Assembly: GCA_020343875.1 (NCBI GenBank)
Contig: CP070811.1
Span: forward strand, 3,781,229-3,845,228
DNA: 64,000 bases
Source of the DNA: Anaerolineales bacterium
GTDB taxonomy: Bacteria > Chloroflexota > Anaerolineae > 4572-78 > NAK82
Direction of reading: 5' to 3'
Numbering within the stretch: the stretch's first letter is position 1; each line of letters starts with the position of its first letter. Below are positions 1 through 64,000 of this stretch, one piece after another. Under the pieces are notes generated by a model. It was given only the letters and a program-made list of their open reading frames with translations. It had not been told where the DNA came from and made no database searches. Both the position numbers and the translations under genes were made by a program.

Positions 1-2
1 AT

Positions 3-521
3 GCCACGGGTTTTGTGACGTTCCGCGAGCAGGAAGGAAGCCCGCAGAATTGGCGCTCAGGCTACGCCGAAGGCAAAGACAATCACCCGGTGGTGTTTGT
101 GACCTTTGAAGATGCTCAAGCATTTTGTGAATGGGCTGGCAAGCGGCTGCCGACTGAATTTGAGTGGGAGAAAGCAGCGCGCGGACCTGATGGCTATCTC
201 TATCCCTGGGGCGATGAATACGATCCTAGTCTGGTAAATGGCAAAGACAGTGGCCTGCGGGGGACAACCGCCGTGGGTAGCTATCCACCTAATGGCTACG
301 AGCTGTTTGACATGGCCGGCAACGTCAAGGAATGGGTGGACTCGCCCTATATTGCCTACCCGGGCAGTGATTATCAGGATAGCCATTACAGCCCCGATTT
401 TCGCGGTATTCGTGGTGGTGGCTGGTTCGATGTGGCCGATTTTGTGCTGAGCACCAATCGTAACGGCGGCGATCCGAATATCACTGCCAACGATGATATC
501 GGGTTTCGGTGCGCAAAATAG
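3..521 (+). CDS. FGE-sulfatase (SUMF1-type) domain protein, C-terminal part
   Basis: The last 172 residues of a protein whose frame is open to the window edge, so the start lies outside. Blocks in the usual order for the C-terminal half of the formylglycine-generating-enzyme fold are [42 protein letters not shown] and the terminal GFRCAK. True FGE oxidises a sulfatase cysteine using a cysteine pair in this half; here the only visible cysteines are in FCEWAG and the last FRCAK, so the redox pair seems absent. It is more likely one of the many FGE-fold proteins of other function (as in EgtB- or kinase-linked proteins) than a genuine sulfatase activator. The substrate cannot be told from this fragment. 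Confidence 0.8.
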
Positions 522-800
522 CGGACAGAAATTCCCAGGCACCAGTCGTCGCCTATCAGCCGCGTGCTATCATGAGTCTTCTTGGAAAGTGCGTGTGGCA
601 GAACACAACAACGAATTTAGAATGCAACGAATGTTAGATTGAGGCGCAAGAATTCGTTGATTTCCAAATTAGCTGTAGTGTTGCCTGACTTTCCGAGAGA
701 TTCCTCATCAGAAAGGGGGGATGCCTAGACGACCCAAGAAACGTACCCGTACTGACTTCACCTTATCAAAGAAGAACACCTAATAGGAGGAGTGTCTCAA

Positions 801-2285
801 ATGAAGAAGCTGTTGAACCTGTTTTTGATTGCAACCATGTTGTTGGTGGCAGTGCCGGTCGTGGCTGCTGCTCCCCCGCCACAGGATGGCGGCCAAGACT
901 ACGTCGTGGTTGCTGATGATTGGCTGAGCAATCTGGCTGATAAGTTCTTGGGTGACGTGCTGGCCTATCCGGCCATTACCTACTACACCAACCAGAAGAA
1001 TTCCGCGGATTCCAGCTATGCCAGGATCAGCAACTCAGACGAGATCGAGGTGGGCTGGAAGATCTACATCCCCAGTTCGGAAGAGGCGCAGGCCTACTTC
1101 GCTGGACAGACGACCACCGTGGGTGCGACTGGTGACACCGTTAAGATAGGGGCCCTGGCTCCTTTGTCGGCACCTGGCTCGGTGACCGGTGGCGCAGCTA
1201 TGACGGCTGCCTTTGAGATCGCGGTAGAGGAGATCAACGCGGCTGGCGGCGTGCTTGGCAAGCCGGTTGAGTTGGTCCTGGTGGACACCGAAGGTCTGCC
1301 CGAGCGCGGCACCGCCGCCATGGTGCGCCTCATCAACCAGGAACAGGTGGTCGGCGTGGTGGGAGAGTATCACAGCGCGGTGGGCCTGACGGCCAAGGAA
1401 GTGGCCCACGCTAACGGTGTGCCCACCGTCTTCGCCGAGACATGGAGCGCGGATATCACGCGGGTTCAGTACCCGGAGGTGTTCCGCATCGCGCCTCTCT
1501 CCCCGGTGGTTTCCTCAGTCGATGCTGAGTTCGTCGCCTCGCTGCCGGGAATCGAGAAAGTGGTCATCATGAGCGAGAACACCGGTTATGGTATCCCAGC
1601 GGCGGCCGACACGGAAGCTTTCCTGGCCGAAAAGGGAATTGCGGCCGTCTCCTTCTTCGCCGATCTGGGTACCCAGGACTTCTCCGGTATCGTCGAGCGC
1701 GTCAAGGCGGAGAATCCAGACTTGATCTGGGTGTTGAGCACCGGTGAAACCTCTTACAACTTCCAGCAGCAGGCGGCAGAAGGCGGCATCGGCCCGCAGG
1801 ATGTGCCCATGGTCTGCAACCAGGTGGCCGCCGACAGCGATGCCTACTGGGCCAACGTGCCCGACGGCAACCTGTGCTTCTATCGCCGTATCGGCTTGCC
1901 CAAGCAGAAGTTCACTGAGGCTACCACCGCCTTTGAAGCCAGGTACGTCGAAAAGACCGGCAAAGAAAGCGCCGAGTCCTACGCTATGGAGGCTTATGAC
2001 TCGCTGAAGATTATGGCCCAGGCCATCAACGAGGCTGGGTCTACCGATCCCGGCGCTATCATTAGCGCCCTGGAAAACATCAGCTACGACGGGGCGCTGG
2101 GTACCATTACCTTCCCCTATGGCACCCAAAACCCTGTACCGGATGATATGGATGCTATGTGGTGGCACCAGTTCCCCGATCCGGCCATCACCATCCGTCA
2201 GTACACAGAGGTCGGTCAGGCGGATGCGGACGCAGCTACCGTCTTCCCCGCCACCTACAAGACAGCCGATCCTGTTTTGCCTTAG
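801..2285 (+). CDS. livK: Branched-chain amino acid ABC transporter, substrate-binding protein with LysM-like N-terminus
   Basis: A 494-residue exported solute-binding protein of the LivK/Peripla_BP_6 type. A signal peptide (about residues 1-25, ending VVAAAP, no lipobox Cys) is followed by a LysM-like segment (about 30-98: YVVVADDWLSNLADKF ... EIEVGWKIYIP), then the binding-protein fold from VKIGALAPLSAPGS onward. The LysM-like part probably tethers the protein to peptidoglycan or another glycan. The start is ATG 801: AGGAGG at 785-790 sits 10 nt upstream, whereas an in-frame GTG at 792 would leave only 1 nt. It is followed by permease and ATPase genes on the same strand, so it supplies ligand to that transporter. 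The substrate (Leu/Ile/Val, another amino acid, amide or urea) is not fixed by the sequence. Confidence 0.92.
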   Translation: MKKLLNLFLIATMLLVAVPVVAAAPPPQDGGQDYVVVADDWLSNLADKFLGDVLAYPAITYYTNQKNSADSSYARISNSDEIEVGWKIYIPSSEEAQAYFAGQTTTVGATGDTVKIGALAPLSAPGSVTGGAAMTAAFEIAVEEINAAGGVLGKPVELVLVDTEGLPERGTAAMVRLINQEQVVGVVGEYHSAVGLTAKEVAHANGVPTVFAETWSADITRVQYPEVFRIAPLSPVVSSVDAEFVASLPGIEKVVIMSENTGYGIPAAADTEAFLAEKGIAAVSFFADLGTQDFSGIVERVKAENPDLIWVLSTGETSYNFQQQAAEGGIGPQDVPMVCNQVAADSDAYWANVPDGNLCFYRRIGLPKQKFTEATTAFEARYVEKTGKESAESYAMEAYDSLKIMAQAINEAGSTDPGAIISALENISYDGALGTITFPYGTQNPVPDDMDAMWWHQFPDPAITIRQYTEVGQADADAATVFPATYKTADPVLP

Positions 2286-2304
2286 GGTCGTCTAGTGTTT
2301 TGTC

Positions 2305-2335
2305 GGGCAGCCCCGGCCGAGGGCCGGGGCTGCCC
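2305..2335 (+). other. Strong intergenic hairpin between livK and livH
   Basis: A perfect 14-bp stem (2305-2318 with 2322-2335) with a 3-nt GAG loop, very GC-rich and not followed by a T-run. In this position hairpins commonly stabilise the binding-protein mRNA or attenuate readthrough, so that more binding protein than permease is made. That role is inferred from position only. Confidence 0.7.
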
Positions 2336-2365
2336 TAGCTTCTGGCTTATGTGGAGGGTGGTCTT

Positions 2366-3610
2366 ATGGAGAATGCCTCGTACTTTTTGCTCGCCCTCTT
2401 GTGGATCCTTTGCTGGGGCACCATCGGCGCCGTAGTGACGCCCCGCATCTATGGACGTAAGGACTTGGATGTGTCGCAGGCCGGTTTGGCAGGGGCAGCC
2501 ACGGGCGCCGCTGGCGGGCCGTTTTTTTTAATCCCCCTCTGGTACCTTACGCCTGAGCTGGACTGGAAGTGGGTGGTTATCCCCGCGGTGGTGATTGTGG
2601 TCATCTTCGCTGGTGCCTTCGCTGCCGCCGACCCGGATAATCTATGCGTCACCCGTGGCGGCTTCGTCGCCACCCAGCTCGTCAATGGTCTGGTTATCGG
2701 CATCATATACGGACTGATGGCCCTGGGACTGACGCTTATCTTCTCCATCCTGGGTGTCGTCAGTTTTGCCCACGGCGAATTCTATATGATAGGCGGCATG
2801 GCCGTCTACTATCTTACTACGATCTGGTTCCCCGGCCTGCATCCCCTGGTGGGCGTGCTGGGGGCGGCTCTGTTGACGTTTGTGATAGGCATCATCTTCG
2901 AGCGGCTCTTCTTGCGAGCTATGAACACAGGGCAGGTGGAACGCCCGGGCGAATACGCCATCCTGGTCACCTTCGGCCTGGCCTTCTTCCTGCAATACCT
3001 GACCCTGGCTTTGGTCGGCGCCAACCCCAAAAAGGTGGCCCGCTTCGTTGAGTATCCTGCCATCAACTTACCTTCGACCGAAAACCCGGCTCTGCTGAAA
3101 GTGACGGTGTCCAGTATTCAGTTATTTGATTTTATCTCTATCTCTACTTCTCGGTTCACGGCGGCCATCATCGCCGTGGTCCTACTGGGAGCCTTGATGT
3201 GGTTTTTGTACCGCACCTGGATCGGCAAGGCGTTACGTGCCGTCAGCCAGGACCGCCAGGCGGCGGCGGTGGCCGGCATCAACCCCAATACCATGAACAC
3301 CCTGGCCTTTGGTCTGGGGACCATGCTGGCTGGCCTGTCCGGCGCTTCGCTGGTGCAGGTCTTTTCCTGGGTGCCCTGGGTAGGCATCCCCGCTTCGGCT
3401 CGCTCCTTCGTCATCATCGTGCTGGGCGGGATGGGTTCCTTGCCCGGCGCCTTCATTGGCGGACTGTTCGTGGGCATTGTGGAAGCCATTGGCGCTGGCT
3501 GTGTACCTGACCCACAACGGGCGGCGTCCTACATCCCGGCTTATGGTATGCTCATCCTGACTCTGGTCCTGTTGCTCAAGCCAACCGGCCTTTTTGGGAG
3601 GGAGCTATGA
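2366..3610 (+). CDS. livH: Branched-chain amino acid ABC transporter permease LivH-type
   Basis: A 414-residue inner-membrane permease. The LivH core starts near residue 105 (VNGLVIGIIYGLMALGLT, then GVVSFAHGEFYMIG), and the ATPase-contact region is seen at GKALRAVSQDRQAAAVAGIN. It carries about 100 extra N-terminal residues with roughly three hydrophobic segments not found in E. coli LivH (about 300 aa). ATG 2366 is preferred over GTG 2351 because GGAGGG at 2353-2358 is 7 nt upstream of it. The stop overlaps the next start (ATGA), so the two permeases are translationally coupled. Confidence 0.93.
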   Translation: MENASYFLLALLWILCWGTIGAVVTPRIYGRKDLDVSQAGLAGAATGAAGGPFFLIPLWYLTPELDWKWVVIPAVVIVVIFAGAFAAADPDNLCVTRGGFVATQLVNGLVIGIIYGLMALGLTLIFSILGVVSFAHGEFYMIGGMAVYYLTTIWFPGLHPLVGVLGAALLTFVIGIIFERLFLRAMNTGQVERPGEYAILVTFGLAFFLQYLTLALVGANPKKVARFVEYPAINLPSTENPALLKVTVSSIQLFDFISISTSRFTAAIIAVVLLGALMWFLYRTWIGKALRAVSQDRQAAAVAGINPNTMNTLAFGLGTMLAGLSGASLVQVFSWVPWVGIPASARSFVIIVLGGMGSLPGAFIGGLFVGIVEAIGAGCVPDPQRAASYIPAYGMLILTLVLLLKPTGLFGREL

Positions 3611-4806
3611 ACCGTAAGTGGCTGTCGCTGGGCCTGGTCGCTGCATCCGTGTTGGCCTTGATCGCCTTCGGAGTGGTGCTGGAGCCTTACCCCTACTGGA
3701 TGCACATTGCCATTGTTGCTTTCTTCTACGCTATCTTGGCCTCGAGTTGGTCGTTGCTGGCCGGCTACGCTGGACAGTTCTCCTTCGGCCACATGGCATT
3801 TATGGCCATCGGTGCCTACACCGCTGGCATCTTTGGCAAATTCATACGTCTGTCCACCGCCCCCACCGGAATCTGCTCGGAGATACCGTTGGGTAACACA
3901 TGGCTGGTTTTTCTTAACGCCATACCCGAGCGGGGGACCGTCACTGGCCAGAACTGTCTGGAGTTGGGCAAAGCGCATATGCCGGTAGGCACCCTGATCT
4001 ACCAGTTGCCAGCCATGCCGGGGATTGTACTGGGCATTATTATGGGGGGGATCTTTGGTTTTTTGATCGGCCTGTTGGTCTTACGCCTGCGGCGCACCTA
4101 CCTGGCTCTGTTCACTATTGGGTTCTCGGAGATCTTGCGTACTGCCCTAAACGCCGAGATAGACATCACCCAGGGGCCTAACGGGCTGGAGTTGGCGCCC
4201 CTGTTCCCCAAAGGGGTCCATCTATTCGGCTACTACTTCAGCTCCGTCAATAAAGTTCCGCCTTACTACGTGATGCTGGCCCTGTTCCTGGTTTCGATGG
4301 CTGTGATGTATTGGCTGGCCGCATCGCGATTTGGTCTCTTCATTCGCTCCATCCGGGAGGATGAGGAGGCGGCTGCCGCCTTGGGGGTGCACATCGTGCG
4401 CTACAAAGTGCTGGTCTTCGTCGTCACCAGCATGATCGCCGCCGCAGCTGGCGCCGTCCAGGCCCATTACATTACTGTCATCACGCCCAACATCCTCTTG
4501 ATTATGCAGATGAGTCTGGTGATCGCTATGGCCGTTATCGGCGGCCTGGAAAGCTTGATTGGGGCGGCCATCGGAGCTATCATCATCGAGTTTGCCCTGG
4601 AGCTTCTGCGCACTAGCTTCACTATCGGCCCGATTGTGGTAGAAATGACTACCTGGCGGTTGGTCTTCTTCGGCCTGCTGCTCATGCTGACACTCCGTTT
4701 TTGGAATAATGGCCTGATTCATCCCATTATCCAACGCCTGACCAGGGTTGGCTGGGCTGAAGAGGCGGTTTCCAGACGGGTGGCGATGGCAGAAGAGATG
4801 GAGTAA
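3607..4806 (+). CDS. livM: Branched-chain amino acid ABC transporter permease LivM-type
   Basis: A 399-residue polytopic permease of the LivM family, partner of LivH. Family blocks are SLLAGYAGQFSFGHMAFMAIGAYT near the N-terminus and GLFIRSIREDEEAAAALGV, the cytoplasmic ATPase-coupling loop. A polar insert of about 60 residues (roughly 78-135, including a Cys-containing IPLGNTW...GQNCLEL stretch) interrupts the first part and probably forms an external loop. It begins inside the last codons of livH (ATGA overlap) and is followed 11 nt later by the ATPase gene. Confidence 0.93.
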   Translation: MNRKWLSLGLVAASVLALIAFGVVLEPYPYWMHIAIVAFFYAILASSWSLLAGYAGQFSFGHMAFMAIGAYTAGIFGKFIRLSTAPTGICSEIPLGNTWLVFLNAIPERGTVTGQNCLELGKAHMPVGTLIYQLPAMPGIVLGIIMGGIFGFLIGLLVLRLRRTYLALFTIGFSEILRTALNAEIDITQGPNGLELAPLFPKGVHLFGYYFSSVNKVPPYYVMLALFLVSMAVMYWLAASRFGLFIRSIREDEEAAAALGVHIVRYKVLVFVVTSMIAAAAGAVQAHYITVITPNILLIMQMSLVIAMAVIGGLESLIGAAIGAIIIEFALELLRTSFTIGPIVVEMTTWRLVFFGLLLMLTLRFWNNGLIHPIIQRLTRVGWAEEAVSRRVAMAEEME

Positions 4807-4817
4807 GGGGAACGTCT

Positions 4818-5540
4818 ATGATCAAATTGGACGTAAACAAAGTCTATAAGAATTTTGGCGGGCTTCAGGCTCTGGCGGGGGTAACGTTCAAGGTGCGCGG
4901 GCCGGAGTTGATCGGGCTGATCGGACCCAACGGCGCAGGCAAAACCACCCTGACCAACATTATGGATGGCGTCTACAAACCCTCCAGTGGCACCGTGTAT
5001 CTGGGTGGTCATCGCATCGATACGCTGCCACCCTACCAGGTAGCCCGGGCCGGATTGGGGAGAACTTTCCAGGTAACGCGTGCTTTCCGCCGTATGACAG
5101 TCATGGAGAACCTGCTCGTGCCGGCCATGGCGTTGCACCCCACCGCAGGTCGTAAAGCCTTGGAAAGGAGGGCCTGGGAGGTACTGGAGTTCCTTACCTT
5201 TGAACACCTGGCCAACGATTATGGTCGTAGCCTATCCGGCGGCCAGCAAAAGCTATTGGAGCTGGGGCGCCTACTTATGCTGGATCCAGACGTCATCATT
5301 CTAGATGAGCCATTTGCCGGGGTTCACCCCAAGTTGATGGAGAAGATTTACGAGTATATCATCACTGTCAACGCCCAGGGCAAAGCCTTCATCATCATCA
5401 GCCACGACATGGATACCATCTTCACCCTCAGCAAGCGGCTGTTGGTGCTTAACTTTGGGGAGCTGATTGCCGATGGGGACCCAAAGGAGGTGCGCCACGA
5501 CCCGCTCGTCGTAGAGGCTTACCTAGGTGAGGAAGAATAG
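4818..5540 (+). CDS. livG: Branched-chain amino acid ABC transporter ATPase LivG-type
   Basis: A 240-residue cytoplasmic ATPase energising LivHM. Walker A is GPNGAGKTT (about 34-42), the signature is LSGGQQKLLELGR and Walker B is VIILDEPFAG. The order livH-M-G-F and the short intergenic gaps make it one of the two unequal ATPase subunits of the transporter. The length is typical (E. coli LivG 255 aa). The TTFxxTRLF-like segment of the family appears as GLGRTFQVTRAFRRMTV. Confidence 0.95.
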   Translation: MIKLDVNKVYKNFGGLQALAGVTFKVRGPELIGLIGPNGAGKTTLTNIMDGVYKPSSGTVYLGGHRIDTLPPYQVARAGLGRTFQVTRAFRRMTVMENLLVPAMALHPTAGRKALERRAWEVLEFLTFEHLANDYGRSLSGGQQKLLELGRLLMLDPDVIILDEPFAGVHPKLMEKIYEYIITVNAQGKAFIIISHDMDTIFTLSKRLLVLNFGELIADGDPKEVRHDPLVVEAYLGEEE

Positions 5541-5563
5541 GGACGGAAGGAGGAGCCTAGTCA

Positions 5564-6346
5564 ATGGCCGATGTAACCGCGCCACAACAAACTACAATCG
5601 GTACAGGTAGCGACCGACCAGATCTCGCCTCTATCGCCTTGGAAGTAAAAGGTCTCCGAGTAGGCTACTACAAAGACCTGAACATTCTAAAAGGGGTTGA
5701 CATCAAAGCGCAGCGAGCCAAAATCACCACCGTGCTAGGGGCCAACGGCGTAGGTAAATCCACTCTGTTTAAGGCCATTTATGGTTTTCTGAAGCCGAAC
5801 GGAGGTCAGGTATGGCTGGAGGGTCGAGATGTGACCGGCATGCCTACCTATGAGTTGATTGAGTTGGGGCTGGCCTATATTCCGCAACATCCCGGCATCT
5901 TCCGTTGGATGAGCATTGAAGAGAACTTGGAGATGGGCGCCTATACATTCAGAAATGATAAAGGGCGCATTAAACGCAAGATGGAGGAGAACTACGAGCG
6001 TTTTCCTGTCCTCAGGGAGCGTCGTAAATCATCGGCCGGCAACCTCTCCGGCGGGCAGCAACGTATGGTCGAAGTGGCCCGAACCCTGATGACTGATCCC
6101 ACAGTAATGTTGGTAGATGAGCCAACTGCTGGTCTGGCCAAACTCCTGTCGCAAGAGATCTACCGGCTTCTGACAGGGTTGCGGGATCGCGACGGCATCA
6201 CCATCATTCTAGTAGACCAGGAAATCCGCCAGGCGCTGAGTATAGCCGACTACGTCTACGTGTTAGAGGTGGGCCGTAACAAATTTGAAGGACCGGTCCA
6301 AGAGTTTACTGACCCCAAGGATCTAAAGAAAGCGTTCTGGGCCTGA
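5564..6346 (+). CDS. livF: Branched-chain amino acid ABC transporter ATPase LivF-type
   Basis: A 260-residue second ATPase of the transporter. Walker A is GANGVGKST, the signature is NLSGGQQRMVEVAR and Walker B is VMLVDEPTAG. It carries about 25 extra N-terminal residues (rich in T, Q, S, D) before the usual LivF start at LEVKGLRVGYYKDLNIL. GGAAGGAGGAG precedes the ATG. It is the last gene of the liv operon; the following 230 bases hold no clear gene. Confidence 0.94.
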   Translation: MADVTAPQQTTIGTGSDRPDLASIALEVKGLRVGYYKDLNILKGVDIKAQRAKITTVLGANGVGKSTLFKAIYGFLKPNGGQVWLEGRDVTGMPTYELIELGLAYIPQHPGIFRWMSIEENLEMGAYTFRNDKGRIKRKMEENYERFPVLRERRKSSAGNLSGGQQRMVEVARTLMTDPTVMLVDEPTAGLAKLLSQEIYRLLTGLRDRDGITIILVDQEIRQALSIADYVYVLEVGRNKFEGPVQEFTDPKDLKKAFWA

Positions 6347-6424
6347 CCCGGGATATTTGTCCACAGTTTAGTTATATCCATACATCATATCAAGTCCCCT
6401 GCATGGCTCTTGAACCGGTGGAAT

Positions 6425-6455
6425 TGCATTAGAATGTAAGGCCTAACGTAATGCA
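6425..6455 (+). promoter_or_regulatory. Inverted repeat upstream of the aminotransferase cluster
   Basis: TGCATTA (6425-6431) and TAATGCA (6449-6455) form 7-bp perfect arms, with further TTAG/CTAA matches inside. It lies in the 237-base gap between livF and the next possible gene and could be an operator or a hairpin. No convincing -10/-35 pair was found near it, so the role is open. Confidence 0.35.
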
Positions 6456-6583
6456 TTTTGCGCCTACCAAGCCCCGCTAGAGACCCCCCAATCCCGTTTT
6501 ATTTGACATTAGGTTCATCTTCGGGTATGCTTACGCTCCGCACTGTCACCCGGTGTTTGCACAAGGAGCAGGGGGCTATTAAT

Positions 6584-6922
6584 ATGTCCACCGCAGCGTC
6601 AAGGAGTGACGAGTATCAGCCGTGTACCCGCAACAGCCTCCGCAATCCTCCCCGAGTTGAGACACGCCCAAAGGGTCCGAAGGGAAAGATGAAAGCTATT
6701 GATCGCCTCTTTTCCCGCGTGAACATTACCGGCACCTTGGAACCCATGATTGATTGGGGAAACGACCCTCATAACTCTCTACTCTCCCTAAATTCTCCTA
6801 CGATTGGGATGCTACAACCCAAACAGTTCGAAGTAATGGCAGCTGCCCTGAGTGAGGAAGCCAATACAGGAACAATCCATGAGCAGGTATCAACTGGGAC
6901 TGTGAGGTGCAACTATGCCTGA
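6584..6922 (+). CDS. Small hypothetical protein, translationally coupled to the aminotransferase
   Basis: A possible 112-residue protein of unknown family. ATG 6584 follows an AAGGAG 15 nt upstream, which is rather distant; ATG 6689 is another candidate, giving a 77-residue product. The N-terminal half is polar and low in family signal; the C-terminal half (IDWGNDPHNSLLSLNSPTIGML ...) looks more protein-like. Its stop overlaps the start of the aminotransferase gene by 8 bases, as expected for a coupled upstream gene. It may also simply be an open leader. I do not recognise it. Confidence 0.4.
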   Translation: MSTAASRSDEYQPCTRNSLRNPPRVETRPKGPKGKMKAIDRLFSRVNITGTLEPMIDWGNDPHNSLLSLNSPTIGMLQPKQFEVMAAALSEEANTGTIHEQVSTGTVRCNYA

Positions 6923-8426
6923 TCGATTTAGGCCGTTTCGTTTTTCGCGGGCTGGCCTGCGAGGATTGAATGCATCAACCACCCTCTCCCTGAATGAGCA
7001 AGTGCATCAGATGTGGGAGGCGGGTCGAGAGGTTTACCATCTGGGATTTGGTGAGTCGAGATTCCCGGTCCACCCCAAGATTGCGGATGCACTTCGGGCT
7101 AATGTGCACCAGCGCAGCTACCTTCCGGCCCATGGCATCCAGAAACTGCGTGAGACGATCGCCCAGTTTTACCAACGCAAGTTTCAAATGGCCATTTCTC
7201 CCAGCCAGGTGGTAATTGGCCCGGGCAGCAAGTCTTTGCTGTATGCGTTGCTCTTATCACTGGGAGAGGAAATCATCCTACCACAACCGTCGTGGGTAAG
7301 CTATGCGCCGCAGGCACACTTGCTGGGCAAGCCGGTCCTCTGGGTTCCTATGCGGCCCGAACATGACTACCACCTGGAAGTTGATGTTCTCCGCCAGAAG
7401 ATGGAGGAAGATAAAGAGGAGTGGGGCAACCCCGAAGTCCTTATTCTCAATAGCCCCCACAACCCCACCGGCACAATGTTGCCACACCACAAAGTGCAGG
7501 CGTTGGCTGATTTCGCTCGTGAGCAGGAGCTTATGGTTTTGAGTGATGAGATCTATGCCCTGATTACCTATGGGCAGACTTCTCATGTGTCCATCGCTCA
7601 ATATTACCCTGAAGGGACGGTAGTACTGGGGGGGTTGAGCAAGCATTTGTCGCTGGGGGGGTGGCGATTTGGGCTGGCGATTTTGCCTCTTGGTCGGTCT
7701 GGCGAGGCTCTACAACGGGCGATACGAACCATTGCGGGCAGCATCTGGTCTTGCGTGACAGCTCCCGTGCAATATGCAGCCATCGTCGCCTATAGCAACG
7801 ATCCGGACGTGGACCAATTTGTGGACTTGTGCACGCGTATGCATAGCATACGTACCCGTTACTTGTACGCTGGGTTGGTTGAGGCGGGTATTCCCTGTGT
7901 CGAGCCCAAGGGTGCATTTTATGTCTTTCCATCCTTCAAAAAGTGGCAAAAGGCATTGGCTGAACGAGACGTATACACCTGCCATGACCTGGCAGCGTAT
8001 CTGTTAGAGAAGTATGAATTAGCTACCTTGCCTGGGGCCGGCTTTGGTAGCTCTCCCGAGGACCTATGCCTGCGACTTTCTTCCAGCTACCTGGACGCGG
8101 GCACCGACGAAAAATCGGCTGCCCTGGTCGAGGCATTCCAAGAGAACCCTGACCCTGAACATTTCATTCAAGCATATCATCCCCGCTTGCGTGTGGCGAC
8201 CAGTCGTTTCGCCGACTTCGTGGCCGATTTGGAACGCGACGGGCGGAGGCCCACGTTTGAAGGAGTGGACCACAAGTTTTTGACGCTGCGTCAAGCACAG
8301 AACATAATGTACAAGAGCCCTGGGGGTGCCTCATCCCGTGGGGTAGAATCGGCCGAAACACTACCATACCTATCGGACACCGCTACCGAAGACTCTGAAG
8401 AGACGCACCACAATACATTCGAATAA
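6915..8426 (+). CDS. PLP-dependent aminotransferase, class I/II (fold type I)
   Basis: A 503-residue enzyme of the aspartate aminotransferase superfamily. Visible landmarks are [12 protein letters not shown] at the N-terminus, [24 protein letters not shown] and the PLP-lysine block [15 protein letters not shown]. It is about 100 residues longer than usual because of a C-terminal extension after residue 400 containing [11 protein letters not shown] and a polar tail. GAGGTG lies 5 nt before the ATG. It is followed at 14 nt by a thiolase and then a CoA-transferase, suggesting breakdown or synthesis of an amino acid through acyl-CoA intermediates. The amino acid substrate is unknown. Confidence 0.88.
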
Positions 8427-8440
8427 GCGAGGTTTGTTCT

Positions 8441-9685
8441 ATGACAGAAGTGGTCATCGTTGACGCTGTAAGGTCACCCATTGGCAGGCACAACGGAGGG
8501 CTGTCGAGTGTGCGCCCTGATGACCTGCTGGCCGATATTCTCAAAGCCCTGATGCAGCGCGCAGGCGTGGACCCGGCCATGGTCGAAGATGTCTATGCCG
8601 GCTGCGGCAACCAGGCCGGTGAGGATAACCGCGACGTGGCCCGCATGGCAGCCCTGCTGGCCGGCTTCCCTGTGCAGGTGAGCGGTATTACCGTGAACCG
8701 CAACTGCTCGTCAGGCCTGGAGGCGGTGAACTTAGCGGCAAAATCCATTATTGTTGGCGAGGCAGATATCTTCATCGGCGCTGGGATAGAGAGCATGAGT
8801 CGGGCACCCTGGTCTTTGCCCAAACCGGAGCGACCTCAACCGGTTGGCCATCCCCAAATCTGGGATACTACGGTCGGGTGGCGTTATAACAATTCCAGGT
8901 TGGACGCAAAGTACCCCATAATTAGCCTGGGCGAAACAGCCGAGAATATTGCTGAGGAGATGCAGATCTCCCGTGAAGATCAGGATGCCTTCGCTTTGGA
9001 AAGCCATCGGCGGGCAGTAGCGGCTATCAATGCCGGGGCCTTCAAGGATGAAATCGCGCCTATTGAGGTACCACAACGCAAAGGCCCACCTAAACTCGTG
9101 GACACCGACGAGCATCCCCGGTATAAAGTGGTAGATGGCCGATATGTGCTCGATACCAGCCTGGAGTCTCTGGCCCGCTTGAAGCCGGCCTTTCGCAAGG
9201 GGGGAACGGTGACGGCTGGTAACTCCAGTGGCATTAACGACGGGGCCGCTGCATTACTCTTGATGAGTGCCAACAAGGCGCGGGAACTGGGGCTGAAACC
9301 AATGGCACGCTGGATTGGCTCGGCCGTAGCTGGTGTGGATCCTGGTGTGATGGGCTATGGCCCGGTCCCCGCTACTAAAAAACTCCTCGAGCGATTGGGA
9401 CTGGCTCTGGATGACATGGGCCTCATCGAGTTGAATGAAGCCTTCGCAGCTCAAACCCTGGGTGTCATGCGCAAGTTGGGCATGCGCCATGAAATCACGA
9501 ATGTCAACGGCGGCGCCATCGCCTTGGGTCACCCCACCGGTTGCTCGGGTGCCCGCATCCTGACCACGCTTTTGCACGAAATGAGACGGCGCGCTCCCCA
9601 GGAGAAACGCCCTTATTACGGGCTGGCCACCCTTTGTGTGGGCGTAGGCATGGGGGCTTCCACGATTGTGGAATGGCTAGATTAG
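8441..9685 (+). CDS. Thiolase (acetyl-CoA acyltransferase family)
   Basis: A 414-residue thiolase that joins or cleaves acyl-CoA thioesters. The acylated cysteine is C89 in [11 protein letters not shown]; the catalytic His and second Cys are in [16 protein letters not shown] and [22 protein letters not shown] is the usual Asn-Glu-Ala-Phe block. The length fits degradative thiolases (about 390-410). It sits between the aminotransferase and a family III CoA-transferase, so probably serves the same acyl-CoA route. Chain length and direction cannot be read from the sequence. Confidence 0.93.
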
Positions 9686-9799
9686 AGCCTGGGGCCAGAT
9701 GTGGATAGGGCTATTCCTGTGTCTTGCCAACGCATCCCCAGGCACTGGCTACCAGATGTGCACTGAGAAACAGGTTGGACCAGAGATTGGAGACTCAAG

Positions 9800-11023
9800 A
9801 TGATGCAACGTCCCCTGACTGGTATCCGGGTTATCGGCCTGGAACAATATATGAGTGCCCCCTACTGCACCATGCTTCTGGCTGACGCTGGCGCTGAAGT
9901 GATCAAGATCGAACGCCCGGGACAGGGCGACCCGCGTCGCTCTATCCCGCCCTATGCTACCAACCAGGAGGGACAGCGCGTGGCCGGGGGGTTCATTGGT
10001 TATAACCGCAACAAGAAGAGTCTGGCCCTCAACCTGCGCTCAGAAGTTGGTCGCCAGATTCTGAAGGACCTGGCTAAATGTTCTGATGTAGTGGTCGAGA
10101 ATCTACGCCCCGGGGCCGTGGACAAAATGGGACTCGGTTACCAGGAGCTAAGGAAGGTCAATCCCCGCCTGATTTATGCTGCCATCTCTGGCTTCGGGCG
10201 CCTGGAGGGCTACACCGGCCCTTACGCCCAGCGACCCGCCTTCGATATCGTGGCTGAGGCCATGAGCGGGATTATGAATCTGGTCGGTTTTGCCGACAAA
10301 CCTCCTTCGTGGACCATCTATGGCCTGGCTGACGTTTACTCAGGGCTGGTGACCGCCTATGGGGTCATGTTAGCTCTCTTCATGCGGGAACGCACCGGCC
10401 AGGGACAGTTTGTAGACAGTGCCATGCTTGACAACATGCTGGCCCTGAACGAACGAATGGTGACCCTTTACTCTTATACTGGCGAGTCCCCCGAGCGGGG
10501 AAAGCTGAAACATTTGTACCCTCGAGACGCGTTTCGGTGCAAGGATGGTTACCTGGCCCTCAACGTGCCAGACGATATCCAGTGGGGTCGACTGTGCGAG
10601 GCGATGGGCCGCAAAGACTTGGCAGATGACCCCCGCACCTCAGACGGAACAGCCCGCGCCGCCAACGCTGACTTCATTCGGCCGCTCATTGAGAACTGGC
10701 TGGTAGACAAGACTCGCGCTCAGGCAGTGGCCCTTTTGGAAGAGCATGGTGTGCCCTCCGGCCCAGTCTACACCGCCCAAGACATCTTCAGCGATTCTCA
10801 CATAGCTGCCCGCCAGATGTTGGTGACGGTAGACGATCCGGTTGCTGGCCCGCGCCAATATGCCCGCAGCCCGATCCACCTGTCCACTGTGCCTGAAATA
10901 CCCACTGCCTCAGCCCCGCAACTTGGGGAGCACACTCGCCCCATCTTGAGGGACTTAATTGGCTACGACGATGCGAAGATCGACCGGCTGGTAAGCGAGG
11001 GAGTCGTGGCGGTCAATAAGTGA
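9800..11023 (+). CDS. CaiB/BaiF family (class III) CoA-transferase
   Basis: A 407-residue class III CoA-transferase, which moves CoA between carboxylic acids through an aspartyl-CoA intermediate. Landmarks are GIRVIGLEQYMSAPYCTMLLADAGAEVIKIE at the N-terminus (quoted blocks EQYMSAPYCTMLLAD and AEVIKIERPG), NKKSLALNLRS, and FVDSAMLDNMLAL with the conserved Asp region upstream. A weak SD (GGAGA, 9789-9793) precedes ATG 9800. The last 11 bases overlap, tail to tail, the permease gene on the other strand. Together with the aminotransferase and thiolase it makes a three-enzyme cluster. Confidence 0.93.
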   Translation: MMQRPLTGIRVIGLEQYMSAPYCTMLLADAGAEVIKIERPGQGDPRRSIPPYATNQEGQRVAGGFIGYNRNKKSLALNLRSEVGRQILKDLAKCSDVVVENLRPGAVDKMGLGYQELRKVNPRLIYAAISGFGRLEGYTGPYAQRPAFDIVAEAMSGIMNLVGFADKPPSWTIYGLADVYSGLVTAYGVMLALFMRERTGQGQFVDSAMLDNMLALNERMVTLYSYTGESPERGKLKHLYPRDAFRCKDGYLALNVPDDIQWGRLCEAMGRKDLADDPRTSDGTARAANADFIRPLIENWLVDKTRAQAVALLEEHGVPSGPVYTAQDIFSDSHIAARQMLVTVDDPVAGPRQYARSPIHLSTVPEIPTASAPQLGEHTRPILRDLIGYDDAKIDRLVSEGVVAVNK

Positions 11024-12107
11024 GCGCAAAAGCGTAGAGATATCCCAAGGCGACTGCCCCGACCAGCGCAAAAGCAATGTATAGCACAAACACCCGACGT
11101 GAGGTCAATCCCCAAACCGCTGCCATGGCCGGGATTGTGGTGGTGGGACCGGCGATAAGGAAGGCCAGTGCTGCAGCCGGGTTCATGCCTTGGGCCAAGA
11201 GACCTCCCACCATAGCCAGCGCAGTCAGATTGCTGGTATAGACGGGTACGCCAATTAAAGCCGCTGTGACGATGGCCCATGGGTTGGCAGGCCCAAGTAG
11301 GCGAACAATCCACTCAGAAGGCACATACAACTCGATCAACGCTTCCAGGAAGAAGGCCAGCAGCATAAACTTGGTGACCATAGCGGTAGCGCTCCACGCT
11401 TCGCTGAGCAGGCGGCGTTTGAAAGAGATGGGCGTGGCCTTGCAGCTGCTTTCTCCTGAGGTGCCACAGCCTGAGGTGGGTGCAGGGCCCGGTCGACTGA
11501 GCTCGGGCGCCAGGGTGCAGCAGGCCACACCTGACGTTTGAGCTAGGCCACCAGCAGCAAATCCGAGGGCTGGCGTAACGGTCAGGCCCTCTTTTAGTCT
11601 GTGCCAACCCTTTTTCAGGATCGCCCAGGCGTTTTGTGACGAAATTGCCGGTTGCTCCCGCAGAAAATTGTGACCCAGCCAGCCACGCTGCACAATGAGG
11701 TGGGTGATGAAACCCCCACTCAGGCTGAGAACAAAGGTGGCCCCTAGCCGCCAAACTGCCAACTCCCAACCGATCGTGGCCACGCTCAGGAAAAAGATCT
11801 CCGGGTCCATCGAAGGAGAGGCAAGCCAGAAGGACATGACCGGCGCCAGCGGTACGCCACCAATGAGCAGCGCTGCGATTACAGGGATGACGCCGCACGA
11901 ACAGAACGGGCTGAAGGCGCCGACCGCCGTCGCTAGGAGAATGGCAACTACCGGCTGTGCCTGAAATGCGCGGCTAATATACTTCGATGCGCCGGATAAT
12001 CGCACGCCAACCGCCAAGGGGATGGTAATCAATAGGTATGGCCAGATTTGCCCGAAAGCGCTGGCAATAAAACTGGCAATTTCCAGGATTGGGTCGAACA
12101 TATTCAT
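11013..12107 (-). CDS. DUF318/ArsP-type permease (putative metalloid or organoarsenical efflux)
   Basis: A 364-residue polytopic membrane protein of the DUF318 (UPF0718/ArsP) permease family. The family signature GAFSPFCSCGVIPV is in the first half and IAGPTTTIPAM in the second. A cysteine-rich central loop (ACCTLAPEL ... SGCGTSGESSCKA) could bind thiophilic metal. ATG 12107 is chosen over TTG 12122 because GGGAG lies about 8 nt upstream of it. The gene follows an ArsR-family repressor gene and carries the same operator in front of it, so metalloid-induced efflux is the likely job. Arsenic specificity is inferred, and mercury or another metal is possible. Confidence 0.82.
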   Translation of the reverse strand: MNMFDPILEIASFIASAFGQIWPYLLITIPLAVGVRLSGASKYISRAFQAQPVVAILLATAVGAFSPFCSCGVIPVIAALLIGGVPLAPVMSFWLASPSMDPEIFFLSVATIGWELAVWRLGATFVLSLSGGFITHLIVQRGWLGHNFLREQPAISSQNAWAILKKGWHRLKEGLTVTPALGFAAGGLAQTSGVACCTLAPELSRPGPAPTSGCGTSGESSCKATPISFKRRLLSEAWSATAMVTKFMLLAFFLEALIELYVPSEWIVRLLGPANPWAIVTAALIGVPVYTSNLTALAMVGGLLAQGMNPAAALAFLIAGPTTTIPAMAAVWGLTSRRVFVLYIAFALVGAVALGYLYAFALTY

Positions 12108-12125
12108 ATTTCTAGCTCCCAATTT

Positions 12126-12141
12126 ATCGTATTTTTACGAT
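12126..12141 (-). promoter_or_regulatory. ArsR-type operator in front of the permease gene
   Basis: Perfect palindrome ATCGTA-TTTT-TACGAT, 19 bases upstream of the permease ATG. The identical 16 bases recur over the transcription start of the arsR gene. Two exact copies flanking a repressor/permease pair strongly suggest the repressor's binding site. No clear -35/-10 was identified for this second promoter. Confidence 0.8.
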
Positions 12142-12260
12142 GGCATGTGATAAAAAATACACTTCTAGCACTTATTTGCTTGCTCCACACTCTATCCTGT
12201 GTTGCCTCCATCAGTTACTTTCCACGGGTTGCGGGTGGAGTGGCGGGCTGGTAAAGCTCA

Positions 12261-12668
12261 TCAGAATATGTCATGCACCTTTTTATTGAACCAGGCGATG
12301 CTCTCCTCGTTTAGGTGATAACAGGTGGCGGGGCCTTCGATCTCTCCAGTGATCCAACCGGCCTCGCGTAGCACCTTGAGATGCTGCGAGACAGTCGCCT
12401 GAGCCAAGGGTAAGAAGTCCACAATGTCCCCGGTGATACAGCCAGGATGCGTAACCAGATACTTCATGATCTCAAAGCGAGTAGGGTTTCCCAAGGCTTT
12501 GAACATGGCTACCAGTCTTTGTTGCTCGGTCCCAGAAATGTCTAATGTGCAGCAGGCAGCGGGGGAAATGCCTGTCTCCCAGCTTACTGGCATGATTTCT
12601 ACCAGGTCTTCTTCGGGTCCGCCCGCGCCTTGCTTTTGTGCAGGTACCTGCCCCTGAGCAATGGACAT
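12261..12668 (-). CDS. ArsR/SmtB-family metalloregulatory repressor
   Basis: A 135-residue winged-helix repressor. The HTH core is FKALGNPTRFEIMKYLVTHPGC ... LAQATVSQHLKVLREAGWI with the wing GPATCYHL. A vicinal cysteine pair (C39, C40 in PAACCTLDI) precedes the helical core and may bind As(III) or a similar soft metal with other cysteines (C76, C117 region). This N-terminal CC placement differs from the classic ELCVCDL site in helix 3. ATG 12668 has AAGGAT about 8 nt upstream. It most likely represses itself and the downstream permease through the shared palindrome. Confidence 0.93.
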   Translation of the reverse strand: MSIAQGQVPAQKQGAGGPEEDLVEIMPVSWETGISPAACCTLDISGTEQQRLVAMFKALGNPTRFEIMKYLVTHPGCITGDIVDFLPLAQATVSQHLKVLREAGWITGEIEGPATCYHLNEESIAWFNKKVHDIF

Positions 12669-12686
12669 ACGACTTATCCTTGATAC

Positions 12687-12702
12687 ATCGTATTTTTACG
12701 AT
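12687..12702 (-). promoter_or_regulatory. ArsR-type operator overlapping the arsR transcription start
   Basis: Same 16-bp palindrome as at 12126-12141 (ATCGTA-TTTT-TACGAT). It begins 4 bases downstream of the -10 box, so bound repressor would block initiation. Confidence 0.85.
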
Positions 12703-12705
12703 ATA

Positions 12706-12734
12706 ATTATACAATATAAAATGTCCTTTGTCAA
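12706..12734 (-). promoter_or_regulatory. Consensus sigma-70 promoter of arsR
   Basis: On the minus strand TTGACA (12734-12729), a 17-base spacer and TATAAT (12711-12706): all 12 consensus positions match. The start of transcription would fall near 12699, inside the operator. A perfect promoter with an operator on its start is what a tightly repressed detoxification gene would show. Confidence 0.9.
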
Positions 12735-12747
12735 GTCTCAATTCTTG

Positions 12748-13056
12748 CTACTTCTTGCTCCGGGCGGATTTCTTCTCTTTTTCGCTCTTTTTCTCTTTTG
12801 CAGCGGCCCGAGCCCGCTTACGGGCTTCTTCGGCAGCCTTGGCCTGTGCTTGCGCCAGTGCCTCGATTTCGTCGGCCATGGCCTCCAATTCGTCCTGCAT
12901 TTCTCCTACAGACACCTTATTCGTTGCGTGGCATGCCGGACAGATGGCCTGGTAGTGGCGAGGGTTCTTGATCTTGAGCTTACGTAGTTCCGCCCCGACG
13001 AACACAGGGTCCAGGTCAAAGCGGCGACGGCATTTGAAACAGGTGACGTTTATCAT
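12748..13056 (-). CDS. Small zinc-ribbon protein with charged coiled-coil tail
   Basis: A 102-residue protein. The N-terminus has two cysteine pairs, CFKC and CPAC (residues 6-9 and about 38-41), forming a probable zinc ribbon. From about residue 50 it is a continuous Ala/Glu/Lys/Arg-rich helix (EALAQAQAKAAEEARKRAR ...) ending in a lysine-rich tail, likely coiled coil and nucleic-acid or surface binding. AAGGAGG is well placed before ATG 13056. It is not recognised as a named family and probably has its own transcript, divergent from the DUF4870 gene. Confidence 0.7.
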   Translation of the reverse strand: MINVTCFKCRRRFDLDPVFVGAELRKLKIKNPRHYQAICPACHATNKVSVGEMQDELEAMADEIEALAQAQAKAAEEARKRARAAAKEKKSEKEKKSARSKK

Positions 13057-13239
13057 AGCGGGCCTCCTTCCAACCCGGAGCGCACTGGGTCCACCTGTAT
13101 TCTACGTAAGACTCGGAGGGTTGTCAACACTCGATTGATCTGAAAAGTATGGCCCACAGGCTGCAACTTTGTGGTCTGAAAGTCGTAGAGTATGGTGAAA
13201 TCAGTGGCACATGATCAGTACCATGAAAGGGGATTTGAG

Positions 13240-13866
13240 ATGAGCGACGAAGAGAAAGACTTGAGGGATGAGATCAAGGCCGGGATCGAGGTTAAGGGCG
13301 GTGCAGGGGCTATCGAGGAGACTGAAGTTGAGAGTATGGTTGAGGGTGAAATCGCGCAGCCCAGTGAGGCGTCGCTGACAACTACGGGGGCAATTCCGGT
13401 CGCCAGCGAGCGAACCTGGTCGGCCCTGGCACATGCCAGTGTACTGTTGACTTTTGCCCTGGGTCTCTCGACTGGCGGACTGGCAGTCGTCGTGGCGGCA
13501 TTGGTCCCGCTGGCCATATGGCTGGCTTTCCGTGATCGGTCACGCTTTGTGGCCTATCACGCGATGCAGGCGACTGTCTTTCAACTGGCCTCGCTGGTGC
13601 TTTGGATTGGGCTTCTGGTGACGGGCGTGATCACTCTCATACCTGTCTGGGTCGTGACCGCCCTGTTATTGGTGGTTTTGATCGGCTTTTTGTTACTCCC
13701 GCTGGTGTTGGTGTTGACCATTGCCTTGCCAGTTACTCTGGCAGCCTTACCCTTTGCCAGTCTGGTTTATGGTCTGTATGGCGCTTTCGAGGTGTATGCT
13801 GGTCGGCCGTTCCGATATTGGCGGGTCGCCGATTGGATTGAGAGCCGTGGGGTGAGAGTGGCGTAG
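13240..13866 (+). CDS. DUF4870-family membrane protein
   Basis: A 208-residue protein with an acidic N-terminal region (residues 1-55) and three to four hydrophobic segments after it. The DUF4870 pattern is visible: WSALAHASVLLTFAL, PLAIWLAFRDRSRFVAYHAMQA and a C-terminal YGLYGAFEVYAGRPFRYW. ATG 13240 is preferred to GTG 13192: AAAGGGGA lies about 7 nt upstream. Function of the family is unknown. It is followed by a rho-independent terminator, so it ends a transcript. A second DUF4870 protein is encoded at 48427-48882. Confidence 0.8.
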   Translation: MSDEEKDLRDEIKAGIEVKGGAGAIEETEVESMVEGEIAQPSEASLTTTGAIPVASERTWSALAHASVLLTFALGLSTGGLAVVVAALVPLAIWLAFRDRSRFVAYHAMQATVFQLASLVLWIGLLVTGVITLIPVWVVTALLLVVLIGFLLLPLVLVLTIALPVTLAALPFASLVYGLYGAFEVYAGRPFRYWRVADWIESRGVRVA

Positions 13867-13896
13867 TCACACACTCAGGCAAAGAATAATAGAGAC

Positions 13897-13938
13897 AGAA
13901 AGACGAAGCAGGAGTTGCCCTCCTTCGTCTTTCTTTTT
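13897..13938 (+). terminator. Rho-independent terminator after the DUF4870 gene
   Basis: Twelve-base perfect stem (13897-13908 with 13923-13934), 14-base loop, then four T residues running on from the stem. Confidence 0.88.
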
Positions 13939-14003
13939 AGCTTGTTTCAGCCAGGTCCCCGTGGTAGAATAAAGCTGCTGAATACCACAAAAAGGGGGCC
14001 TTC

Positions 14004-14771
14004 ATGATTCTACTTGACGAACTTATGGCCTTTCTCGGGGCGTACATGGGCAGCGCGGAAATCGCGGCCAGAATAGACCAGAATATGGCAAACGGACTCC
14101 AGGTGCGAGGGCGCGCACAGGTGAACACGATTGTCACTGGCGTCAGTGCCAGCCTGGGTTTCTTTGAGGAGGCACTCGCCCTGGATGCTGATGCGCTTCT
14201 TGTGCATCATTCCCTTAACATGCCGGCTGGGATTCACTTTGATCGTATCTTCAGTCGTCGTTTGCGTTACCTGTGGGATCACGATTTGTCCCTGATCGGT
14301 TACCATTACTTGTTAGATAGCCACCCGGAGGTCGGCAACAATGCCCAGATCATCAAGGCGCTGGGTGGCCACCTGGTCGAGCCCTACCCACCAGACGGCT
14401 GGGGCTGGCTGGGTGAGATTGAGGCTGGGGATGATCGAGACGAGCTGCTGGCCCGCTGCGCAACTCTCTTCTCGCAAGAGGGTGTGCAATATCCCTTCGG
14501 CCCGAACCGGGTGCGGGTGATCGTTGCGGTCAGTGGGTCGGGAGCACCCAGGCCCAGCCAAATGGAATGGTTGACCCAGCGCCAGGTTGACCTTTTCATC
14601 ACCGGTGAGCCCCGAGAGTGGAGCCGGGAGCTATTTCGAGAAGCGGGCATCAGTTTCGTCGCGGCCGGTCACTATTACACTGAGCGTATTGGGATACAGG
14701 CTTTGGGGGATGTGCTTGGCAGCTGCCTGGAGGCCGATATCAAGTTTCTGGATTTGCCAAATACGGTGTAG
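14004..14771 (+). CDS. NIF3/YbgI-family dinuclear metal-centre protein
   Basis: A 255-residue protein of the NIF3 (YbgI, DUF34) family, hexameric proteins with a two-metal site. Metal-binding motifs are LLVHHSLNM (HH) near residue 70 and GHYYTERIG near the C-terminus, with LIGYHYLLDSHP between. Length matches E. coli YbgI (247 aa). AGGGGG precedes ATG 14004. The biochemical role of the family is not settled, and annotation as GTP cyclohydrolase 1 type 2 should be treated cautiously. Its neighbours do not clarify function. Confidence 0.88.
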   Translation: MILLDELMAFLGAYMGSAEIAARIDQNMANGLQVRGRAQVNTIVTGVSASLGFFEEALALDADALLVHHSLNMPAGIHFDRIFSRRLRYLWDHDLSLIGYHYLLDSHPEVGNNAQIIKALGGHLVEPYPPDGWGWLGEIEAGDDRDELLARCATLFSQEGVQYPFGPNRVRVIVAVSGSGAPRPSQMEWLTQRQVDLFITGEPREWSRELFREAGISFVAAGHYYTERIGIQALGDVLGSCLEADIKFLDLPNTV

Positions 14772-14806
14772 CGGAGCAGAGGGCCAGAAGGAAGGAGCTG
14801 AGACAA

Positions 14807-16198
14807 TTGGACAGATTTACCACAATCGCGATATTTGTGAGATTGTTTGCGATTGTTGCCCTCGTCGCTGCTAACGGGTTCTTCGTCGCTGTCGAGTTTG
14901 CCGTGGTCAGCGTTGGGGAACGTCGCGCCCGCCTGGAGCAGATGGCGGCCCAGGGTAACAAGGGGGCGGGCCGGGCGCTCAGTGGTTTGCTGAGCGACCC
15001 GGACCGGATCATCGCTGCCTCCCAGGTGGGGATCACCGTCGCCAGCCTGGCCATTGGCGCGCTGGGTGAGCGGTTTGTATCAATGCTGGTGGAGCCCTAC
15101 CTGGAGAGTGGGGTGCACCTGATCCCGGCGGTCGGCGTTTGGTTGCCGGGACTGGTGGGGGCTCTGGGAACTGTCGTCTCTCTGGGCTCGATCACCGTAT
15201 TACACACCGTCTTGGGGGAGCAAGTCCCCAAAACGGTTGCCATCCGCCACGCAGAGCAGGCGTCCATTGCGTTGGTCTGGCCAATGAATCTCTTCATTAA
15301 GATGGCTGGCCCCTTTGTCTCTTTGCTTGACTGGCTGACTGATCGAACTCTGCGCCTGATCAGGCAGCAGCCCCTGGAGGGTCATCGGACTTTGTACACA
15401 GCAGCGGAGATTCAGGCTTTGGTCCGCGACTCGTTGGCGGGCGGCGTGCTGGAAGCCGATCAGGCTAATATGGCCCGCCGCGTCTTTGAGTTTGCCGAGC
15501 GACGGGCTTATGAGGTGATGGTACCCCGCCCTGAGATAGTCGGTATTGAACATACTGCCAGTCTGCGCGAGCTGTTGAAGGTTTTTGAGGCGCACAGTCA
15601 TGCCCGTTTTCCCGTCTACAGGGAAAACCTGGATGATATCGTTGGCATTGTCTCGGTCAAGGAAGTGCTGCGCTGCATCGCCAGTGATCCTGCATGCCTC
15701 GATCAGCCAGTGGAAAGGCTGGCCCACCCCACCTTGGAAGTGCCGGAGACGAACCGGGTGGCGGACCTACTGGACAGAATGCGAGCCGAGCAGACTCAAA
15801 TGGCCCTCGTGATTGATGAATACGGGGGGATTGCTGGCGTGGTGACCATGGAGCAGTTGGTGGAAGAGATCGTGGGACGCATGAGCGATGAGCTATTCAA
15901 GGGCATAGTACCCATCCGCAAGCTACCTGACGGAAGCTACCAGGTCGATGCGCAGTTGCGAGTGGATGAGGTGAACGAGATGATAGGGTGGGCTATTCCC
16001 GAACACGATGAGTATGAAACGCTGGCAGGCTTTCTTCTGCAGCGCATGGGGCGTGTGCCCCAGGTTGGCGACGGCTACACCTTCAAGAATTTGCACTTTC
16101 AGATAAATCGGATGAAGGGCCCGAAGATTGAAAATGTGATTATCAGTCCCAAAGAGACGATTGGGCTGGCTCTCCCTGAGAAAAAATCCACCCAGTAG
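14807..16198 (+). CDS. CNNM/HlyC-CorC-type membrane protein with CBS pair
   Basis: A 463-residue integral membrane protein of the CNNM/CorC (hemolysin C-like) family, linked to Mg2+/Co2+ transport or resistance. Order: DUF21 membrane domain (about 1-190: VAANGFFVAVEFAVVSVGERRA, LGEQVPKTVAIRH), a CBS pair (about 215-345: VMVPRPEIVGI, HSHARFPVYREN, MALVIDEYGGIAGVVT), and a C-terminal CorC_HlyC transporter-associated domain (about 365-445). The start is taken as TTG 14807 because GAAGGAG (14791-14797) is 9 nt upstream and no ATG fits the first membrane helix. It ends about 45 bases from the stop of a convergent gene. Confidence 0.9.
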   Translation: MDRFTTIAIFVRLFAIVALVAANGFFVAVEFAVVSVGERRARLEQMAAQGNKGAGRALSGLLSDPDRIIAASQVGITVASLAIGALGERFVSMLVEPYLESGVHLIPAVGVWLPGLVGALGTVVSLGSITVLHTVLGEQVPKTVAIRHAEQASIALVWPMNLFIKMAGPFVSLLDWLTDRTLRLIRQQPLEGHRTLYTAAEIQALVRDSLAGGVLEADQANMARRVFEFAERRAYEVMVPRPEIVGIEHTASLRELLKVFEAHSHARFPVYRENLDDIVGIVSVKEVLRCIASDPACLDQPVERLAHPTLEVPETNRVADLLDRMRAEQTQMALVIDEYGGIAGVVTMEQLVEEIVGRMSDELFKGIVPIRKLPDGSYQVDAQLRVDEVNEMIGWAIPEHDEYETLAGFLLQRMGRVPQVGDGYTFKNLHFQINRMKGPKIENVIISPKETIGLALPEKKSTQ

Positions 16199-16243
16199 TA
16201 GCCAGCCCACCCGTTGGCCGGGGAGGATATTCTTGTACCCGCA

Positions 16244-16585
16244 TTATGCCGCCATCTGTTCGCCAGCGCCAATGCTGTTCAAATATGCCAGCACTTCTTG
16301 TCTGGCTTTTTGGAATTGCTTGAGTAACATTTCGTCGCTGCCACGTATGGCAGCGATTGTACGTTGAGAGCATGTGCTGCAACCTAGGGATGCCTTATAG
16401 CTGCTCAAATCGCAATTCAAGCAGTCGCAAAGCTTAATCATCATGTATGAGAAGCCGAGGGCATCCGGGTGAGTCTCCGGCAGGGCGGCTATACGCTCGG
16501 CCAGTGATTGCCATTCCTTGTCGCGCAGGCGCTTGAGCCCGCTCACGCGAGAATGTGGAAACAGTATTTCAAAATGGAAGCGCAT
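16244..16585 (-). CDS. Small cysteine-rich hypothetical protein
   Basis: A 113-residue protein that I do not recognise. The central part carries five closely spaced cysteines, in the pattern LCDCLNCDLSS then LGCSTCSQRTI, followed by a charged helix (DEMLLKQFQKARQEVLAYL). The cysteines could hold zinc or an Fe-S cluster. ATG 16585 is chosen because GAGGT lies 7 nt upstream; longer frames would run back into the tRNA-Lys gene. It sits 42 bases downstream of that tRNA on the same strand and convergent with the CorC-like gene. Confidence 0.65.
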   Translation of the reverse strand: MRFHFEILFPHSRVSGLKRLRDKEWQSLAERIAALPETHPDALGFSYMMIKLCDCLNCDLSSYKASLGCSTCSQRTIAAIRGSDEMLLKQFQKARQEVLAYLNSIGAGEQMAA

Positions 16586-16627
16586 TAGTCTAAACCTCAG
16601 GTAAATCAGAAATCTCAGACAGAAAAA

Positions 16628-16700
16628 TGGGCCGTGTGCGACTCGAACGCACGACACCCTGCTTAAAAGGCAGGTGCTCTACCGACTGAGCTAACGGCCC
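16628..16700 (-). tRNA. tRNA-Lys (anticodon TTT)
   Basis: The minus strand folds as a full cloverleaf: acceptor GGGCCGT/ACGGCCC, D arm GCTC...GAGC, anticodon stem CCTGC/GCAGG with loop CTTTTAA, T arm GTGCG-TTCGAGT-CGCAC, and discriminator A. CCA is not encoded. A run of T follows the 3' end and could stop transcription. Confidence 0.97.
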
Positions 16701-16741
16701 AAAAACAGTGGCACCCAGTTGACTGGCTGCCAGTCGCAACT

Positions 16742-16770
16742 ATTCTAACACTGGCATTTTGCTTTGTCAA
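16742..16770 (-). promoter_or_regulatory. Sigma-70 promoter of tRNA-Lys
   Basis: Minus strand TTGACA (16770-16765), 17-base spacer, TAGAAT (16747-16742). The predicted start is about 35 bases before the mature tRNA. Confidence 0.85.
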
Positions 16771-16793
16771 TTGTGGTTGAGCAAATGATCAAT

Positions 16794-16822
16794 TTGCCTT
16801 GGGTTTGCGGCTATGATATAAT
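16794..16822 (+). promoter_or_regulatory. Sigma-70 promoter of tRNA-Gly
   Basis: TTGCCT (16794-16799), 17-base spacer, TATAAT (16817-16822) preceded by TGA, giving an extended -10. It is divergent from the tRNA-Lys promoter with only 23 bases between the two -35 boxes. Confidence 0.85.
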
Positions 16823-16860
16823 TTCTGAGCCCAGTCAGTTAATCCCTTGCCTGCCGGTAT

Positions 16861-16932
16861 GCGGGTATAGTTCAGTGGTAGAACGTCAGCTTCCCAAGCT
16901 GAATGTCAGGGGTTCGAATCCCCTTACCCGCT
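16861..16932 (+). tRNA. tRNA-Gly (anticodon CCC)
   Basis: Cloverleaf: acceptor GCGGGTA/TACCCGC, D arm GTTC...GAAC, anticodon stem TCAGC/GCTGA with loop TTCCCAA, T arm AGGGG-TTCGAAT-CCCCT, discriminator T. CCA is not encoded. The next 118 bases hold no gene and end in a terminator, so the precursor probably has a long 3' trailer. Confidence 0.97.
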
Positions 16933-17050
16933 CTTAGCCCAATGGGCAGGTCGACGCGAACGCGCGGTGAGCCCGAACCATATTCCGGTGTAAAAGTGCA
17001 CGCGGGAACCCCGGGCGCAAGCCTAGGATCCCAAGCCAAAGACCGAATGA

Positions 17051-17092
17051 CAGGCCATCTCCCTGCTAACCTATGGAGATGGCCTGTTTTTT
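17051..17092 (+). terminator. Rho-independent terminator downstream of tRNA-Gly
   Basis: Perfect 12-bp stem (17051-17062 with 17075-17086), 12-base loop, followed by six T residues. Confidence 0.9.
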
Positions 17093-17184
17093 AATGCGGC
17101 GATTGCACTTGGCGCTATGCATGCCAGAAGCGTAACTCAATGACCAATTGTGGAGAGGCAGATTGAGCCTCCCTCCTATTCTGG

Positions 17185-17955
17185 CTACCGTGTGTTATGC
17201 TGGCAGATGAACTCTCGCACCAGCTGGTTACATTCGTCACGGTTGGCGCGCTCGCTGTGGGGGCTGTGCCCACCCTCCTGAAAGAGGTACAATTGCGCAT
17301 CCGGGATTTGGGCGGTCAAGGTTTTAATCTCTGTAACGCTGGAGTGTGGGTCGTGGATGCCGTGCATCACCAGAGTAGGCGTCTGGATCTCGGGCAGCCG
17401 CCCGTCGTACAGGTTGCCGTCCATCTCGTTTAATCTCAGCCAAACATTTCCCCAGTTGGCCACTACCTGGTTCCAGTTCTTGCCGTGCCCCTCTTGCAGA
17501 CGTTGAATGGCTCGCTCGGGGAGGAAGCCTTCAGGTTCGCTTACCCCAAACTCGAAAGTCTCCAAAGAGTCTGTCTTGCGACGCCACAGATGTGTTCCTT
17601 CCAGGATCAGGGCTTGTACTCGACGGGGGTATTTGATGGCCATCCAGGCGGCTATAATGGCCCCATCAGAGTGCCCCCATAGGATGGGATCCGCGACTGA
17701 TAGACTGTCCAGCAGCATCAGCATGTCATCAGCGTTGCGCACATGATAGTCGACAGGCAGATGGTCCAGGGGCGTGCTGCGCCCGTAGCCGCGCCGGTCG
17801 GGGATGATGAGGCGATGAGAGGAAAAGGTCTCAATTTGTGAGTGAAACCAATCCACATAGCGGCCTAATCCACCATGCAGCAATAGCAGGGGTGAGCCAT
17901 TGCCGATGTCGTCGTAGTAAAGCCTCGCTTGATCGGGAAGCGTGAATTCAGGCAT
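17185..17955 (-). CDS. Alpha/beta hydrolase
   Basis: A 256-residue cytoplasmic alpha/beta-fold hydrolase without a signal peptide. The oxyanion block is LLLLHGGLG, the nucleophile elbow is WGHSDGAII with Ser96, the acid is in VMHGIHDPHSS, and the catalytic His is in EGGHSPHSE. This pattern is common to small esterases and C-C bond hydrolases. It lies 11 bases downstream of an HpaI-family aldolase, so the two are probably cotranscribed in an aromatic or sugar-acid breakdown route. The substrate is unknown. Confidence 0.88.
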   Translation of the reverse strand: MPEFTLPDQARLYYDDIGNGSPLLLLHGGLGRYVDWFHSQIETFSSHRLIIPDRRGYGRSTPLDHLPVDYHVRNADDMLMLLDSLSVADPILWGHSDGAIIAAWMAIKYPRRVQALILEGTHLWRRKTDSLETFEFGVSEPEGFLPERAIQRLQEGHGKNWNQVVANWGNVWLRLNEMDGNLYDGRLPEIQTPTLVMHGIHDPHSSVTEIKTLTAQIPDAQLYLFQEGGHSPHSERANRDECNQLVREFICQHNTR

Positions 17956-17966
17956 CAGGCATGTCC

Positions 17967-18803
17967 TTAGACGATATGGCCTGCATCTTCTGTCTTCGAC
18001 TCGGGTCTATCGGGAATGGTGCTTTCCAAAGATACTTTGAGTTGGCGCAATCCCAGGTTGAGCCCGTTTGTAATGAAGAAGGTATCAGAGCCATGCACAA
18101 AGAAATTACAACCCCATTCTGCCCAGCACAATTGCTGTTTGACGTCACCGTTAATACTGTGAATGCCGACGCCGGTGTCGTGCTCTCGACAGGTTTCAAT
18201 CACACTCTTGATCGCCTGGTTGAAGGTTGAATGGTCGAATTGACTCGGCACACCATGGGATACTGAGAAATCATGAGGCCCGATAAGAACCGCGTCTACC
18301 CCACCCACAGCCAACATATCCGGTAGATTTTCTACCCCGGCCGGGCTCTCTATCATGATAACCAGCACAGCGTCTGGATTGTAGTCTTTGAGATAAACAC
18401 CTGTCTCATCGCTTGGGAATTTGCCCTGATCAAGAACGGCCTGCAGAGCGGCACCCTTGAGGGGGCGATATTTTACGGCGCCCACCAGGCGCTTGACCTG
18501 GTCAACAGTCTCTAGGTACGGTACAATGATGCCATGGGCACCCAAGTCCAGCCCCATCGCAGCAAGAGTTGGTGACGCTTCAGGAATGCGCAAGAGAGGA
18601 GCGACTCCGTGCGCAGCGTAGGCCTGGGCCGCCCAGGCCACCGTTTCACGGTTTTGCGGCGTATGCTCGGTGTCGATAAACACAAAATCCAGACCTAGAT
18701 CGGCGAAGTGCTTTGGCCACTTGGGCTGGCCATACCCTACCACACAGGTGCCATACACGCATTGACCAGCAGTCAGTGCTTGTCGAAGCTCTCTCCCACG
18801 CAT
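17967..18803 (-). CDS. HpcH/HpaI-family aldolase
   Basis: A 278-residue class II (metal-dependent) pyruvate aldolase of the HpcH/HpaI/GarL family, which splits 2-keto-3-deoxy or 4-hydroxy-2-oxo acids to pyruvate and an aldehyde. Family blocks are FVFIDTEHTPQNRE, LLRIPEASP, MIESPAGVENL (metal-binding Glu) and IGPHDFSVSHG (metal-binding Asp). Together with the hydrolase downstream and a KduD-like dehydrogenase upstream, it suggests sugar-acid breakdown. No good SD was identified before ATG 18803. Confidence 0.9.
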   Translation of the reverse strand: MRGRELRQALTAGQCVYGTCVVGYGQPKWPKHFADLGLDFVFIDTEHTPQNRETVAWAAQAYAAHGVAPLLRIPEASPTLAAMGLDLGAHGIIVPYLETVDQVKRLVGAVKYRPLKGAALQAVLDQGKFPSDETGVYLKDYNPDAVLVIMIESPAGVENLPDMLAVGGVDAVLIGPHDFSVSHGVPSQFDHSTFNQAIKSVIETCREHDTGVGIHSINGDVKQQLCWAEWGCNFFVHGSDTFFITNGLNLGLRQLKVSLESTIPDRPESKTEDAGHIV

Positions 18804-19218
18804 TTGAGATACCCCCTCAGAAAGAATGTCACGTAGCTTAGGTGATTAGAGTCCTGCTAGTTGGTGGGCCTCTTCCATTTATCTGTCGGTCAACGAGGCC
18901 AAGCGCGCCGCATCCGCATTTCTCTGGTACTCTTGCAGAACCTCCACAGCACATCTGAGATCGAGTGTTATGTTATCTGATATCGGATATCCGCCATCTA
19001 CGCTCATCATTTTATTACTGTTTACTTCGGTTGTAGATGGTCCACAAAAATGCCAGCAATCCCACGTGCGCCACGTTACAGAGGCGATTTTTTGCCTTGA
19101 GATGACATCATGCAGTGCTGTACCAGATGTCTCAATGAATTAGCACCTCGGTGTAATGTGTAGACCGAAGTTTTCCCAGCCTCAAGGGGAGGGGACAGAA
19201 GCAAATATTCCTAATCGC
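18804..19218. other. 415-base gap without a recognisable gene
   Basis: Between the SDR gene and the aldolase gene, both on the minus strand. It holds no supported coding frame, terminator or clear promoter. A short GATATCGGATATC repeat lies near 18979-18991. It may be the aldolase promoter region. Confidence 0.5.
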
Positions 19219-19962
19219 CTAGCGTCCGAGCCATCCGCCGTCGACAGGGATAACAGCGCCGGTGATGTAGTCTGATGCGTCAGAGGCTAGGAAGATTGCC
19301 ACTCCCTTCATATCTTCTGGTTTACCCCAACGTCCTGCAGGGATGCGGGCTAGGATCATCTGATTCCGCTTGGGGTCGGCAATCAGGGCTTCGTTCATCT
19401 CAGTGGCCATGTAGCCAGGTACGATGGCATTAATGTTTACCCCTCGGCCTGCCCACTCATTCGAAAAGGCTTTGGTTAGCTGCGTCACACCTCCTTTGGC
19501 GGCAGCATAAGCCGGTATGGTGATTCCCCCAAAGAAACTGAGCAGCGAAGCGATGTTGATGATCTTCCCTTTACCCTTTGCCAGCATCACCCGCCCTGCC
19601 AGCTGGTTTAACAAGAACATCGAAGTGAGGTTGACTTCCAATACATGATCCCAATCTTCGATTGGGAAATCTTCAGCGGGGTGACGTCGCTGAATGCCAT
19701 GGCTAACGATAAGTATGTCCAGGGTTCCCAATGTTTCGGTGCACTCCTCAAACGCCCGCTGCAATTGACTGCGCTCGGAGAGATCGGCCCGGATAGCAAG
19801 CGTGTTCCCCATCTGTTTAGCGGTAGTGAATACGTTCTCACTACTGCCTAGAATAGCAACCTCAGCACCCGCCTCAAGTAGAGCCTCGGCCATTGCGCGA
19901 CCTAAGCCTCGACTGCCTCCCGTCACTAGGGCCTTCTTGTCTGTCAAGTCAAAATAATTCAT
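19219..19962 (-). CDS. Short-chain dehydrogenase/reductase, KduD-like
   Basis: A 247-residue NAD(P)-dependent SDR. Nucleotide-binding TGGSRGLG at 14-21, catalytic Ser139, Tyr152 and Lys156 (AYAAAKGG), and a family-typical PVDGGWLGR end. Blocks such as GIQRRHPAEDFPIEDW and RIPAGRWGKPEDM resemble 2-deoxy-D-gluconate/2-dehydro-3-deoxy-D-gluconate dehydrogenase (KduD), fitting the downstream aldolase. AGAGGAAG precedes ATG 19962. Exact substrate remains uncertain since many SDRs share these blocks. Confidence 0.88.
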   Translation of the reverse strand: MNYFDLTDKKALVTGGSRGLGRAMAEALLEAGAEVAILGSSENVFTTAKQMGNTLAIRADLSERSQLQRAFEECTETLGTLDILIVSHGIQRRHPAEDFPIEDWDHVLEVNLTSMFLLNQLAGRVMLAKGKGKIINIASLLSFFGGITIPAYAAAKGGVTQLTKAFSNEWAGRGVNINAIVPGYMATEMNEALIADPKRNQMILARIPAGRWGKPEDMKGVAIFLASDASDYITGAVIPVDGGWLGR

Positions 19963-20138
19963 AAGCTGCTTCCTCTTTGTGCTCTATCGAAGTCCCTGCT
20001 CGGGAATCAGCCGGATGCAGCCCTAATGGCGCAGCCACGGGCGTGTCATTGCCATTGTGATGGGGCAGGCTATTCAATGTAAGTGATCCTGCCCGGATCT
20101 ACATCTGAGCCTGTGGTCAGGAGCCTAGTTCAGGGCGC

Positions 20139-20178
20139 ATCCCCCAGGTTTGTCACGATTTCCTCAAGAGCTGGGACG
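20139..20178 (+). repeat. Dispersed 40-base repeat, copy A
   Basis: About 34 of 40 bases match 25400-25439. Core is CCCAGGTTTGTC then CGAT and a closing CTGGGACG; the CCCAG/CTGGG ends can pair. It lies just upstream of the promoter of the cobalamin riboswitch transcript. Confidence 0.6.
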
Positions 20179-20188
20179 CCCCCCATAG

Positions 20189-20217
20189 TTCATAGATATC
20201 CTATTTGCGAATATAAT
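20189..20217 (+). promoter_or_regulatory. Probable promoter of the cobalamin riboswitch transcript
   Basis: TTCATA (20189-20194), 17-base spacer, TATAAT (20212-20217). The start would be near 20224, about 60 bases before the riboswitch core. Confidence 0.65.
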
Positions 20218-20284
20218 GTGTAGGGTGTGCTTTGTCAAATCAGCTACGGGCCAGCTTAATCTGAAGGCAGTTCCAGTTGACGCG

Positions 20285-20540
20285 CACCGTTATGCATGGT
20301 AACATACCCTCAAGCAGGTAGGCAATATGCACTGGCAGCGGCGCGCCAGCCGCCCGAAGGCGGGTGGCGTGCGCTCTGGTGAGCGTGGGGGAAGACCGGT
20401 GCCCCGGATCCTTTGCCTGGGGAAGGGAAATCCGGCGCTGTCCCGCAACTGTGAGGTCAGTAGACAGGATCATTGTCGAGGAGAAAGCTTCTTGACTTCG
20501 GATACCTGACCAAGCCAGAATACCCACCTCTGCCATTGCT
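20285..20540 (+). ncRNA. Cobalamin riboswitch aptamer
   Basis: The conserved core is clear: GGGGGAA, CCGGTG, AAATCCGG, then CTGTCCCGCAACTGTGAG (20443-20460 region), and the 3' element CAAGCCAGAATACCCACCT. This matches the B12-box class (adenosylcobalamin type). An extra hairpin (CCCCGG...CTGGGG) of about 25 bases separates GGTG from AAATCC, where typical members have only a few bases. It precedes an ECF-type transporter operon, so cobalamin uptake should be shut off by its own substrate. Boundaries are approximate. Confidence 0.88.
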
Positions 20541-20560
20541 CTGTACAACCTTCGTGGAAA

Positions 20561-20619
20561 GGGGGTAAGAGCATGCGCGATAGATTACCCCCGACGCCAG
20601 AAGGCAGGGGTTTCTTTTT
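20561..20619 (+). terminator. Riboswitch expression platform: switchable terminator
   Basis: Two overlapping hairpins. GGGGGTAA (20561-20568) can pair with TTACCCCC (20585-20592). Alternatively ACCCCC (20587-20592) with GCC/GGC inside and GGGGT (20607-20611) makes a terminator followed by TTTCTTTTT (20611-20619). They share the C-run and so exclude each other, as expected for cobalamin-controlled transcription termination. Confidence 0.75.
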
Positions 20620-20658
20620 GGGGTAGAAGCAAACAGGAAGGTCAGCCGGGGGTGAGGT

Positions 20659-21112
20659 GTGGGCTATGCGGTTATCGCCTATCGCCTTGGTCTGGCGATG
20701 GGCGTGCTCCTAGCTGTCTGGAGTGGGCTAAGCCTGGTTTCGGCATCCGCCGATGGTCCCTTCCAGGTAGGGCTATGTGTCCACTTTGAGGACGGCTCCA
20801 CCTTCAGCCAATGCGTGGAATTGGAAGGGGTGGGGGCGACGGGACTGGAAGTGTTGCGTCAGGCAGAGATCGACCTCTTCCTTGATCACCCCAACGTTTG
20901 CAGGGGCTGAGCTTGAGGCACAAAGCCCGTCTCCTACGCCCCAGATCTCGCTCCCAACCGGGACTTCCGCAGCTACCTCGCTACCAACACCCTCTGCCGG
21001 TCCTTCTGCTAAGGCTGGTCCGCCAACCTTTGTTTGGTTGGCGGCTGGACTGTCAGGGCTGGGGATTGTACTTTTGGGTCTGGCCTATGTCTTGATCAGC
21101 AGGCGTCCATAA
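20659..21112 (+). pseudogene. Damaged gene for an exported DUF4430-like (cobalamin-operon) surface protein
   Basis: The first frame (GTG 20659 to the stop at 20908-20910) gives a signal peptide (about 1-31, ending SASAD) and an N-terminal domain VGLCVHFEDGSTFSQCVELEG ... resembling DUF4430/transcobalamin-type proteins found with ECF vitamin transporters. It stops at VCRG, where relatives continue. In the +1-shifted frame the sequence goes on directly as a Pro/Ser/Thr-rich linker (LEAQSPSPTPQ) and a C-terminal membrane anchor (VWLAAGLSGLGIVLLGLAYVL) to 21112. The simplest reading is an internal deletion with frameshift; a sequencing error or two short genes are alternatives. The DUF4430 match is from memory of the family. 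Confidence 0.55.
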
Positions 21113-21125
21113 AGAGGGGGCACCT

Positions 21126-22244
21126 ATGATGTATCACCCAATAACCTGGAGCCTATGGCTGCTGGCTGCCCTGATGCCTGTTGTGCTCACCAAGAATCCC
21201 TTTTATTTGTTGGTCGCCATTCTGGCTGTGGCTGTCAATTACCTCGCCCTGGGCCACAGCTCGCCAACTGCCGAAGGATGGAAGAGCTTTCTTCGCCTGG
21301 GGTTGGTACTGGTCTTATTCAGCATGGCTTTCAATTTGCTGTTCGTCAGTGCTGGCGATACTTTGTTAATTACGCTCCCCAAATTGCATTGGAGCCTGGC
21401 GATCCTGGCAAGTCAACCGGTGCTAATACAGATTGGCGGGCCGGTCACCCTGGAAAGCGTCGTCTACGGCTTGACTACTGGGCTGGCCTTGATGGGGGTG
21501 CTCATTACTTTTGCCACTTTCAACACGCTGGTGGACCATTACCAGCTCTTACGCAGCATCCCGCGCTTTCTTTACCAGTCGGCCATTGTGGCTTCTATTG
21601 GAATCACCTTTGTGCCCCAAATGGTCATTGCGCAGCGTGAAATCCGTGAGGCACAGGCTTTGCGTGGCCATCGTTTCCGGGTTATACGTGACTTACCTCC
21701 CCTCTTCATCGCACTCCTGGCGGAAGGCCTGGAGCGCAGCATCACCCTGGCCGAGTCGATGGACGCGCGCGGTTTTGGTGGCCAGCCATCGCCAGCCTCC
21801 TCAGGAACGGCTGGTGCACATACTCCGTCGCCAGATCTCCTGCTCAAAAGTGTCATTGCTCTGGCCCTGGTCATTCTTGCCAGCGGGGCTTTCGCTCTAA
21901 GTTACTTCCCTAACCGGGCCATTGGGGGGGCGACGATGCTGATTGGTAGCGGGACGCTGGTGGTCGCTCTGTGGATGGTGGGCCAAGGCGTGCAGCGAAG
22001 TCGCTATCGACGCGATTTGTGGCGCAGGCGAGACCTGCTGGTAGCTGGCGCCTCGGTCGTTGTTTGCCTGCTGATTATGGCGATCTGGCTCACGGATCGG
22101 TCTGTCTTTGCCTTTTACCCTTATCCGCGCCTGAACTGGCCCGACTTCAACGCCTGGATCGGGCTGCCCCTGTTACTACTAACCATGCCGGCCCTGGCCA
22201 ACCGCCTGACTGGGGAACCCCTTGGAGAACTCGCTCATGATTGA
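21126..22244 (+). CDS. ecfT: ECF transporter T component (CbiQ/EcfT family)
   Basis: A 372-residue polytopic membrane protein. EcfT coupling motifs with the A-R-G pattern are present: EAQALRGHRF and AESMDARGFGG (cytoplasmic coupling helices contacting the ATPases). Longer than usual (about 260-270 aa) due to a C-terminal extension with two or three more hydrophobic segments. The last 8 bases overlap the start of the ATPase gene. With the riboswitch in front, the transporter most likely imports cobalamin or a precursor. Confidence 0.9.
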   Translation: MMYHPITWSLWLLAALMPVVLTKNPFYLLVAILAVAVNYLALGHSSPTAEGWKSFLRLGLVLVLFSMAFNLLFVSAGDTLLITLPKLHWSLAILASQPVLIQIGGPVTLESVVYGLTTGLALMGVLITFATFNTLVDHYQLLRSIPRFLYQSAIVASIGITFVPQMVIAQREIREAQALRGHRFRVIRDLPPLFIALLAEGLERSITLAESMDARGFGGQPSPASSGTAGAHTPSPDLLLKSVIALALVILASGAFALSYFPNRAIGGATMLIGSGTLVVALWMVGQGVQRSRYRRDLWRRRDLLVAGASVVVCLLIMAIWLTDRSVFAFYPYPRLNWPDFNAWIGLPLLLLTMPALANRLTGEPLGELAHD

Positions 22245-23880
22245 ACTAAAAAGCGTTACCTATCATTATCCCAACCAGACACTCCCTGCTTTGCGCTCTG
22301 CTTCCCTCAGCGTATCGGCCGGTGAATTTCTGCTGGTAGTGGGGCCGTCAGGCTCAGGCAAAAGCACACTCCTGCGCTGTTTGAATGGGCTAGTTCCTCA
22401 TTTTCACGGGGGGACGCTTCGAGGTGAAGTGAGCGTGGCCGGGCGTGACCCGGTAGCCTTTGGGCCGCGGGGCATGAGCGACGTGGTGGGATTCGTTTTT
22501 CAGGACCCGGAAGCGCAGTTTGTCACCCAACGGGTGGAAGACGAACTGGCTTTTGCTATGGAGAATCACAATCTCTCGCAGATTACCATGCGCAAGCGGG
22601 TGGAGGAGGTGCTGGATCAGCTTTCTATTGCCCATCTGCGCCAGCGGCGGGTCGACACTCTTTCAGGTGGTGAGCGCCAGCGAGTTGCCATCGGAAGTGT
22701 GCTGACGTTGCATCCCAGCCTGCTGGTGCTTGATGAGCCCACATCCCAGCTCGACCCCCAGGCAGCCGAGGAAGTACTGACTACCTTGCAGAAGCTGAAC
22801 GAGGATTTGGGGCTGACCATAGTCATCTCTGAGCATCGGTTGGAGCGGGTGGCGCAATATGCTGATAAAGTGTGTTATCTGCCGGGGCGAGGCCAACCGC
22901 TCATCGTGGGCGACCCGCGCCAGGTGCTGGCGGAGGCGGCACTTGCCCCCCCCGTGGTACGGTTAGGTCGGGCGCTCGACTGGCAACCCTTGCCGCTGAC
23001 TATCAAAGATGGGCGCCCCTTTGCCACTGACTTGCTTCGCTCCATAGACCAGGAGCACCCGATTACCGTCAAATCTGGGTTGCCAAAGGACAGAGACTCT
23101 TCTGGCCGGCCAGAGGCCCTTTCTCCGCCCGTTATTATCGCTGATGGGGTGTGGTATCGTTACAATGGAACTGAAGCGCTGAGGGGAGTGAGCTTAGAAG
23201 TGCAGCGGGGTGAACTGGTGGCCTTGATGGGACGCAATGGGTCGGGCAAGAGCACGTTGCTCAAGAATATGGTGGGGTTGCTGCGGCCCCAACGGGGTAA
23301 AATTCGCATCTTGGATCACGACATGCGTGAGGCCTCTCTGACCGAGGTGACTCGGCGGGTGGGCTTTGTGCCTCAAAATCCAGGCCGGCTGCTGTTCAAC
23401 GAGACACTGGCCGAGGAGCTGGCCTTTACCTGCCGCGCGCATCAAATGCCAACTACTGACACAGGTCCCTTGCTGGATCGTCTCAAACTCACCGGTTTGG
23501 CCAGAGCCTATCCCCGTGACTTGAGCGCTGGCGAGCGGCAGCGAGCGGCCTTGGCTGCCATTCTGGTCGCCAGGCCAGAGCTCTTGTTGTTAGACGAGCC
23601 AACACGTGGCTTGGACTATGTGAATAAAGAGCAATTGACTGCCCTTCTCAACGACTTGCGTGCCGGAGGAGTGACGGTGGTGATGGCTACGCATGATGTG
23701 GAGTTGGTCGCGGGCTGTGCTGACCGGGTGGTGATCCTGGGCGAGGGGCAGTTAGTGGTGGATGGACCGGTGCGTGAGGTCATGACTGAGTCGATGATCT
23801 TCGCCTCCCAAATCAACAAGCTGCTACGCGACGACCGTTTTTTGACGGTGGAGGATGTCCTGGGTGGGCTCGGGGATTGA
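22237..23880 (+). CDS. ecfA: ECF transporter ATPase, fused A and A' domains
   Basis: A 547-residue protein with two ABC ATPase domains in one chain. The first has Walker A GPSGSGKST and signature LSGGERQR; the second has GRNGSGKST and LSAGERQR, with Walker B LLLLDEPTRG. A linker of about 60 residues (near 255-310) joins them. ATG 22237 is chosen because GGAG (22223-22226) lies 10 nt upstream and it overlaps the ecfT stop. ECF importers normally use two separate ATPases, EcfA1 and EcfA2; here one chain supplies both. Confidence 0.93.
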   Translation: MIELKSVTYHYPNQTLPALRSASLSVSAGEFLLVVGPSGSGKSTLLRCLNGLVPHFHGGTLRGEVSVAGRDPVAFGPRGMSDVVGFVFQDPEAQFVTQRVEDELAFAMENHNLSQITMRKRVEEVLDQLSIAHLRQRRVDTLSGGERQRVAIGSVLTLHPSLLVLDEPTSQLDPQAAEEVLTTLQKLNEDLGLTIVISEHRLERVAQYADKVCYLPGRGQPLIVGDPRQVLAEAALAPPVVRLGRALDWQPLPLTIKDGRPFATDLLRSIDQEHPITVKSGLPKDRDSSGRPEALSPPVIIADGVWYRYNGTEALRGVSLEVQRGELVALMGRNGSGKSTLLKNMVGLLRPQRGKIRILDHDMREASLTEVTRRVGFVPQNPGRLLFNETLAEELAFTCRAHQMPTTDTGPLLDRLKLTGLARAYPRDLSAGERQRAALAAILVARPELLLLDEPTRGLDYVNKEQLTALLNDLRAGGVTVVMATHDVELVAGCADRVVILGEGQLVVDGPVREVMTESMIFASQINKLLRDDRFLTVEDVLGGLGD

Positions 23881-23883
23881 TGC

Positions 23884-24687
23884 ATGACGAAGTCTGAATT
23901 CCTTTCGACGCTCATCCTGGCGCTGGCTAGTGGGTTGGGAGTCTGGGCTTTCCTTTATCCGTTTTTTACGCCCGCTGCAAGCCAAAGCGAAATGGCGGGT
24001 ATGGCCCACGCAGGCGACGCCCCGCTCATCTTCATTTTACTGCTGGGGCTGTGTCTGGTGGTGATCGTCGCTAACCTGGAGACGCGCCGAATGGATGCTC
24101 GGGTGGTAGCGGTATTGGGCGTGATGGTGGGCATTAATGCTACATTGCGCTTGGTTCCCGGGCCGGCTGGCTTCAGCGCAATGTTCTTCTTGCCTATCTT
24201 GTGTGGTTATGCTTTTGGGGCCGACTTTGGTTTTTTGATAGGAGCGCTGTCGATGTTAGTATCGGGGATCATCACCAGTGGAATGGGCCCCTGGCTGCCC
24301 TTTCAGATGTTCGCCGCGGGCTGGATGGGGTTGGTTTCGGGTTGGCTGCCTCACCTCTCCGGCCATAGCCGTTTGGAAGTGCTAATGCTAGCAGCCTGGG
24401 GCACTCTATGTAGTTTTATCTTTGGATTGGTGATGAATCTTTGGTTTTGGCCTTTTCTGGTGCTCCCAGGCGGGGGCCAGTCTGCGGGTGAGCTGAGCAC
24501 CACCTGGCAGCCAGGCATCGGTCTGCTGCAGACGGTGGTGCGCTACGGTCTGTATTATCTGACTACCTCCCTGTGGTGGGATGCTGGTCGTGCTATTGGC
24601 AACCTGTTGCTACTTTTGCTCTTAGGAGCGCCTGTACTACGCTTGCTACGACGCTTTCGACAACGATTTCAGTTCAGCACACAGTAG
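23884..24687 (+). CDS. ECF transporter S component (probable cobalamin binding)
   Basis: A 267-residue membrane protein with six to eight hydrophobic segments, the substrate-binding unit of the importer. The membrane pattern (GVMVGINATLRLVPGPAGFSA, GADFGFLIGALSMLVSGI, FGLVMNLWFWPF) fits the S-component family seen with corrinoid importers of the CbrT type. Specificity for cobalamin is inferred mainly from the riboswitch upstream. The gene begins 3 bases after the ATPase stop. It converges with an Rrf2 regulator gene 28 bases away; no clear terminator lies between. Confidence 0.8.
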   Translation: MTKSEFLSTLILALASGLGVWAFLYPFFTPAASQSEMAGMAHAGDAPLIFILLLGLCLVVIVANLETRRMDARVVAVLGVMVGINATLRLVPGPAGFSAMFFLPILCGYAFGADFGFLIGALSMLVSGIITSGMGPWLPFQMFAAGWMGLVSGWLPHLSGHSRLEVLMLAAWGTLCSFIFGLVMNLWFWPFLVLPGGGQSAGELSTTWQPGIGLLQTVVRYGLYYLTTSLWWDAGRAIGNLLLLLLLGAPVLRLLRRFRQRFQFSTQ

Positions 24688-24714
24688 CCCTGGTAGACTC
24701 TCGCTGCAGTATGC

Positions 24715-25155
24715 CTACTCACTATGGGCTGGCTCACCAGCTGCTTTCCGGGCTTGACGCAGAGCCAGATCCTGCATCGTCACGGCACTTAATTCACTGA
24801 CAAAACGCTCCTGAATCTCACTCCACACGTCGTGGGCCGCACAAAAAGACTCACGCTCGCAGGCGCCTGAGCGCAGCAGACAGTGGTTAAGCAGAATCGG
24901 CCCATCCACCGCCTCGACCACTTGCAGCAGCGTGACTTCTTCAGGCCGGCGGGCCAGCGACACGCCGCCCCCCATCCCTCGACTGGTAGTCACCAGGCCG
25001 GCTGTTGCCAGGCGGGAGATGACTTTTGTGAGAAACGGCAGGGGGATGCCTTGCGCCTCCGAAATGGAGGCGGTTGATACCCGGCCATTCATGGGCAACT
25101 CTGCTAGATGTATCATAGAACGAATTGCGTAATCTGCCTGACGTGTAATTTCCAT
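24715..25155 (-). CDS. Rrf2-family Fe-S transcriptional regulator
   Basis: A 146-residue winged-helix regulator. The N-terminal HTH is MEITRQADYAIRSMIHLAEL ... FLTKVISRLATAGLV, with the wing GGGVSLAR. Three cysteines, C92, C99 and C105, stand almost where IscR has its [2Fe-2S] ligands, so it likely senses Fe-S status, NO or redox. ATG 25155 is chosen over an upstream start because AGGAGGG lies 5 nt before it. A perfect inverted repeat (25228-25259) upstream may be its operator. Nearby genes do not show its target. Confidence 0.88.
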   Translation of the reverse strand: MEITRQADYAIRSMIHLAELPMNGRVSTASISEAQGIPLPFLTKVISRLATAGLVTTSRGMGGGVSLARRPEEVTLLQVVEAVDGPILLNHCLLRSGACERESFCAAHDVWSEIQERFVSELSAVTMQDLALRQARKAAGEPAHSE

Positions 25156-25227
25156 AACACCCTCCTCTGCTTTACATAAAGCCCGTATCAACATCCAACT
25201 GCTGACAAAAGCGACTGCAAAGCATCC

Positions 25228-25259
25228 TTATTGGACGTTAATTGTAAAATTTCCAATAA
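25228..25259 (-). promoter_or_regulatory. Inverted repeat upstream of the Rrf2 gene
   Basis: TTATTGGA (25228-25235) and TCCAATAA (25252-25259), perfect 8-bp arms 16 bases apart in an AT-rich stretch, 73 bases before the gene. It is a candidate autoregulatory site. Confidence 0.5.
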
Positions 25260-25399
25260 TAATAGCACATCCTTGCCTAATGGTCAATAGTGGGATGTCT
25301 TCTTGTATGCCAGCCCAAGCGCGCCACATTGACGCTGTCAGCCAGGGCTGGACTGGTTAAGACGGGGCCTCCCCAAAAACTGGAAAAGCACAGAGGCTT

Positions 25400-25439
25400 A
25401 TCCCCCCAGGTTTGTCCCGATGCCCTAAAGCCTGGGACG
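25400..25439 (+). repeat. Dispersed 40-base repeat, copy B
   Basis: Partner of 20139-20178 with about 34 of 40 identical bases. CCCAGG and CCTGGG near the ends can pair. It lies 38 bases from the 3' end of the phosphotransferase gene. Confidence 0.6.
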
Positions 25440-25476
25440 TATCCGGTGAAGATTGTCAGCACTGCTAACCAAATTA

Positions 25477-28092
25477 TCAGACAATCTCCACCGTTCCAGC
25501 GCTACCGTCAATGCACAGCCTCTGGCCGGTGTGGAAGATTTTGGTCGCTCCTTCGATGCGCAGCACGGCGGGTATGCCATACTCCCGGGCCACCACAGCT
25601 CCGTGAGAGAGCAGCCCTCCCTCCTCAATAACGATACCCCCCGCGAGGTTGAAGATAGGTGTCCAGCCGGGGCTGGTGTAGCGAGCGATCAGGATCTGGC
25701 CCCGCTGTAAGGCGCGGGCTTCGGCCAGCGTCTCTACCACGCAGGCTGGGCCTTCTGCTCGCCCGCTGCTGCATGGAATGCCCTCAAAAACCCGTTGGCC
25801 GGGCTGGATGACCAGCTTGCGAATGCTTGCCCCCAGGCCGATGACGCTGGGTGGCTCAAAGGTTCGGTAGCAGACTTTCAGGCGTAGGTAGCTTTGTACC
25901 TGATTGCGCAGGCTCTCGGCGGATGCTTTCCTGTCGAGAAAAGCCTGGATGGCTGGCCAGCGCAATAGAAAGATGTGATCCGGCTTTTCGAGGATGCCAC
26001 TGGTTGCCAAACGACCACCAAGCTCCTTGTAGAAACGCCGACATTGATAAAAGGCGCGTGAAGCGATGACGCGTGTCTCCTCTCGCCACCAAACGTAACG
26101 CCGAACCAGGCGCAATTGTTTGATGAAAGAACGCCGGCCAAACGGCCACAGCCGCCGCCAACTCCGCGATAGAGTCTCCAACACACGTCGCTCAGCTGTC
26201 CGACGCACCTGCCGCTGAGTCTCTAATTGGCGTGCTGGGTCCACCGATTCATCAGCACGAGCATAAGCCTGCAAAGTCGAAAGCACAAAGCTGGGATCTT
26301 CATCCCAGCGGGGCAGGCTGAGGTCTTCGTCTGTAGGAGCCATATAATGATACCGCTCCAGGTAGTTCTGCAGCTGCAACCCAAAGGCGTGGCCGGCCTC
26401 GGTAGCCTGCAGGTGTTGGAGGATGTTGTCCGGGTCGCCTTCGGTCACCGAAACTGCTACATGGGGGTCATCCAGGGCGGCACGAGCCAGTTGCCACAGC
26501 TCAAGCGTGGGCTGAGCAGTGCGCACATCGCTCAGCCCGGTGATCAAATCTCCTTCCACGATGCGCTGAGCGGGCGGCAGGGTAGCGTTCAGGCGACGGA
26601 CCATCGGTTCAAAGTCGTCTTGAGCCTGGGTTGAAAGGAGGCTAACCGTGATAGCCGTGCCGTTCGCTTCCCAATGCACCTTAGCCATCAGCTTGCAGTA
26701 ATTAGCTAGTTCCTCATCCGACAGCGAGGCTGGGTCCACGTTCGCCAGGGCTGGCTCAACCTGGTTCAAAAAGCGATCCCGGTAGGCACGTCCTTTGAGC
26801 CAAGCGTTTTTGAATTGGTCGTTGAGAGCGAACAGGATGGGCAACCCGCGCAGGATGTTTCGGGGTGACCAGGGAGTAGTCAGACCGTCTCCCTCGTAGG
26901 TGGGCTCAATCCCAACCGTTTGATCGAAGACGCGCTCCTTAAAGCCGGGGACTAGGGCGGCGAATTGTTTGACGACGCCTACGTTCCAGTAAGCTCGCCC
27001 GAAGAATGGCTTTCCCCATACCGTGCCAGATGGGGCTTCGCCCATTTTGATCTCACGAAAGAACTCGCTGAGTGCTCGTCCGTAGTCATGTTCCAGGCTC
27101 AGCGATATGGAAAGCGGGCTGGCAAAACCTGGCAGCACCTCCCGGTAGTTACCTGAGGTCCATTGACCCAGGCTGGGGTCGAAGCTGAATGAGGTCATCG
27201 GGCGTGTTTGTAGCAGGGCGAAGGTCCCATCTATAAGCGCCCACTCGATATCTTGTGGATACCCGTAGATGGTTTGCACCTGATAGCCAAGCTCTGTTAG
27301 GGCCAGCAGTTGTTGGTCGCTGAGAACGGGGCAGCCCTGGGTTTCGGGCGGCAGGACCTCTTCTTGCACCCCCCCATCTTGGCTGGCTACTAAAACGATG
27401 GCTTGGTTGGCGATGTCGCGGGTCAATACCCGGCGGTCATGGGCATTGACTACGTAACGATCGGGCGTCACTCGACCTGAGACAACCGCCTCGCCCAATC
27501 CCCAAGCGGCTTCAATTACCATCTCTTCTTCGTGTCCGGTTAACGGGTTGAGCGTGAAGAGGACGCCAGCCGCTTGGGCTCGTCCCTGGCGCTGCACCAC
27601 CACGCCCATATCAGCCTGGAATGGGTCGAGACCTTGCTCCTGCATATAGGCCAGGGCACGTTCGCTCCAAAGTCCCGCCCAGCAGGAGCGCACCCTATCC
27701 AGTACCGCCTGGGCGTTGGTTACGTTGAGGAAAGTGTCGTATTGACCCGCAAAGGAGGCATCTTGGCTATCCTCCGCGGTGGCCGAAGAGCGGACAGCCA
27801 CTGGGCCGTCAAGCTCCTGATAGGCCTTGAGGATGGCATGGGCTACAGTCTCGGGGAACTCAGCCGCCGTGATGCGATCCCGCACGGCCGCCCTGTCGCA
27901 TGCCTCAACCGCTGTCATGAGTCCGTTGTATGATAAAAAGGCACGATAGGCGCCCGTTGTCACGCAAAAGCCAGGCAGTACCGCCAGGCCAGCCTGGGCC
28001 ATCTCGGCCAAGTGTAATCCCTTGCTACCCACCAGCTGCCTGTCATCTTGGCCCACCTGGTCAAATCGCAAGACAAACGGCTCATTCTGCAT
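25477..28092 (-). CDS. PEP-synthase-like / rifampin-phosphotransferase-like enzyme
   Basis: An 871-residue dikinase-type phosphotransferase. The N-terminal ATP-grasp domain (about 1-320) has VGSKGLHLAEM, VAVRSSATAEDS and DIEWALIDGTFALLQTRPM. A central helical domain (330-765) follows, and the C-terminal swivelling phosphohistidine domain has GGLLSHGAVVAREYGIPA with His830. The PEP-binding TIM barrel of true PEP synthase is absent and the His domain is last. This ATP-middle-His order and length match rifampin phosphotransferase (RPH), but the family includes members with other small-molecule substrates, so resistance is only a possibility. Translation start is ATG 28092. It lies 44 bases after a class III aminotransferase on the same strand. 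Confidence 0.85.
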   Translation of the reverse strand: MQNEPFVLRFDQVGQDDRQLVGSKGLHLAEMAQAGLAVLPGFCVTTGAYRAFLSYNGLMTAVEACDRAAVRDRITAAEFPETVAHAILKAYQELDGPVAVRSSATAEDSQDASFAGQYDTFLNVTNAQAVLDRVRSCWAGLWSERALAYMQEQGLDPFQADMGVVVQRQGRAQAAGVLFTLNPLTGHEEEMVIEAAWGLGEAVVSGRVTPDRYVVNAHDRRVLTRDIANQAIVLVASQDGGVQEEVLPPETQGCPVLSDQQLLALTELGYQVQTIYGYPQDIEWALIDGTFALLQTRPMTSFSFDPSLGQWTSGNYREVLPGFASPLSISLSLEHDYGRALSEFFREIKMGEAPSGTVWGKPFFGRAYWNVGVVKQFAALVPGFKERVFDQTVGIEPTYEGDGLTTPWSPRNILRGLPILFALNDQFKNAWLKGRAYRDRFLNQVEPALANVDPASLSDEELANYCKLMAKVHWEANGTAITVSLLSTQAQDDFEPMVRRLNATLPPAQRIVEGDLITGLSDVRTAQPTLELWQLARAALDDPHVAVSVTEGDPDNILQHLQATEAGHAFGLQLQNYLERYHYMAPTDEDLSLPRWDEDPSFVLSTLQAYARADESVDPARQLETQRQVRRTAERRVLETLSRSWRRLWPFGRRSFIKQLRLVRRYVWWREETRVIASRAFYQCRRFYKELGGRLATSGILEKPDHIFLLRWPAIQAFLDRKASAESLRNQVQSYLRLKVCYRTFEPPSVIGLGASIRKLVIQPGQRVFEGIPCSSGRAEGPACVVETLAEARALQRGQILIARYTSPGWTPIFNLAGGIVIEEGGLLSHGAVVAREYGIPAVLRIEGATKIFHTGQRLCIDGSAGTVEIV

Positions 28093-28136
28093 TCAACTCT
28101 CCCGCGCCCAGTCAGGAACACCTAGCCATGTGATTC

Positions 28137-29417
28137 CTACACAACCCCCACATCGGGAATCAATTCTAGCATTCCGGGATGCGCCGTGAGGAAATCCAAC
28201 GAACGATCCAGTGCTTCTAGCACAAAGTCTACTTCGCCAGGCTGAATGATGAGAGGAGGCATAATCTGGATGGTGCTGGGCCGATGATTTGCAAACACGG
28301 CCAGCACGCCGTTCTGAGCTAGGGCGATGGACATGGCGGGTCCCATGCGAGCATCCACCAATTCGAAGCCGATCATCAGCCCCCGCTGGCGCCAACCAGC
28401 GACGATCTCATAGCGTGAACGCAACTCGGCGAAGCCATCCTCAAAGCGATTTCCCATGGCCTGGACATGCTCCATAAAGCCCGGTTCAGTAATCTGGTCG
28501 AGCATAGCCAGGGCAGTCACGCAGCCCAACGCCGCCCCACCAAAGGAGGAGAGGTGGATGAAGGGGTTGGCCTGAAAAAAGGCGTCCAGGTGGGGCCGAT
28601 GACAGGTGGCTGACATAGGATAAAGTGCGCCGCTGAGCCCCTTGCCGCTAACCAGAATGTCGGGCACTACATCCCACTCTTCGATGGCCCACATGCGGCC
28701 AGTCCGCCCCAGCCCTGATTGGACCTCGTCAACGATGAATTGTGTATGCCAGGCATCGCAGATCTGACGCACACGGGGGTAGTAGTCGTCAGGCGGGAAG
28801 AGCATGCCGCTCGTGGCCGGTATGGTTTCCACGATGACCGCCGCTGTCTCCTTGTTCACTGCTGCTGCTAGCGCCTCGGCGTCGCCGAAGGGGACCTTGC
28901 TGAAACCCGGCGGCATGGGTCCAAACTTGTTCCGGAAAGAGTCTTCGCCTGTCGCCAGGGCAAATCCGGTGTGGCCGTGGTAGCCTCCCTTCACTGAGAT
29001 GACACCTGGTCGCTGGGTGTAGCCTCTGGCCAGCTTGATGGCCACGTCAATCGCCTCAGCGCCGCCGGGTGAGAAAGTGGAATACTGAATGTCTCCGGGT
29101 GTGAGTTGGGCCAGACGCCTGCCCAGTTCGGCCCGCATTTCGTCCAGCAGCATATGATCGCCTATATCAATCTCGTCCAATGCCGTCTTCAAGGCTTTGA
29201 CCAGCAGGGGTGGGCGGTGGCCCAGGTTGAAAACGCCCCCAGAACAGCGGCAGTTAAGCAGTTTGCGACGACCATCTATATCCCAAAGCCACACGCCTTC
29301 GCGTCGGCCTGGCACAAAGTCAAGCCCCATCTGTTTGAAGACAGACACGCGCCCGGGATTCACGTAACGAGAGTAATCTTCGAGGATCTGCTGCTTGGGT
29401 TTTTGGCCGATGAACAT
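28137..29417 (-). CDS. Class III (ornithine/GABA-type) aminotransferase
   Basis: A 426-residue PLP enzyme of fold type I, class III. Landmarks are STFSPGGAEAIDVAIKLAR, GGYHGHTGFAL, VDEVQSGLGRTGRMWA and the PLP lysine in LVSGKGLSGALYP. ATG 29417 is used because GAGGGA lies about 10 nt upstream; ATG 29435 has no SD. It is followed by an RPH-like phosphotransferase, so both may act on an amine or amino-sugar compound. Substrate assignments such as acetylornithine, putrescine or beta-alanine cannot be separated here. Confidence 0.88.
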   Translation of the reverse strand: MFIGQKPKQQILEDYSRYVNPGRVSVFKQMGLDFVPGRREGVWLWDIDGRRKLLNCRCSGGVFNLGHRPPLLVKALKTALDEIDIGDHMLLDEMRAELGRRLAQLTPGDIQYSTFSPGGAEAIDVAIKLARGYTQRPGVISVKGGYHGHTGFALATGEDSFRNKFGPMPPGFSKVPFGDAEALAAAVNKETAAVIVETIPATSGMLFPPDDYYPRVRQICDAWHTQFIVDEVQSGLGRTGRMWAIEEWDVVPDILVSGKGLSGALYPMSATCHRPHLDAFFQANPFIHLSSFGGAALGCVTALAMLDQITEPGFMEHVQAMGNRFEDGFAELRSRYEIVAGWRQRGLMIGFELVDARMGPAMSIALAQNGVLAVFANHRPSTIQIMPPLIIQPGEVDFVLEALDRSLDFLTAHPGMLELIPDVGVV

Positions 29418-29481
29418 TTGAATGCCGTCCCTCATGTTTGAAAATAGCTGCGAAAGGCTCCCTCAGGGGCAAAGTCGGCCC

Positions 29482-29490
29482 ATTGTACCA
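29482..29490 (-). promoter_or_regulatory. Extended -10 promoter of the class III aminotransferase
   Basis: Minus strand TGG-TACAAT (29490-29482), about 65 bases before the start codon. The -35 region is weak, as is common for extended -10 promoters. Confidence 0.5.
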
Positions 29491-29639
29491 TAACCCATAG
29501 ATGAGAGCATAGTTACGGTGGAGCGCAGAAGTATTGCTTTTCGTGTTGGTTGGCCTTGCACCGTTGGGGTTAGCGACTTCCTTCCTCCCTGCTCGCCTGA
29601 CCTAAATGGCATATAGGACTAAGATAATCCAATTGGGTA

Positions 29640-29668
29640 TTGACAGGGGGCGAATTTTGTGAGATAAT
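29640..29668 (+). promoter_or_regulatory. Sigma-70 promoter of the leader/HypE-like transcript
   Basis: TTGACA (29640-29645), 17-base spacer, GATAAT (29663-29668); 11 of 12 consensus positions match. Start near 29675, giving a leader of roughly 235-280 bases. Confidence 0.85.
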
Positions 29669-29723
29669 ACGCCTGTCAAGAGAATACTCACCTCTCTTAC
29701 CTGATCTTGCTATCCTAGGACAA

Positions 29724-29907
29724 GGAGGTGATGCTAGTGGACCATTGTAGTAGCAGTCCGTGCGCCGTAGCGTCACCTCCGGTTATCCGGTAGAACGCTA
29801 CGGCGCGACAGGGGGCCTCTTCCGAATAGGGGGAGGTCCTTTGTTTGTGTGTAGCGAGTCCTGTGTGGTAAAATCCCCCTTGGTGAAAGAATCCCCTCTG
29901 GAGGTGA
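29724..29907 (+). promoter_or_regulatory. Leader with one anti-SD octamer and two SD octamers
   Basis: GGAGGTGA occurs at 29724-29731 (leader peptide SD) and again at 29900-29907 (SD of the HypE-like gene). TCACCTCC at 29773-29780 is the exact complement of both. It lies in the 23-base loop of an 11-bp perfect stem (29762-29772 with 29796-29806). The octamer could therefore hide one SD or the other, a layout that would allow translational switching. No ligand-binding riboswitch class was recognised. Confidence 0.55.
29731..29793 (+). CDS. Putative 20-codon leader peptide
   Basis: AAGGAGGTGA (29722-29731) is directly followed by a short open frame, ATG 29731 or better GTG 29737 (8-base spacing), ending at TAG 29791-29793. 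The predicted peptide contains two Cys and several Ser. It lies between a strong promoter and the HypE-like gene, and its codons overlap the hairpin and anti-SD described next. Too short for homology; translation is inferred from the SD. Confidence 0.4.
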   Translation: MLVDHCSSSPCAVASPPVIR

Positions 29908-29952
29908 GACATAAAAGACTGTATCCCCATTGGCAAGTTACCTGCCGAGCAG

Positions 29953-30924
29953 TTGGTTCGCCTGTTGGACAAGCACGTGCGCCCCGACCCGCGCCTCATC
30001 GTCGGTGCCCGGCTGGGTGAAGACGTGGCAGTGATTGATATGGGAGATCGCTACCTGGTAGCCAAGACTGACCCTATCACCTTCGCGACTGACGAAATTG
30101 GCTGGTATGCGGTCAACGTCAATGCCAATGACGTGGCATGTGCCGGGGCTGTGCCACGCTGGTTCCTGGCAACCCTACTCTTGCCCGAAGGTAAGACCGA
30201 TGCTAACTTGGTGGCGACCATCTTCGAGCAGATGGCCGAGGTATGTGATCAGCTGGATGTGACACTGGTAGGCGGTCACACGGAGATCACCTATGGGCTC
30301 GGCCGACCGGTTGTAATAGGACATATGCTGGGTGAAGTGGCGCCTGACCGTTTCGTGGCAACCGCTGGTGTGCGCGTTGGAGACGATATCATCGTAACTA
30401 AGGGAGTGGCGGTGGAAGGAACGGCCATCATCGCTCGTGAAAAGCAAGGTGATCTGGAGGCAGTCCTGAGTGCGGAGTATCTGGAGCGGTGTCAAGGTTT
30501 CTTGCACAACCCCGGAATCAGCGTGGTACGCGACGCCCAGGTTGCCCAGAAGGCTGGGACGGTCCACGCAATGCACGACCCGACTGAGGGAGGATTGGCA
30601 ACCGGCCTGTGGGAGATGTCTCAGGCAGCCGGAGTGGGTCTGGAAATCAATGAAGCAGCCATCCCTATCTTCCCAGAGACGGCGGTGTTGTGCGCCCGAT
30701 TTGGCCTCGATCCCCTGGGGGTGATTGCCTCTGGGGCTTTGCTGATTGCCTGTCCCCCAGCGGAGACAGAGGCTATTCTAGGAGCATTGAAAGGTGACGG
30801 GATTCAGGCCGCGCTTCTGGGGCGAGCCGTGGAGAAAAACCAGGGGTGTAGACTGATTGGACCACGTGGTGCGCATCCCCTACCAACGTTTGCGCGAGAT
30901 GAGATTGCTCGTCTTTTTGAATAA
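29953..30924 (+). CDS. AIR-synthase-related (HypE/PurM/SelD superfamily) protein
   Basis: At least 323 residues of the HypE/PurM ATP-binding fold. Seen are GEDVAVIDMGDRYLVAKTDP, NVNANDVACAGAVPRWF, LVGGHTEITYGL and HDPTEGGLATGLWEMS. It lacks the C-terminal Cys of hydrogenase HypE, so it is probably one of the stand-alone relatives of unknown substrate. TTG 29953 is the first standard start codon, but the frame is open back to 29908, and residues encoded from 29911 (IPIGKLPAEQLVRLL) look like the true N-terminus, placed right behind GGAGGTGA at 29900-29907. A non-AUG start (ATA 29911 or ATT 29929) is therefore likely. Confidence 0.85.
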   Translation: MVRLLDKHVRPDPRLIVGARLGEDVAVIDMGDRYLVAKTDPITFATDEIGWYAVNVNANDVACAGAVPRWFLATLLLPEGKTDANLVATIFEQMAEVCDQLDVTLVGGHTEITYGLGRPVVIGHMLGEVAPDRFVATAGVRVGDDIIVTKGVAVEGTAIIAREKQGDLEAVLSAEYLERCQGFLHNPGISVVRDAQVAQKAGTVHAMHDPTEGGLATGLWEMSQAAGVGLEINEAAIPIFPETAVLCARFGLDPLGVIASGALLIACPPAETEAILGALKGDGIQAALLGRAVEKNQGCRLIGPRGAHPLPTFARDEIARLFE

Positions 30925-30931
30925 GTACTTG

Positions 30932-31138
30932 TCAATCGCTGGAGTGATTTGAGACGCCATTGGATCGGTTATCGGTCACGTAAAAGCCAGACCCTTTGAA
31001 AACAATGCCGGGTGCGCTGAACACCCGTCGCGTGTTGCTATGCCCGTTAGGACAAGTAGCCGTTGTGTTATCCCCAATGTTGGACATCCGCTCGAATTTG
31101 AACCCACAGACGGCACACCGATATTCGTAGATTGGCAT
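30932..31138 (-). CDS. FmdB-family zinc-ribbon protein
   Basis: A 68-residue protein with the FmdB start MPIYEYRCAVCGFKFE. Zinc ligands are CAVC and a second site CPNGH, in which His seems to replace the last Cys. The tail is polar (DNRSNGVSNHSSD). ATG 31138 has GAGG upstream; longer frames lack it. Members are often called FmdB-like or putative regulatory proteins, but their job is mostly unknown. It converges with the HypE-like gene, 7 bases apart. Confidence 0.85.
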   Translation of the reverse strand: MPIYEYRCAVCGFKFERMSNIGDNTTATCPNGHSNTRRVFSAPGIVFKGSGFYVTDNRSNGVSNHSSD

Positions 31139-31278
31139 TTTCCCAGCCTCGCCAGAACTGTTCTGGTCTCGATTGTAGATGCCTTGTCTTAGAATTGCAT
31201 TAGAGACATGCAAACGTTTCATTAGAAACAGGTTAGGGGTCCAGCAACTGGCCCTTAACCCCCAAAAGGGGGAGGAAG

Positions 31279-32508
31279 GTGGAACCTTTACCCTTTCTGA
31301 CGGATAGCTATCCTGGCATCGGGGGCCGCATCAAAGTTGTGCCAGAGGATTTCATTGTCGAGGAGATACCACTTTACCAGCCCTGTGGTGAAGGACAGCA
31401 CGTTTACGTTGGCCTGGAGAAGCGTGGGCTTAGCACCTACCAAGCCATAAGCGCCATCGCTCAGGGAGTAAGGGTGTCGAGCAAGGACATTGGATACGCT
31501 GGCTTGAAAGATGCACATGCGGTGACACGCCAAATGATCTCGATCGATGGGGTGGATCCGGGGCGGGTAGAAGCTCTCGATCTGCCAGGGATTAAGATCT
31601 TGTGGGTTAGCCAGCATCGCAACAAGCTGAAGATGGGACACCTGGCAGGCAATCTGTTCACCATCAGGGTGCGCGATGTGGGTGAAGATGCGCGATCGGT
31701 AGCCCAGGTGGTGCTGAACGAACTCCAGCGGCGCGGCGTGCCCAACTATTTTGGAGAGCAGCGCTTTGGCTCGCGCGAGAATACGCACTTGCTGGGCCGG
31801 GCCCTGCTGCGTGGTGATGCGGACGTCTTTGCGCGTGAGTACCTGGGGCATCCCCAGTCCGGGGACAATTCTGAAGTGTATGCAGCCCGAGAGGCTTTTG
31901 ATGCTGGCGATTACAGGGCTGCGCTGGCCCGATGGCCATCGTCCCTATCAGAAGAACGGCGAATGCTGGCTGCCATGGTGAGAAACAGGCATGATGCTCG
32001 GCAAGCCTTGCGCGTCCTTGATAAGAAGTTGCGTCGCTTATTTATGTCGGCCTACCAGTCATACCTATTTAACCGTTTGCTGGCACAGCGTATCCGTACG
32101 CTGGACCGACTTGAAGAGGGGGACGTGGCCTTCATCCACGCCAGTGGGGCAGCCTTCTTAGTGAGGGATCCGGTCGCTGAACAGCCACGTGCTGATCGCC
32201 TCGAGATCAGCCCTTCGGGACCTCTATTTGGCCCAAAGGTGCTGCTGGCGGAGGGTGGACCTGGTCAACAAGAACGGGAGCTGCTGGAGGAAGTAGGTCT
32301 CTCCCCGGCTGAGTTTCGCTTGCCAGGGGTCAGGCTGAAGGGCGCGCGCCGACCATTGCGTGTTCCTGTGACTGACGTTCAGATCGCTTGGGATGATGGG
32401 GCGATACTTAGCTTTTGCCTGCCGCCAGGGAGCTATGCCACCGAAGTGTTGCGCGAGGTTATGAAGACAGAAAGCCCCTCAAGGGCAAGAGGACATAATG
32501 CTGGTTAG
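31279..32508 (+). CDS. truD: tRNA pseudouridine synthase D
   Basis: A 409-residue pseudouridine synthase that modifies U13 in tRNA-Glu and others. The catalytic block GYAGLKDAHAVTRQ contains Asp78; NYFGEQRFG and the TRUD insertion region also match (about 150-320). It is longer than E. coli TruD (349 aa), closer to archaeal-type lengths. GTG 31279 with GGAGGAAGG just upstream is the start. The last 4 bases overlap the STAS gene tail to tail. Confidence 0.94.
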   Translation: MEPLPFLTDSYPGIGGRIKVVPEDFIVEEIPLYQPCGEGQHVYVGLEKRGLSTYQAISAIAQGVRVSSKDIGYAGLKDAHAVTRQMISIDGVDPGRVEALDLPGIKILWVSQHRNKLKMGHLAGNLFTIRVRDVGEDARSVAQVVLNELQRRGVPNYFGEQRFGSRENTHLLGRALLRGDADVFAREYLGHPQSGDNSEVYAAREAFDAGDYRAALARWPSSLSEERRMLAAMVRNRHDARQALRVLDKKLRRLFMSAYQSYLFNRLLAQRIRTLDRLEEGDVAFIHASGAAFLVRDPVAEQPRADRLEISPSGPLFGPKVLLAEGGPGQQERELLEEVGLSPAEFRLPGVRLKGARRPLRVPVTDVQIAWDDGAILSFCLPPGSYATEVLREVMKTESPSRARGHNAG

Positions 32509-32861
32509 TATGCTGCGCCAAGCGTAGCCAGCGCGTCTTCCAGGGTAGGGTAAAGCGTGGCGTATTGCGTAAGGCCTATCATGCGGAAAATCTTCTGAAA
32601 GTGACCGCTGAGGCCAGCCATCAGTAGCCGCTGGTCTCGCTTACGGGCTTCGGTTACGATACCGATCAGTATGGCAATCCCCGCACTATTGATGTAATCA
32701 TTTTCTCTGAAGTTGAAGACGATGTTGTGAGCGCCATTGGAAGAGGCATCTTGATATGCTTTGTTAATCGCCTCTTCGGCGAAAGTGGTTACATCACCTG
32801 CCATGTCTATGATCGTGGCACCTTTCTCAAAGCGAACTGTCACCTGGATATCATCAATCAT
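32505..32861 (-). CDS. STAS-domain anti-sigma factor antagonist
   Basis: A 118-residue single-domain STAS protein of the SpoIIAA/RsbV type. The phosphorylatable serine is Ser59 in NDYINSAGIAIL. Its start overlaps the stop of the kinase gene upstream by 4 bases (ATGA), so the two are made together. In partner-switching systems the kinase phosphorylates this serine and a PP2C phosphatase removes the phosphate. Two PP2C proteins in this window (55022-56539 and 61877-62608) are candidate phosphatases. No sigma factor gene lies next to it. Confidence 0.9.
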   Translation of the reverse strand: MIDDIQVTVRFEKGATIIDMAGDVTTFAEEAINKAYQDASSNGAHNIVFNFRENDYINSAGIAILIGIVTEARKRDQRLLMAGLSGHFQKIFRMIGLTQYATLYPTLEDALATLGAAY

Positions 32862-33394
32862 CCGTCGCTGCCTTCTGGGTCAACCACTGGCCGGGATGTG
32901 TTCTGACGGGAGGCGCCTTTGTCGGCAGTCATTCGATAGATGGTCATCCGAAATTGATTCTCCCCACTCTCGCCGTTCTCAACAAAGTAAGCTTCGTCCA
33001 CCATCTGGCGGATGAGCCACAGCCCGAGTCCTACTTTTTGACCACGGCCTTCGACCTGGGCTTGAATGTCAGGGGCTATCACCTCGCTGGGGGGAGAGAC
33101 ACCAGCGCCTGGGTCCTTCACCAGAATATCTAACTTGGTTTCGTTAGCCGTCAACACCACGACGACCTTCATTCGGGCGTCAGACCTGCTCCCGTGCTGG
33201 ATGGCATTAATGCACGCTTCGCCGACCGCGGTTTTCAACTCTTCGATGCGCTCCGGCGAATACCCCAAGCGACGGGCCACAGTAGCAGCTGCCTCCCGGG
33301 CGACACGCTCGTAGCCCAGCTCACTGGGTATTTTCAGCTCGACGACTCGAGTGGTATGAGGAGGGATCACCTGAATCTCTTGGGCCATTTCCAT
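32858..33394 (-). CDS. RsbW/SpoIIAB-type anti-sigma factor serine kinase
   Basis: A 178-residue GHKL ATPase of the HATPase_c_2 class. N-box ELKTAVGEACINAIQHGS, G1 ILVKDPGAG and G2 GLGLWLIRQMVD are visible. A polar tail of about 30 residues follows. Such proteins bind a sigma factor or another target and phosphorylate a STAS partner, here the gene downstream. ATG 33394 is used; ATG 33388 is equally possible. It follows mreD by about 60 bases and has its own extended -10 promoter, so may also be transcribed apart from mreBCD. Confidence 0.9.
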   Translation of the reverse strand: MEMAQEIQVIPPHTTRVVELKIPSELGYERVAREAAATVARRLGYSPERIEELKTAVGEACINAIQHGSRSDARMKVVVVLTANETKLDILVKDPGAGVSPPSEVIAPDIQAQVEGRGQKVGLGLWLIRQMVDEAYFVENGESGENQFRMTIYRMTADKGASRQNTSRPVVDPEGSDG

Positions 33395-33416
33395 TGCTCA
33401 AAGCAACTCCATCATC

Positions 33417-33425
33417 ATTATATCA
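33417..33425 (-). promoter_or_regulatory. Extended -10 promoter of the anti-sigma/STAS pair
   Basis: Minus strand TGA-TATAAT (33425-33417), 23 bases before the start codon. The -35 region shows little match. Confidence 0.6.
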
Positions 33426-33457
33426 TAAAAACCTGAATCGGGAATTGGTGCCCTGTC

Positions 33458-33916
33458 TCACCAGCCAATCTCTTCACGGCCGGTTCGGCGGTGTAGCAGG
33501 CGCAGGGGGGGAAAGAGGATGAGCATCCCCGCCATGTTGAGCACCGAAGCGGGCAAAATAGTATTAGTCAGAGCGGGTATAAATGTAAGAGGTGCGTTGA
33601 GAACGCTGAGAAGCAAAGTGCAAGTCAGGTAATAAACCAGGCTAAGCGGAAAGGTGAGTGCCAGAGGAATGGTCAGGTAGCTGCCAAAGACGCGCCCGTA
33701 TCCCAGTCTGCTCATCAGACTGGTGACAACCAGGGCGATGGTCATGACCCCAAAGGGGCCGCTTGAGAGCAGGTCCAGGGCAAGTCCACCTATGGTAGCC
33801 CATAGTACACCTTCTCTCGATCCGCGCAAAAGCGTCCAACCGATGACAGCGATCAGTACCAAGTCAGGGTGAACGCCAGCGATCGTCAGGAACGGGCCGA
33901 TGCTAGATTGCAGCAA
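33458..33916 (-). CDS. mreD: Rod shape-determining membrane protein MreD
   Basis: At least 152 residues with five hydrophobic segments; core PDLVLIAVIGWTLLRGSREGVLWA and GGLALDLLSSGPFG are typical of MreD. The first standard start is TTG 33916, but it would cut the first membrane helix. The frame continues upstream as ISDYLGLALLLGLALLQSS, and an ATT codon at 33958 sits 9 nt after GGAGG and overlaps the mreC stop. A rare AUU start there, giving 166 residues, is thus likely. It follows mreC and works in cell-wall elongation with MreB and MreC. Confidence 0.88.
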   Translation of the reverse strand: MLQSSIGPFLTIAGVHPDLVLIAVIGWTLLRGSREGVLWATIGGLALDLLSSGPFGVMTIALVVTSLMSRLGYGRVFGSYLTIPLALTFPLSLVYYLTCTLLLSVLNAPLTFIPALTNTILPASVLNMAGMLILFPPLRLLHRRTGREEIGW

Positions 33917-33953
33917 CGCCAGTCCCAGCAGCAGCGCCAGTCCCAGGTAGTCG

Positions 33954-34823
33954 CTAATCTGTACCTTCCTCCCCTAAGGGTGATTGTAGCTCGCCCTCAA
34001 AATTGGTTGCGAAGGTGACGATGACCATGACCTCCTCCAGCTTGCCAAAATCCACGGTAGGGCGAACGCGTGCGCTTTGGAATAGATCGGAGTCGCGTTG
34101 CAAGACTTCGGTGATTTGGCCGATGACCAGTTTATCCGGAAAGTTTCCGCCTAGTCCGGAGGTCAGCACGATGTCACCGGGGCTGATCGTTTCGCCTTGG
34201 GGGATGCGTTCCATTACTAGCCCGCCATCAATGTTGCCGCGCACGATGCCTGTGACGCGCGAGTTTTGTACGCGTGCGTTCACTGCGCTGGCTGGATCGA
34301 TAAGCAGTAGCACCCCGGCTACATTTGGGCCAACGGCCACCACCCGCCCTACCAATCCCCGATCGGTGATGACTGGCATATCTATGGCCACACCGTCACG
34401 GGCACCCACGTCGACGAAGATGGAAAAGAGCAGATTGCTGGGGTCTTCCCCAATTCTTTGACCAACGACGGCAGCCGCTTTGTAGTCATACCAGGGGTTG
34501 CTGCGGGTAAAGTTGAGAAGTTGGCGCAGCCTTTCGTTCTCGCGTTCCACCTCAGTGAGGCGAGCATTCTCCACTGAGAGACGGTTGACCTCTGCCTGCA
34601 ATTCCGCATTATGCTGACGGAGGAATCGCAAGTCGCGGGCACTGCGTACCAGGTTGCTGATGTCTGTTCCAATGGTGGTCAGCCCCGCTTGAAATGGTAC
34701 CAGTAAGGCCCGAGTGGCGTTTCGCGCAGGTTGTAGGTAGCCTAGCTGGCCCAGAGCTAGCCCCAGTAAGAGCAAGGCTCCTACCACGCCGACCGCCAGC
34801 CAGCGAGTTCTTGGTTCACTCAT
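33954..34823 (-). CDS. mreC: Rod shape-determining protein MreC
   Basis: A 289-residue bitopic protein. One N-terminal membrane helix (about 9-29) is followed by a coiled coil (60-105: LRFLRQHNAELQAEVNRL) and the beta-rich MreC domain (115-270) with DVGARDGVAIDMPVI and RGLVGRVVAVGP. It scaffolds the elongasome in the periplasm or outer face. It lies 87 bases after mreB. GC-rich codon use matches the neighbours. Confidence 0.95.
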   Translation of the reverse strand: MSEPRTRWLAVGVVGALLLLGLALGQLGYLQPARNATRALLVPFQAGLTTIGTDISNLVRSARDLRFLRQHNAELQAEVNRLSVENARLTEVERENERLRQLLNFTRSNPWYDYKAAAVVGQRIGEDPSNLLFSIFVDVGARDGVAIDMPVITDRGLVGRVVAVGPNVAGVLLLIDPASAVNARVQNSRVTGIVRGNIDGGLVMERIPQGETISPGDIVLTSGLGGNFPDKLVIGQITEVLQRDSDLFQSARVRPTVDFGKLEEVMVIVTFATNFEGELQSPLGEEGTD

Positions 34824-34910
34824 CGTTCATCACGGCTACAGAAAAACCGCAACGCACAAAAACGACCAGGGCCGTTTGTACATTGCGGGTATGCACACTT
34901 ACATTAGGGA

Positions 34911-35978
34911 TCAGATGCGGTGGTTGGTGCTACCTCGTTGCAGGCTGGCCAGCACCCGGCCGTATCTATCCAGGCTTTCAACCACTAGCCCCGCACCCCG
35001 GGCTACGCAGGTCAGGGGATCATCGGCCACGTAGACGCGCATACGGGTTTCTTCGGACAGTCGTTCGGCCAGGCCTTGCAGCAAAGCACCTCCGCCAGCC
35101 AGGGCGATGCCGTTTTCCATCAGGTCAGCGATCAATTCAGGCGGCGTCTCGTCAAGGGCGCTGCGGACGGTATCGATGATGATACTTACCGAGTCTCTGA
35201 GCGCTTCGCGAATCTCTACACTGGATACCTCGACTGCTTCAGGCAAGCCGGTGACCAGGTTACGACCACGTAGGGTGATGGTCTGCTCCTCGGGCAGGGG
35301 ATAGGCCGAACCGACGGTGATCTTGGCCCGCTCGGCCATACGCTGGCCAATGAGCAGGTTGTATTTTTGGCGCGCGTACTGGATGATGGCTTCATCCATT
35401 TCGTCGCCAGCGACTCGGATAGAACGACTGACGACAATGCCTTCTAGCGAGAACACGGCCATCTCGGTCGTGCCGCCTCCGATGTCAATCACCATACTGC
35501 CCAGCGGCTCGGTGACTGGCAGGCCGGAGCCAATAGCAGCTGCCATGGGTTCTTCGATGAGGTAAGCCTCACGAGCGCCAGCAGCGATAGACGCATCGTG
35601 CACAGCTCTCTTTTCTACTTCGGTCACGCCACTGGGAATACCGATGACAACCCGTGGTTTGGGGATGGGGAAGAGAGACTGTTCGTGGACCTTCTTAATG
35701 AAATGGCGTATCATAGCCTCAGTGATCTCGAATTCTGAGATCACGCCGTCTCGCAGCGGGCGGACGGCGACGATGTTGGCCGGTGTACGCCCTACCATCT
35801 CCTTGGCCTCGATACCAATAGCCAGAGGTCGCCTGGAGCGCTTTTCGATAGCCACCACTGAGGGCTCGTTGATCACGATGCCTTTTCCGCGTACGTGGAC
35901 CAGGGTGTTGGCTGTACCCAGATCGATACCGACATCGAGTGAAAAGATGCCCAGTAGGGCATTGAATGGGTTAAACAC
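34911..35978 (-). CDS. mreB: Actin-like cell-shape protein MreB
   Basis: A 355-residue actin-fold ATPase. The phosphate-1 motif is VGIDLGTANTLVHV, phosphate-2 is MVIDIGGGTTEMAVFS, and the adenosine motif is GIALAGGGALLQGL. The start is GTG 35978, with AAGGAG 12 nt upstream. MreB filaments direct lateral wall synthesis, so the host is presumably rod-shaped or filamentous. A promoter lies about 190 bases upstream. Confidence 0.97.
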   Translation of the reverse strand: MFNPFNALLGIFSLDVGIDLGTANTLVHVRGKGIVINEPSVVAIEKRSRRPLAIGIEAKEMVGRTPANIVAVRPLRDGVISEFEITEAMIRHFIKKVHEQSLFPIPKPRVVIGIPSGVTEVEKRAVHDASIAAGAREAYLIEEPMAAAIGSGLPVTEPLGSMVIDIGGGTTEMAVFSLEGIVVSRSIRVAGDEMDEAIIQYARQKYNLLIGQRMAERAKITVGSAYPLPEEQTITLRGRNLVTGLPEAVEVSSVEIREALRDSVSIIIDTVRSALDETPPELIADLMENGIALAGGGALLQGLAERLSEETRMRVYVADDPLTCVARGAGLVVESLDRYGRVLASLQRGSTNHRI

Positions 35979-36163
35979 GCGAGTTCGGATCTCCTTACCT
36001 TTAGGAACGAATTAAACGGGAAGACCAATAGCCCTGTCCAAAATGACAGGCATGCTGCCTGGCTGGGGAGATTTCGAGGTTTGAGGCGAACATGCCCTTA
36101 ATCCTTTTGCAGATTCCGCAAGCAGGGATAATACAAAAGCATCGGTCTTACCCGAGCCAACGC

Positions 36164-36191
36164 ATTATACCATATTTCTGCAACAGCACAA
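36164..36191 (-). promoter_or_regulatory. Probable mreB promoter
   Basis: Minus strand TTGTGC (36191-36186), 16-base spacer, TATAAT (36169-36164). Start near 36157, leader of about 180 bases. Confidence 0.6.
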
Positions 36192-36198
36192 AGCACCA

Positions 36199-36261
36199 GG
36201 GGCACACTTGAGTGCCCCAAAGTCCAAGGGGACCTGACGGACTTCGAGCCGTCAGGTCCCC
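36199..36261 (-). other. Two tandem GC hairpins between the beta-propeller gene and mreB
   Basis: Hairpin one: 13-bp perfect stem 36228-36240 with 36249-36261, 8-base loop. Hairpin two: 7-bp stem 36199-36205 with 36212-36218. Neither is followed by a T-run on the minus strand. They may still slow or end transcription from the long operon upstream. Nothing else was seen in the rest of the 430-base gap (36000-36412) apart from the mreB promoter and a 7-bp hairpin at 36326-36344. Confidence 0.55.
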
Positions 36262-36412
36262 CCAACAGGGTAGCTTGCAAGCAACGTTCTGAAGGATTTC
36301 TCCCTGCGGTCGAAGTGACATTACCGATCTTGGTTGTCAAGATCTGTAACGGTTACGCGACCGCATTCTCCAGATAAGCCGCCTGCTTGGTCTCGCATAA
36401 AGGCTGTAGGGC

Positions 36413-37543
36413 TCACTGCCAGGAGATCACGCGCTCGTCCACGCTGTGGTACTGTAAGTTGAGCTGAGCCTGCACCTCGTCCGGGAAGAGCGGGCGTTGA
36501 TTGCTTCCGTCGGCAGCCATAAGCCAGACTTGCCATCCACCGGTTCGATCGGTCAGAAAGGCGATCTGCGACCCATCCGGCGACCAGGCGGGGGCGACGT
36601 TGTTCCAGGAGCGTTCCGGTTCGTCCCTAATCCGCTGCTCCACGATGACTTGCAGAGGTGTCTGGGTCAGCCGGGCGCGCCCGCTCCCATCCGCATTCAG
36701 GGTGTGGATCTCCCAATGGTCGTGCTGCCAGTAGCTGACGGCGATCCTGCTGCCGTCCGGGGAGAAAACCGGCCCGTGGTCGCGGACGTCGTCCGTCAAG
36801 GCCCAGGTCGTGCCCTGATTGAGATCCAGGTTGACCAGGCCCATCTCGCCATCGTAGACCAGGCGCCAGTCGTTGGCCGGGTCCCAGGTGGGCGCGTAGG
36901 AGAACAGGTCCCCCGGCAGGTCTTCAAAGTCTCCGCTGGCCACCTGCACCACCCGCAGGCCCCAGAAGGGGTGGGGCAGCAGCGTGTAGCAGATCTTGAA
37001 ATCGACGATCACCCCATTCTCTTTCTCGTAAACCGCCCTGAAGTAGTCGCCATCTTCATCGGCCACCAGCGGCTCAGAGGGCAGGTCCTTGCCACATTTA
37101 CCCTCGGGCGTCAGCCGGCCCCCATGTTGCATACTGATGGCAATCTGGCTGCCATCCGGCGACCAGACCGGTGATTTGGGTTGGCTGATGTCACTTAAGA
37201 GCATGCGTTCGCCCGTGCCATCCAGGTTGATCACCCACAGGCTGCCGGGGGCGCCGTGTTGGGTGTCCTCCCAGCGGGTGAAGGCCACCTGCTGTCCGTC
37301 GGGTGAGAGGGCGGGGTCCATGCCGGTGGTCAGGTAGCGCAGCCGGGTCTGCCCCAGGCCGCCTGCCTCGACCGCGTAGATGGGGCCCCCGCTGACCGTC
37401 TGCAGGACCAGGGTGCCCTGCGGACCCTGGGCGGCTGCGTCGGGGGCAAAGAGCATGCCGGCCACCACTAACAGGGCCAGCAGCAGGGCCGTGACCAGGG
37501 CGCGCAGGGTCAATCCGTGTCTGGTAATAAGTGAGAACTGCAT
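36413..37543 (-). CDS. Exported WD40-like beta-propeller (PD40/TolB-type) protein
   Basis: A 376-residue secreted protein. A signal peptide (about 12-40, ending PDAAAQG) is followed by PD40-type propeller repeats with the SPDGxxxA core: ALSPDGQQVAFTR, WSPDGSQIAIS, FSPDGSRIAVS and WSPDGSQIAFLTDRTG. ATG 37543 is used because AGGAGG is 8 nt upstream. It is the last gene of an ABC-exporter operon, 29 bases after the membrane-fusion protein gene. TolB-like propellers often act as periplasmic docking modules, but no partner is evident. Confidence 0.88.
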   Translation of the reverse strand: MQFSLITRHGLTLRALVTALLLALLVVAGMLFAPDAAAQGPQGTLVLQTVSGGPIYAVEAGGLGQTRLRYLTTGMDPALSPDGQQVAFTRWEDTQHGAPGSLWVINLDGTGERMLLSDISQPKSPVWSPDGSQIAISMQHGGRLTPEGKCGKDLPSEPLVADEDGDYFRAVYEKENGVIVDFKICYTLLPHPFWGLRVVQVASGDFEDLPGDLFSYAPTWDPANDWRLVYDGEMGLVNLDLNQGTTWALTDDVRDHGPVFSPDGSRIAVSYWQHDHWEIHTLNADGSGRARLTQTPLQVIVEQRIRDEPERSWNNVAPAWSPDGSQIAFLTDRTGGWQVWLMAADGSNQRPLFPDEVQAQLNLQYHSVDERVISWQ

Positions 37544-37572
37544 TTGGCTAACCTCCTGTCCCATCTCGCGTC

Positions 37573-38946
37573 TTATTCGGAACGACCATCCAGGTCGGTG
37601 CGTGCCTGGGCGGCACCGGCTGCCCTCTGGTCGGCTGAGGTGGGCTGGATGAAGACGGCGGTGGTCATATTCCAGCGCAGGCGCGGATCTTGCCGGTCGG
37701 GCTGGATGAGCACCGTGTAGGTGATGTCGCCCTGCTTGTTCTCGCCGATGGCCTTGACGCGCAGCACCTGGCCCGGCAGCTCCAGCTCAGGGATGGCGTC
37801 CAGGGTGATAGTCACTGCAGCTCCCTGGCTGATCTCCACCACGCTCAACTCAGTCAGGTCGTCGGTTTCGATCTGCCAGGCGGAGAAGTCCGCTAACTGC
37901 AGGACGGGTGTGCCGGGGGTGACCTGTTCCCCGGGCCTGGCATCCAGGCCAGCCACGCTGCCGGCGAAGGGAGCCCGTAGCTCGGTCTGAGCCAGGGCGG
38001 CCCGCGCCTGGGCCAGGGTGGCCTGGGCAGCCGCCACATCCGCCTCGGCCGCGACGATGGCCTGGGGGCGGGCGCCGGCCTGGACCAGCTCCAGTTGCGC
38101 CTGAGCCCGATGGATCTCCGCCTCGGCCTCGGCCAGCTCGGCCTGGCTGGCTCCTTGCAGCAGCAGGGCCAGGTTGCTCTCAGCTTGCGCCAGTTGGGCT
38201 CGAGCCGCCGCCAGCTCGGCCTGGGTGGGCCCGCGCACGGCCAGGTGATAGCTGGCCAGAGCTGTCTCGTAGTCCAGCGTGGCTTGTTGCAGGTGAGCCG
38301 CCTGGGGCGAGACGCCCACATCGGCCCCGTAGGCTACCTGATCATAGGCCCACTGTGCCTGTTGGAGGGCGATCTCAGCCCGGCGCAACCCGGCCGCAGC
38401 CAGGCTGATCTCGTCCGGGTCGGGGCCCTCCAGCACCTTGTCCAGGGCAGCCTGGGCCGAAGCCAGGCCGGCCTGGGCAGCATTGACCTCTTCCGGCCGC
38501 GCCGCCTGGGTAACCCTGGCCAGTTGGGCCTGAGCCACCTGCACAGCGGCCTGGGCGGCCTTGATCTCCTGGGGGCGGGGGCCAGCCTTCAGCTCATCCA
38601 GCTGGGCCTGCGCGTTCTGCAAGCCGGCTTCGGCCTGGGCCACGGCCGCCACTTGCTGGGCCGCTTCCACCCGTAGCAGCAGCTGGCCTGCCTGGACGCT
38701 ATCCCCCTCGCCCACCGACACCTCGGTCACGATGCCCCCCACGGGCAGACTGAGGGCCGCATATTGGACCGGCACTACCTTGGCTTCGGCGATCACCTGC
38801 CGCGGCGCTTCCACCGCGGGCAGGATGGTCTCCGCTTCCGGCGTCGCGTCTGAGGCCAGTACCTGGGTCAGCTTGTCACCCCAGACCAGGAAAGCGCCTC
38901 CGGCCACAACCCCCAGCACCACCAGACCCATCATCCACTTCTTCAT
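37573..38946 (-). CDS. HlyD/MacA-type membrane fusion (adaptor) protein
   Basis: A 457-residue adaptor. N-terminal membrane anchor (about 6-24), split barrel/lipoyl halves (GIVTEVSVGEGDSVQAGQLLLRV and LRAPFAGSVAGLDARPGEQVTPG), and between them a very long Ala/Gln-rich coiled coil (95-320) made of repeats of the type GPRPQEIKAAQAAVQVAQAQL. The C-terminal part is the beta-barrel. The repeats (AGPRPQ, EGPDPDE, RGPTQAEL, AGARPQA) look like internally duplicated hairpin segments. It joins the FtsX-like permease and ATPase encoded upstream into a MacAB-type exporter. Confidence 0.9.
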   Translation of the reverse strand: MKKWMMGLVVLGVVAGGAFLVWGDKLTQVLASDATPEAETILPAVEAPRQVIAEAKVVPVQYAALSLPVGGIVTEVSVGEGDSVQAGQLLLRVEAAQQVAAVAQAEAGLQNAQAQLDELKAGPRPQEIKAAQAAVQVAQAQLARVTQAARPEEVNAAQAGLASAQAALDKVLEGPDPDEISLAAAGLRRAEIALQQAQWAYDQVAYGADVGVSPQAAHLQQATLDYETALASYHLAVRGPTQAELAAARAQLAQAESNLALLLQGASQAELAEAEAEIHRAQAQLELVQAGARPQAIVAAEADVAAAQATLAQARAALAQTELRAPFAGSVAGLDARPGEQVTPGTPVLQLADFSAWQIETDDLTELSVVEISQGAAVTITLDAIPELELPGQVLRVKAIGENKQGDITYTVLIQPDRQDPRLRWNMTTAVFIQPTSADQRAAGAAQARTDLDGRSE

Positions 38947-39034
38947 ATTCCTTGCACCTCACTATACACAATTGAGTTGTCCTTCAGGGAGACGTGATGC
39001 GTGGAGCATTCACGTTTCATACCTTACGTTTTGT

Positions 39035-41470
39035 CTATTCATATGCCAACACTTCGCGCACCGTCAGCCGCGAAGCGTTCCAGGCCGGTAGAATGCTGGC
39101 CAGCGCCGACAGGATCAGGACGATAGACAGCCAGAGCAGTGCACCCTGGGTGGAGAAGGTATAGCTAAGAGGAGCTTCCAAGAAGGCCATGCCAACGGCG
39201 TCGCTGAGCATTTTACTAATTGGTAGAGCCAAAATGGCGCCGATCAACCAACTCAGCAGGCCAATGAAGAGACCTTCGACTATGAACACCTTCATCACCG
39301 AGGCATCTGAGGCGCCCACCGCCCGTATAACGCCGATTTCGCGGGTTCTTTCCAGCACGTTGATGCTCATGGTCCCCGTCAACCCCAGGCCCCCGACTAT
39401 AGCGACCAGGACGGCCATAATCGAGAGAAAGATGACAATGATGTTGAACTGGTATTCGATGTTTTCTCTAATTGAGGCCGTCGTTTCGGTTTGGCGGACT
39501 TGCAGCCCTCGGCTGTCGAAATGCGTCTTGATCTTTTTGGCTAATTCCGATTGAAACGTGGGATCATGCTTGGAGGTGCTCTCTGGGGAAGAAGCATCTC
39601 CTGGCGCTTCAGCTACGATCTGAACTCCGCTAGAACGCCCTACGTAGCGAATAACTTCGGCAAAGTAGGATTGATTGGCATACGCGATACGTCCTGTCAT
39701 AATCCCCTGCACGATACCAACTACCTGCCACGTTGCCTCGCGTCCTTCGATCTTCAAGAGGATTTCATCACCTATCTTGATGTCCGACTCTTCTTTGATC
39801 ACCTCAGTGTTGACCACAATTGCATTTTCGTCCTCAGGAAGCAGCCAGCGTCCCTCAAGGATAGTAGGTTGAATCATATTCGTGTCAGCAGGAACGCCGA
39901 TGACGGAAATATTGGGTCCCTCGTGTCCGTCAGGGCGTTGGCGCCGAGCTGTGTTACCACTCCAGCATTCGGCGTCGGAAACGCCTGGTATATTCATCGC
40001 TTCCCGCTCGATTTGAGCAATGCGATGGGGGCGAGAAAAGCGAATTTCAATTTCGTAATTCCAATAGGTGAGTGCATCGTCGAGAGTGGTTAACAGCGAG
40101 GCATGGACGCTCAGAACAGCAATGAAAATAGCGCCGCCAAGTGTCAGAGTGGATAGGGTAAGGATCAGCCGTCCCTTGCGCCGAAAGGTATTTCGCAGCG
40201 AGAGGCGCATAGGGCGAGACAGCATCTGGGTAGCAGTTGTCAACTCTTCGATCAGTCGATCTATGAGACTCCGGCCAAAAATGCCTTTGCCCAACCCATA
40301 GGTGCTCAGCGCTTTGTGGACAGTGACGCGCGCCCCGGAAAGGATAGGGTACAGAGCTGCTAACAGAGGCACGATCAGTCCGACCGCCACTTCTAAAGCC
40401 AGTGCCCGGGGCGGGATTCGAAAGCCAGCCAGGTCGAAGTTGATCAGGTAGGCCAGGTACTGACTCATAGCATGGGCCGCCAGTGCCCCCAACGGCACGG
40501 CGACACCCAACGAGAGCAAGCCAAAGATGAGGACTGCGCCCAGATACATCCCTACAATCTGCGTGGTGCGGGCGCCGACGGTTTTCATGATGCCGATTTG
40601 ACGTATTTGTTGAGTCATCAGTGCGGAAATGGTATTGATGACCAAGAAACCGCTCAGGAAGAGGGACAGAGTACCCAGCACTCCCATGATGATCAGTAGA
40701 GGCTGCACAGATTCGTTAGCCGGATGCTCACCGGGTTCTGGAATGTAAGTCCAATAAACAGTCTGACCACTTTTTTCGATTTTGTCTTCTACCTGATCGG
40801 CGATAGCTTGAATATGGTCTTTGTCAGTAGTATTCTCTGCTACGAGAATGTGCAATTCGTCATAAGTGCGGGAGTAGCCGAGCCATTCGAGCGTGTCAAA
40901 GGTGATGTAGCCAAAGGGGCGCCCAATGAATTGGGCTGGCGGATTGTCCATATCGTGCGCCAAGCCAGCGATGTGCAGTTGGCGTACTTTCCCTTCGCTT
41001 GTCTCTATCTCTATCACATCACCCACGCTTGCGTTGGTCAGGGGGAGTGAATTTCGCTCAATGAGAATCCCCTTCTTTGGGGGTGGCCAGGCGCCGCTGA
41101 CAGGGCTGACTTTGTTGAGCCGCATGTCATCATAGTCGCCAATTACGTCAATTATGAGATCACGCCACTCATCGGGCCCAACTTTGAGGCGCACGCTCAG
41201 CCAGTCAAGTCGCCCCTCGGCTTCCTGGACACCGTCTATGCGGCGCACAGCCTCTACCAAATCATCATCGAAGTTCCCGGGATAGAGATAAGCGCTGGCT
41301 GGGTTGGTAGCATGGTAACCTGAGGCCATATCCTCGGACAGTATGATCTGGGTGCTGACAATCATGCCGATGGCAAAGACGCCGACCGAAATGGAAAGCA
41401 CTACAATTACCGTGCGTGTCTTGTTGTGCCACAAGTCACGCAGTATTTTGCGCCAACGTGGGCTAAGCAT
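39035..41470 (-). CDS. FtsX-like (MacB/LolCE superfamily) ABC transporter permease
   Basis: An 811-residue permease with two FtsX modules. Each has a large extracytoplasmic domain and a four-helix membrane block: helix 1 near 20-42 ([19 protein letters not shown]), helices at 255-370, second-half helix near 430-450 and the last three at 690-800. This double arrangement is typical of attached-domain (macrolide/lipoprotein-type) permeases. Its start overlaps the ATPase gene by 8 bases. It probably works as a mechanotransmitter exporting or extracting a periplasmic or membrane substrate with the adaptor downstream. Confidence 0.92.
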
Positions 41471-42269
41471 CGATCGTCTCCGTCAAAGCCAAGGGAGATT
41501 GTAGCCTGTTCCTTTCTCTGACCAGCTCATCCACAATCTCACCGTCGGCCAGGGTAACCGTACGGGTGACTCGTCTGGCCAAATCGCGGTCGTGAGTCAC
41601 CATCACAATGGTCTTGCCCTCATCCACCAGCTTCTCAAACAGCTCAAAGACCGCATCTGCCGTCTTTGAATCCAGGTTGCCCGTAGGCTCGTCGGCAGCA
41701 ATGATGGGTGGATCGTTGGCCAACGCGCGGGCAATAGCAGCGCGCTGTTGTTCACCACCCGAAATGGCAGACGGTAGCTTGTTGGCGTGATTGGCTATGT
41801 CCATCTGTTCCAGTAGGCGCATAGCTCGTTCCTGGCGTTCTCGCATAGAGTATATATTGCAGAAGTCCATGGGAAGCATCACATTCTCGATAACCGTCAG
41901 CGTCGGCAGCATTTGGAAGAATTGGAATACAACACCCACGTGGCGGCCCCGCCATACTGCCATGCGTCCTTCGTTGAGCGTATGCACAACTGTATCACCT
42001 ACCAGCACGTCCCCTGACGTCGGTCGGTCGATGCCAGTGATCATATTGATGAGCGTCGATTTTCCACTGCCAGACTTACCCACCACAGCCACAAACTCGC
42101 CGGTATCGATTTTCAGGTTGATGCCTTTGAGCGCGAAAAAGGGCCCGGCCTCAGTCTGGTAAGCTTTCACCAGTTGCCGCAGATCGATCAGATGGTCATT
42201 GCCATTTCGGTAGCGTCCGTTTGACGCCCCGTTTACAGATCTATTTCTCTTCAGCCAGCGCCTGAACAT
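41463..42269 (-). CDS. ABC transporter ATPase, LolD/MacB type
   Basis: A 268-residue ATPase. Walker [11 protein letters not shown]-loop [16 protein letters not shown], signature [13 protein letters not shown] and Walker [13 protein letters not shown] identify the LolD/MacB group. About 30 polar N-terminal residues precede the domain. GGGAGG stands upstream of the ATG. First gene of the exporter operon, behind cassette copy 1 with a leader of nearly 300 bases. Confidence 0.94.
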
Positions 42270-42420
42270 TGATACCTCCCAGGGTTGGAGACTAGAGATC
42301 AGAAATTGAGACTTGAAATCTAGAGAATGAAGGGGTTGTTAGAATCTTCACAAGTCCACCCGCATATAATAACGAAATAAGATTGACAATTATTCGGAAT
42401 CAGGTGTATCTGATCTGGCA

Positions 42421-42458
42421 GCTCGCCCAGGGACAGGCCGGTCGAGCCCTGGGCGAGC
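42421..42458 (-). other. Perfect 12-bp hairpin in the exporter operon leader
   Basis: GCTCGCCCAGGG (42421-42432) pairs with CCCTGGGCGAGC (42447-42458) around a 14-base loop. It lies between cassette copy 1 and the ATPase gene, with no T-run, so it is a leader structure rather than a clear terminator. Confidence 0.6.
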
Positions 42459-42568
42459 ATAAGACAATTCTATGAGTTGTATACGAGGTTGGGAGCCCAA
42501 AGTTGCGTTTCTTGGCCGGAATCGCTTTTGATAGACACTATATTCATAAGTCGGATAGCCTATGGTTC

Positions 42569-42691
42569 AGTATATCTGAGAAAGCCTCTTATGTCATCGG
42601 ATAAAGAGTGGATTTTGCATACGCAAAAAGGACCGCCCGAAAGGCGGTCCCTATCAGCATTGAGTGTATGCTGTCTACTACAAATGTTGTA
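42569..42691 (-). promoter_or_regulatory. Regulatory cassette, copy 1 (operator-terminator-promoter)
   Basis: Read on the minus strand: palindrome TACAACATTTGTAGTA (42691-42676), GGACCGCC hairpin (42650-42630) followed by TTTTT, the conserved AAATCC...TTTATCCG stretch, -35 ATGACA (42597-42592), 17-base spacer, -10 TATACT (42574-42569). Drives the MacAB-type exporter operon (ATPase-permease-adaptor-propeller). Confidence 0.85.
42625..42650 (-). terminator. Terminator inside cassette copy 1
   Basis: Stem GGACCGCC (42643-42650 with 42630-42637 read on the minus strand), 5-base loop, then TTTTT. Ends the transcript of the CMD-domain gene. Confidence 0.85.
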
Positions 42692-42772
42692 TTTGCGGCC
42701 TGGAATGCTTCCTGCTTGACTTGTGGCTAATCATCTTTGCTGAATTCTTTGCCTGCCGCCTTGGTAACTCCT

Positions 42773-43096
42773 TTACCCAGCGTCGTAGGCAGCAACCGCT
42801 GCTGGCAATACTTGTGTAACCTGGTGGCCTGCGGCAGGTAATCCAACCAGGATGGCGCTTATCACTTCTTCGCGCGAAGCACCTGCTTGCTTGGCTGCTT
42901 GAACGTGAAAGGGCACGCCGCTTTCGATACGTAACGCGGCCAGTACGGCCAGATACGCCAGCGCCAGGGTTTTCTTGTCCAAGGCGCTTGCGCCAGCCAG
43001 GCCTTGGGTGGCTGCCCCCCAGGCCTGGGCATGTCCCGGCGCTTCTTTCATGAAGGTCTGGAAAGCCTGGCTGATTAGAGACTGCTGGTCACTCAT
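42773..43096 (-). CDS. Carboxymuconolactone decarboxylase (AhpD-like) domain protein
   Basis: A 107-residue all-helical CMD-domain protein. The typical pattern ALR...CxxC...H is replaced by LRIESGVPFHVQAAKQAGASREEV: both redox cysteines are missing while the His-Val-Gln helix is kept. Thus not an AhpD-type thiol peroxidase partner. ATG 43096 has GGATAGG close upstream; a longer frame to 43228 lacks this. Last gene of the cassette-2 transcription unit. Confidence 0.85.
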   Translation of the reverse strand: MSDQQSLISQAFQTFMKEAPGHAQAWGAATQGLAGASALDKKTLALAYLAVLAALRIESGVPFHVQAAKQAGASREEVISAILVGLPAAGHQVTQVLPAAVAAYDAG

Positions 43097-43157
43097 TTTT
43101 CCTATCCTTTCGATTATATGTAACGTACTTCTTTCTGTTTTACGATTATCTGATCTC

Positions 43158-44309
43158 CTAGAAAAAACGCAAGATCGAATTAGCAGGCTGGCGGTGTTTG
43201 AACCGCCCGTATAACAGGCACGGCGCATATAGAATCAGCAGGCCTAACAGCCAATAGATGTACATTTTTGGGATGCTGGTGCCAGCAGGGGAAAACAGCA
43301 GACCGAGTCCGGCATATAAGAAGAGGTGCGTCAGGTAGAAGAACAGCGCTGCTCGCCCGAATATGGCCAGCGGCTGGAAGAATAGTTGAGTTTTTTCATC
43401 AGCCCGTGCGAAAAGCCCCATGGCGATCAGGTTTACTCCTGTAGTTAACAGAGTGAAGGAGATGCTGGGGGGGTATTTGACCAAGTTGAGGAAATCGATC
43501 CAGGTGTTTCCTGCTTGCGCCCGGATGTTCCCAAAGCCGTCCAGCATACGGAGCAGGAGGAAGATCAAAATGAATGCCCCCCCAAGCTTAAGCGCCCGGT
43601 CGAGAGCTTCTTGGGGATCGTCCACCAGCCAATACCCCAGGGCCATACCAAAAGTGACCAGTTCCAGCCAGGGAAGGACAGGATAGTTTACCCACAGCGC
43701 AAGGTTCCCGCCAGGGAAAAGTAGCACCCGACTGAGGGGATGAAACGCCTGGCTCCACTGGCTGGGGTCAGGGGTGAGTAGTTCAGTACTCAGCATTAGC
43801 ACGACGGTCAGCCCTAGCAGGTGCCTTGGCCGAAGCCATAGCAGGGCACTACCTAGGGTCATGGCACCGCCCAAAGCGAACAGTACACCAATGTAGACAT
43901 CCAGCGCCCAGCCTCCCGGCGACAGCTCCCAGGCACGGTTGACGACCAGCAATTGCAGGGCGATCAGCAGTCCGCCGCGGATCCAGAAATGCCGGATAAC
44001 CGCCCACTCGCTCCAGCCCTGCTTGCGGCGTGAGCTGGCAAACAGGGCCATACCAACTCCCATCAATAGGAAGAAGCCTGGCGCGGACAGGTGGGTTACC
44101 AAGCGGGTCAGGAAGGGAAGCGCATCGCGGTAAACTGGAAAGGGCCCGCCCCAATACTCGCCGGAAGAGTGTTGCTGGGCGATGAAGTGGTTGGCGTGAT
44201 CAAGGGCCATCAACACGATAATCAGGCCGCGCAGCGCGTCGATGGGAAAGAGCCGGGCGGCCTTGTCACTCATGATTCTTTTGGGGAAGCCTTTGTGTTT
44301 ATCAGACAA
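43158..44309 (-). CDS. DUF1624/heparan-alpha-glucosaminide N-acetyltransferase-like membrane protein
   Basis: A 383-residue protein with about ten membrane segments. The family start is FPIDALRGLIIVLMALDHANHFIA, with the conserved Asp and His used in transmembrane acyl transfer; LTRLVTHLSAPGFFLLMGVGMALF follows. Related proteins transfer acetyl groups to surface sugars. TTG 44309 or ATG 44273 may be the start; neither has a strong SD, and translation may couple to the small gene 22 bases upstream. Confidence 0.88.
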   Translation of the reverse strand: MSDKHKGFPKRIMSDKAARLFPIDALRGLIIVLMALDHANHFIAQQHSSGEYWGGPFPVYRDALPFLTRLVTHLSAPGFFLLMGVGMALFASSRRKQGWSEWAVIRHFWIRGGLLIALQLLVVNRAWELSPGGWALDVYIGVLFALGGAMTLGSALLWLRPRHLLGLTVVLMLSTELLTPDPSQWSQAFHPLSRVLLFPGGNLALWVNYPVLPWLELVTFGMALGYWLVDDPQEALDRALKLGGAFILIFLLLRMLDGFGNIRAQAGNTWIDFLNLVKYPPSISFTLLTTGVNLIAMGLFARADEKTQLFFQPLAIFGRAALFFYLTHLFLYAGLGLLFSPAGTSIPKMYIYWLLGLLILYAPCLLYGRFKHRQPANSILRFF

Positions 44310-44331
44310 CGTTCAATCACATCTTCACAAT

Positions 44332-44625
44332 TCATTTCTGAAGCAACTGCTTGCGCGTTTCATACCCGACGGCTACGCCAAAACTTAGCGCACCCATCAC
44401 CAGGGCGCTGGCGGCCACATAGACCCAATCAACGCCGAGAATCGACTTGGCCCCAGCCTCTCGCCTGACCCCGACCACATCTGATCCGATAGGCTCCTGC
44501 GGCCCGATGGTTCCTTGCGGTCCAACAGTCTGGGTGGGTATCGTGTAGCCGCTGACGAACAGCGTAGTCAAGATCAGGCTGGCCAAAAGGAGTAAGAATA
44601 TGGATATAGACAGTCTATTCTTCAT
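44332..44625 (-). CDS. Small two-helix membrane protein
   Basis: A 97-residue protein of unknown family. Hydrophobic segments at about 7-26 and 67-86 flank a polar section with a GPQGTIGPQEPIG collagen-like stretch; the C-terminus is KQLLQK. AGGAGG precedes the ATG by 4 bases. First gene behind cassette copy 2, only 54 bases from its -10. Could be a signalling or chaperone subunit for the acyltransferase next to it, but this is a guess. Confidence 0.75.
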   Translation of the reverse strand: MKNRLSISIFLLLLASLILTTLFVSGYTIPTQTVGPQGTIGPQEPIGSDVVGVRREAGAKSILGVDWVYVAASALVMGALSFGVAVGYETRKQLLQK

Positions 44626-44678
44626 TTTGCCTCCTATCTATGTAATCACGTTGTTTTATGTGGGAAATTCTTGCCTTC

Positions 44679-44802
44679 AATATACTCGAGAAACTCTTTC
44701 CTGTCATCGGATAAAGTGAGGATTTATGGTACGTAGAAAGGACCGCTTTAGCCGCGGCCCTTTCTACGCTGAGCGTAGCAGGTTGTTACGATATTTGTTG
44801 TA
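44679..44802 (-). promoter_or_regulatory. Regulatory cassette, copy 2
   Basis: Minus strand: palindrome TACAACAAATATCGTA (44802-44787, least perfect copy), a 14-bp GTAGAAAGG-type hairpin (44767-44733) in place of the short GGACCGC stem and without a T-run, the AAATCC...TTTATCCG stretch, -35 ATGACA (44707-44702), 17 bases, -10 TATATT (44684-44679). Drives the small membrane protein-DUF1624-CMD unit. Confidence 0.8.
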
Positions 44803-44810
44803 CCCCAGAC

Positions 44811-46097
44811 TTACGAGGCTGATTGTCGCCATTCTGTTGCCACGCGCCGCCAACTGAACGGGGCGTGGGACAGTAGATTGTTGGCGGAGAAGAGGCGTGC
44901 CGCCAACGCTACAAACAGGTAGGTGGTGATGCTCAGTCCCAGCAGGCTGATGCCAAGTTGCCACGCTGGCACCTGGGCTACCGCCAGCCGCGTCACCATG
45001 GCGCTGGGGGCGCTGAACGGGAAGAGACTTAGCACCAAGGAAATCGTCCCGTGTGGCTCCTCCAAGAACAGGCGCCCGAACATAAGTGTGGGCAAAAGGG
45101 GTAGGATCAAAAGCCAAGTCACTTGCCTGCCCTCGCGAGCGTTAGGTGCTATCGCGCCTGTAGCCGCCATCACAGAGGCATACAGCAAGTAGCCTAGCAC
45201 CAGAAAGAGGGTGGCCCAGGCCAAAAACCCAGGTGGAAAAGTGAAGTCGTACACGTTCAGCAGGTTGGCGCCTCGATTGAGTATCAGTATCCCTCCACCC
45301 AGCCAGACCGCCACCTGCACCAGGGCAACGCCACTTAAACCAAGAATCTTACCCGCCATCAGTTCGCGAGGAGGCAAGCTGAGCAACAAAACCTCGACGG
45401 TGCGGTTTTCTTTTTCAGCGGTGACACTCTGTAGGGTGTATCCGCTGACAACGATTAAGATGAAGTAGTAGATATAGGGCATAGCGCTGGCGACAATCTC
45501 AGCTAAGGCCTGATCGCCCGCGTAGGTCTCTGGGGGAGGACTGACAAGGTGTCGTTCCGCAAGCGCACACGGGATAGGGTTTCGTAGGGCGCTGGCTAGC
45601 TGCTGATCGCCCGTGAGGTTATAGTTGATGAGATAGGTGAGCATCCATTCGTTAGCATTATCAAAGGCAACCCCCATGTTTTCACCGCTCCGGAGTATCT
45701 GGAAATTCCGGTCATAGGCAGTGATCTCCCCGGTGGTCAGGTAGTCGGCGGGGATACGCACATATTGGTCGATTTCCTCCGCTTCGAGGGCAGCCCGGGC
45801 AGTGGCTTCATCAGGGAAAGGCACGAACCTATCGGGGGGAATGTCGGCCGGTGTTTTTGAAATCAACTTCGCATCATCGACTAGTCCAATCATGGGCGTA
45901 TCGGTTGTGGTATCCGCTTCCTCTGCGGCGGCAGTTTCCGCATCACTCCTGGCGTTCCCTAACCCATTATCTTGGATGACCGAATAGGCGTTGAGGGCGA
46001 GGAGTAACGCTGGCATCAAAACGGTGAAAAGCCAGAAAGAGCGCTTCTTGAACGTGGTTATGATTTCGTGTTTGGCGACTATGCCAACGGTTCGCAT
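44811..46097 (-). CDS. ABC-2 type transporter permease (NatB-like), second subunit
   Basis: A 428-residue ABC-2 permease. It has an N-terminal helix (about 20-40), a large extracytoplasmic part (45-210) and five helices after that; the block SVTAEKENRTVEVLLLSLPPRELMAGKILG is the ABC-2/NatB signature. ATG 46097 has GGAGG 8 nt upstream. Its gene follows a paralogous permease by 2 bases, so they likely form a heterodimer. Confidence 0.9.
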   Translation of the reverse strand: MRTVGIVAKHEIITTFKKRSFWLFTVLMPALLLALNAYSVIQDNGLGNARSDAETAAAEEADTTTDTPMIGLVDDAKLISKTPADIPPDRFVPFPDEATARAALEAEEIDQYVRIPADYLTTGEITAYDRNFQILRSGENMGVAFDNANEWMLTYLINYNLTGDQQLASALRNPIPCALAERHLVSPPPETYAGDQALAEIVASAMPYIYYFILIVVSGYTLQSVTAEKENRTVEVLLLSLPPRELMAGKILGLSGVALVQVAVWLGGGILILNRGANLLNVYDFTFPPGFLAWATLFLVLGYLLYASVMAATGAIAPNAREGRQVTWLLILPLLPTLMFGRLFLEEPHGTISLVLSLFPFSAPSAMVTRLAVAQVPAWQLGISLLGLSITTYLFVALAARLFSANNLLSHAPFSWRRVATEWRQSAS

Positions 46098-46099
46098 TC

Positions 46100-47305
46100 C
46101 TAAATCCTCCGGATCGCCACGGCGACCGCCTTCAGGCTGAGCGGTTGCCCGTAGCGCAACATGCCAGCCCGGAAAACCCGCGCCGCTGCCCACACCATAA
46201 GGAACACACTGGCGACTAGCAATACCCAGCTCAGGCTCAACTGCCAGGCAGGGATGGTGCCCAGGCCCCAGCGGAGGGAAATGGTCAAGAAGGCAGTGGC
46301 GGGAAAAAGCGTGAAGAAGACGACTGCCGGGTGAGCAGGATTATTGAAGATAACGGGCGTCAGGAAGAGCGGGAGCAAGAAGAACAGGTTCAGAATGGCG
46401 GCTACTTGCTGGCCCTGCTGCATCTCCGTCACCGCCCCACCAATCGCCACCATGACCGCCGAAATGAGAGCATATGCAGGCAAAAAGAAGAGAGCAATCA
46501 CCCCTAGATAGGCCCACGGCACTGTAGCTTGCTGTGATGCTGGCACAAACCCTACACCTGCTTTTAATCCCACCACCACGGCCATGATGTAAATGAAGAG
46601 CTGGGTCAAGGTCACCCCCAGCAGGCCCGCTGCCTTGCCCCCGATAAGCTGTCCGGGCGCCAAGGAGGTGACCATGATCTCCATTGTCCTGTTTTCCTTT
46701 TCATCAGCTACCACCCGGAGCATGTAGCTGGCGGCTGACATGGTTGCAATAAGGAAGAGAAAGCTGGCGGCAAGCGGCAAGATGATGTTGATCACGTCAT
46801 TATTGCTGAATTCTCGACCGTTGACGATGTCCTGCACGGTGATGCTGGGGCCTTCCAGCAGCCGCGCCTGTATCTCATCTGGTAGGGTGCTGACCAGACT
46901 GAGGCGCACAAAGTCGTTAAACTCGTCCCAGGTGTCGTCACTGGGTGGTTTTGCCAGATAGTAAAGATGTGTCTGGAGCGTTTGCGGGTAGTCTGGGGGA
47001 AAGACAAAGAAAGCCTGTATCTCCTCGCCTTCCAGAGCAGTCAGGGCAGCTTCTTCATTTGGAAAAGAGCGGACTTGGATATGCACGGCGGTATCGGGCA
47101 GGGGAGGCGATGGTGAATCATCCAAGATACCGGCCTTGTCCACATACCCCAGGGGAAGCTTGTTCTCACTCAGCGTCTCTACTAAAATGCCCAGCGCGAC
47201 CAACATCACAATCCCTAACGGGATGGCGATAGTACCGATCACAAAGCCGCGCCTGACCACCATGCGACGATATTCGTGCTTGGCGACCAACCAGAAGTTA
47301 CGCAT
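46100..47305 (-). CDS. ABC-2 type transporter permease (NatB-like), first subunit
   Basis: A 401-residue ABC-2 permease, paralogous to its neighbour: N-terminal FWLVAKHEYRRMVVRRGFVIG, extracytoplasmic domain, then VVADEKENRTMEIMVTSLAPGQLIGGK and five helices. ATG 47305 has GGAGG 9 nt upstream and overlaps the ATPase stop by 8 bases. NatAB-type pumps export Na+ or peptide antibiotics; the substrate is not evident here. Confidence 0.9.
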   Translation of the reverse strand: MRNFWLVAKHEYRRMVVRRGFVIGTIAIPLGIVMLVALGILVETLSENKLPLGYVDKAGILDDSPSPPLPDTAVHIQVRSFPNEEAALTALEGEEIQAFFVFPPDYPQTLQTHLYYLAKPPSDDTWDEFNDFVRLSLVSTLPDEIQARLLEGPSITVQDIVNGREFSNNDVINIILPLAASFLFLIATMSAASYMLRVVADEKENRTMEIMVTSLAPGQLIGGKAAGLLGVTLTQLFIYIMAVVVGLKAGVGFVPASQQATVPWAYLGVIALFFLPAYALISAVMVAIGGAVTEMQQGQQVAAILNLFFLLPLFLTPVIFNNPAHPAVVFFTLFPATAFLTISLRWGLGTIPAWQLSLSWVLLVASVFLMVWAAARVFRAGMLRYGQPLSLKAVAVAIRRI

Positions 47306-48218
47306 GGCTGGCCTCCAACTGGGTTGCCCCCTTCTGCACCACATTGATGAAGATATCGTCCAGCGATGGCTCCGCCAGCTCAAAGCGTTCGATTTTGACG
47401 CCCTTGCGGGCGGCCAAGGTGCTGAACACAGTCTGCGGGTCTGATCCGATCTCTAATGACATGTGCCACGTGCCGTTGTGTTGGCGCGTTTCTAGAACGC
47501 CAGGCAGATGGGTAAAATCGCCCTGCCCTTTGACGACGATGGCGTTGCCGGCAAAATTCCGCTTGATCTCATCCACCGTACCATACAAAACCGTCTGACC
47601 CTCATCAATAAGGACGATTCGGCTACACAACGCTTCAGCTTGATACATCTGATGGGTGGACATGATAATTGATTTGCCCGCTAATCGCTGCTCCTCCATA
47701 ATCTCTTTGACAAGGCGGGTGTTTACCGGATCTAAGGCGGCGAACGGCTCGTCCACTACAATCAGGTCGGGATCGTGCAAAAGAGTGGCAATAATTTGTG
47801 CCTTTTGCTGCATGCCCTTGCTCAGCTCCTGCACCTTCTTGTGGCGGTGTTCGTCCAGATCAAGCCGCTCCAGCCAGCTGGTCAGCCGTCTACGAGCAGT
47901 CTTCTTGTCCAGGCCCTTCAGGGTCCCTAGATAAATAAGCGTGGGTTCCAGCTTTTGGTCTTTGTAAAGGCCTCGTTCTTCTGGCAAGTAGCCGATGCGC
48001 CGTTTCTGCTCCAGACCCAACTTCCCTCCGAAGATGCGGACGCTGCCAGAATCCGGCTTGAAGATATCCAGCATCATGCGGATGGTCGTCGTCTTGCCGG
48101 CGCCATTTGGCCCAAGCAGGCCAAAGATCTCGCCCGATTGGACGCTAAATGAAACGTTCGCTACCGCTTGTGTATCGCCAAAGCGCTTAGCGAGATGCGA
48201 AATTTCAACTGTGTGCAT
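47298..48218 (-). CDS. ABC transporter ATPase, NatA-like (DrrA/CcmA group)
   Basis: A 306-residue ATPase. Walker A GPNGAGKTTTIRMMLD, signature ELSKGMQQKAQIIATL and Walker B LIVVDEPFAALD, followed by a C-terminal DUF4162-like domain (220-306). ATG 48218 with GGAGAGG 5 nt upstream is the start; a longer frame from 48314 has no SD. Pairs with the two permeases downstream. Confidence 0.94.
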   Translation of the reverse strand: MHTVEISHLAKRFGDTQAVANVSFSVQSGEIFGLLGPNGAGKTTTIRMMLDIFKPDSGSVRIFGGKLGLEQKRRIGYLPEERGLYKDQKLEPTLIYLGTLKGLDKKTARRRLTSWLERLDLDEHRHKKVQELSKGMQQKAQIIATLLHDPDLIVVDEPFAALDPVNTRLVKEIMEEQRLAGKSIIMSTHQMYQAEALCSRIVLIDEGQTVLYGTVDEIKRNFAGNAIVVKGQGDFTHLPGVLETRQHNGTWHMSLEIGSDPQTVFSTLAARKGVKIERFELAEPSLDDIFINVVQKGATQLEASHA

Positions 48219-48426
48219 GGGAACCTCTCCTTGTATGTCTACCAGGAGGCATTGGCGCACAAGGTTAGGCCAGCGACGCAAATGGGGCCGTGCATGCGAG
48301 GATGATAGCTTCACCTCACCAGGGACACGCCATGCCCCACCGTAAGGAGCCAGCCTTAGATTGTGATGTGTGGCTGCAATTCGCGTTCAGTCATGTGATT
48401 CAGAGGCGCACTTCCTTTATTTATTG

Positions 48427-48882
48427 TCAGGGCCTCTGTCTCTCGAGCCAGTTGCCGATGCCGATGTACTTGAAATTGTGGCCGCCCAGACAGCGCGCTG
48501 CGCCCCACAGCCCGTATAGCATGGTTAGGCCCCAGATGCCAAAGGGGACGACCATCAGGACCAGGCCGACCCACATGCTGGCTGGTGGGGACTTATCATA
48601 GGCATCGGGATTGGCAAGGATCGGCGGTAATAGCAAGGCCATCCACAGTCCTCCCCAACAGCACCAGGCCAGCATAGTTACAATAAGAGTGACTACCTGG
48701 TAGATCAGTGCTTGGACTGCCTGGGCTTTGACGTAAGCAGACTTCTCCTTTTGGGTCAACCAGATCACCAAGGCGGTGCCGATACCGCCAACGCCGTTGG
48801 TAAACAGACCCAGAAGTACGCTGCCGTGCGCCAGGCCAGCCAACATTCTTTCGTCCTGCTTGATAGCCGCTTGGTCGCTCAT
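48427..48882 (-). CDS. DUF4870-like membrane protein
   Basis: A 151-residue protein with three hydrophobic segments. LAGLAHGSVLLGLF, ALVIWLTQKEKSAYVKAQAVQALIYQ and the C-terminal LWGAARCLGGHNFKYI follow the DUF4870 pattern. AGAGCAGGAAAA lies before ATG 48882. It sits between the adhesin-like lipoprotein and the ABC exporter, so may be part of the membrane complex or response controlled by cassette copy 3. Confidence 0.82.
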   Translation of the reverse strand: MSDQAAIKQDERMLAGLAHGSVLLGLFTNGVGGIGTALVIWLTQKEKSAYVKAQAVQALIYQVVTLIVTMLAWCCWGGLWMALLLPPILANPDAYDKSPPASMWVGLVLMVVPFGIWGLTMLYGLWGAARCLGGHNFKYIGIGNWLERQRP

Positions 48883-49039
48883 TTTTCCTGCTCTCTTCTA
48901 ATTTTTGGTGCCTGAAACGCTCCAGGTCCGCCACCACGATCTCGCTACAAATTTTCAAACGACATCGCCGCAGGCTTCTCCTCAAGAGAGCATAAGTAAG
49001 CCTGCGGCTACGATTGAGAGTAAACATCTAACCAGTGTG

Positions 49040-49864
49040 TCAGTCGCTGACCTGCCTGACGTCGCCCGAGGAGCTTGTGCTCGTATTCACTGTGGGCTGG
49101 CCGATGTAATGTAAGTCACCGCTGCTGCTTAGATTGGCTTGCAGGTAGTCGCGTACCTGAATGGTCGCTGAGCCGCTGCTGCTGAGGCGTACCTCAGCCT
49201 CATCGCTTGCCAGGTTCCGGGCCCGGTACTCACCGGAGCTGGTGAGGCTAATGTCTTGTTTCTCGACCTCGCCGCCGGCGATGTCCAGGTCTCCCGAACT
49301 TGTAATGTCCACTTCAATTCTGTCGGCGTGCAGCGTGCCCATCTGCACATCACCCGAGCTGCTAATTCTTACTTGGAGCGTGCTGGCTCTCAAATCTCCC
49401 ATATCCAGGTCACCAGAGCTGCTGATGAAGACCGAGAACCTTTCAGCTTCCAGGTCCGGGGCCTCGACGTCGCCGCTGGAGGAGATTCGGATGTCGTCCA
49501 GTTCTTTAACCGTCAGATAGTAGTTGACAGGTCGCCGGTTGCGTATTGTGACGCCGTCTCTGTTCGTTATTCTCAATACCTGGCCTCGCACCTCGACCTC
49601 GAAGTACTCCAGCAAGTTATCTTCTGCCTCGATACTTAGCTGCTCCTGCTCGCCCAGCTTAATAGTCAGCTTCCCAAGGGTTGCCAGCTCAACGCCAGTG
49701 AAATCGTTTACCTGCCGCTCTTCCGTTTTCACTTCGCCTGACCCGCGGACTGCCCTCGGTTCCCCAAAACGCACCGTTGCAATATCTATCCCCCCGCATC
49801 CGCAACCTAGCGCGCTGAGCACCAGAGCTACCATCCCGGGGATGATCAGTACACGCCCTTTCAT
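49040..49864 (-). CDS. DUF2807 (GIN/adhesin-head) lipoprotein
   Basis: A 274-residue exported protein with a lipobox (VLSALGCGCG; Cys21 region). After about 40 residues it becomes a right-handed beta-helix of repeats ISSSGDVEAPDL, ISSSGDLDMGDL, ISSSGDVQMGTL, ITSSGDLDIAGG and others, typical of DUF2807 or DUF4097-type proteins. Such repeats are found with envelope-stress modules (LiaFSR-like). The SD GGAGG is just upstream, and it begins one base after the preceding small gene. Confidence 0.92.
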   Translation of the reverse strand: MKGRVLIIPGMVALVLSALGCGCGGIDIATVRFGEPRAVRGSGEVKTEERQVNDFTGVELATLGKLTIKLGEQEQLSIEAEDNLLEYFEVEVRGQVLRITNRDGVTIRNRRPVNYYLTVKELDDIRISSSGDVEAPDLEAERFSVFISSSGDLDMGDLRASTLQVRISSSGDVQMGTLHADRIEVDITSSGDLDIAGGEVEKQDISLTSSGEYRARNLASDEAEVRLSSSGSATIQVRDYLQANLSSSGDLHYIGQPTVNTSTSSSGDVRQVSD

Positions 49865-49865
49865 G

Positions 49866-50075
49866 TCAGCCTCCTTGTGGTATCTGGCGGCTTGGGAGCC
49901 TCCTGAAGGGCGCCAATAGGCGGCTGAGGATCAACGCCACTGGCAGCCGCCATGCTCGCCTCTGGCTCGCATCTTGTGCTATCTCGATCAGCCTCTCCTG
50001 TTCCATAGCACGCAATGAATCCCTCATGCGCTCTTTGGCCATCTGGTGAGCCAGTTCCGGGTTATTGAGCAACAT
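49866..50075 (-). CDS. Small hypothetical protein, amphipathic, 69 residues
   Basis: Helix-forming N-terminus (PELAHQMAKERMRDSLRAMEQERL) and a hydrophobic, basic C-terminal stretch (WRLPVALILSRLLAPFRRL), so probably membrane-associated. ATG 50075 has AGGAGG 7 nt upstream, and the frame above it lacks an SD. Next to a receiver protein gene on one side and the lipoprotein on the other. Unknown family. Confidence 0.7.
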   Translation of the reverse strand: MLLNNPELAHQMAKERMRDSLRAMEQERLIEIAQDASQRRAWRLPVALILSRLLAPFRRLPSRQIPQGG

Positions 50076-50124
50076 CGCTTTTCCTCCTGACCCCTTGCCC
50101 AAGGGAGTTTGAATTGGCAGGGAC

Positions 50125-50553
50125 CTAATTGCCCAAGATCGCTTCCAATAGCTCCTCGGGCGGGCACCCTTTGAGCAGGAAAGCATCGGCGCCCGAAGCC
50201 ATGGCTTCGGCCCGATAGGAAGCGTAGAGTGTCAGTACCACAACTTTGACTTCTGGCCACCTTTTCTTGATTTGTCGAGTGGCCGTCAGGCCATCCATGA
50301 CTGGCATCCGAGCATCCATTAACACCACATCAGGCCGGCATTCTGCCACCATGCACACGGCCTCATGACCGTCCACTGCTTCACCCACAACATCGACCTG
50401 TGGCTCAATGGGTGCGGGCGGTCGAGTCGCCAAACCGTTCAACCGGAGGGTGGCCAGCAAGGCTCGCAAGCCATTGCGTGATCGAGGCGCGTCGTCGGCG
50501 ATCAGCAATCGGATGCGTTGCTTCCTTGTATCGCAGGGGAGGCATGTGTTCAT
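50125..50553 (-). CDS. Stand-alone receiver-domain response regulator
   Basis: A 142-residue CheY-like domain with a NarL-type receiver. The acidic pocket is LLIADDAPRSRNG, phosphoacceptor Asp80 in VVLMDARMPVMDG, and the Thr/Lys positions VVVLTLYASYR and AFLLKG are present. About 15 extra residues (LNGLATRPPAPIEPQ) lie between helix 1 and strand 2. There is no DNA-binding domain; 12 residues precede the domain. It may compete for or buffer phosphate from the kinase at 56536-59772. Confidence 0.88.
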   Translation of the reverse strand: MNTCLPCDTRKQRIRLLIADDAPRSRNGLRALLATLRLNGLATRPPAPIEPQVDVVGEAVDGHEAVCMVAECRPDVVLMDARMPVMDGLTATRQIKKRWPEVKVVVLTLYASYRAEAMASGADAFLLKGCPPEELLEAILGN

Positions 50554-50562
50554 TTTGCCGGC

Positions 50563-50775
50563 TCAGGCCCGGGCGCCGTTCACTGGCATAAGGTTGGACA
50601 GATACCGGAATAGCCCCGGTATCAACTTTCCGGGAGCCACAACGCCCGCTTGATGAAAAGTAGGCCTTGGCTGAGCAACGGCTTTGATCAAGCGGTAATG
50701 CTCGACCTCGCAAAGCAGGTCTTTGCTCTGTTCCTGTTTGATGATTTGATCTGGATGAAGGAAAAGGTCACTCAT
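50563..50775 (-). CDS. Small hypothetical protein, 70 residues, first gene of the cassette-3 operon
   Basis: The ATG at 50775 follows GGAGAGGTGAACC, a very strong SD, and lies 42 bases from the -10 of cassette copy 3. Sequence is mixed, starting SDLFLHPDQIIKQEQSKDLLCEVEHYRLI, with one Cys. The receiver gene starts 9 bases after it. Family not recognised. Because it heads the operon it could be a small regulator. Confidence 0.7.
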   Translation of the reverse strand: MSDLFLHPDQIIKQEQSKDLLCEVEHYRLIKAVAQPRPTFHQAGVVAPGKLIPGLFRYLSNLMPVNGARA

Positions 50776-50816
50776 GGTTCACCTCTCCGCGTCGTGTGGG
50801 GTATGTTCTTGTCTCC

Positions 50817-50941
50817 AGTATATCTGAGAAGACCTCCCCTGTCATCGGATAAAGAGTGGATTTAGAGTACGCAAAAAGGACCGCTTTTCAGGCGGTCCTT
50901 CTCCACACTGAGAGTAAGGGATTTCTACCACAAATGTTGTA
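50817..50941 (-). promoter_or_regulatory. Regulatory cassette, copy 3
   Basis: Minus strand: palindrome TACAACATTTGTGGTA (50941-50926), GGACCGCC/GCGGTCC hairpin (50898-50878) with TTTTT, the AAATCC...TTTATCCG stretch, -35 ATGACA (50845-50840), 17 bases, -10 TATACT (50822-50817). Drives the eight-gene unit from 50775 to 44811. Confidence 0.85.
50873..50898 (-). terminator. Terminator inside cassette copy 3
   Basis: Seven-bp GGACCGC/GCGGTCC stem (50892-50898 with 50878-50884), 7-base loop, then TTTTT. Ends the PKD-protein transcript. Confidence 0.85.
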
Positions 50942-51047
50942 CGGGCGCTCCGGTTTTACAGGCAATGCTCGCGCCTAAAACCCGTTTTTGGCATGCCGAA
51001 ACGATTCAAGCTATAGAAGTCCACGAGACTTAGCGAGCATATTACGT

Positions 51048-53762
51048 CTATTTGTGGCTACTATTATTCGCTTCAACCTGGATGGTGTTTATTGTCCCGG
51101 CCGTCAGCCCACCATCATCAGTCACGGTCAGGGCCAGCTGATAGCTGCCAGCCTGGGTGTAGACATGGGTGACAGTGATGCCACTCCCCACAGCGCCATC
51201 TCCAAAGGCCCAGGCGTAGTCTATGATACTCCCGTCGCTGTCGCTGGAGCCACTTGCGTCAAAGCTGAGGGGCTCGCCTACCAGCCCGCTCGCCGGACCG
51301 CTGATGACCGCCGTCGGAGACTGGTTGGCCGGGGCTGGCTCTTCGATCTGGATGGTGTGCGTCGTCTGGTCCGTCAGCCCACCATTATCAGTCACCGTCA
51401 AGGTCACCTGGTAGCTGCCGGCCTGATTGTAGGTGTGGCTGGGTTCAGCCTGATTACTGGTCGTGCCATCTCCAAAGTTCCAGGCGTAGCCTTCGATGCT
51501 TCCGTCGTTGTCGTAGGAGCCACTCGCGCTGAAGCTGAGCGTATCGCCTACCAGCCCGCTCGCCGGACCGCTGATGACCGCCGTCGGAGACTGGTTGGCT
51601 GCCACCACTTGCACTGCCGCCGCGTCAGTTACGTGGGCACCATCTTTGTCCGTGACAGTCAGCGTTGCCGTGTAGTTGCCGGGCTGGGTGTAGCTGTGTC
51701 CGACAATAGGCCCACTGCCCTTCGTCCCGTCACCAAAGTCCCAGGTGTAGTTTAATCCTGCTTGATCGATGGAGCCTGGGTCGGTGGCGGTGCCTGCTAG
51801 ACTGATTATGGCTCCTACCTGGCCGGTGTAAGGCCCGCCTGCTTCCGCCGTCGGTGCAACGTTTTGTACCTGAACTTGGACTGTGACAGTATGGCTGGCT
51901 CCCTTGTCATCGGTCACCCTCAGTGCGGCAGTGACCTTCTTCGGGCCATCGGGGTAGCTGGTGGTCACCGTCTGCCCGACGGCGTCTGCGACGAAGGACC
52001 TGCCGTCGTAGTTGAAGTCCCATTCGTACTTGACGATGTTTCCGTCAGGATCCTTGGAACCGCGACCATTGAACGCGATTTGGCCCCCTTCGTCCAAGCT
52101 ATATGGCCCACCGGGGATGGCTTGGGGCGGTTGGTTGTCTGATTCCTGCTTGCGCTCCCACTCCACCTCAATCCGCGCCCCGCCGCTGTGTTCGTAGTAT
52201 TCGACTTCGACTTGATGCTCTCCGCGGTTGATCCGGTATTCTGCCTCGACCCAGCGTGCGCTGCCGTCCTTCCAGCTATCGATGACTAGCTTGTCCTCGA
52301 CCCATAGTCGAACCCCGTCGTCCACCCGCACGCGGAAGACGTAAGTCTCACTCCGGAAGTCTACTTCGCGTGTCCAGCGTGCGGAGAAGTCATCCTCCGG
52401 TACTCCGTGCCCTGGCGAGCCGCTTCCCCAGTTGTGATCGATCTCAGTTTCGTTGCGCACCAGAACTGGCTTACCCTCAAGCTTGCGGTTGTCATAGTAC
52501 TCGGCCTTCCAGTCCGGGTACTGCTCTTCTATTCGTTCCCAGGAGAGCTGGGCCAGCGCGCCACCGCTTCGCTCATAGTATTCGACCCATATGCTGTGCG
52601 TTCCCTGGCTCAGACTCGCATCGGCGATGTAGGTAGTTGGCGCGCTGTCGTGCCACTCATCAATCAGCAGTTTTCCATCCAGCCACAGGCGAATCCCATC
52701 ATCTACCCGCGCGTGGAAGCGGTAAGTACCGGCCGAGAAGCTCAGGCCTCGGCTCCAGCGTGCTGAGAAGTCATCGGCGGGCAGGCCCGAACCCGGCGAA
52801 CCAGTTCCCCAGTCGAAGCTAATGGCTACGTCGTTGCGCACGAAGACGGGGGCGCCGCTCAAATTTGGGTTATTGTAGTACTCTCCGCGCCATGCGGTGA
52901 TCACCACTGGCGTGGACGTGGGTGTAGGCGTCGGGGTCGGTTGGGGGGTAGGTGTAGCTGGCAAGGAGGGTGCCTGAACTACCGGTATATCCTGCATGTC
53001 CTGAGTGGTTACATATTTGGCCGATAGCCAGCCGCGTTCGCTGGCTGCCCCGGAGAACTCTATCTGCCACCAGCTGGAATCGGTGCTGATGCCAGTGATC
53101 TTGGCCTGTTGCCCGGACCGTAGCACTCCCAGCACAGAGTAGGCTATCCCGGGACCACTGCGAATGTTAACATCTGTGCTCGCAGTAGCCATAGGATCCT
53201 TGGGCTGGGGAGTCGCCGTCGGGGTAGCGGGCAACTCCTCAGTCGGCGTGGCGGTTGGCTCTATGGATATCACTGACGTCGGCGTGGGCTCGATTGGCAT
53301 ACTCAGGACACTGAAGAATGCCTGAGCGGCTGTGCCCGTCTCAGCTATCTGCGCCACGATGGTTGCCACACCCTGGTTTTCCCAGCCCGGCTCTGCTGGA
53401 ACCACAATGCTGACTGCAAATTGCCCCTGCGTATCAGCATTCAGACCGGCAACGGCGTAGCTGGGAAGCTCTGTTTCACCAGGTGCCATCAGATAGATCA
53501 ACACCACATCTCCTGGGTTCCACCCCTCACCGCGTACACCAACGGTGGTGCCTGGCGGACCGACTGCTGGGTCCAGGGTAATCACGGGGGTAGGCCCGCC
53601 CGGCGTTGGGGTCAGAGTATGGGTTGGCTGTTCCAAAAGCAGAATAGTGACAGCGATGAAAGCCACCAGGACCATGCCCCATACTATGCCCACGGCCAGG
53701 GTGACTAGCTTGATGCTTATTGAGCTTTGAGAGAATTTTCTGTAGAGCCCTTCGATATCCAT
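51048..53762 (-). CDS. Surface protein with SH3-like, two PA14 and four PKD domains
   Basis: A 904-residue single-pass membrane protein anchored near its N-terminus (helix about 19-42). Outside are an Ig/IPT-like domain (57-150), a Pro/Thr linker, an SH3b domain (190-255: VNIRSGPGIAYSVLGVLR), a second Pro/Thr linker, PA14 domains 1 and 2 (about 285-420 and 425-555, each with DDGIRLW or DDGVRLW), and four PKD domains (565-900, each with WDFNYDG/WDFGDG/WNFGDG/WAFGDG). The set suggests glycan binding. PKD 3 and 4 share an exact 55-base DNA repeat. Lone gene behind cassette copy 4. Confidence 0.92.
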   Translation of the reverse strand: MDIEGLYRKFSQSSISIKLVTLAVGIVWGMVLVAFIAVTILLLEQPTHTLTPTPGGPTPVITLDPAVGPPGTTVGVRGEGWNPGDVVLIYLMAPGETELPSYAVAGLNADTQGQFAVSIVVPAEPGWENQGVATIVAQIAETGTAAQAFFSVLSMPIEPTPTSVISIEPTATPTEELPATPTATPQPKDPMATASTDVNIRSGPGIAYSVLGVLRSGQQAKITGISTDSSWWQIEFSGAASERGWLSAKYVTTQDMQDIPVVQAPSLPATPTPQPTPTPTPTSTPVVITAWRGEYYNNPNLSGAPVFVRNDVAISFDWGTGSPGSGLPADDFSARWSRGLSFSAGTYRFHARVDDGIRLWLDGKLLIDEWHDSAPTTYIADASLSQGTHSIWVEYYERSGGALAQLSWERIEEQYPDWKAEYYDNRKLEGKPVLVRNETEIDHNWGSGSPGHGVPEDDFSARWTREVDFRSETYVFRVRVDDGVRLWVEDKLVIDSWKDGSARWVEAEYRINRGEHQVEVEYYEHSGGARIEVEWERKQESDNQPPQAIPGGPYSLDEGGQIAFNGRGSKDPDGNIVKYEWDFNYDGRSFVADAVGQTVTTSYPDGPKKVTAALRVTDDKGASHTVTVQVQVQNVAPTAEAGGPYTGQVGAIISLAGTATDPGSIDQAGLNYTWDFGDGTKGSGPIVGHSYTQPGNYTATLTVTDKDGAHVTDAAAVQVVAANQSPTAVISGPASGLVGDTLSFSASGSYDNDGSIEGYAWNFGDGTTSNQAEPSHTYNQAGSYQVTLTVTDNGGLTDQTTHTIQIEEPAPANQSPTAVISGPASGLVGEPLSFDASGSSDSDGSIIDYAWAFGDGAVGSGITVTHVYTQAGSYQLALTVTDDGGLTAGTINTIQVEANNSSHK
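51275..51599 (-). repeat. Exact 55-base direct repeat within PKD domains 3 and 4
   Basis: 51275-51329 and 51545-51599 are identical over 55 bases, encoding the same NQSPTAVISGPASGLVG block. This shows recent domain duplication or gene conversion. Confidence 0.9.
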
Positions 53763-54025
53763 CGTTCCAGACCTCCCACTGTCATTGTGCCCACTATTTA
53801 AACGTTAGCTGCCTACTATTTGTTCCTCTTTACTTCAACGCCTGTGGTTGGTTACAATTCTAGTCGGACTATAATCCCCCCTGGTGCCCTTCTAGGAGAT
53901 GTTCCAGGCGATAAACTGCCAGTTTTTCCCTACTTAGGTTAGTTCGTTTCGCCATCACGATCACCTATGTAGAAAACACTCGGCCTTCTTGAAATCCAGG
54001 TATGATTTTATGCCTCTCTACCTTC

Positions 54026-54149
54026 AGTATATCAAAGAGAGTCTTGCTTGTCATTGGATAAAGCACGGATTTTCTGTACGCAAAAGGACCGCCTTTGGGG
54101 CGGTCCTTCTCAACACTGAGCGCAGTGGTTGTCTACGACAAATGTGGTA
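54026..54149 (-). promoter_or_regulatory. Regulatory cassette, copy 4
   Basis: Minus strand: palindrome TACCACATTTGTCGTA (54149-54134), GGACCGCC/GGCGGTCC hairpin (54106-54086) with TTTT, the AAATCC...TTTATCCA stretch, -35 ATGACA (54054-54049), 17 bases, -10 TATACT (54031-54026). Drives the PKD/PA14 surface-protein gene with a 264-base leader (53763-54025) in which I see nothing else. Confidence 0.85.
54082..54106 (-). terminator. Terminator inside cassette copy 4
   Basis: Eight-bp GGACCGCC/GGCGGTCC stem (54099-54106 with 54086-54093), 5-base loop, then TTTT. Ends the kinase/regulator transcript. Confidence 0.85.
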
Positions 54150-54224
54150 TCGGACTGAGGTCAGGGACGAAGTTTAGGCTTTGGCTCAGACTCTCAGCCC
54201 TGGCGTCAAGCCTGACCTTGGGCC

Positions 54225-54917
54225 CTACTCATCGACGTCCAGTGAGGCCAGCCCTTCCCGCAGGGCATACAGCGCAGCTTGCGTGCGGCTGGCCAGGTGT
54301 AATTTACGCAGGATGTGGCTTACGTGGGTGCGCGCCGTCGCCTCGCTGATCACCAACTTCTCGGCAATTTCCTGGTTGCTTTGTCCTCGGGCCACCAACT
54401 GCAGCACCTCAACTTCCCGCTCGGTCAATGGCTCGGGCGCAGGCGGCTGCTCCAGGGGGCGAGATAGCTCCTGCAATAGCTTGCGGGCAATCGTGGGGTG
54501 GAGCGAGGACTCACCACGATACACTTGATGGATGGCACCCACTAATTCATCCGGGCCGGAATCTTTCAGGAGATAGCCCAGTGCGCCTGCCTTGATGGCT
54601 GGAAAGACCTTGTCGTCGGCCGCGAAGCTGGTCAGCACCAGGATGCGCGCCTCTGGCTGGCTGGCGGTGATACGGCGGATGGCCTCGATGCCGTCCATCT
54701 CCGGCATCACCAGATCCATCAGGATGACGTCGGGCTGGATTCTTTCCGCCTCAGCTACTGCCTCCTTTCCGTTTTCTGCCTCGCCTGCTACCTCGATGTT
54801 GGGTTCCGTCTCAAGCAAGGCACGGATTCCCCTGCGAACGATGATGTGATCGTCAGCTATGAGGACGCGAACGCTTTCTCCGTTGCCTGCACGCAATGTT
54901 GAGGTCGAATCAGTCAT
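54225..54917 (-). CDS. NarL/FixJ-family response regulator
   Basis: A 230-residue regulator. Receiver domain (about 16-130) with acidic pair DD, Asp68 in VILMDLVMPEMDG, and KAGALGYLLKD; LuxR-type HTH (160-225: LTEREVEVLQLVARGQSNQEIAEKLVISEATARTHVSHIL). It is closely similar to the first 215 residues of the fusion protein upstream, so the two arose by duplication. Last gene in the kinase operon, next to cassette copy 4. Best candidate to bind the 7-2-7 palindrome in the cassettes. Confidence 0.95.
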   Translation of the reverse strand: MTDSTSTLRAGNGESVRVLIADDHIIVRRGIRALLETEPNIEVAGEAENGKEAVAEAERIQPDVILMDLVMPEMDGIEAIRRITASQPEARILVLTSFAADDKVFPAIKAGALGYLLKDSGPDELVGAIHQVYRGESSLHPTIARKLLQELSRPLEQPPAPEPLTEREVEVLQLVARGQSNQEIAEKLVISEATARTHVSHILRKLHLASRTQAALYALREGLASLDVDE

Positions 54918-55021
54918 TAGAATACCTCCAGCTGCCCTTTTGTCTGTCTGGGTTACCCTTGATGGTCAATCTTCTCCAGGGTGGAGACGCCAACTTTTTC
55001 ATCCTATCTATGCTTGACCCG

Positions 55022-56539
55022 TTACTGGGAGTCTCTTACCACAACCATCAAGGTGATGTCGTCAAACTGAGGCACATCGCCCACAAATTCCTTTATCCCT
55101 GCCATCAATGCCCCATGTATCTGTTGGGCAGAATGTCCTAGATTGGCTTGTGCAATCTCCAGGAGGCGCTCAGGGCCGAAGAACATCTCTTGTCGGTCCT
55201 GGGCCTCGGTGGCGCCATCGGTATACAATACCAGAACATCCCCAGGCGTAAGTTGAACAGTGTCCTGCTGCCATGGCATGTCTTCGAGTATACCCAGCGG
55301 TATGCCCGTCCTTCTCAGTTCCTGAACCAGGCCTCCATTGTGAGCACTTAGCACATAGGGCGGGTTGTGTCCCGCGTTGCAGTAGGTTAGGCTTCCGCTG
55401 GCGGGATCGAGAATGCCGTAGAAGACGGTGACGAACAGATCTGTGTGTGTGTCTAATAAGATCCGGCGATTGACAACGCTGAGAGTAAGTTCAGGTCTGG
55501 AATCGTATTCGGCAGCATAGGTGCGGATGAGCGTGCGGCTCAGGGCCATATACAGAGCTGCTCCCATCCCTTTGTCGGTCACGTCTGCGACCAGTATGCC
55601 CAGTCTTCCCTCGGGGAGGGAAATAAAATCGTAAAAGTCTCCAGAAGTCTCCCTGGCAGGTTCCAGGGTCGCTACAATTTGCCAGCCGGGAACATCCGGC
55701 AGGGCATCGGGCAAAAAGCTAGCCTGAATTTCTCCGGCCAGAGCCAACTCTTGCCCGACTTTCTGGTAATCTGCGGCGATCAAGCGCAGCTCTTCAAGCT
55801 CATCTTCACCAGGGAGGCGTCCTACCGCCACAGGTTCGTTCGTCTCTCTGAAGACTGTCAGCAGCCTGCTGACATAGTTCGGGGCCGCATCGTCGAGTGA
55901 TGCCAGTCCCTGCCGTAAGGCATAAAGGACTGCCTGGGTGCGGCTGGCCAGATGCAACTTGTGCAGGATATGGCCGATGTGACTCCGAACTACTGCCTTG
56001 CTAATTGTCAATTTCTCGGCAATCTCCCGGTTGCCCTGTCCTTGTGCCACCAAACGCAACACTTCTACTTCCAGATCGGTCAATGGCTCTGAGGCAGACG
56101 GCTGCTCCGAGGGCTGTGATAGCTCCTGCAACAGCTTGCGGGCAATTGTTGGATGAATGGAGGGTTCTCCGCGATATACCTGGCGGATGGCGCTCACCAA
56201 CTCATCCGGCCCGGAATCCTTTAGGAGGTAACCCAGTGCGCCTGCTTTGATGGCCGGAAAGGCCTTGTCGTCGGTGGCGAAGCTGGTCAGTACCAGGATG
56301 CGGGCATCCGGCTGGCGGGCGGTAACGCGGCGAATGGCCTCAACCCCATCCATCTCTGGCATGACCAGGTCCATCAGGATGACGTCTGGCTGGAGTCTTT
56401 CCGCCTCGGCTACCGCCTCTCGGCCGTTTTCCGCTTCCCCCACCACTTCGATGTCGGGCTCCGTCGCGAGCAGGGCACGAATCCCTTGGCGGACGACAAT
56501 GTGGTCATCGGCCACTAAAACATGGATTCGTTCGGTCAT
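55022..56539 (-). CDS. Response regulator-LuxR HTH-SpoIIE PP2C phosphatase fusion
   Basis: A 505-residue protein with three parts: receiver (1-120, Asp57 in VILMDLVMPEMDG), LuxR-type HTH (150-212: LTDLEVEVLRLVAQGQGNREIAEKLTISK), and a SpoIIE/RsbU-type PP2C phosphatase (about 285-502) with ETSGDFYDFI, VADVTDKGMGAALYMAL, NAGHNPPYV, LYTDGATEA and FDDITLMVV. A helical linker (225-285) joins them. RsbU-type phosphatases usually follow a receiver directly, and a DNA-binding HTH between is unusual. ATG overlaps the kinase stop by 4 bases. May couple transcription to partner switching with the STAS protein at 32505-32861. Confidence 0.93.
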   Translation of the reverse strand: MTERIHVLVADDHIVVRQGIRALLATEPDIEVVGEAENGREAVAEAERLQPDVILMDLVMPEMDGVEAIRRVTARQPDARILVLTSFATDDKAFPAIKAGALGYLLKDSGPDELVSAIRQVYRGEPSIHPTIARKLLQELSQPSEQPSASEPLTDLEVEVLRLVAQGQGNREIAEKLTISKAVVRSHIGHILHKLHLASRTQAVLYALRQGLASLDDAAPNYVSRLLTVFRETNEPVAVGRLPGEDELEELRLIAADYQKVGQELALAGEIQASFLPDALPDVPGWQIVATLEPARETSGDFYDFISLPEGRLGILVADVTDKGMGAALYMALSRTLIRTYAAEYDSRPELTLSVVNRRILLDTHTDLFVTVFYGILDPASGSLTYCNAGHNPPYVLSAHNGGLVQELRRTGIPLGILEDMPWQQDTVQLTPGDVLVLYTDGATEAQDRQEMFFGPERLLEIAQANLGHSAQQIHGALMAGIKEFVGDVPQFDDITLMVVVRDSQ

Positions 56540-59500
56540 AGGCCTATCTCTACCCTGACGCTTGTTCCTTCTCTGGGCCTGCTCCTGATGGTCAACTCTC
56601 CTCCCAGCTGTGTCACCCGCTCCTCCATCCCCGGTAAGCCCAATCCACCCTGTCGTCGAGCAGCGTCCAATTCAAACCCGATTCCGTCATCGATAATCTC
56701 CAGCACCACAGTCTGCTCATTCTGGCGCAGGTGTACCGAGATACAATGGGCTTGGGCATGTTTGAGGACATTGTTCATGGTCTCCTGGGCGATGCGATAC
56801 AACCCTGCTTCAATATCAGCAGGCAGGAGTCTCTCTCCCTCTACAACGAACTCGGTCTTCAGTCCAGATCGTCCTTCCACTGTTTCTAACCGGGCCTGCA
56901 GAGCAGCCGCCAGCCCTGCCTGCTCCAACACTGGCGGGCGTAACTCAAATATGAGTAAGCGCATCTCCCGCAGAGCCTCTTGAGCTGTCTGTCGTACTTC
57001 TTGGAGGTGGCCATAGGCCGGCTCGGCCTGCCCCGCTGATAGCAGCCGGGCAGCCGCCTCGGCGTACAGTGTCACTCCATACATCGCCTGGGTTACCGAG
57101 TCGTGAAGCTCCCGTGCCAGTCGCTGGCGTTCTTCCAACACGGCCACTTGCTGGGCCTGCTCGTAAAGCCGGGCGTTCTCGATACCAACAGCTGCCTGAT
57201 GGGCCAGGGATTGCAGCACCACCAAGTCGCTCTTGTCGAAAGCGTCAAGCCGATCGCTTTGGACATCCAACACACCGATGACTTTCCCTCTGGTCTTGAT
57301 GGGTACGGTAAGCTCCGACCGGGTTTGGCTGCCCCCCATCAAGATGTAGTGCGGTTCCTGCTTTACGTCGGGAACCAAAAGGGGTTGGCCTGTACCGGCT
57401 ACCCAACCCGTGACTCCCTCCTGCCCTATCTTGAGGCGGGCCGGCTTAATTTCGAACTGAGGGTCATCCCACAAGCGGCCTGCCCCGACCTTGTAGACTA
57501 CTTCATCCCCTTCAACCAGGCCGATTCCGACATGATAATAGTTGAAGGCTTCTTGGATCAAGCCCACCATCTGCTCCAGCATCTCATCGACGGCCAGTAT
57601 AGAGGTGATGCGCCGGCCTACCTCGCTGATCACTCTGAACTGTTCTGCCCTCCGTTGCTCCTCTTTGAAGAGCCGGGCGTTCTCAATGGCCACGGCTGCC
57701 TGGTTGGCCATGGCCATGGCCAGCTCGCCCTCGTCGGCGGTGAAACGTCGTCGCCTCGGTCGCTGCGTCCCCAGCTGCATAACTCCCATCATTCGGGTGC
57801 CTATCTCAATGGGTACCACCAGTGCTGACTGGAGATCTAGAAGGTGTTGAGGGTCTAAATGGGGATCTGAGCGTACGTCCTCAATAATGAGTGGCTGAAG
57901 ACCCTCAAGAACCACCCGCCGCAAGCTCTCGCTGGGGGTGAATACCACGCCAGCAAGAGCTGGGGGCACGTAGTCATCGCCCCCGATTTGGGCCACCGGC
58001 CTCAATGTCCCTCTTCCCTCCTCGTATAGGTAAATGCAACAGCAGTCAACACTAAAGACGTCAACAGCGCTCTCAGCGGTTAGGCGCAGTACCTCGTCCA
58101 GATCCAGAGTTCCACTGATCAGCTTGGCCACCTCAGCCAGGAGGGTGGCTTCCTGGCGCCGCTGGCGTTCTGATTCGAACAGGTGCGCGTTCTCGATGGC
58201 TACTCCAATCTGGCGACCAATGGAAGTGAGCAATTCCACATCTTCGTCAGTGAACTCTCGATAACCATAATTGACGGCGAACAGTGTGCCCAGTACCTTT
58301 CCCTTCGAACTTAGGGGGACGCTGGCAAGCGAGCGAAGACCTTCCTCCTTAACCGCCATGCGGGTAAGCCGGGGATCCAAGGAAATGTCCTTTGCAACCA
58401 AGGGCTGTCCGGACTGGACCACGCGTCCGGAGAAGCCTTCGCCTATTTCCAACCGATCGATCTCGGCCACGAATTTGGGGCTGAACCCGCGTTGAGCGAC
58501 CACGGTCAGCAACCTGGCTTCTTCGTCCAGGAGATAAATTCCCCCCGCTTTAATCCTCGTGACCTCCAGTGTTTTATCCAGGGCGTTGTTCAGGATCTCC
58601 TGCAGGTCCAGAGAGCCACTCACTACAGCGGCGATGGTGTTGAGAGCCGCCAACTCTTTGGTTCGATCGGCTACCCGCTGTTCTAGATTAGCGTAGGATT
58701 CCTCGAGTTGGGCCGCCATGAGGCTGAACTGTTCAGCCAGCTCCTCTACTTCGTCGCCTGTGCGTGCCGTGATCCTCTGCCCGAAATTGCCGCCGGCCAC
58801 TGCCTGGACAGCGCCGATAAGTTCCGTGATGGGCTTCGTGATCCGTCTGACTCCGACTGCGACGACGAGTGCTGGTACCACTACTCCCAGAGCCAGCAGT
58901 AAGAGCAGGAATTGCTGATAGCCTCGACTGGGGCTGATCAATGCCGTCCAACTTTCCTCAGCGACGAGGCCCCAGTCTGTACCTGGCACCGGGGAAAAGC
59001 TGGCCACGATGTCCCGGCCCTCGAAGTCGTGGGTGCGCATGGCACCCACTTGCCCATTGACAACTTGCCTTACCACCGGTTGAGAGGAAAGGTCCTCGCC
59101 AATGCGGTCGGTATGCGAGTGGTAGATCACCCGGCCATTCCTATCCACTAAGTAGGTGCTGCCACTTTCCCCAAGGCGTAGCTTTACGACATCACCATAA
59201 AAGGCGCCGGCAGTGGTTGAGCCAATGCGAAACATACCCACTAAAGTTCCCAGGAACTCGTCCTGGGGGCCTATGATTGGCACGGCAACGACGATGACCT
59301 CCGCGCCGCCTGGCCCGTCGGCCAGAATGCCTGAGAAGGCTGGTCCTGGACTATGCAGCAGTTGCCGATAGTAGCCACGATCGGACCAGTTCTGCCCCGT
59401 GATCTCGGGTCGCTCCGGGTCGGCGGCCACCACGGTCCCGAAAGTGTCGAGAATCACCACTCCGGCGTCGAAGATTGCCAGGCGCTCCCTAGCTCGCTGC

Positions 59501-59772
59501 AGAGCGATACGCTGGACAGCGGGGTGACCGTAAGTGCCCCCACCTCGCCCAAACACGTCCAGGATGTCAGCATACTCTGTCAACTCAGTCGTCAACTGGC
59601 TGGCCGAGAGGCGGGTTAGCTCTTGGTTCCGTTCGATGACTAGGTCCTCTGTCACTCGCTGGTAGGCGATGAAGGTAACTAAGGCCACAGCTGCCAGAAT
59701 GATAGCCGTGGGCACAAAGGACCAGGCAATTATTTTAGTGCGCAGGCTCCTCCATCGAAACCCTAAGAGCAC
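56536..59772 (-). CDS. dCache-HAMP-3xGAF sensor histidine kinase, NarX/DesK-type
   Basis: A 1078-residue membrane kinase. Membrane helix (about 14-36), dCache-type extracytoplasmic sensor (45-280), second helix (285-308), HAMP (309-362), coiled coil, three GAF domains (about 380-530, 550-700, 720-870), HisKA_3 dimerisation with His890 in RLARELHDSVTQAMYG, and HATPase (970-1078) with N-box ETMNNVLKHAQAH and DDGIGF. HisKA_3 kinases pair with NarL-family regulators, two of which follow in the same operon. The PP2C-fusion gene overlaps its stop. It is co-transcribed with a lone binding protein 54 bases upstream. Confidence 0.95.
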   Translation of the reverse strand: MLLGFRWRSLRTKIIAWSFVPTAIILAAVALVTFIAYQRVTEDLVIERNQELTRLSASQLTTELTEYADILDVFGRGGGTYGHPAVQRIALQRARERLAIFDAGVVILDTFGTVVAADPERPEITGQNWSDRGYYRQLLHSPGPAFSGILADGPGGAEVIVVAVPIIGPQDEFLGTLVGMFRIGSTTAGAFYGDVVKLRLGESGSTYLVDRNGRVIYHSHTDRIGEDLSSQPVVRQVVNGQVGAMRTHDFEGRDIVASFSPVPGTDWGLVAEESWTALISPSRGYQQFLLLLLALGVVVPALVVAVGVRRITKPITELIGAVQAVAGGNFGQRITARTGDEVEELAEQFSLMAAQLEESYANLEQRVADRTKELAALNTIAAVVSGSLDLQEILNNALDKTLEVTRIKAGGIYLLDEEARLLTVVAQRGFSPKFVAEIDRLEIGEGFSGRVVQSGQPLVAKDISLDPRLTRMAVKEEGLRSLASVPLSSKGKVLGTLFAVNYGYREFTDEDVELLTSIGRQIGVAIENAHLFESERQRRQEATLLAEVAKLISGTLDLDEVLRLTAESAVDVFSVDCCCIYLYEEGRGTLRPVAQIGGDDYVPPALAGVVFTPSESLRRVVLEGLQPLIIEDVRSDPHLDPQHLLDLQSALVVPIEIGTRMMGVMQLGTQRPRRRRFTADEGELAMAMANQAAVAIENARLFKEEQRRAEQFRVISEVGRRITSILAVDEMLEQMVGLIQEAFNYYHVGIGLVEGDEVVYKVGAGRLWDDPQFEIKPARLKIGQEGVTGWVAGTGQPLLVPDVKQEPHYILMGGSQTRSELTVPIKTRGKVIGVLDVQSDRLDAFDKSDLVVLQSLAHQAAVGIENARLYEQAQQVAVLEERQRLARELHDSVTQAMYGVTLYAEAAARLLSAGQAEPAYGHLQEVRQTAQEALREMRLLIFELRPPVLEQAGLAAALQARLETVEGRSGLKTEFVVEGERLLPADIEAGLYRIAQETMNNVLKHAQAHCISVHLRQNEQTVVLEIIDDGIGFELDAARRQGGLGLPGMEERVTQLGGELTIRSRPREGTSVRVEIGL

Positions 59773-59826
59773 AACTGCCCTCCTAGCAGAGTTAGGGCCA
59801 AGACTACCTGGCCCCTGACCTTATTC

Positions 59827-61227
59827 TTAATTCTGAGTCTCTTCGATCTGGCGGCAGAGATCCTCTAGCAACGTCACTGGCGCCTTGCCTAGGGTAAAGA
59901 TTTGATCCCAGGCGACGTCGGTCAGGCGCCTGGCATCTGCCATGTTGGCGAAGATCTCAGCTGTCACTGAGTAGCCCTTGACGTGACCGTCCGCAAAGGC
60001 GGCGATGTCAATATCCTGGGCCTTTCTAGGGAACTCCTGGCGGATGAAACCTGCCCACTCCTCCACGAGGCTAAGACGCGCTGGCTGGAGGAAACTGGCC
60101 TGGGCAAGGGCACGGCCGTAATCTTTGCTGATCAAGAACTTCACCAGTTCCCAGGCAGCGTCCGGGTGCTTAGTACCGGCGTAGATGCCGAAGGCGTCTG
60201 TCGTAGCCAGAGTCACTTGGCGCACGGGACCGGCTGGGAATGGGGAAATTCCTATCCGAAAGTTGGCATTGGCCAGCATGTCCCTGAGTGCCCACGAACC
60301 ATCTTCCACCATTGCCAACCGGCTGGAGGTAAATGCCTGGCGTGTGGTCATGTTTTGCACATCCAGATTGGTGGCCATCACTTTATCATCCCACATACGA
60401 GCTCGAAGCCACTCCATGGCCGCCATCGATTCAGACTCTGCCATGAGACAATGGGTGGAATCAGTGGGATCTACCAGGTGACCACCCCAACCGTTGACGT
60501 GTACCTGGACGCGGTCCCAGGTGACGTCCAACATCCCCCCCCACAGACTTGAGGCTGCCGGCGGCCTTGAGGCTACCGGCACATTGGTGTCCTTGTAGGT
60601 AAGGCGCTTCATCGCAGCCAGGTAGTCGTCGTGGTTCCAGCTACCCTCGGGGTAGTCGACGCCAAATTCGTCAAACAGGTCCTTGTTGTAATAAAGAGCC
60701 AGAGCGCCGTGGTACTTAGGCAAGCCAAACTGTCGCCCGTCCTTGGTGAACAAGACCTTATATTGAGCTGTGTCCCAGTCATCAATAGTAATTTGATCCA
60801 GATCAGCCTCGACGTATGGGCGCAGGTCAAGAGTATATCCCATCTGTGCCCAGGTGGGAAAGTGGGTGCAGCAACCTTGGAAGACGTCTGGGGCGGTGCC
60901 GGCTTGCATATCCGCCAGCATCTGTTCCGCAAAATTCTCTCTTGGATCGGGTGTGAAGAAGACCCTGATGTTGGGATGGCTGGCATGGAATTGCTCTAGC
61001 ATTTGTTGGGCCATAGGCAGATGCGCCGGCCAGTCCTGGTAGACAAGTTGCACCGTATCTTCGCTTGGGGGAGGGGGGTGCATGCGGGGCAAGGCGCAGG
61101 CGCTCAGGACGGAACCAGCGGTTGCCATACCCGCCAGCTGCAGAAACTTGCGACGTGAGAGTACAGGTGAGACAGCGTGAACCGATACCTGGGCCTCTGG
61201 CTTGTAATTCGGCACGCTCTTCGGCAT
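59827..61227 (-). CDS. Tat-exported extracellular solute-binding lipoprotein (sugar family)
   Basis: A 466-residue family 1 binding protein. The twin-arginine signal SRRKFLQLAGMATAGSVLSAC (residues 27-47) has a lipobox Cys. The mature part shows TAPDVFQGC, GLPKYHGALALYYNKDLFDEFGVDYP and FPAGPVRQVTLATTDAFGIYAGTKHPDAAWELVKFL, typical of sugar-binding ABC proteins. No permease or ATPase gene for it is nearby; it sits at the head of the kinase operon and may present ligand to the kinase sensor. ATG 61227 follows GAGGAGAAGAT; a longer frame from 61389 lacks an SD. Confidence 0.9.
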   Translation of the reverse strand: MPKSVPNYKPEAQVSVHAVSPVLSRRKFLQLAGMATAGSVLSACALPRMHPPPPSEDTVQLVYQDWPAHLPMAQQMLEQFHASHPNIRVFFTPDPRENFAEQMLADMQAGTAPDVFQGCCTHFPTWAQMGYTLDLRPYVEADLDQITIDDWDTAQYKVLFTKDGRQFGLPKYHGALALYYNKDLFDEFGVDYPEGSWNHDDYLAAMKRLTYKDTNVPVASRPPAASSLWGGMLDVTWDRVQVHVNGWGGHLVDPTDSTHCLMAESESMAAMEWLRARMWDDKVMATNLDVQNMTTRQAFTSSRLAMVEDGSWALRDMLANANFRIGISPFPAGPVRQVTLATTDAFGIYAGTKHPDAAWELVKFLISKDYGRALAQASFLQPARLSLVEEWAGFIRQEFPRKAQDIDIAAFADGHVKGYSVTAEIFANMADARRLTDVAWDQIFTLGKAPVTLLEDLCRQIEETQN

Positions 61228-61360
61228 ATCTTCTCCTCTAAGAATGGTGGCTATGTTGGTCGTTAGTCCAGAAAGCCCTGATTGCTCTTCTGCCCCAGTT
61301 AGGGTGTCCTTCTTTGGGGTGGTGTCTTGTGTGGGAGCAAAGGGCAATGATCTGATCAGA

Positions 61361-61389
61361 AGTATACATCGATTCGGCTGTGAAAACAA
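61361..61389 (-). promoter_or_regulatory. Promoter of the binding protein-kinase-regulator operon
   Basis: Minus strand TTGTTT (61389-61384), 17-base spacer, TATACT (61366-61361). Leader about 125 bases. Lacks the cassette's palindrome and hairpin. Confidence 0.7.
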
Positions 61390-61440
61390 TGAGGGTTAAG
61401 CGTGACCATCCTGCGAGGATTTTGGCTCCGAGATCACCTG

Positions 61441-61857
61441 CTAATGTGCTGGTTTACCGGGCGCCTCCTCACCTGGAGGTGGACCAACACCCGCCGCTGC
61501 CAGCGCAGCTCGCACTCGGTCCACCACTTCCACTGGTTTCAGGTTGTCAGTTGGCAGATACAGGTCGCAGTGGGCGCGGGCATGAGCCAGGCGGGCATTC
61601 AGTACGTCAAGGCGCTCCTGCCCCCAGTCAATCACCCGCCGCCGGGCAATGGTCTCTAGCCGCGCGTCCAGGTAGACCAGGAAGTCAGGCCTGGACATAC
61701 GCCGCCACATATCGGGCACATAAGAGTGATCCTGTGCGCAGGAACGAGCGTTGTAACCCAAGTCTAGCAGCCGCCTGGTCAGCTCGGTCTTGCCGGCTGC
61801 ATCGGGTCCAACCACGACTACGCGTGGCGATTCGTCAATCTTCGGCCTATTGCTCAT
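61441..61857 (-). CDS. P-loop NTPase (small kinase-like)
   Basis: A 138-residue protein with Walker A GPDAAGKTELTRRLLD (near residue 16-24). The rest includes DFLVYLDARLETIARRR and a basic-acidic helix before a C-terminal helix, consistent with a small P-loop kinase or regulator. ATG 61857 is chosen because the longer frame (61935) would overlap the phosphatase gene by 59 bases; no good SD is seen. Last gene of the CCA-PP2C-P-loop unit. Not assigned further. Confidence 0.72.
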   Translation of the reverse strand: MSNRPKIDESPRVVVVGPDAAGKTELTRRLLDLGYNARSCAQDHSYVPDMWRRMSRPDFLVYLDARLETIARRRVIDWGQERLDVLNARLAHARAHCDLYLPTDNLKPVEVVDRVRAALAAAGVGPPPGEEAPGKPAH

Positions 61858-61876
61858 GGGGTCGGTAACCGGCAGT

Positions 61877-62608
61877 TCATGACAGTGGAAATGTGACCGA
61901 CATACGGCGCACGTTTGCCGCCGAGAGTGCGGCAAATGTATCGTCAGGGCTACATGCGCGCACAGTCAATACCAACACGGTGATATCATCACTCGCCCTG
62001 CCCTCATCAAGTTGCAGCGCCTGGGTGAGTAATTGATCAGCGATAGCTTGAGCATCGCAGCCTCCCGTGTCGCACAAGGACTGGACGGTGGCAGGTATGT
62101 CCAGGGCCTGGCCAGTCCGCTTTCCGGCGTCCAGCAGCCCGTCTGTAAAGAGCACCACCGTAGTAGCCGCCTGCAAGGGCAGCTCGACCACCAGGGGCTT
62201 GGTACCACGATACACCCCCACCGGGCGAGACGGTTCGTCAAAGATACGCAACCCCTCGTCGGTGACAATCAGAATGGGGCAGTGGCTATTGCGGGAAAGC
62301 ACAATGGTACGACTTACCAAGTCAACCGAAAGCACGTTGAGAGTGGCCAGCACTTTTCCACCCCGATGGGTGTATAGATAATCGTGGGCAGCGCGGGCGG
62401 CCGCGCCGTCCCGCACTCCCTCGGCGAGCAGCGAAATGGCCTTGCGGGCAACCAGATTTGAGATTGCCTTAGCCGAGCGGCCTGATCGCTGGCCGTCTAC
62501 CAACACAAAGCTGAGCCCGCCGTGCGGGCGCTCGATCATCTCGACGGTATCGCCGCTCTCGCCGGTGGCGTATTTGGCGACCTTGGCCACGGCAACTTGA
62601 ACCTCCAC
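61877..62608 (-). CDS. SpoIIE/RsbX-type PP2C phosphatase
   Basis: A 243-residue stand-alone PP2C-like phosphatase. Key blocks are FVLVDGQRSGRSAKAIS, LSRNSHCPIL, VVLFTDGLLDAGKR and ASDDITVLVL, which carry the metal-binding Asp residues. GTG 62608 follows AAGGAGG. It lacks a sensor domain. It may act on a STAS protein or on another phosphoprotein; the STAS gene in this window lies 29 kb away. P-loop gene downstream starts 19 bases after. Confidence 0.86.
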   Translation of the reverse strand: MEVQVAVAKVAKYATGESGDTVEMIERPHGGLSFVLVDGQRSGRSAKAISNLVARKAISLLAEGVRDGAAARAAHDYLYTHRGGKVLATLNVLSVDLVSRTIVLSRNSHCPILIVTDEGLRIFDEPSRPVGVYRGTKPLVVELPLQAATTVVLFTDGLLDAGKRTGQALDIPATVQSLCDTGGCDAQAIADQLLTQALQLDEGRASDDITVLVLTVRACSPDDTFAALSAANVRRMSVTFPLS

Positions 62609-62659
62609 AGAGCCTCCTTTGGAGAGTAGATAAATCAGCCAGTGTGTGACTCGCAGACC

Positions 62660-64000
62660 CTAGCTGTCAAATCTCCAGTCTTTAATCTTACGCTTTACCC
62701 ACACCTCTGCCTGTTGGCGGCTTGTTACCTGCCCGACTGCTTGAGCTTCCCGCAATGCGGTTAGCAGGTGCCCGACCCCCGGCCCTTCCGACAGTCCAAA
62801 TTGTTGAATAAGGTCATGGCCGTTGAGCAAGGGGGGAGGCGCGACAACGCTCTGCTGGCGGTAGAAATAGGCATCCAGCAACGATCTGACCACCTCCAGC
62901 AAGGCCAAGTACTCCTGAGCGCTTTTTGGAGACTGGTTGTTGCCGGTATCCAGGCCGCCAGTGCCCCAGTGGTCGGCCAGTGATAACAAGGCTATATCCA
63001 CACCGCTGTTGCCTGTATCGCGAAAGAAGCGATGGATGGCTCGCTGACTGGCCAGCCCTTGCCATGCCAGTTGTAGCGGGCGCAGGTGATGCCTGACGAT
63101 GGTTTCTACCAGGCATGCCTCATCCCCGGCGAAGCGCAGCCGGCGCATTACATCGGCGGCCATTGCTGCGCCAACGCGTTCGTGATCGATGAAGCGCACC
63201 CGGTCATGCTCTGGGTATGCTGGCCTGTCCCCACCCGCGGGCCTGCCCCTTTCGGTGGTAAATGTCTGCCGCTTGCCTATATCGTGCAGCAGCGTGGCCA
63301 GCGTCAATAGCAGCCGGCGGCTGCGCCCTCCGGCAACCCTGTTTACCAGATGATCTGCTACCGTGTCGGGGAAAGGCACGTCAGGATGGGGCAGATCGCC
63401 CCTGAGAGGCAGCAGGGTCTCCAGGGCGGCCAGTGTGTGCAGGGTGTGCTCGTACGCGTCCCAGCGGTGACGGCCGGTTTGGGGTAGCCCTTTGAGCGCT
63501 GTCACTTCTGGCAGAATCTCGGCCAACAGATCCAGCCTGTGTAAATCCCGCAATGAGTCGGCCACGGCTGGCAGGGAGATAATCTTGACCAACTCGTCGC
63601 GCACCCGCTCAGCGGATACTTGCTGGCTAAGGCCATGGGCGGCGGCTCGGATAAGCGTTTGGGTGTGGGGTTCGATCTCGAAGCCCAACTTGACCGCCAG
63701 GCGGACAGCACGCAACCCACGCACAGGATCGTTGTCAAGGGCTTGGTCAGAGACGGCGCGCAGTTGCCCTGCGTTGAGATCTGCCTGGCCTCCGTGGGGG
63801 TCGATTAGATCGAAAGGGGCACGGGTCATCTCCATAGCCATAGCGTTGACGGTGAAATCGCGGCCTGCCAGGTCGGTCGCCAGGTCCGGCCCCTGGAACC
63901 GGGCTATGTCTATAACCCGACTCTCTGCTTGATTGTCACTCACCACGATCCTGCCCACACCCCGTTCGGCGTCGAGGGGGAAGAAGGCTGCGCCCAACGT
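62660..64000 (-). CDS. CCA tRNA nucleotidyltransferase/poly(A) polymerase family, N-terminus outside window
   Basis: At least 445 residues of the enzyme that builds or repairs the CCA end of tRNAs. Present: RDFTVNAMAM and DLIDPHGGQADL (catalytic-head blocks), DPVRGLRAVRLAVKLGF (RNA-binding), then an HD domain (LLTLATLLHDIGKRQTF, VRHHLRPLQL) for phosphodiesterase activity and a C-terminal tail. The gene runs beyond the window, so the GS-x-AR(E)DxDD catalytic start is not seen. The two tRNA genes in this window lack encoded CCA, consistent with need for this enzyme. Confidence 0.9.
   Translation of the reverse strand, partial: TLGAAFFPLDAERGVGRIVVSDNQAESRVIDIARFQGPDLATDLAGRDFTVNAMAMEMTRAPFDLIDPHGGQADLNAGQLRAVSDQALDNDPVRGLRAVRLAVKLGFEIEPHTQTLIRAAAHGLSQQVSAERVRDELVKIISLPAVADSLRDLHRLDLLAEILPEVTALKGLPQTGRHRWDAYEHTLHTLAALETLLPLRGDLPHPDVPFPDTVADHLVNRVAGGRSRRLLLTLATLLHDIGKRQTFTTERGRPAGGDRPAYPEHDRVRFIDHERVGAAMAADVMRRLRFAGDEACLVETIVRHHLRPLQLAWQGLASQRAIHRFFRDTGNSGVDIALLSLADHWGTGGLDTGNNQSPKSAQEYLALLEVVRSLLDAYFYRQQSVVAPPPLLNGHDLIQQFGLSEGPGVGHLLTALREAQAVGQVTSRQQAEVWVKRKIKDWRFDS

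Follow-up and report, generated by a model that had tools for sequence, protein, structure and literature searches.

The 64-kb stretch of Anaerolineales DNA analysed here (64,000 nucleotides; hereafter the window) has, at roughly positions 29640–29849, a small RNA gene that is free-standing, and it is probable that this is a stand-alone RNA gene of the Chloroflexota forming a self-contained translational switch that acts in cis on its own micro-ORF. The RNA would be about 130–170 nt long and its sole product a peptide of 14–20 residues. The gene carries the first of two copies of the Shine-Dalgarno (SD) octamer GGAGGTGA (29724–29731; the other is at 29900–29907, both on the plus strand) together with the anti-SD TCACCTCC (29773–29780), at the positions that a preliminary description of this DNA had reported. 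Only one further octamer copy is present in the window, at 46664, compared with a chance expectation of 2.7, such that three of the four octamer copies fall inside 184 nt. The parts of the element and its downstream neighbour are as follows.

29640–29668, plus strand: sigma70-type promoter TTGACA-17-GATAAT, 11/12 matches, with TG before the −10 box
29678–29698, plus strand: 5′ hairpin AAGAGA/TCTCTT, lineage-specific, with a second anti-SD copy CTCACCTC (29687–29694) in its loop
29709–29715, plus strand: conserved box GCYATCC upstream of the SD
29723–29734, plus strand: extended Shine-Dalgarno AGGAGGTGATGC, near-invariant, the 5′ strand of helix P1 (P1 99% paired, n=88)
29737–29793, plus strand: micro-ORF of 18 codons plus TAG (at 29791) with a GTG start, VDHCSSSPCAVASPPVIR
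29762–29772, plus strand: 5′ arm of the P2 hairpin, GCGCCGTAGCG, with covariation at all eight core pairs
29770–29779, plus strand: anti-SD GCGTCACCTC inside the micro-ORF, the 3′ strand of P1, with conserved pairing
29779–29790, plus strand: small apical hairpin P3 (CCGG TTAT CCGG) just 5′ of the stop codon, from the sequence and full-RNA minimum-energy folds
29796–29806, plus strand: 3′ arm of the P2 hairpin, CGCTACGGCGC, the competitor recapturing the anti-SD side, from covariation and folding
29808–29849, plus strand: intrinsic terminator, stem 29808–29844 with a T-rich tail, dG −26 kcal/mol
29911–30924, plus strand: HypE-like AIR synthase gene, a downstream neighbour outside the element

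The predicted transcription start lies near 29675. Promoters with at least 9/12 matches were found upstream of 75 of 87 relatives (8/87 in shuffles), and terminator-like hairpins downstream of 85 of 87 (23/87 in shuffles). The 5′ hairpin is absent from copies such as L015 and L077, in which the −10 box abuts the next box. In the minimum-energy fold of the full-length RNA from the window, the second anti-SD in this hairpin is base-paired to the SD and could mask it again there, albeit not as a universal property of the element; CACCTCC stretches resembling it occur in several order-level relatives (L009, L017 and L085), not class-wide. Some folds also contain a helix that joins the GCYATCC box to the region of the stop codon; it was rejected, since on visual inspection it does not hold up in the copies that carry GCCATCC. 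The promoter, the terminator standing between the element and HypE, the second anti-SD and the unusual HypE start codon (see below) had all been missed in the preliminary description.

The open frame of 20 codons first proposed to begin at the SD is indeed open from an ATG at 29731 to the TAG at 29791, although the conserved start is the GTG at 29737, leaving 18 codons. Judging from the relatives, nearly all of which have ATG at this next in-frame codon, the start actually used is almost certainly that at 29737, which gives the usual SD spacing. The distance from the start codon to P2 is 19, 22, 25 or 28 in 85 of 88 copies, such that length changes come in threes and the frame stays in phase, and in 87 of 88 no stop interrupts frame 0 across the anti-SD, with the other frames open in 9 and 1. 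The frame is lost in L020, another frame passes over the anti-SD in L130 and L131, and the stop is lost in L172; the L020 genome is a single contig with a completeness of 77%, and its frame loss is thus possibly a sequencing indel. In almost every copy the stop of the micro-ORF precedes the end of P2 by 8–27 nt, and the encoded peptides are 14–20 residues long. Serine codons in the micro-ORFs of the 88 copies comprise 126 AGT, 28 AGC and 7 TCT, and the preference for AGT is strong near the micro-ORF start (GTAGTA motif).

Some of these properties could be expected of a gene for a genuine micro-protein or signal peptide, in which the product matters and the RNA structure merely tunes its translation. 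The frame and stop are kept, pN/pS is 0.42 in the part of the micro-ORF outside the helices, and there is a recurrent M-D-x-S-S start with serine AGT codons, all of which fit such a gene. However, P1, P2 and P3 dictate much of the peptide, its sequence differs between classes (AVASPxxR versus GVTAGEAR), and two copies read another frame over the anti-SD; we therefore regard a micro-protein as possible, albeit on the unlikely side.

The proposed cis-acting switch involves two helices. P1 pairs the SD, GAGGTGATGC, with GCRTCACCTC inside the ORF, and P2 pairs the stretch just 5′ of the anti-SD (GCGCCGTAGC) with GCTACGGCGC, 3′ of the stop codon. Both helices are paired in every cell of a MAFFT alignment of the first 20 sequences, and with 88 sequences 99.2% of helix cells are paired, dropping to 20–62% in slid controls. 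All of the core pairs of P2 (8/8) change on both sides among the 88 sequences, and P1 and P2 together have 98 doubly changed cells compared to 16 in shuffles, with the qualification that alignment A5 was fitted to P2. Covariation in P1 is modest because the SD side is held by ribosome binding; one pair changes from AU to GC in five of the 88 sequences, and P1 covariation in other-class copies amounts to three cells. Covariation supports the SD:anti-SD helix more weakly than the recapture hairpin.

Other families have a compensatory P1 change (GGTGGTGC/GCACCGCC), and in other-class copies P1 takes the form GGTGATGCCC:GGGYRTCACC and is 97% paired; the SD:anti-SD helix is conserved with compensatory change, as in an SD/anti-SD translational switch. 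P2 in the latter takes up the anti-SD itself (TCACCG:CGGTGA, 97.6% paired) and can cover the whole of it, and in several other-class copies (among L149, L154–L157 and L179–L194) its 3′ arm duplicates the SD side (GGTGATGCC), so that one anti-SD has two near-identical partners. The earlier picture, in which a micro-ORF led by an SD traverses an anti-SD and the RNA can adopt two states, is thus supported, in that the frame is conserved and the SD:anti-SD pairing and the hairpin are conserved with covariation. TCACCTCC does sit on the loop side of the hairpin 29762–29772/29796–29806.

These comparisons also bear on whether the element is a trans-acting small RNA, whose anti-SD or SD-like 3′ arm would pair with other mRNAs or with ribosomes, the micro-ORF only gating exposure. 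A free-standing gene, usually in single copy and with its own promoter and terminator, is what such an RNA would have, and the near-maximal complementarity of the SD to 16S counts for it too; TCACCTCC is identical to the core of the 16S 3′ tail. Yet the anti-SD tracks its own SD and not the invariant 16S tail, as the GGTGGTGC/GCACCGCC change illustrates, and Chloroflexia-type copies without CCTCC carry GGTGATGCCC/GGGYRTCACC, which makes action in trans unlikely.

Thermodynamic folding, which allows neither for pseudoknots nor for the fact that some hosts are thermophiles, gave P1 with a masked SD in 84 of 88 RNAs folded only up to the stop codon, and when the 3′ arm was added P2 was preferred in 81 of 88, by a mean of 6 kcal/mol. 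Most of ten copies from other families, Chloroflexus aurantiacus included, show the same shift from prefix to full length; L181 and L189 keep P1 pairs at full length. P1 and P2 overlap by only 2–5 nt in the class, and a pseudoknot holding both is therefore possible, such that a two-state reading is not forced. By its sequence, the anti-SD inside the ORF is complementary both to the upstream SD (P1, the masked form) and, directly or by overlap, to P2. Based on the folds, we propose the following course. The nascent RNA would be silent, its SD masked during synthesis; upon completion of the transcript the 3′ arm of P2 would appear and the SD would be freed; and each translating ribosome would melt the anti-SD strand, resetting the choice between P1 and P2. 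We also consider, as a rather unlikely extension, that the RNA has a housekeeping role throughout the phylum as a sensor of termination or of how available ribosomes are; a strong SD would compete with an in-cis mimic of the 16S tail, and the resulting state would act in trans.

Nascent SD masking is also a feature of type I toxin mRNAs of the hok kind, and a free-standing transcript with folding-controlled translation of a short ORF, as inferred here, would fit one. The sampled peptides (14–19 aa, GRAVY −1.0 to 0.6) are not hydrophobic membrane peptides, however, and in contrast to typical toxins the element is usually single-copy in genomes throughout the class; a toxin mRNA is extremely improbable.

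The preliminary description had assigned the switch to the downstream HypE-like gene, with translation controlled through the second SD at 29900 as the target of the anti-SD. About 17 of the 88 copies, belonging to several families, have HypE downstream and co-oriented, which is above the expectation for random neighbours, and GGAGGTGAG precedes HypE in both the window and its nearest relative. However, the octamer at 29900 is kept only in that relative and is absent from the HypE SDs of other linked relatives (L021, L022 and L006), a terminator of about −26 kcal/mol intervenes, with stems and T-tails equal in linked and unlinked copies, and most copies have no HypE downstream. Many HypE homologues lack the element in turn; there was no convincing copy in 14 other genomes with such homologues (Nitrospirota, Planctomycetota and other). 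In 63 copies without HypE the 1 kb downstream contains an ORF of 150 aa or more, and in 41 of these 63 that neighbour is convergent; the element is thus not a leader there. A leader-peptide switch for HypE is therefore very unlikely. Attenuation of HypE by way of a weaker terminator was ruled out, as linked and unlinked terminators are equally strong.

Comparison of the octamer pairs across relatives thus upholds the pairing of 29724 with 29773, which is conserved and covaries (more weakly than the hairpin), but not the octamer at 29900. The real second partner of the anti-SD is the 3′ arm of the P2 hairpin, an SD-like copy in other classes. The preliminary description saw a real feature and assigned it to the wrong gene.

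Two observations concern the neighbouring genes. The HypE-like start at 29911–29913 is ATA, and in the nearest relative (L002) the same SD is followed by ATG; the ATA may reflect rare start-codon usage, a start that has been lost or a mistake in the sequencing. On the minus strand, at 25477–29435, a PEP-synthase-like/ligase protein whose best matches, to RedH/PigC and rifamycin phosphotransferase, are far below the cut-off is encoded beside a class III aminotransferase that matches PigE below the cut-off, and the two genes are possibly a small biosynthetic pair.

Of 61 relatives searched at the DNA level, 27 have the stretch 29700–29845, and they extend to other families within the class. A covariance model (R1) finds the element in 244 of the 396 class genomes, with rare exceptions as a single copy; because the element is nearly self-complementary, some seeming second copies are antisense matches. 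A second model (R2) was derived from copies of other classes; among 301 phylum genomes it matches 41 at E values up to 0.001, and R1 matches 55 of the same 301, some weakly; the weak phylum matches L153 and L158, which have no SD, were dropped, and L150 and L164 are uncertain. The element is present in Chloroflexus aurantiacus (L179) and Herpetosiphon aurantiacus (L157), from other Chloroflexota families, and L180 and L181 presumably correspond to Roseiflexus sp. RS-1 and Chloroflexus aggregans. In 99 Planctomycetota control genomes R1 gave one marginal match (L178, E 2.7e-4), judged to be chance, and R2 none; there were no matches in 99 genomes from the phylum of a Desulfobacteraceae MAG.

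This RNA gene is thus usually single-copy, is kept phylum-wide, including in the model phototroph Chloroflexus aurantiacus, and is absent from Rfam; with its frame and two competing helices under selection, a basic function is probable. Known parts (SD masking, a micro-ORF and a recapture hairpin) are combined in a gene that stands alone and has no downstream target, an arrangement that known leader models leave unexplained and that cultivable strains allow to be tested.

No Rfam family reached threshold on the element, either in the window or in 12 relatives, and searches of the window at E values up to 10 gave only chance-level matches on it, to SSRC10 (23.8 bits, threshold 56) and CC2171. 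Elsewhere in the window a Cobalamin riboswitch is present at 20347–20545 (RF00174, 41.4 bits). 6S RNA was rejected because the 6S RNA of this genome is located elsewhere (67.6 bits), and an amino-acid attenuator because P2 and the terminator are separate stems and there is no conserved downstream gene. A literature search found no description of the element.

SD-sequestering switches, such as riboswitch expression platforms and erm-type leaders, likewise have an SD:anti-SD helix taken over by another strand and may include a short ORF, although the element controls no downstream gene in most genomes and has its anti-SD inside its only ORF. It has no aptamer, and some copies begin right at the box before the SD. 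The hok-type mRNAs are also free-standing short mRNAs with translation gated by the folding path; the element, however, is predicted to be silent while nascent and open once complete, the peptide is not membrane-like, and the gene is single-copy and phylum-wide. The uORF and Downstream-peptide motifs (PMC8632094, PMC2864571) are structured RNAs with a conserved micro-ORF too, but those described in the available parts of the two reports are associated with neighbouring genes or belong to different phyla, without a match in sequence or architecture. For Chloroflexus aggregans an RNA motif, Chloroflexi-1 (RF01698), has been reported (PMC2864571); in the window and 12 relatives the element is below the threshold of this and every other Rfam family. 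On this analysis the element would work like the SD/anti-SD switches while belonging to no described family that could be tested, and we interpret it as a new RNA, free-standing and spread across the phylum, whose micro-ORF is gated at the level of translation.
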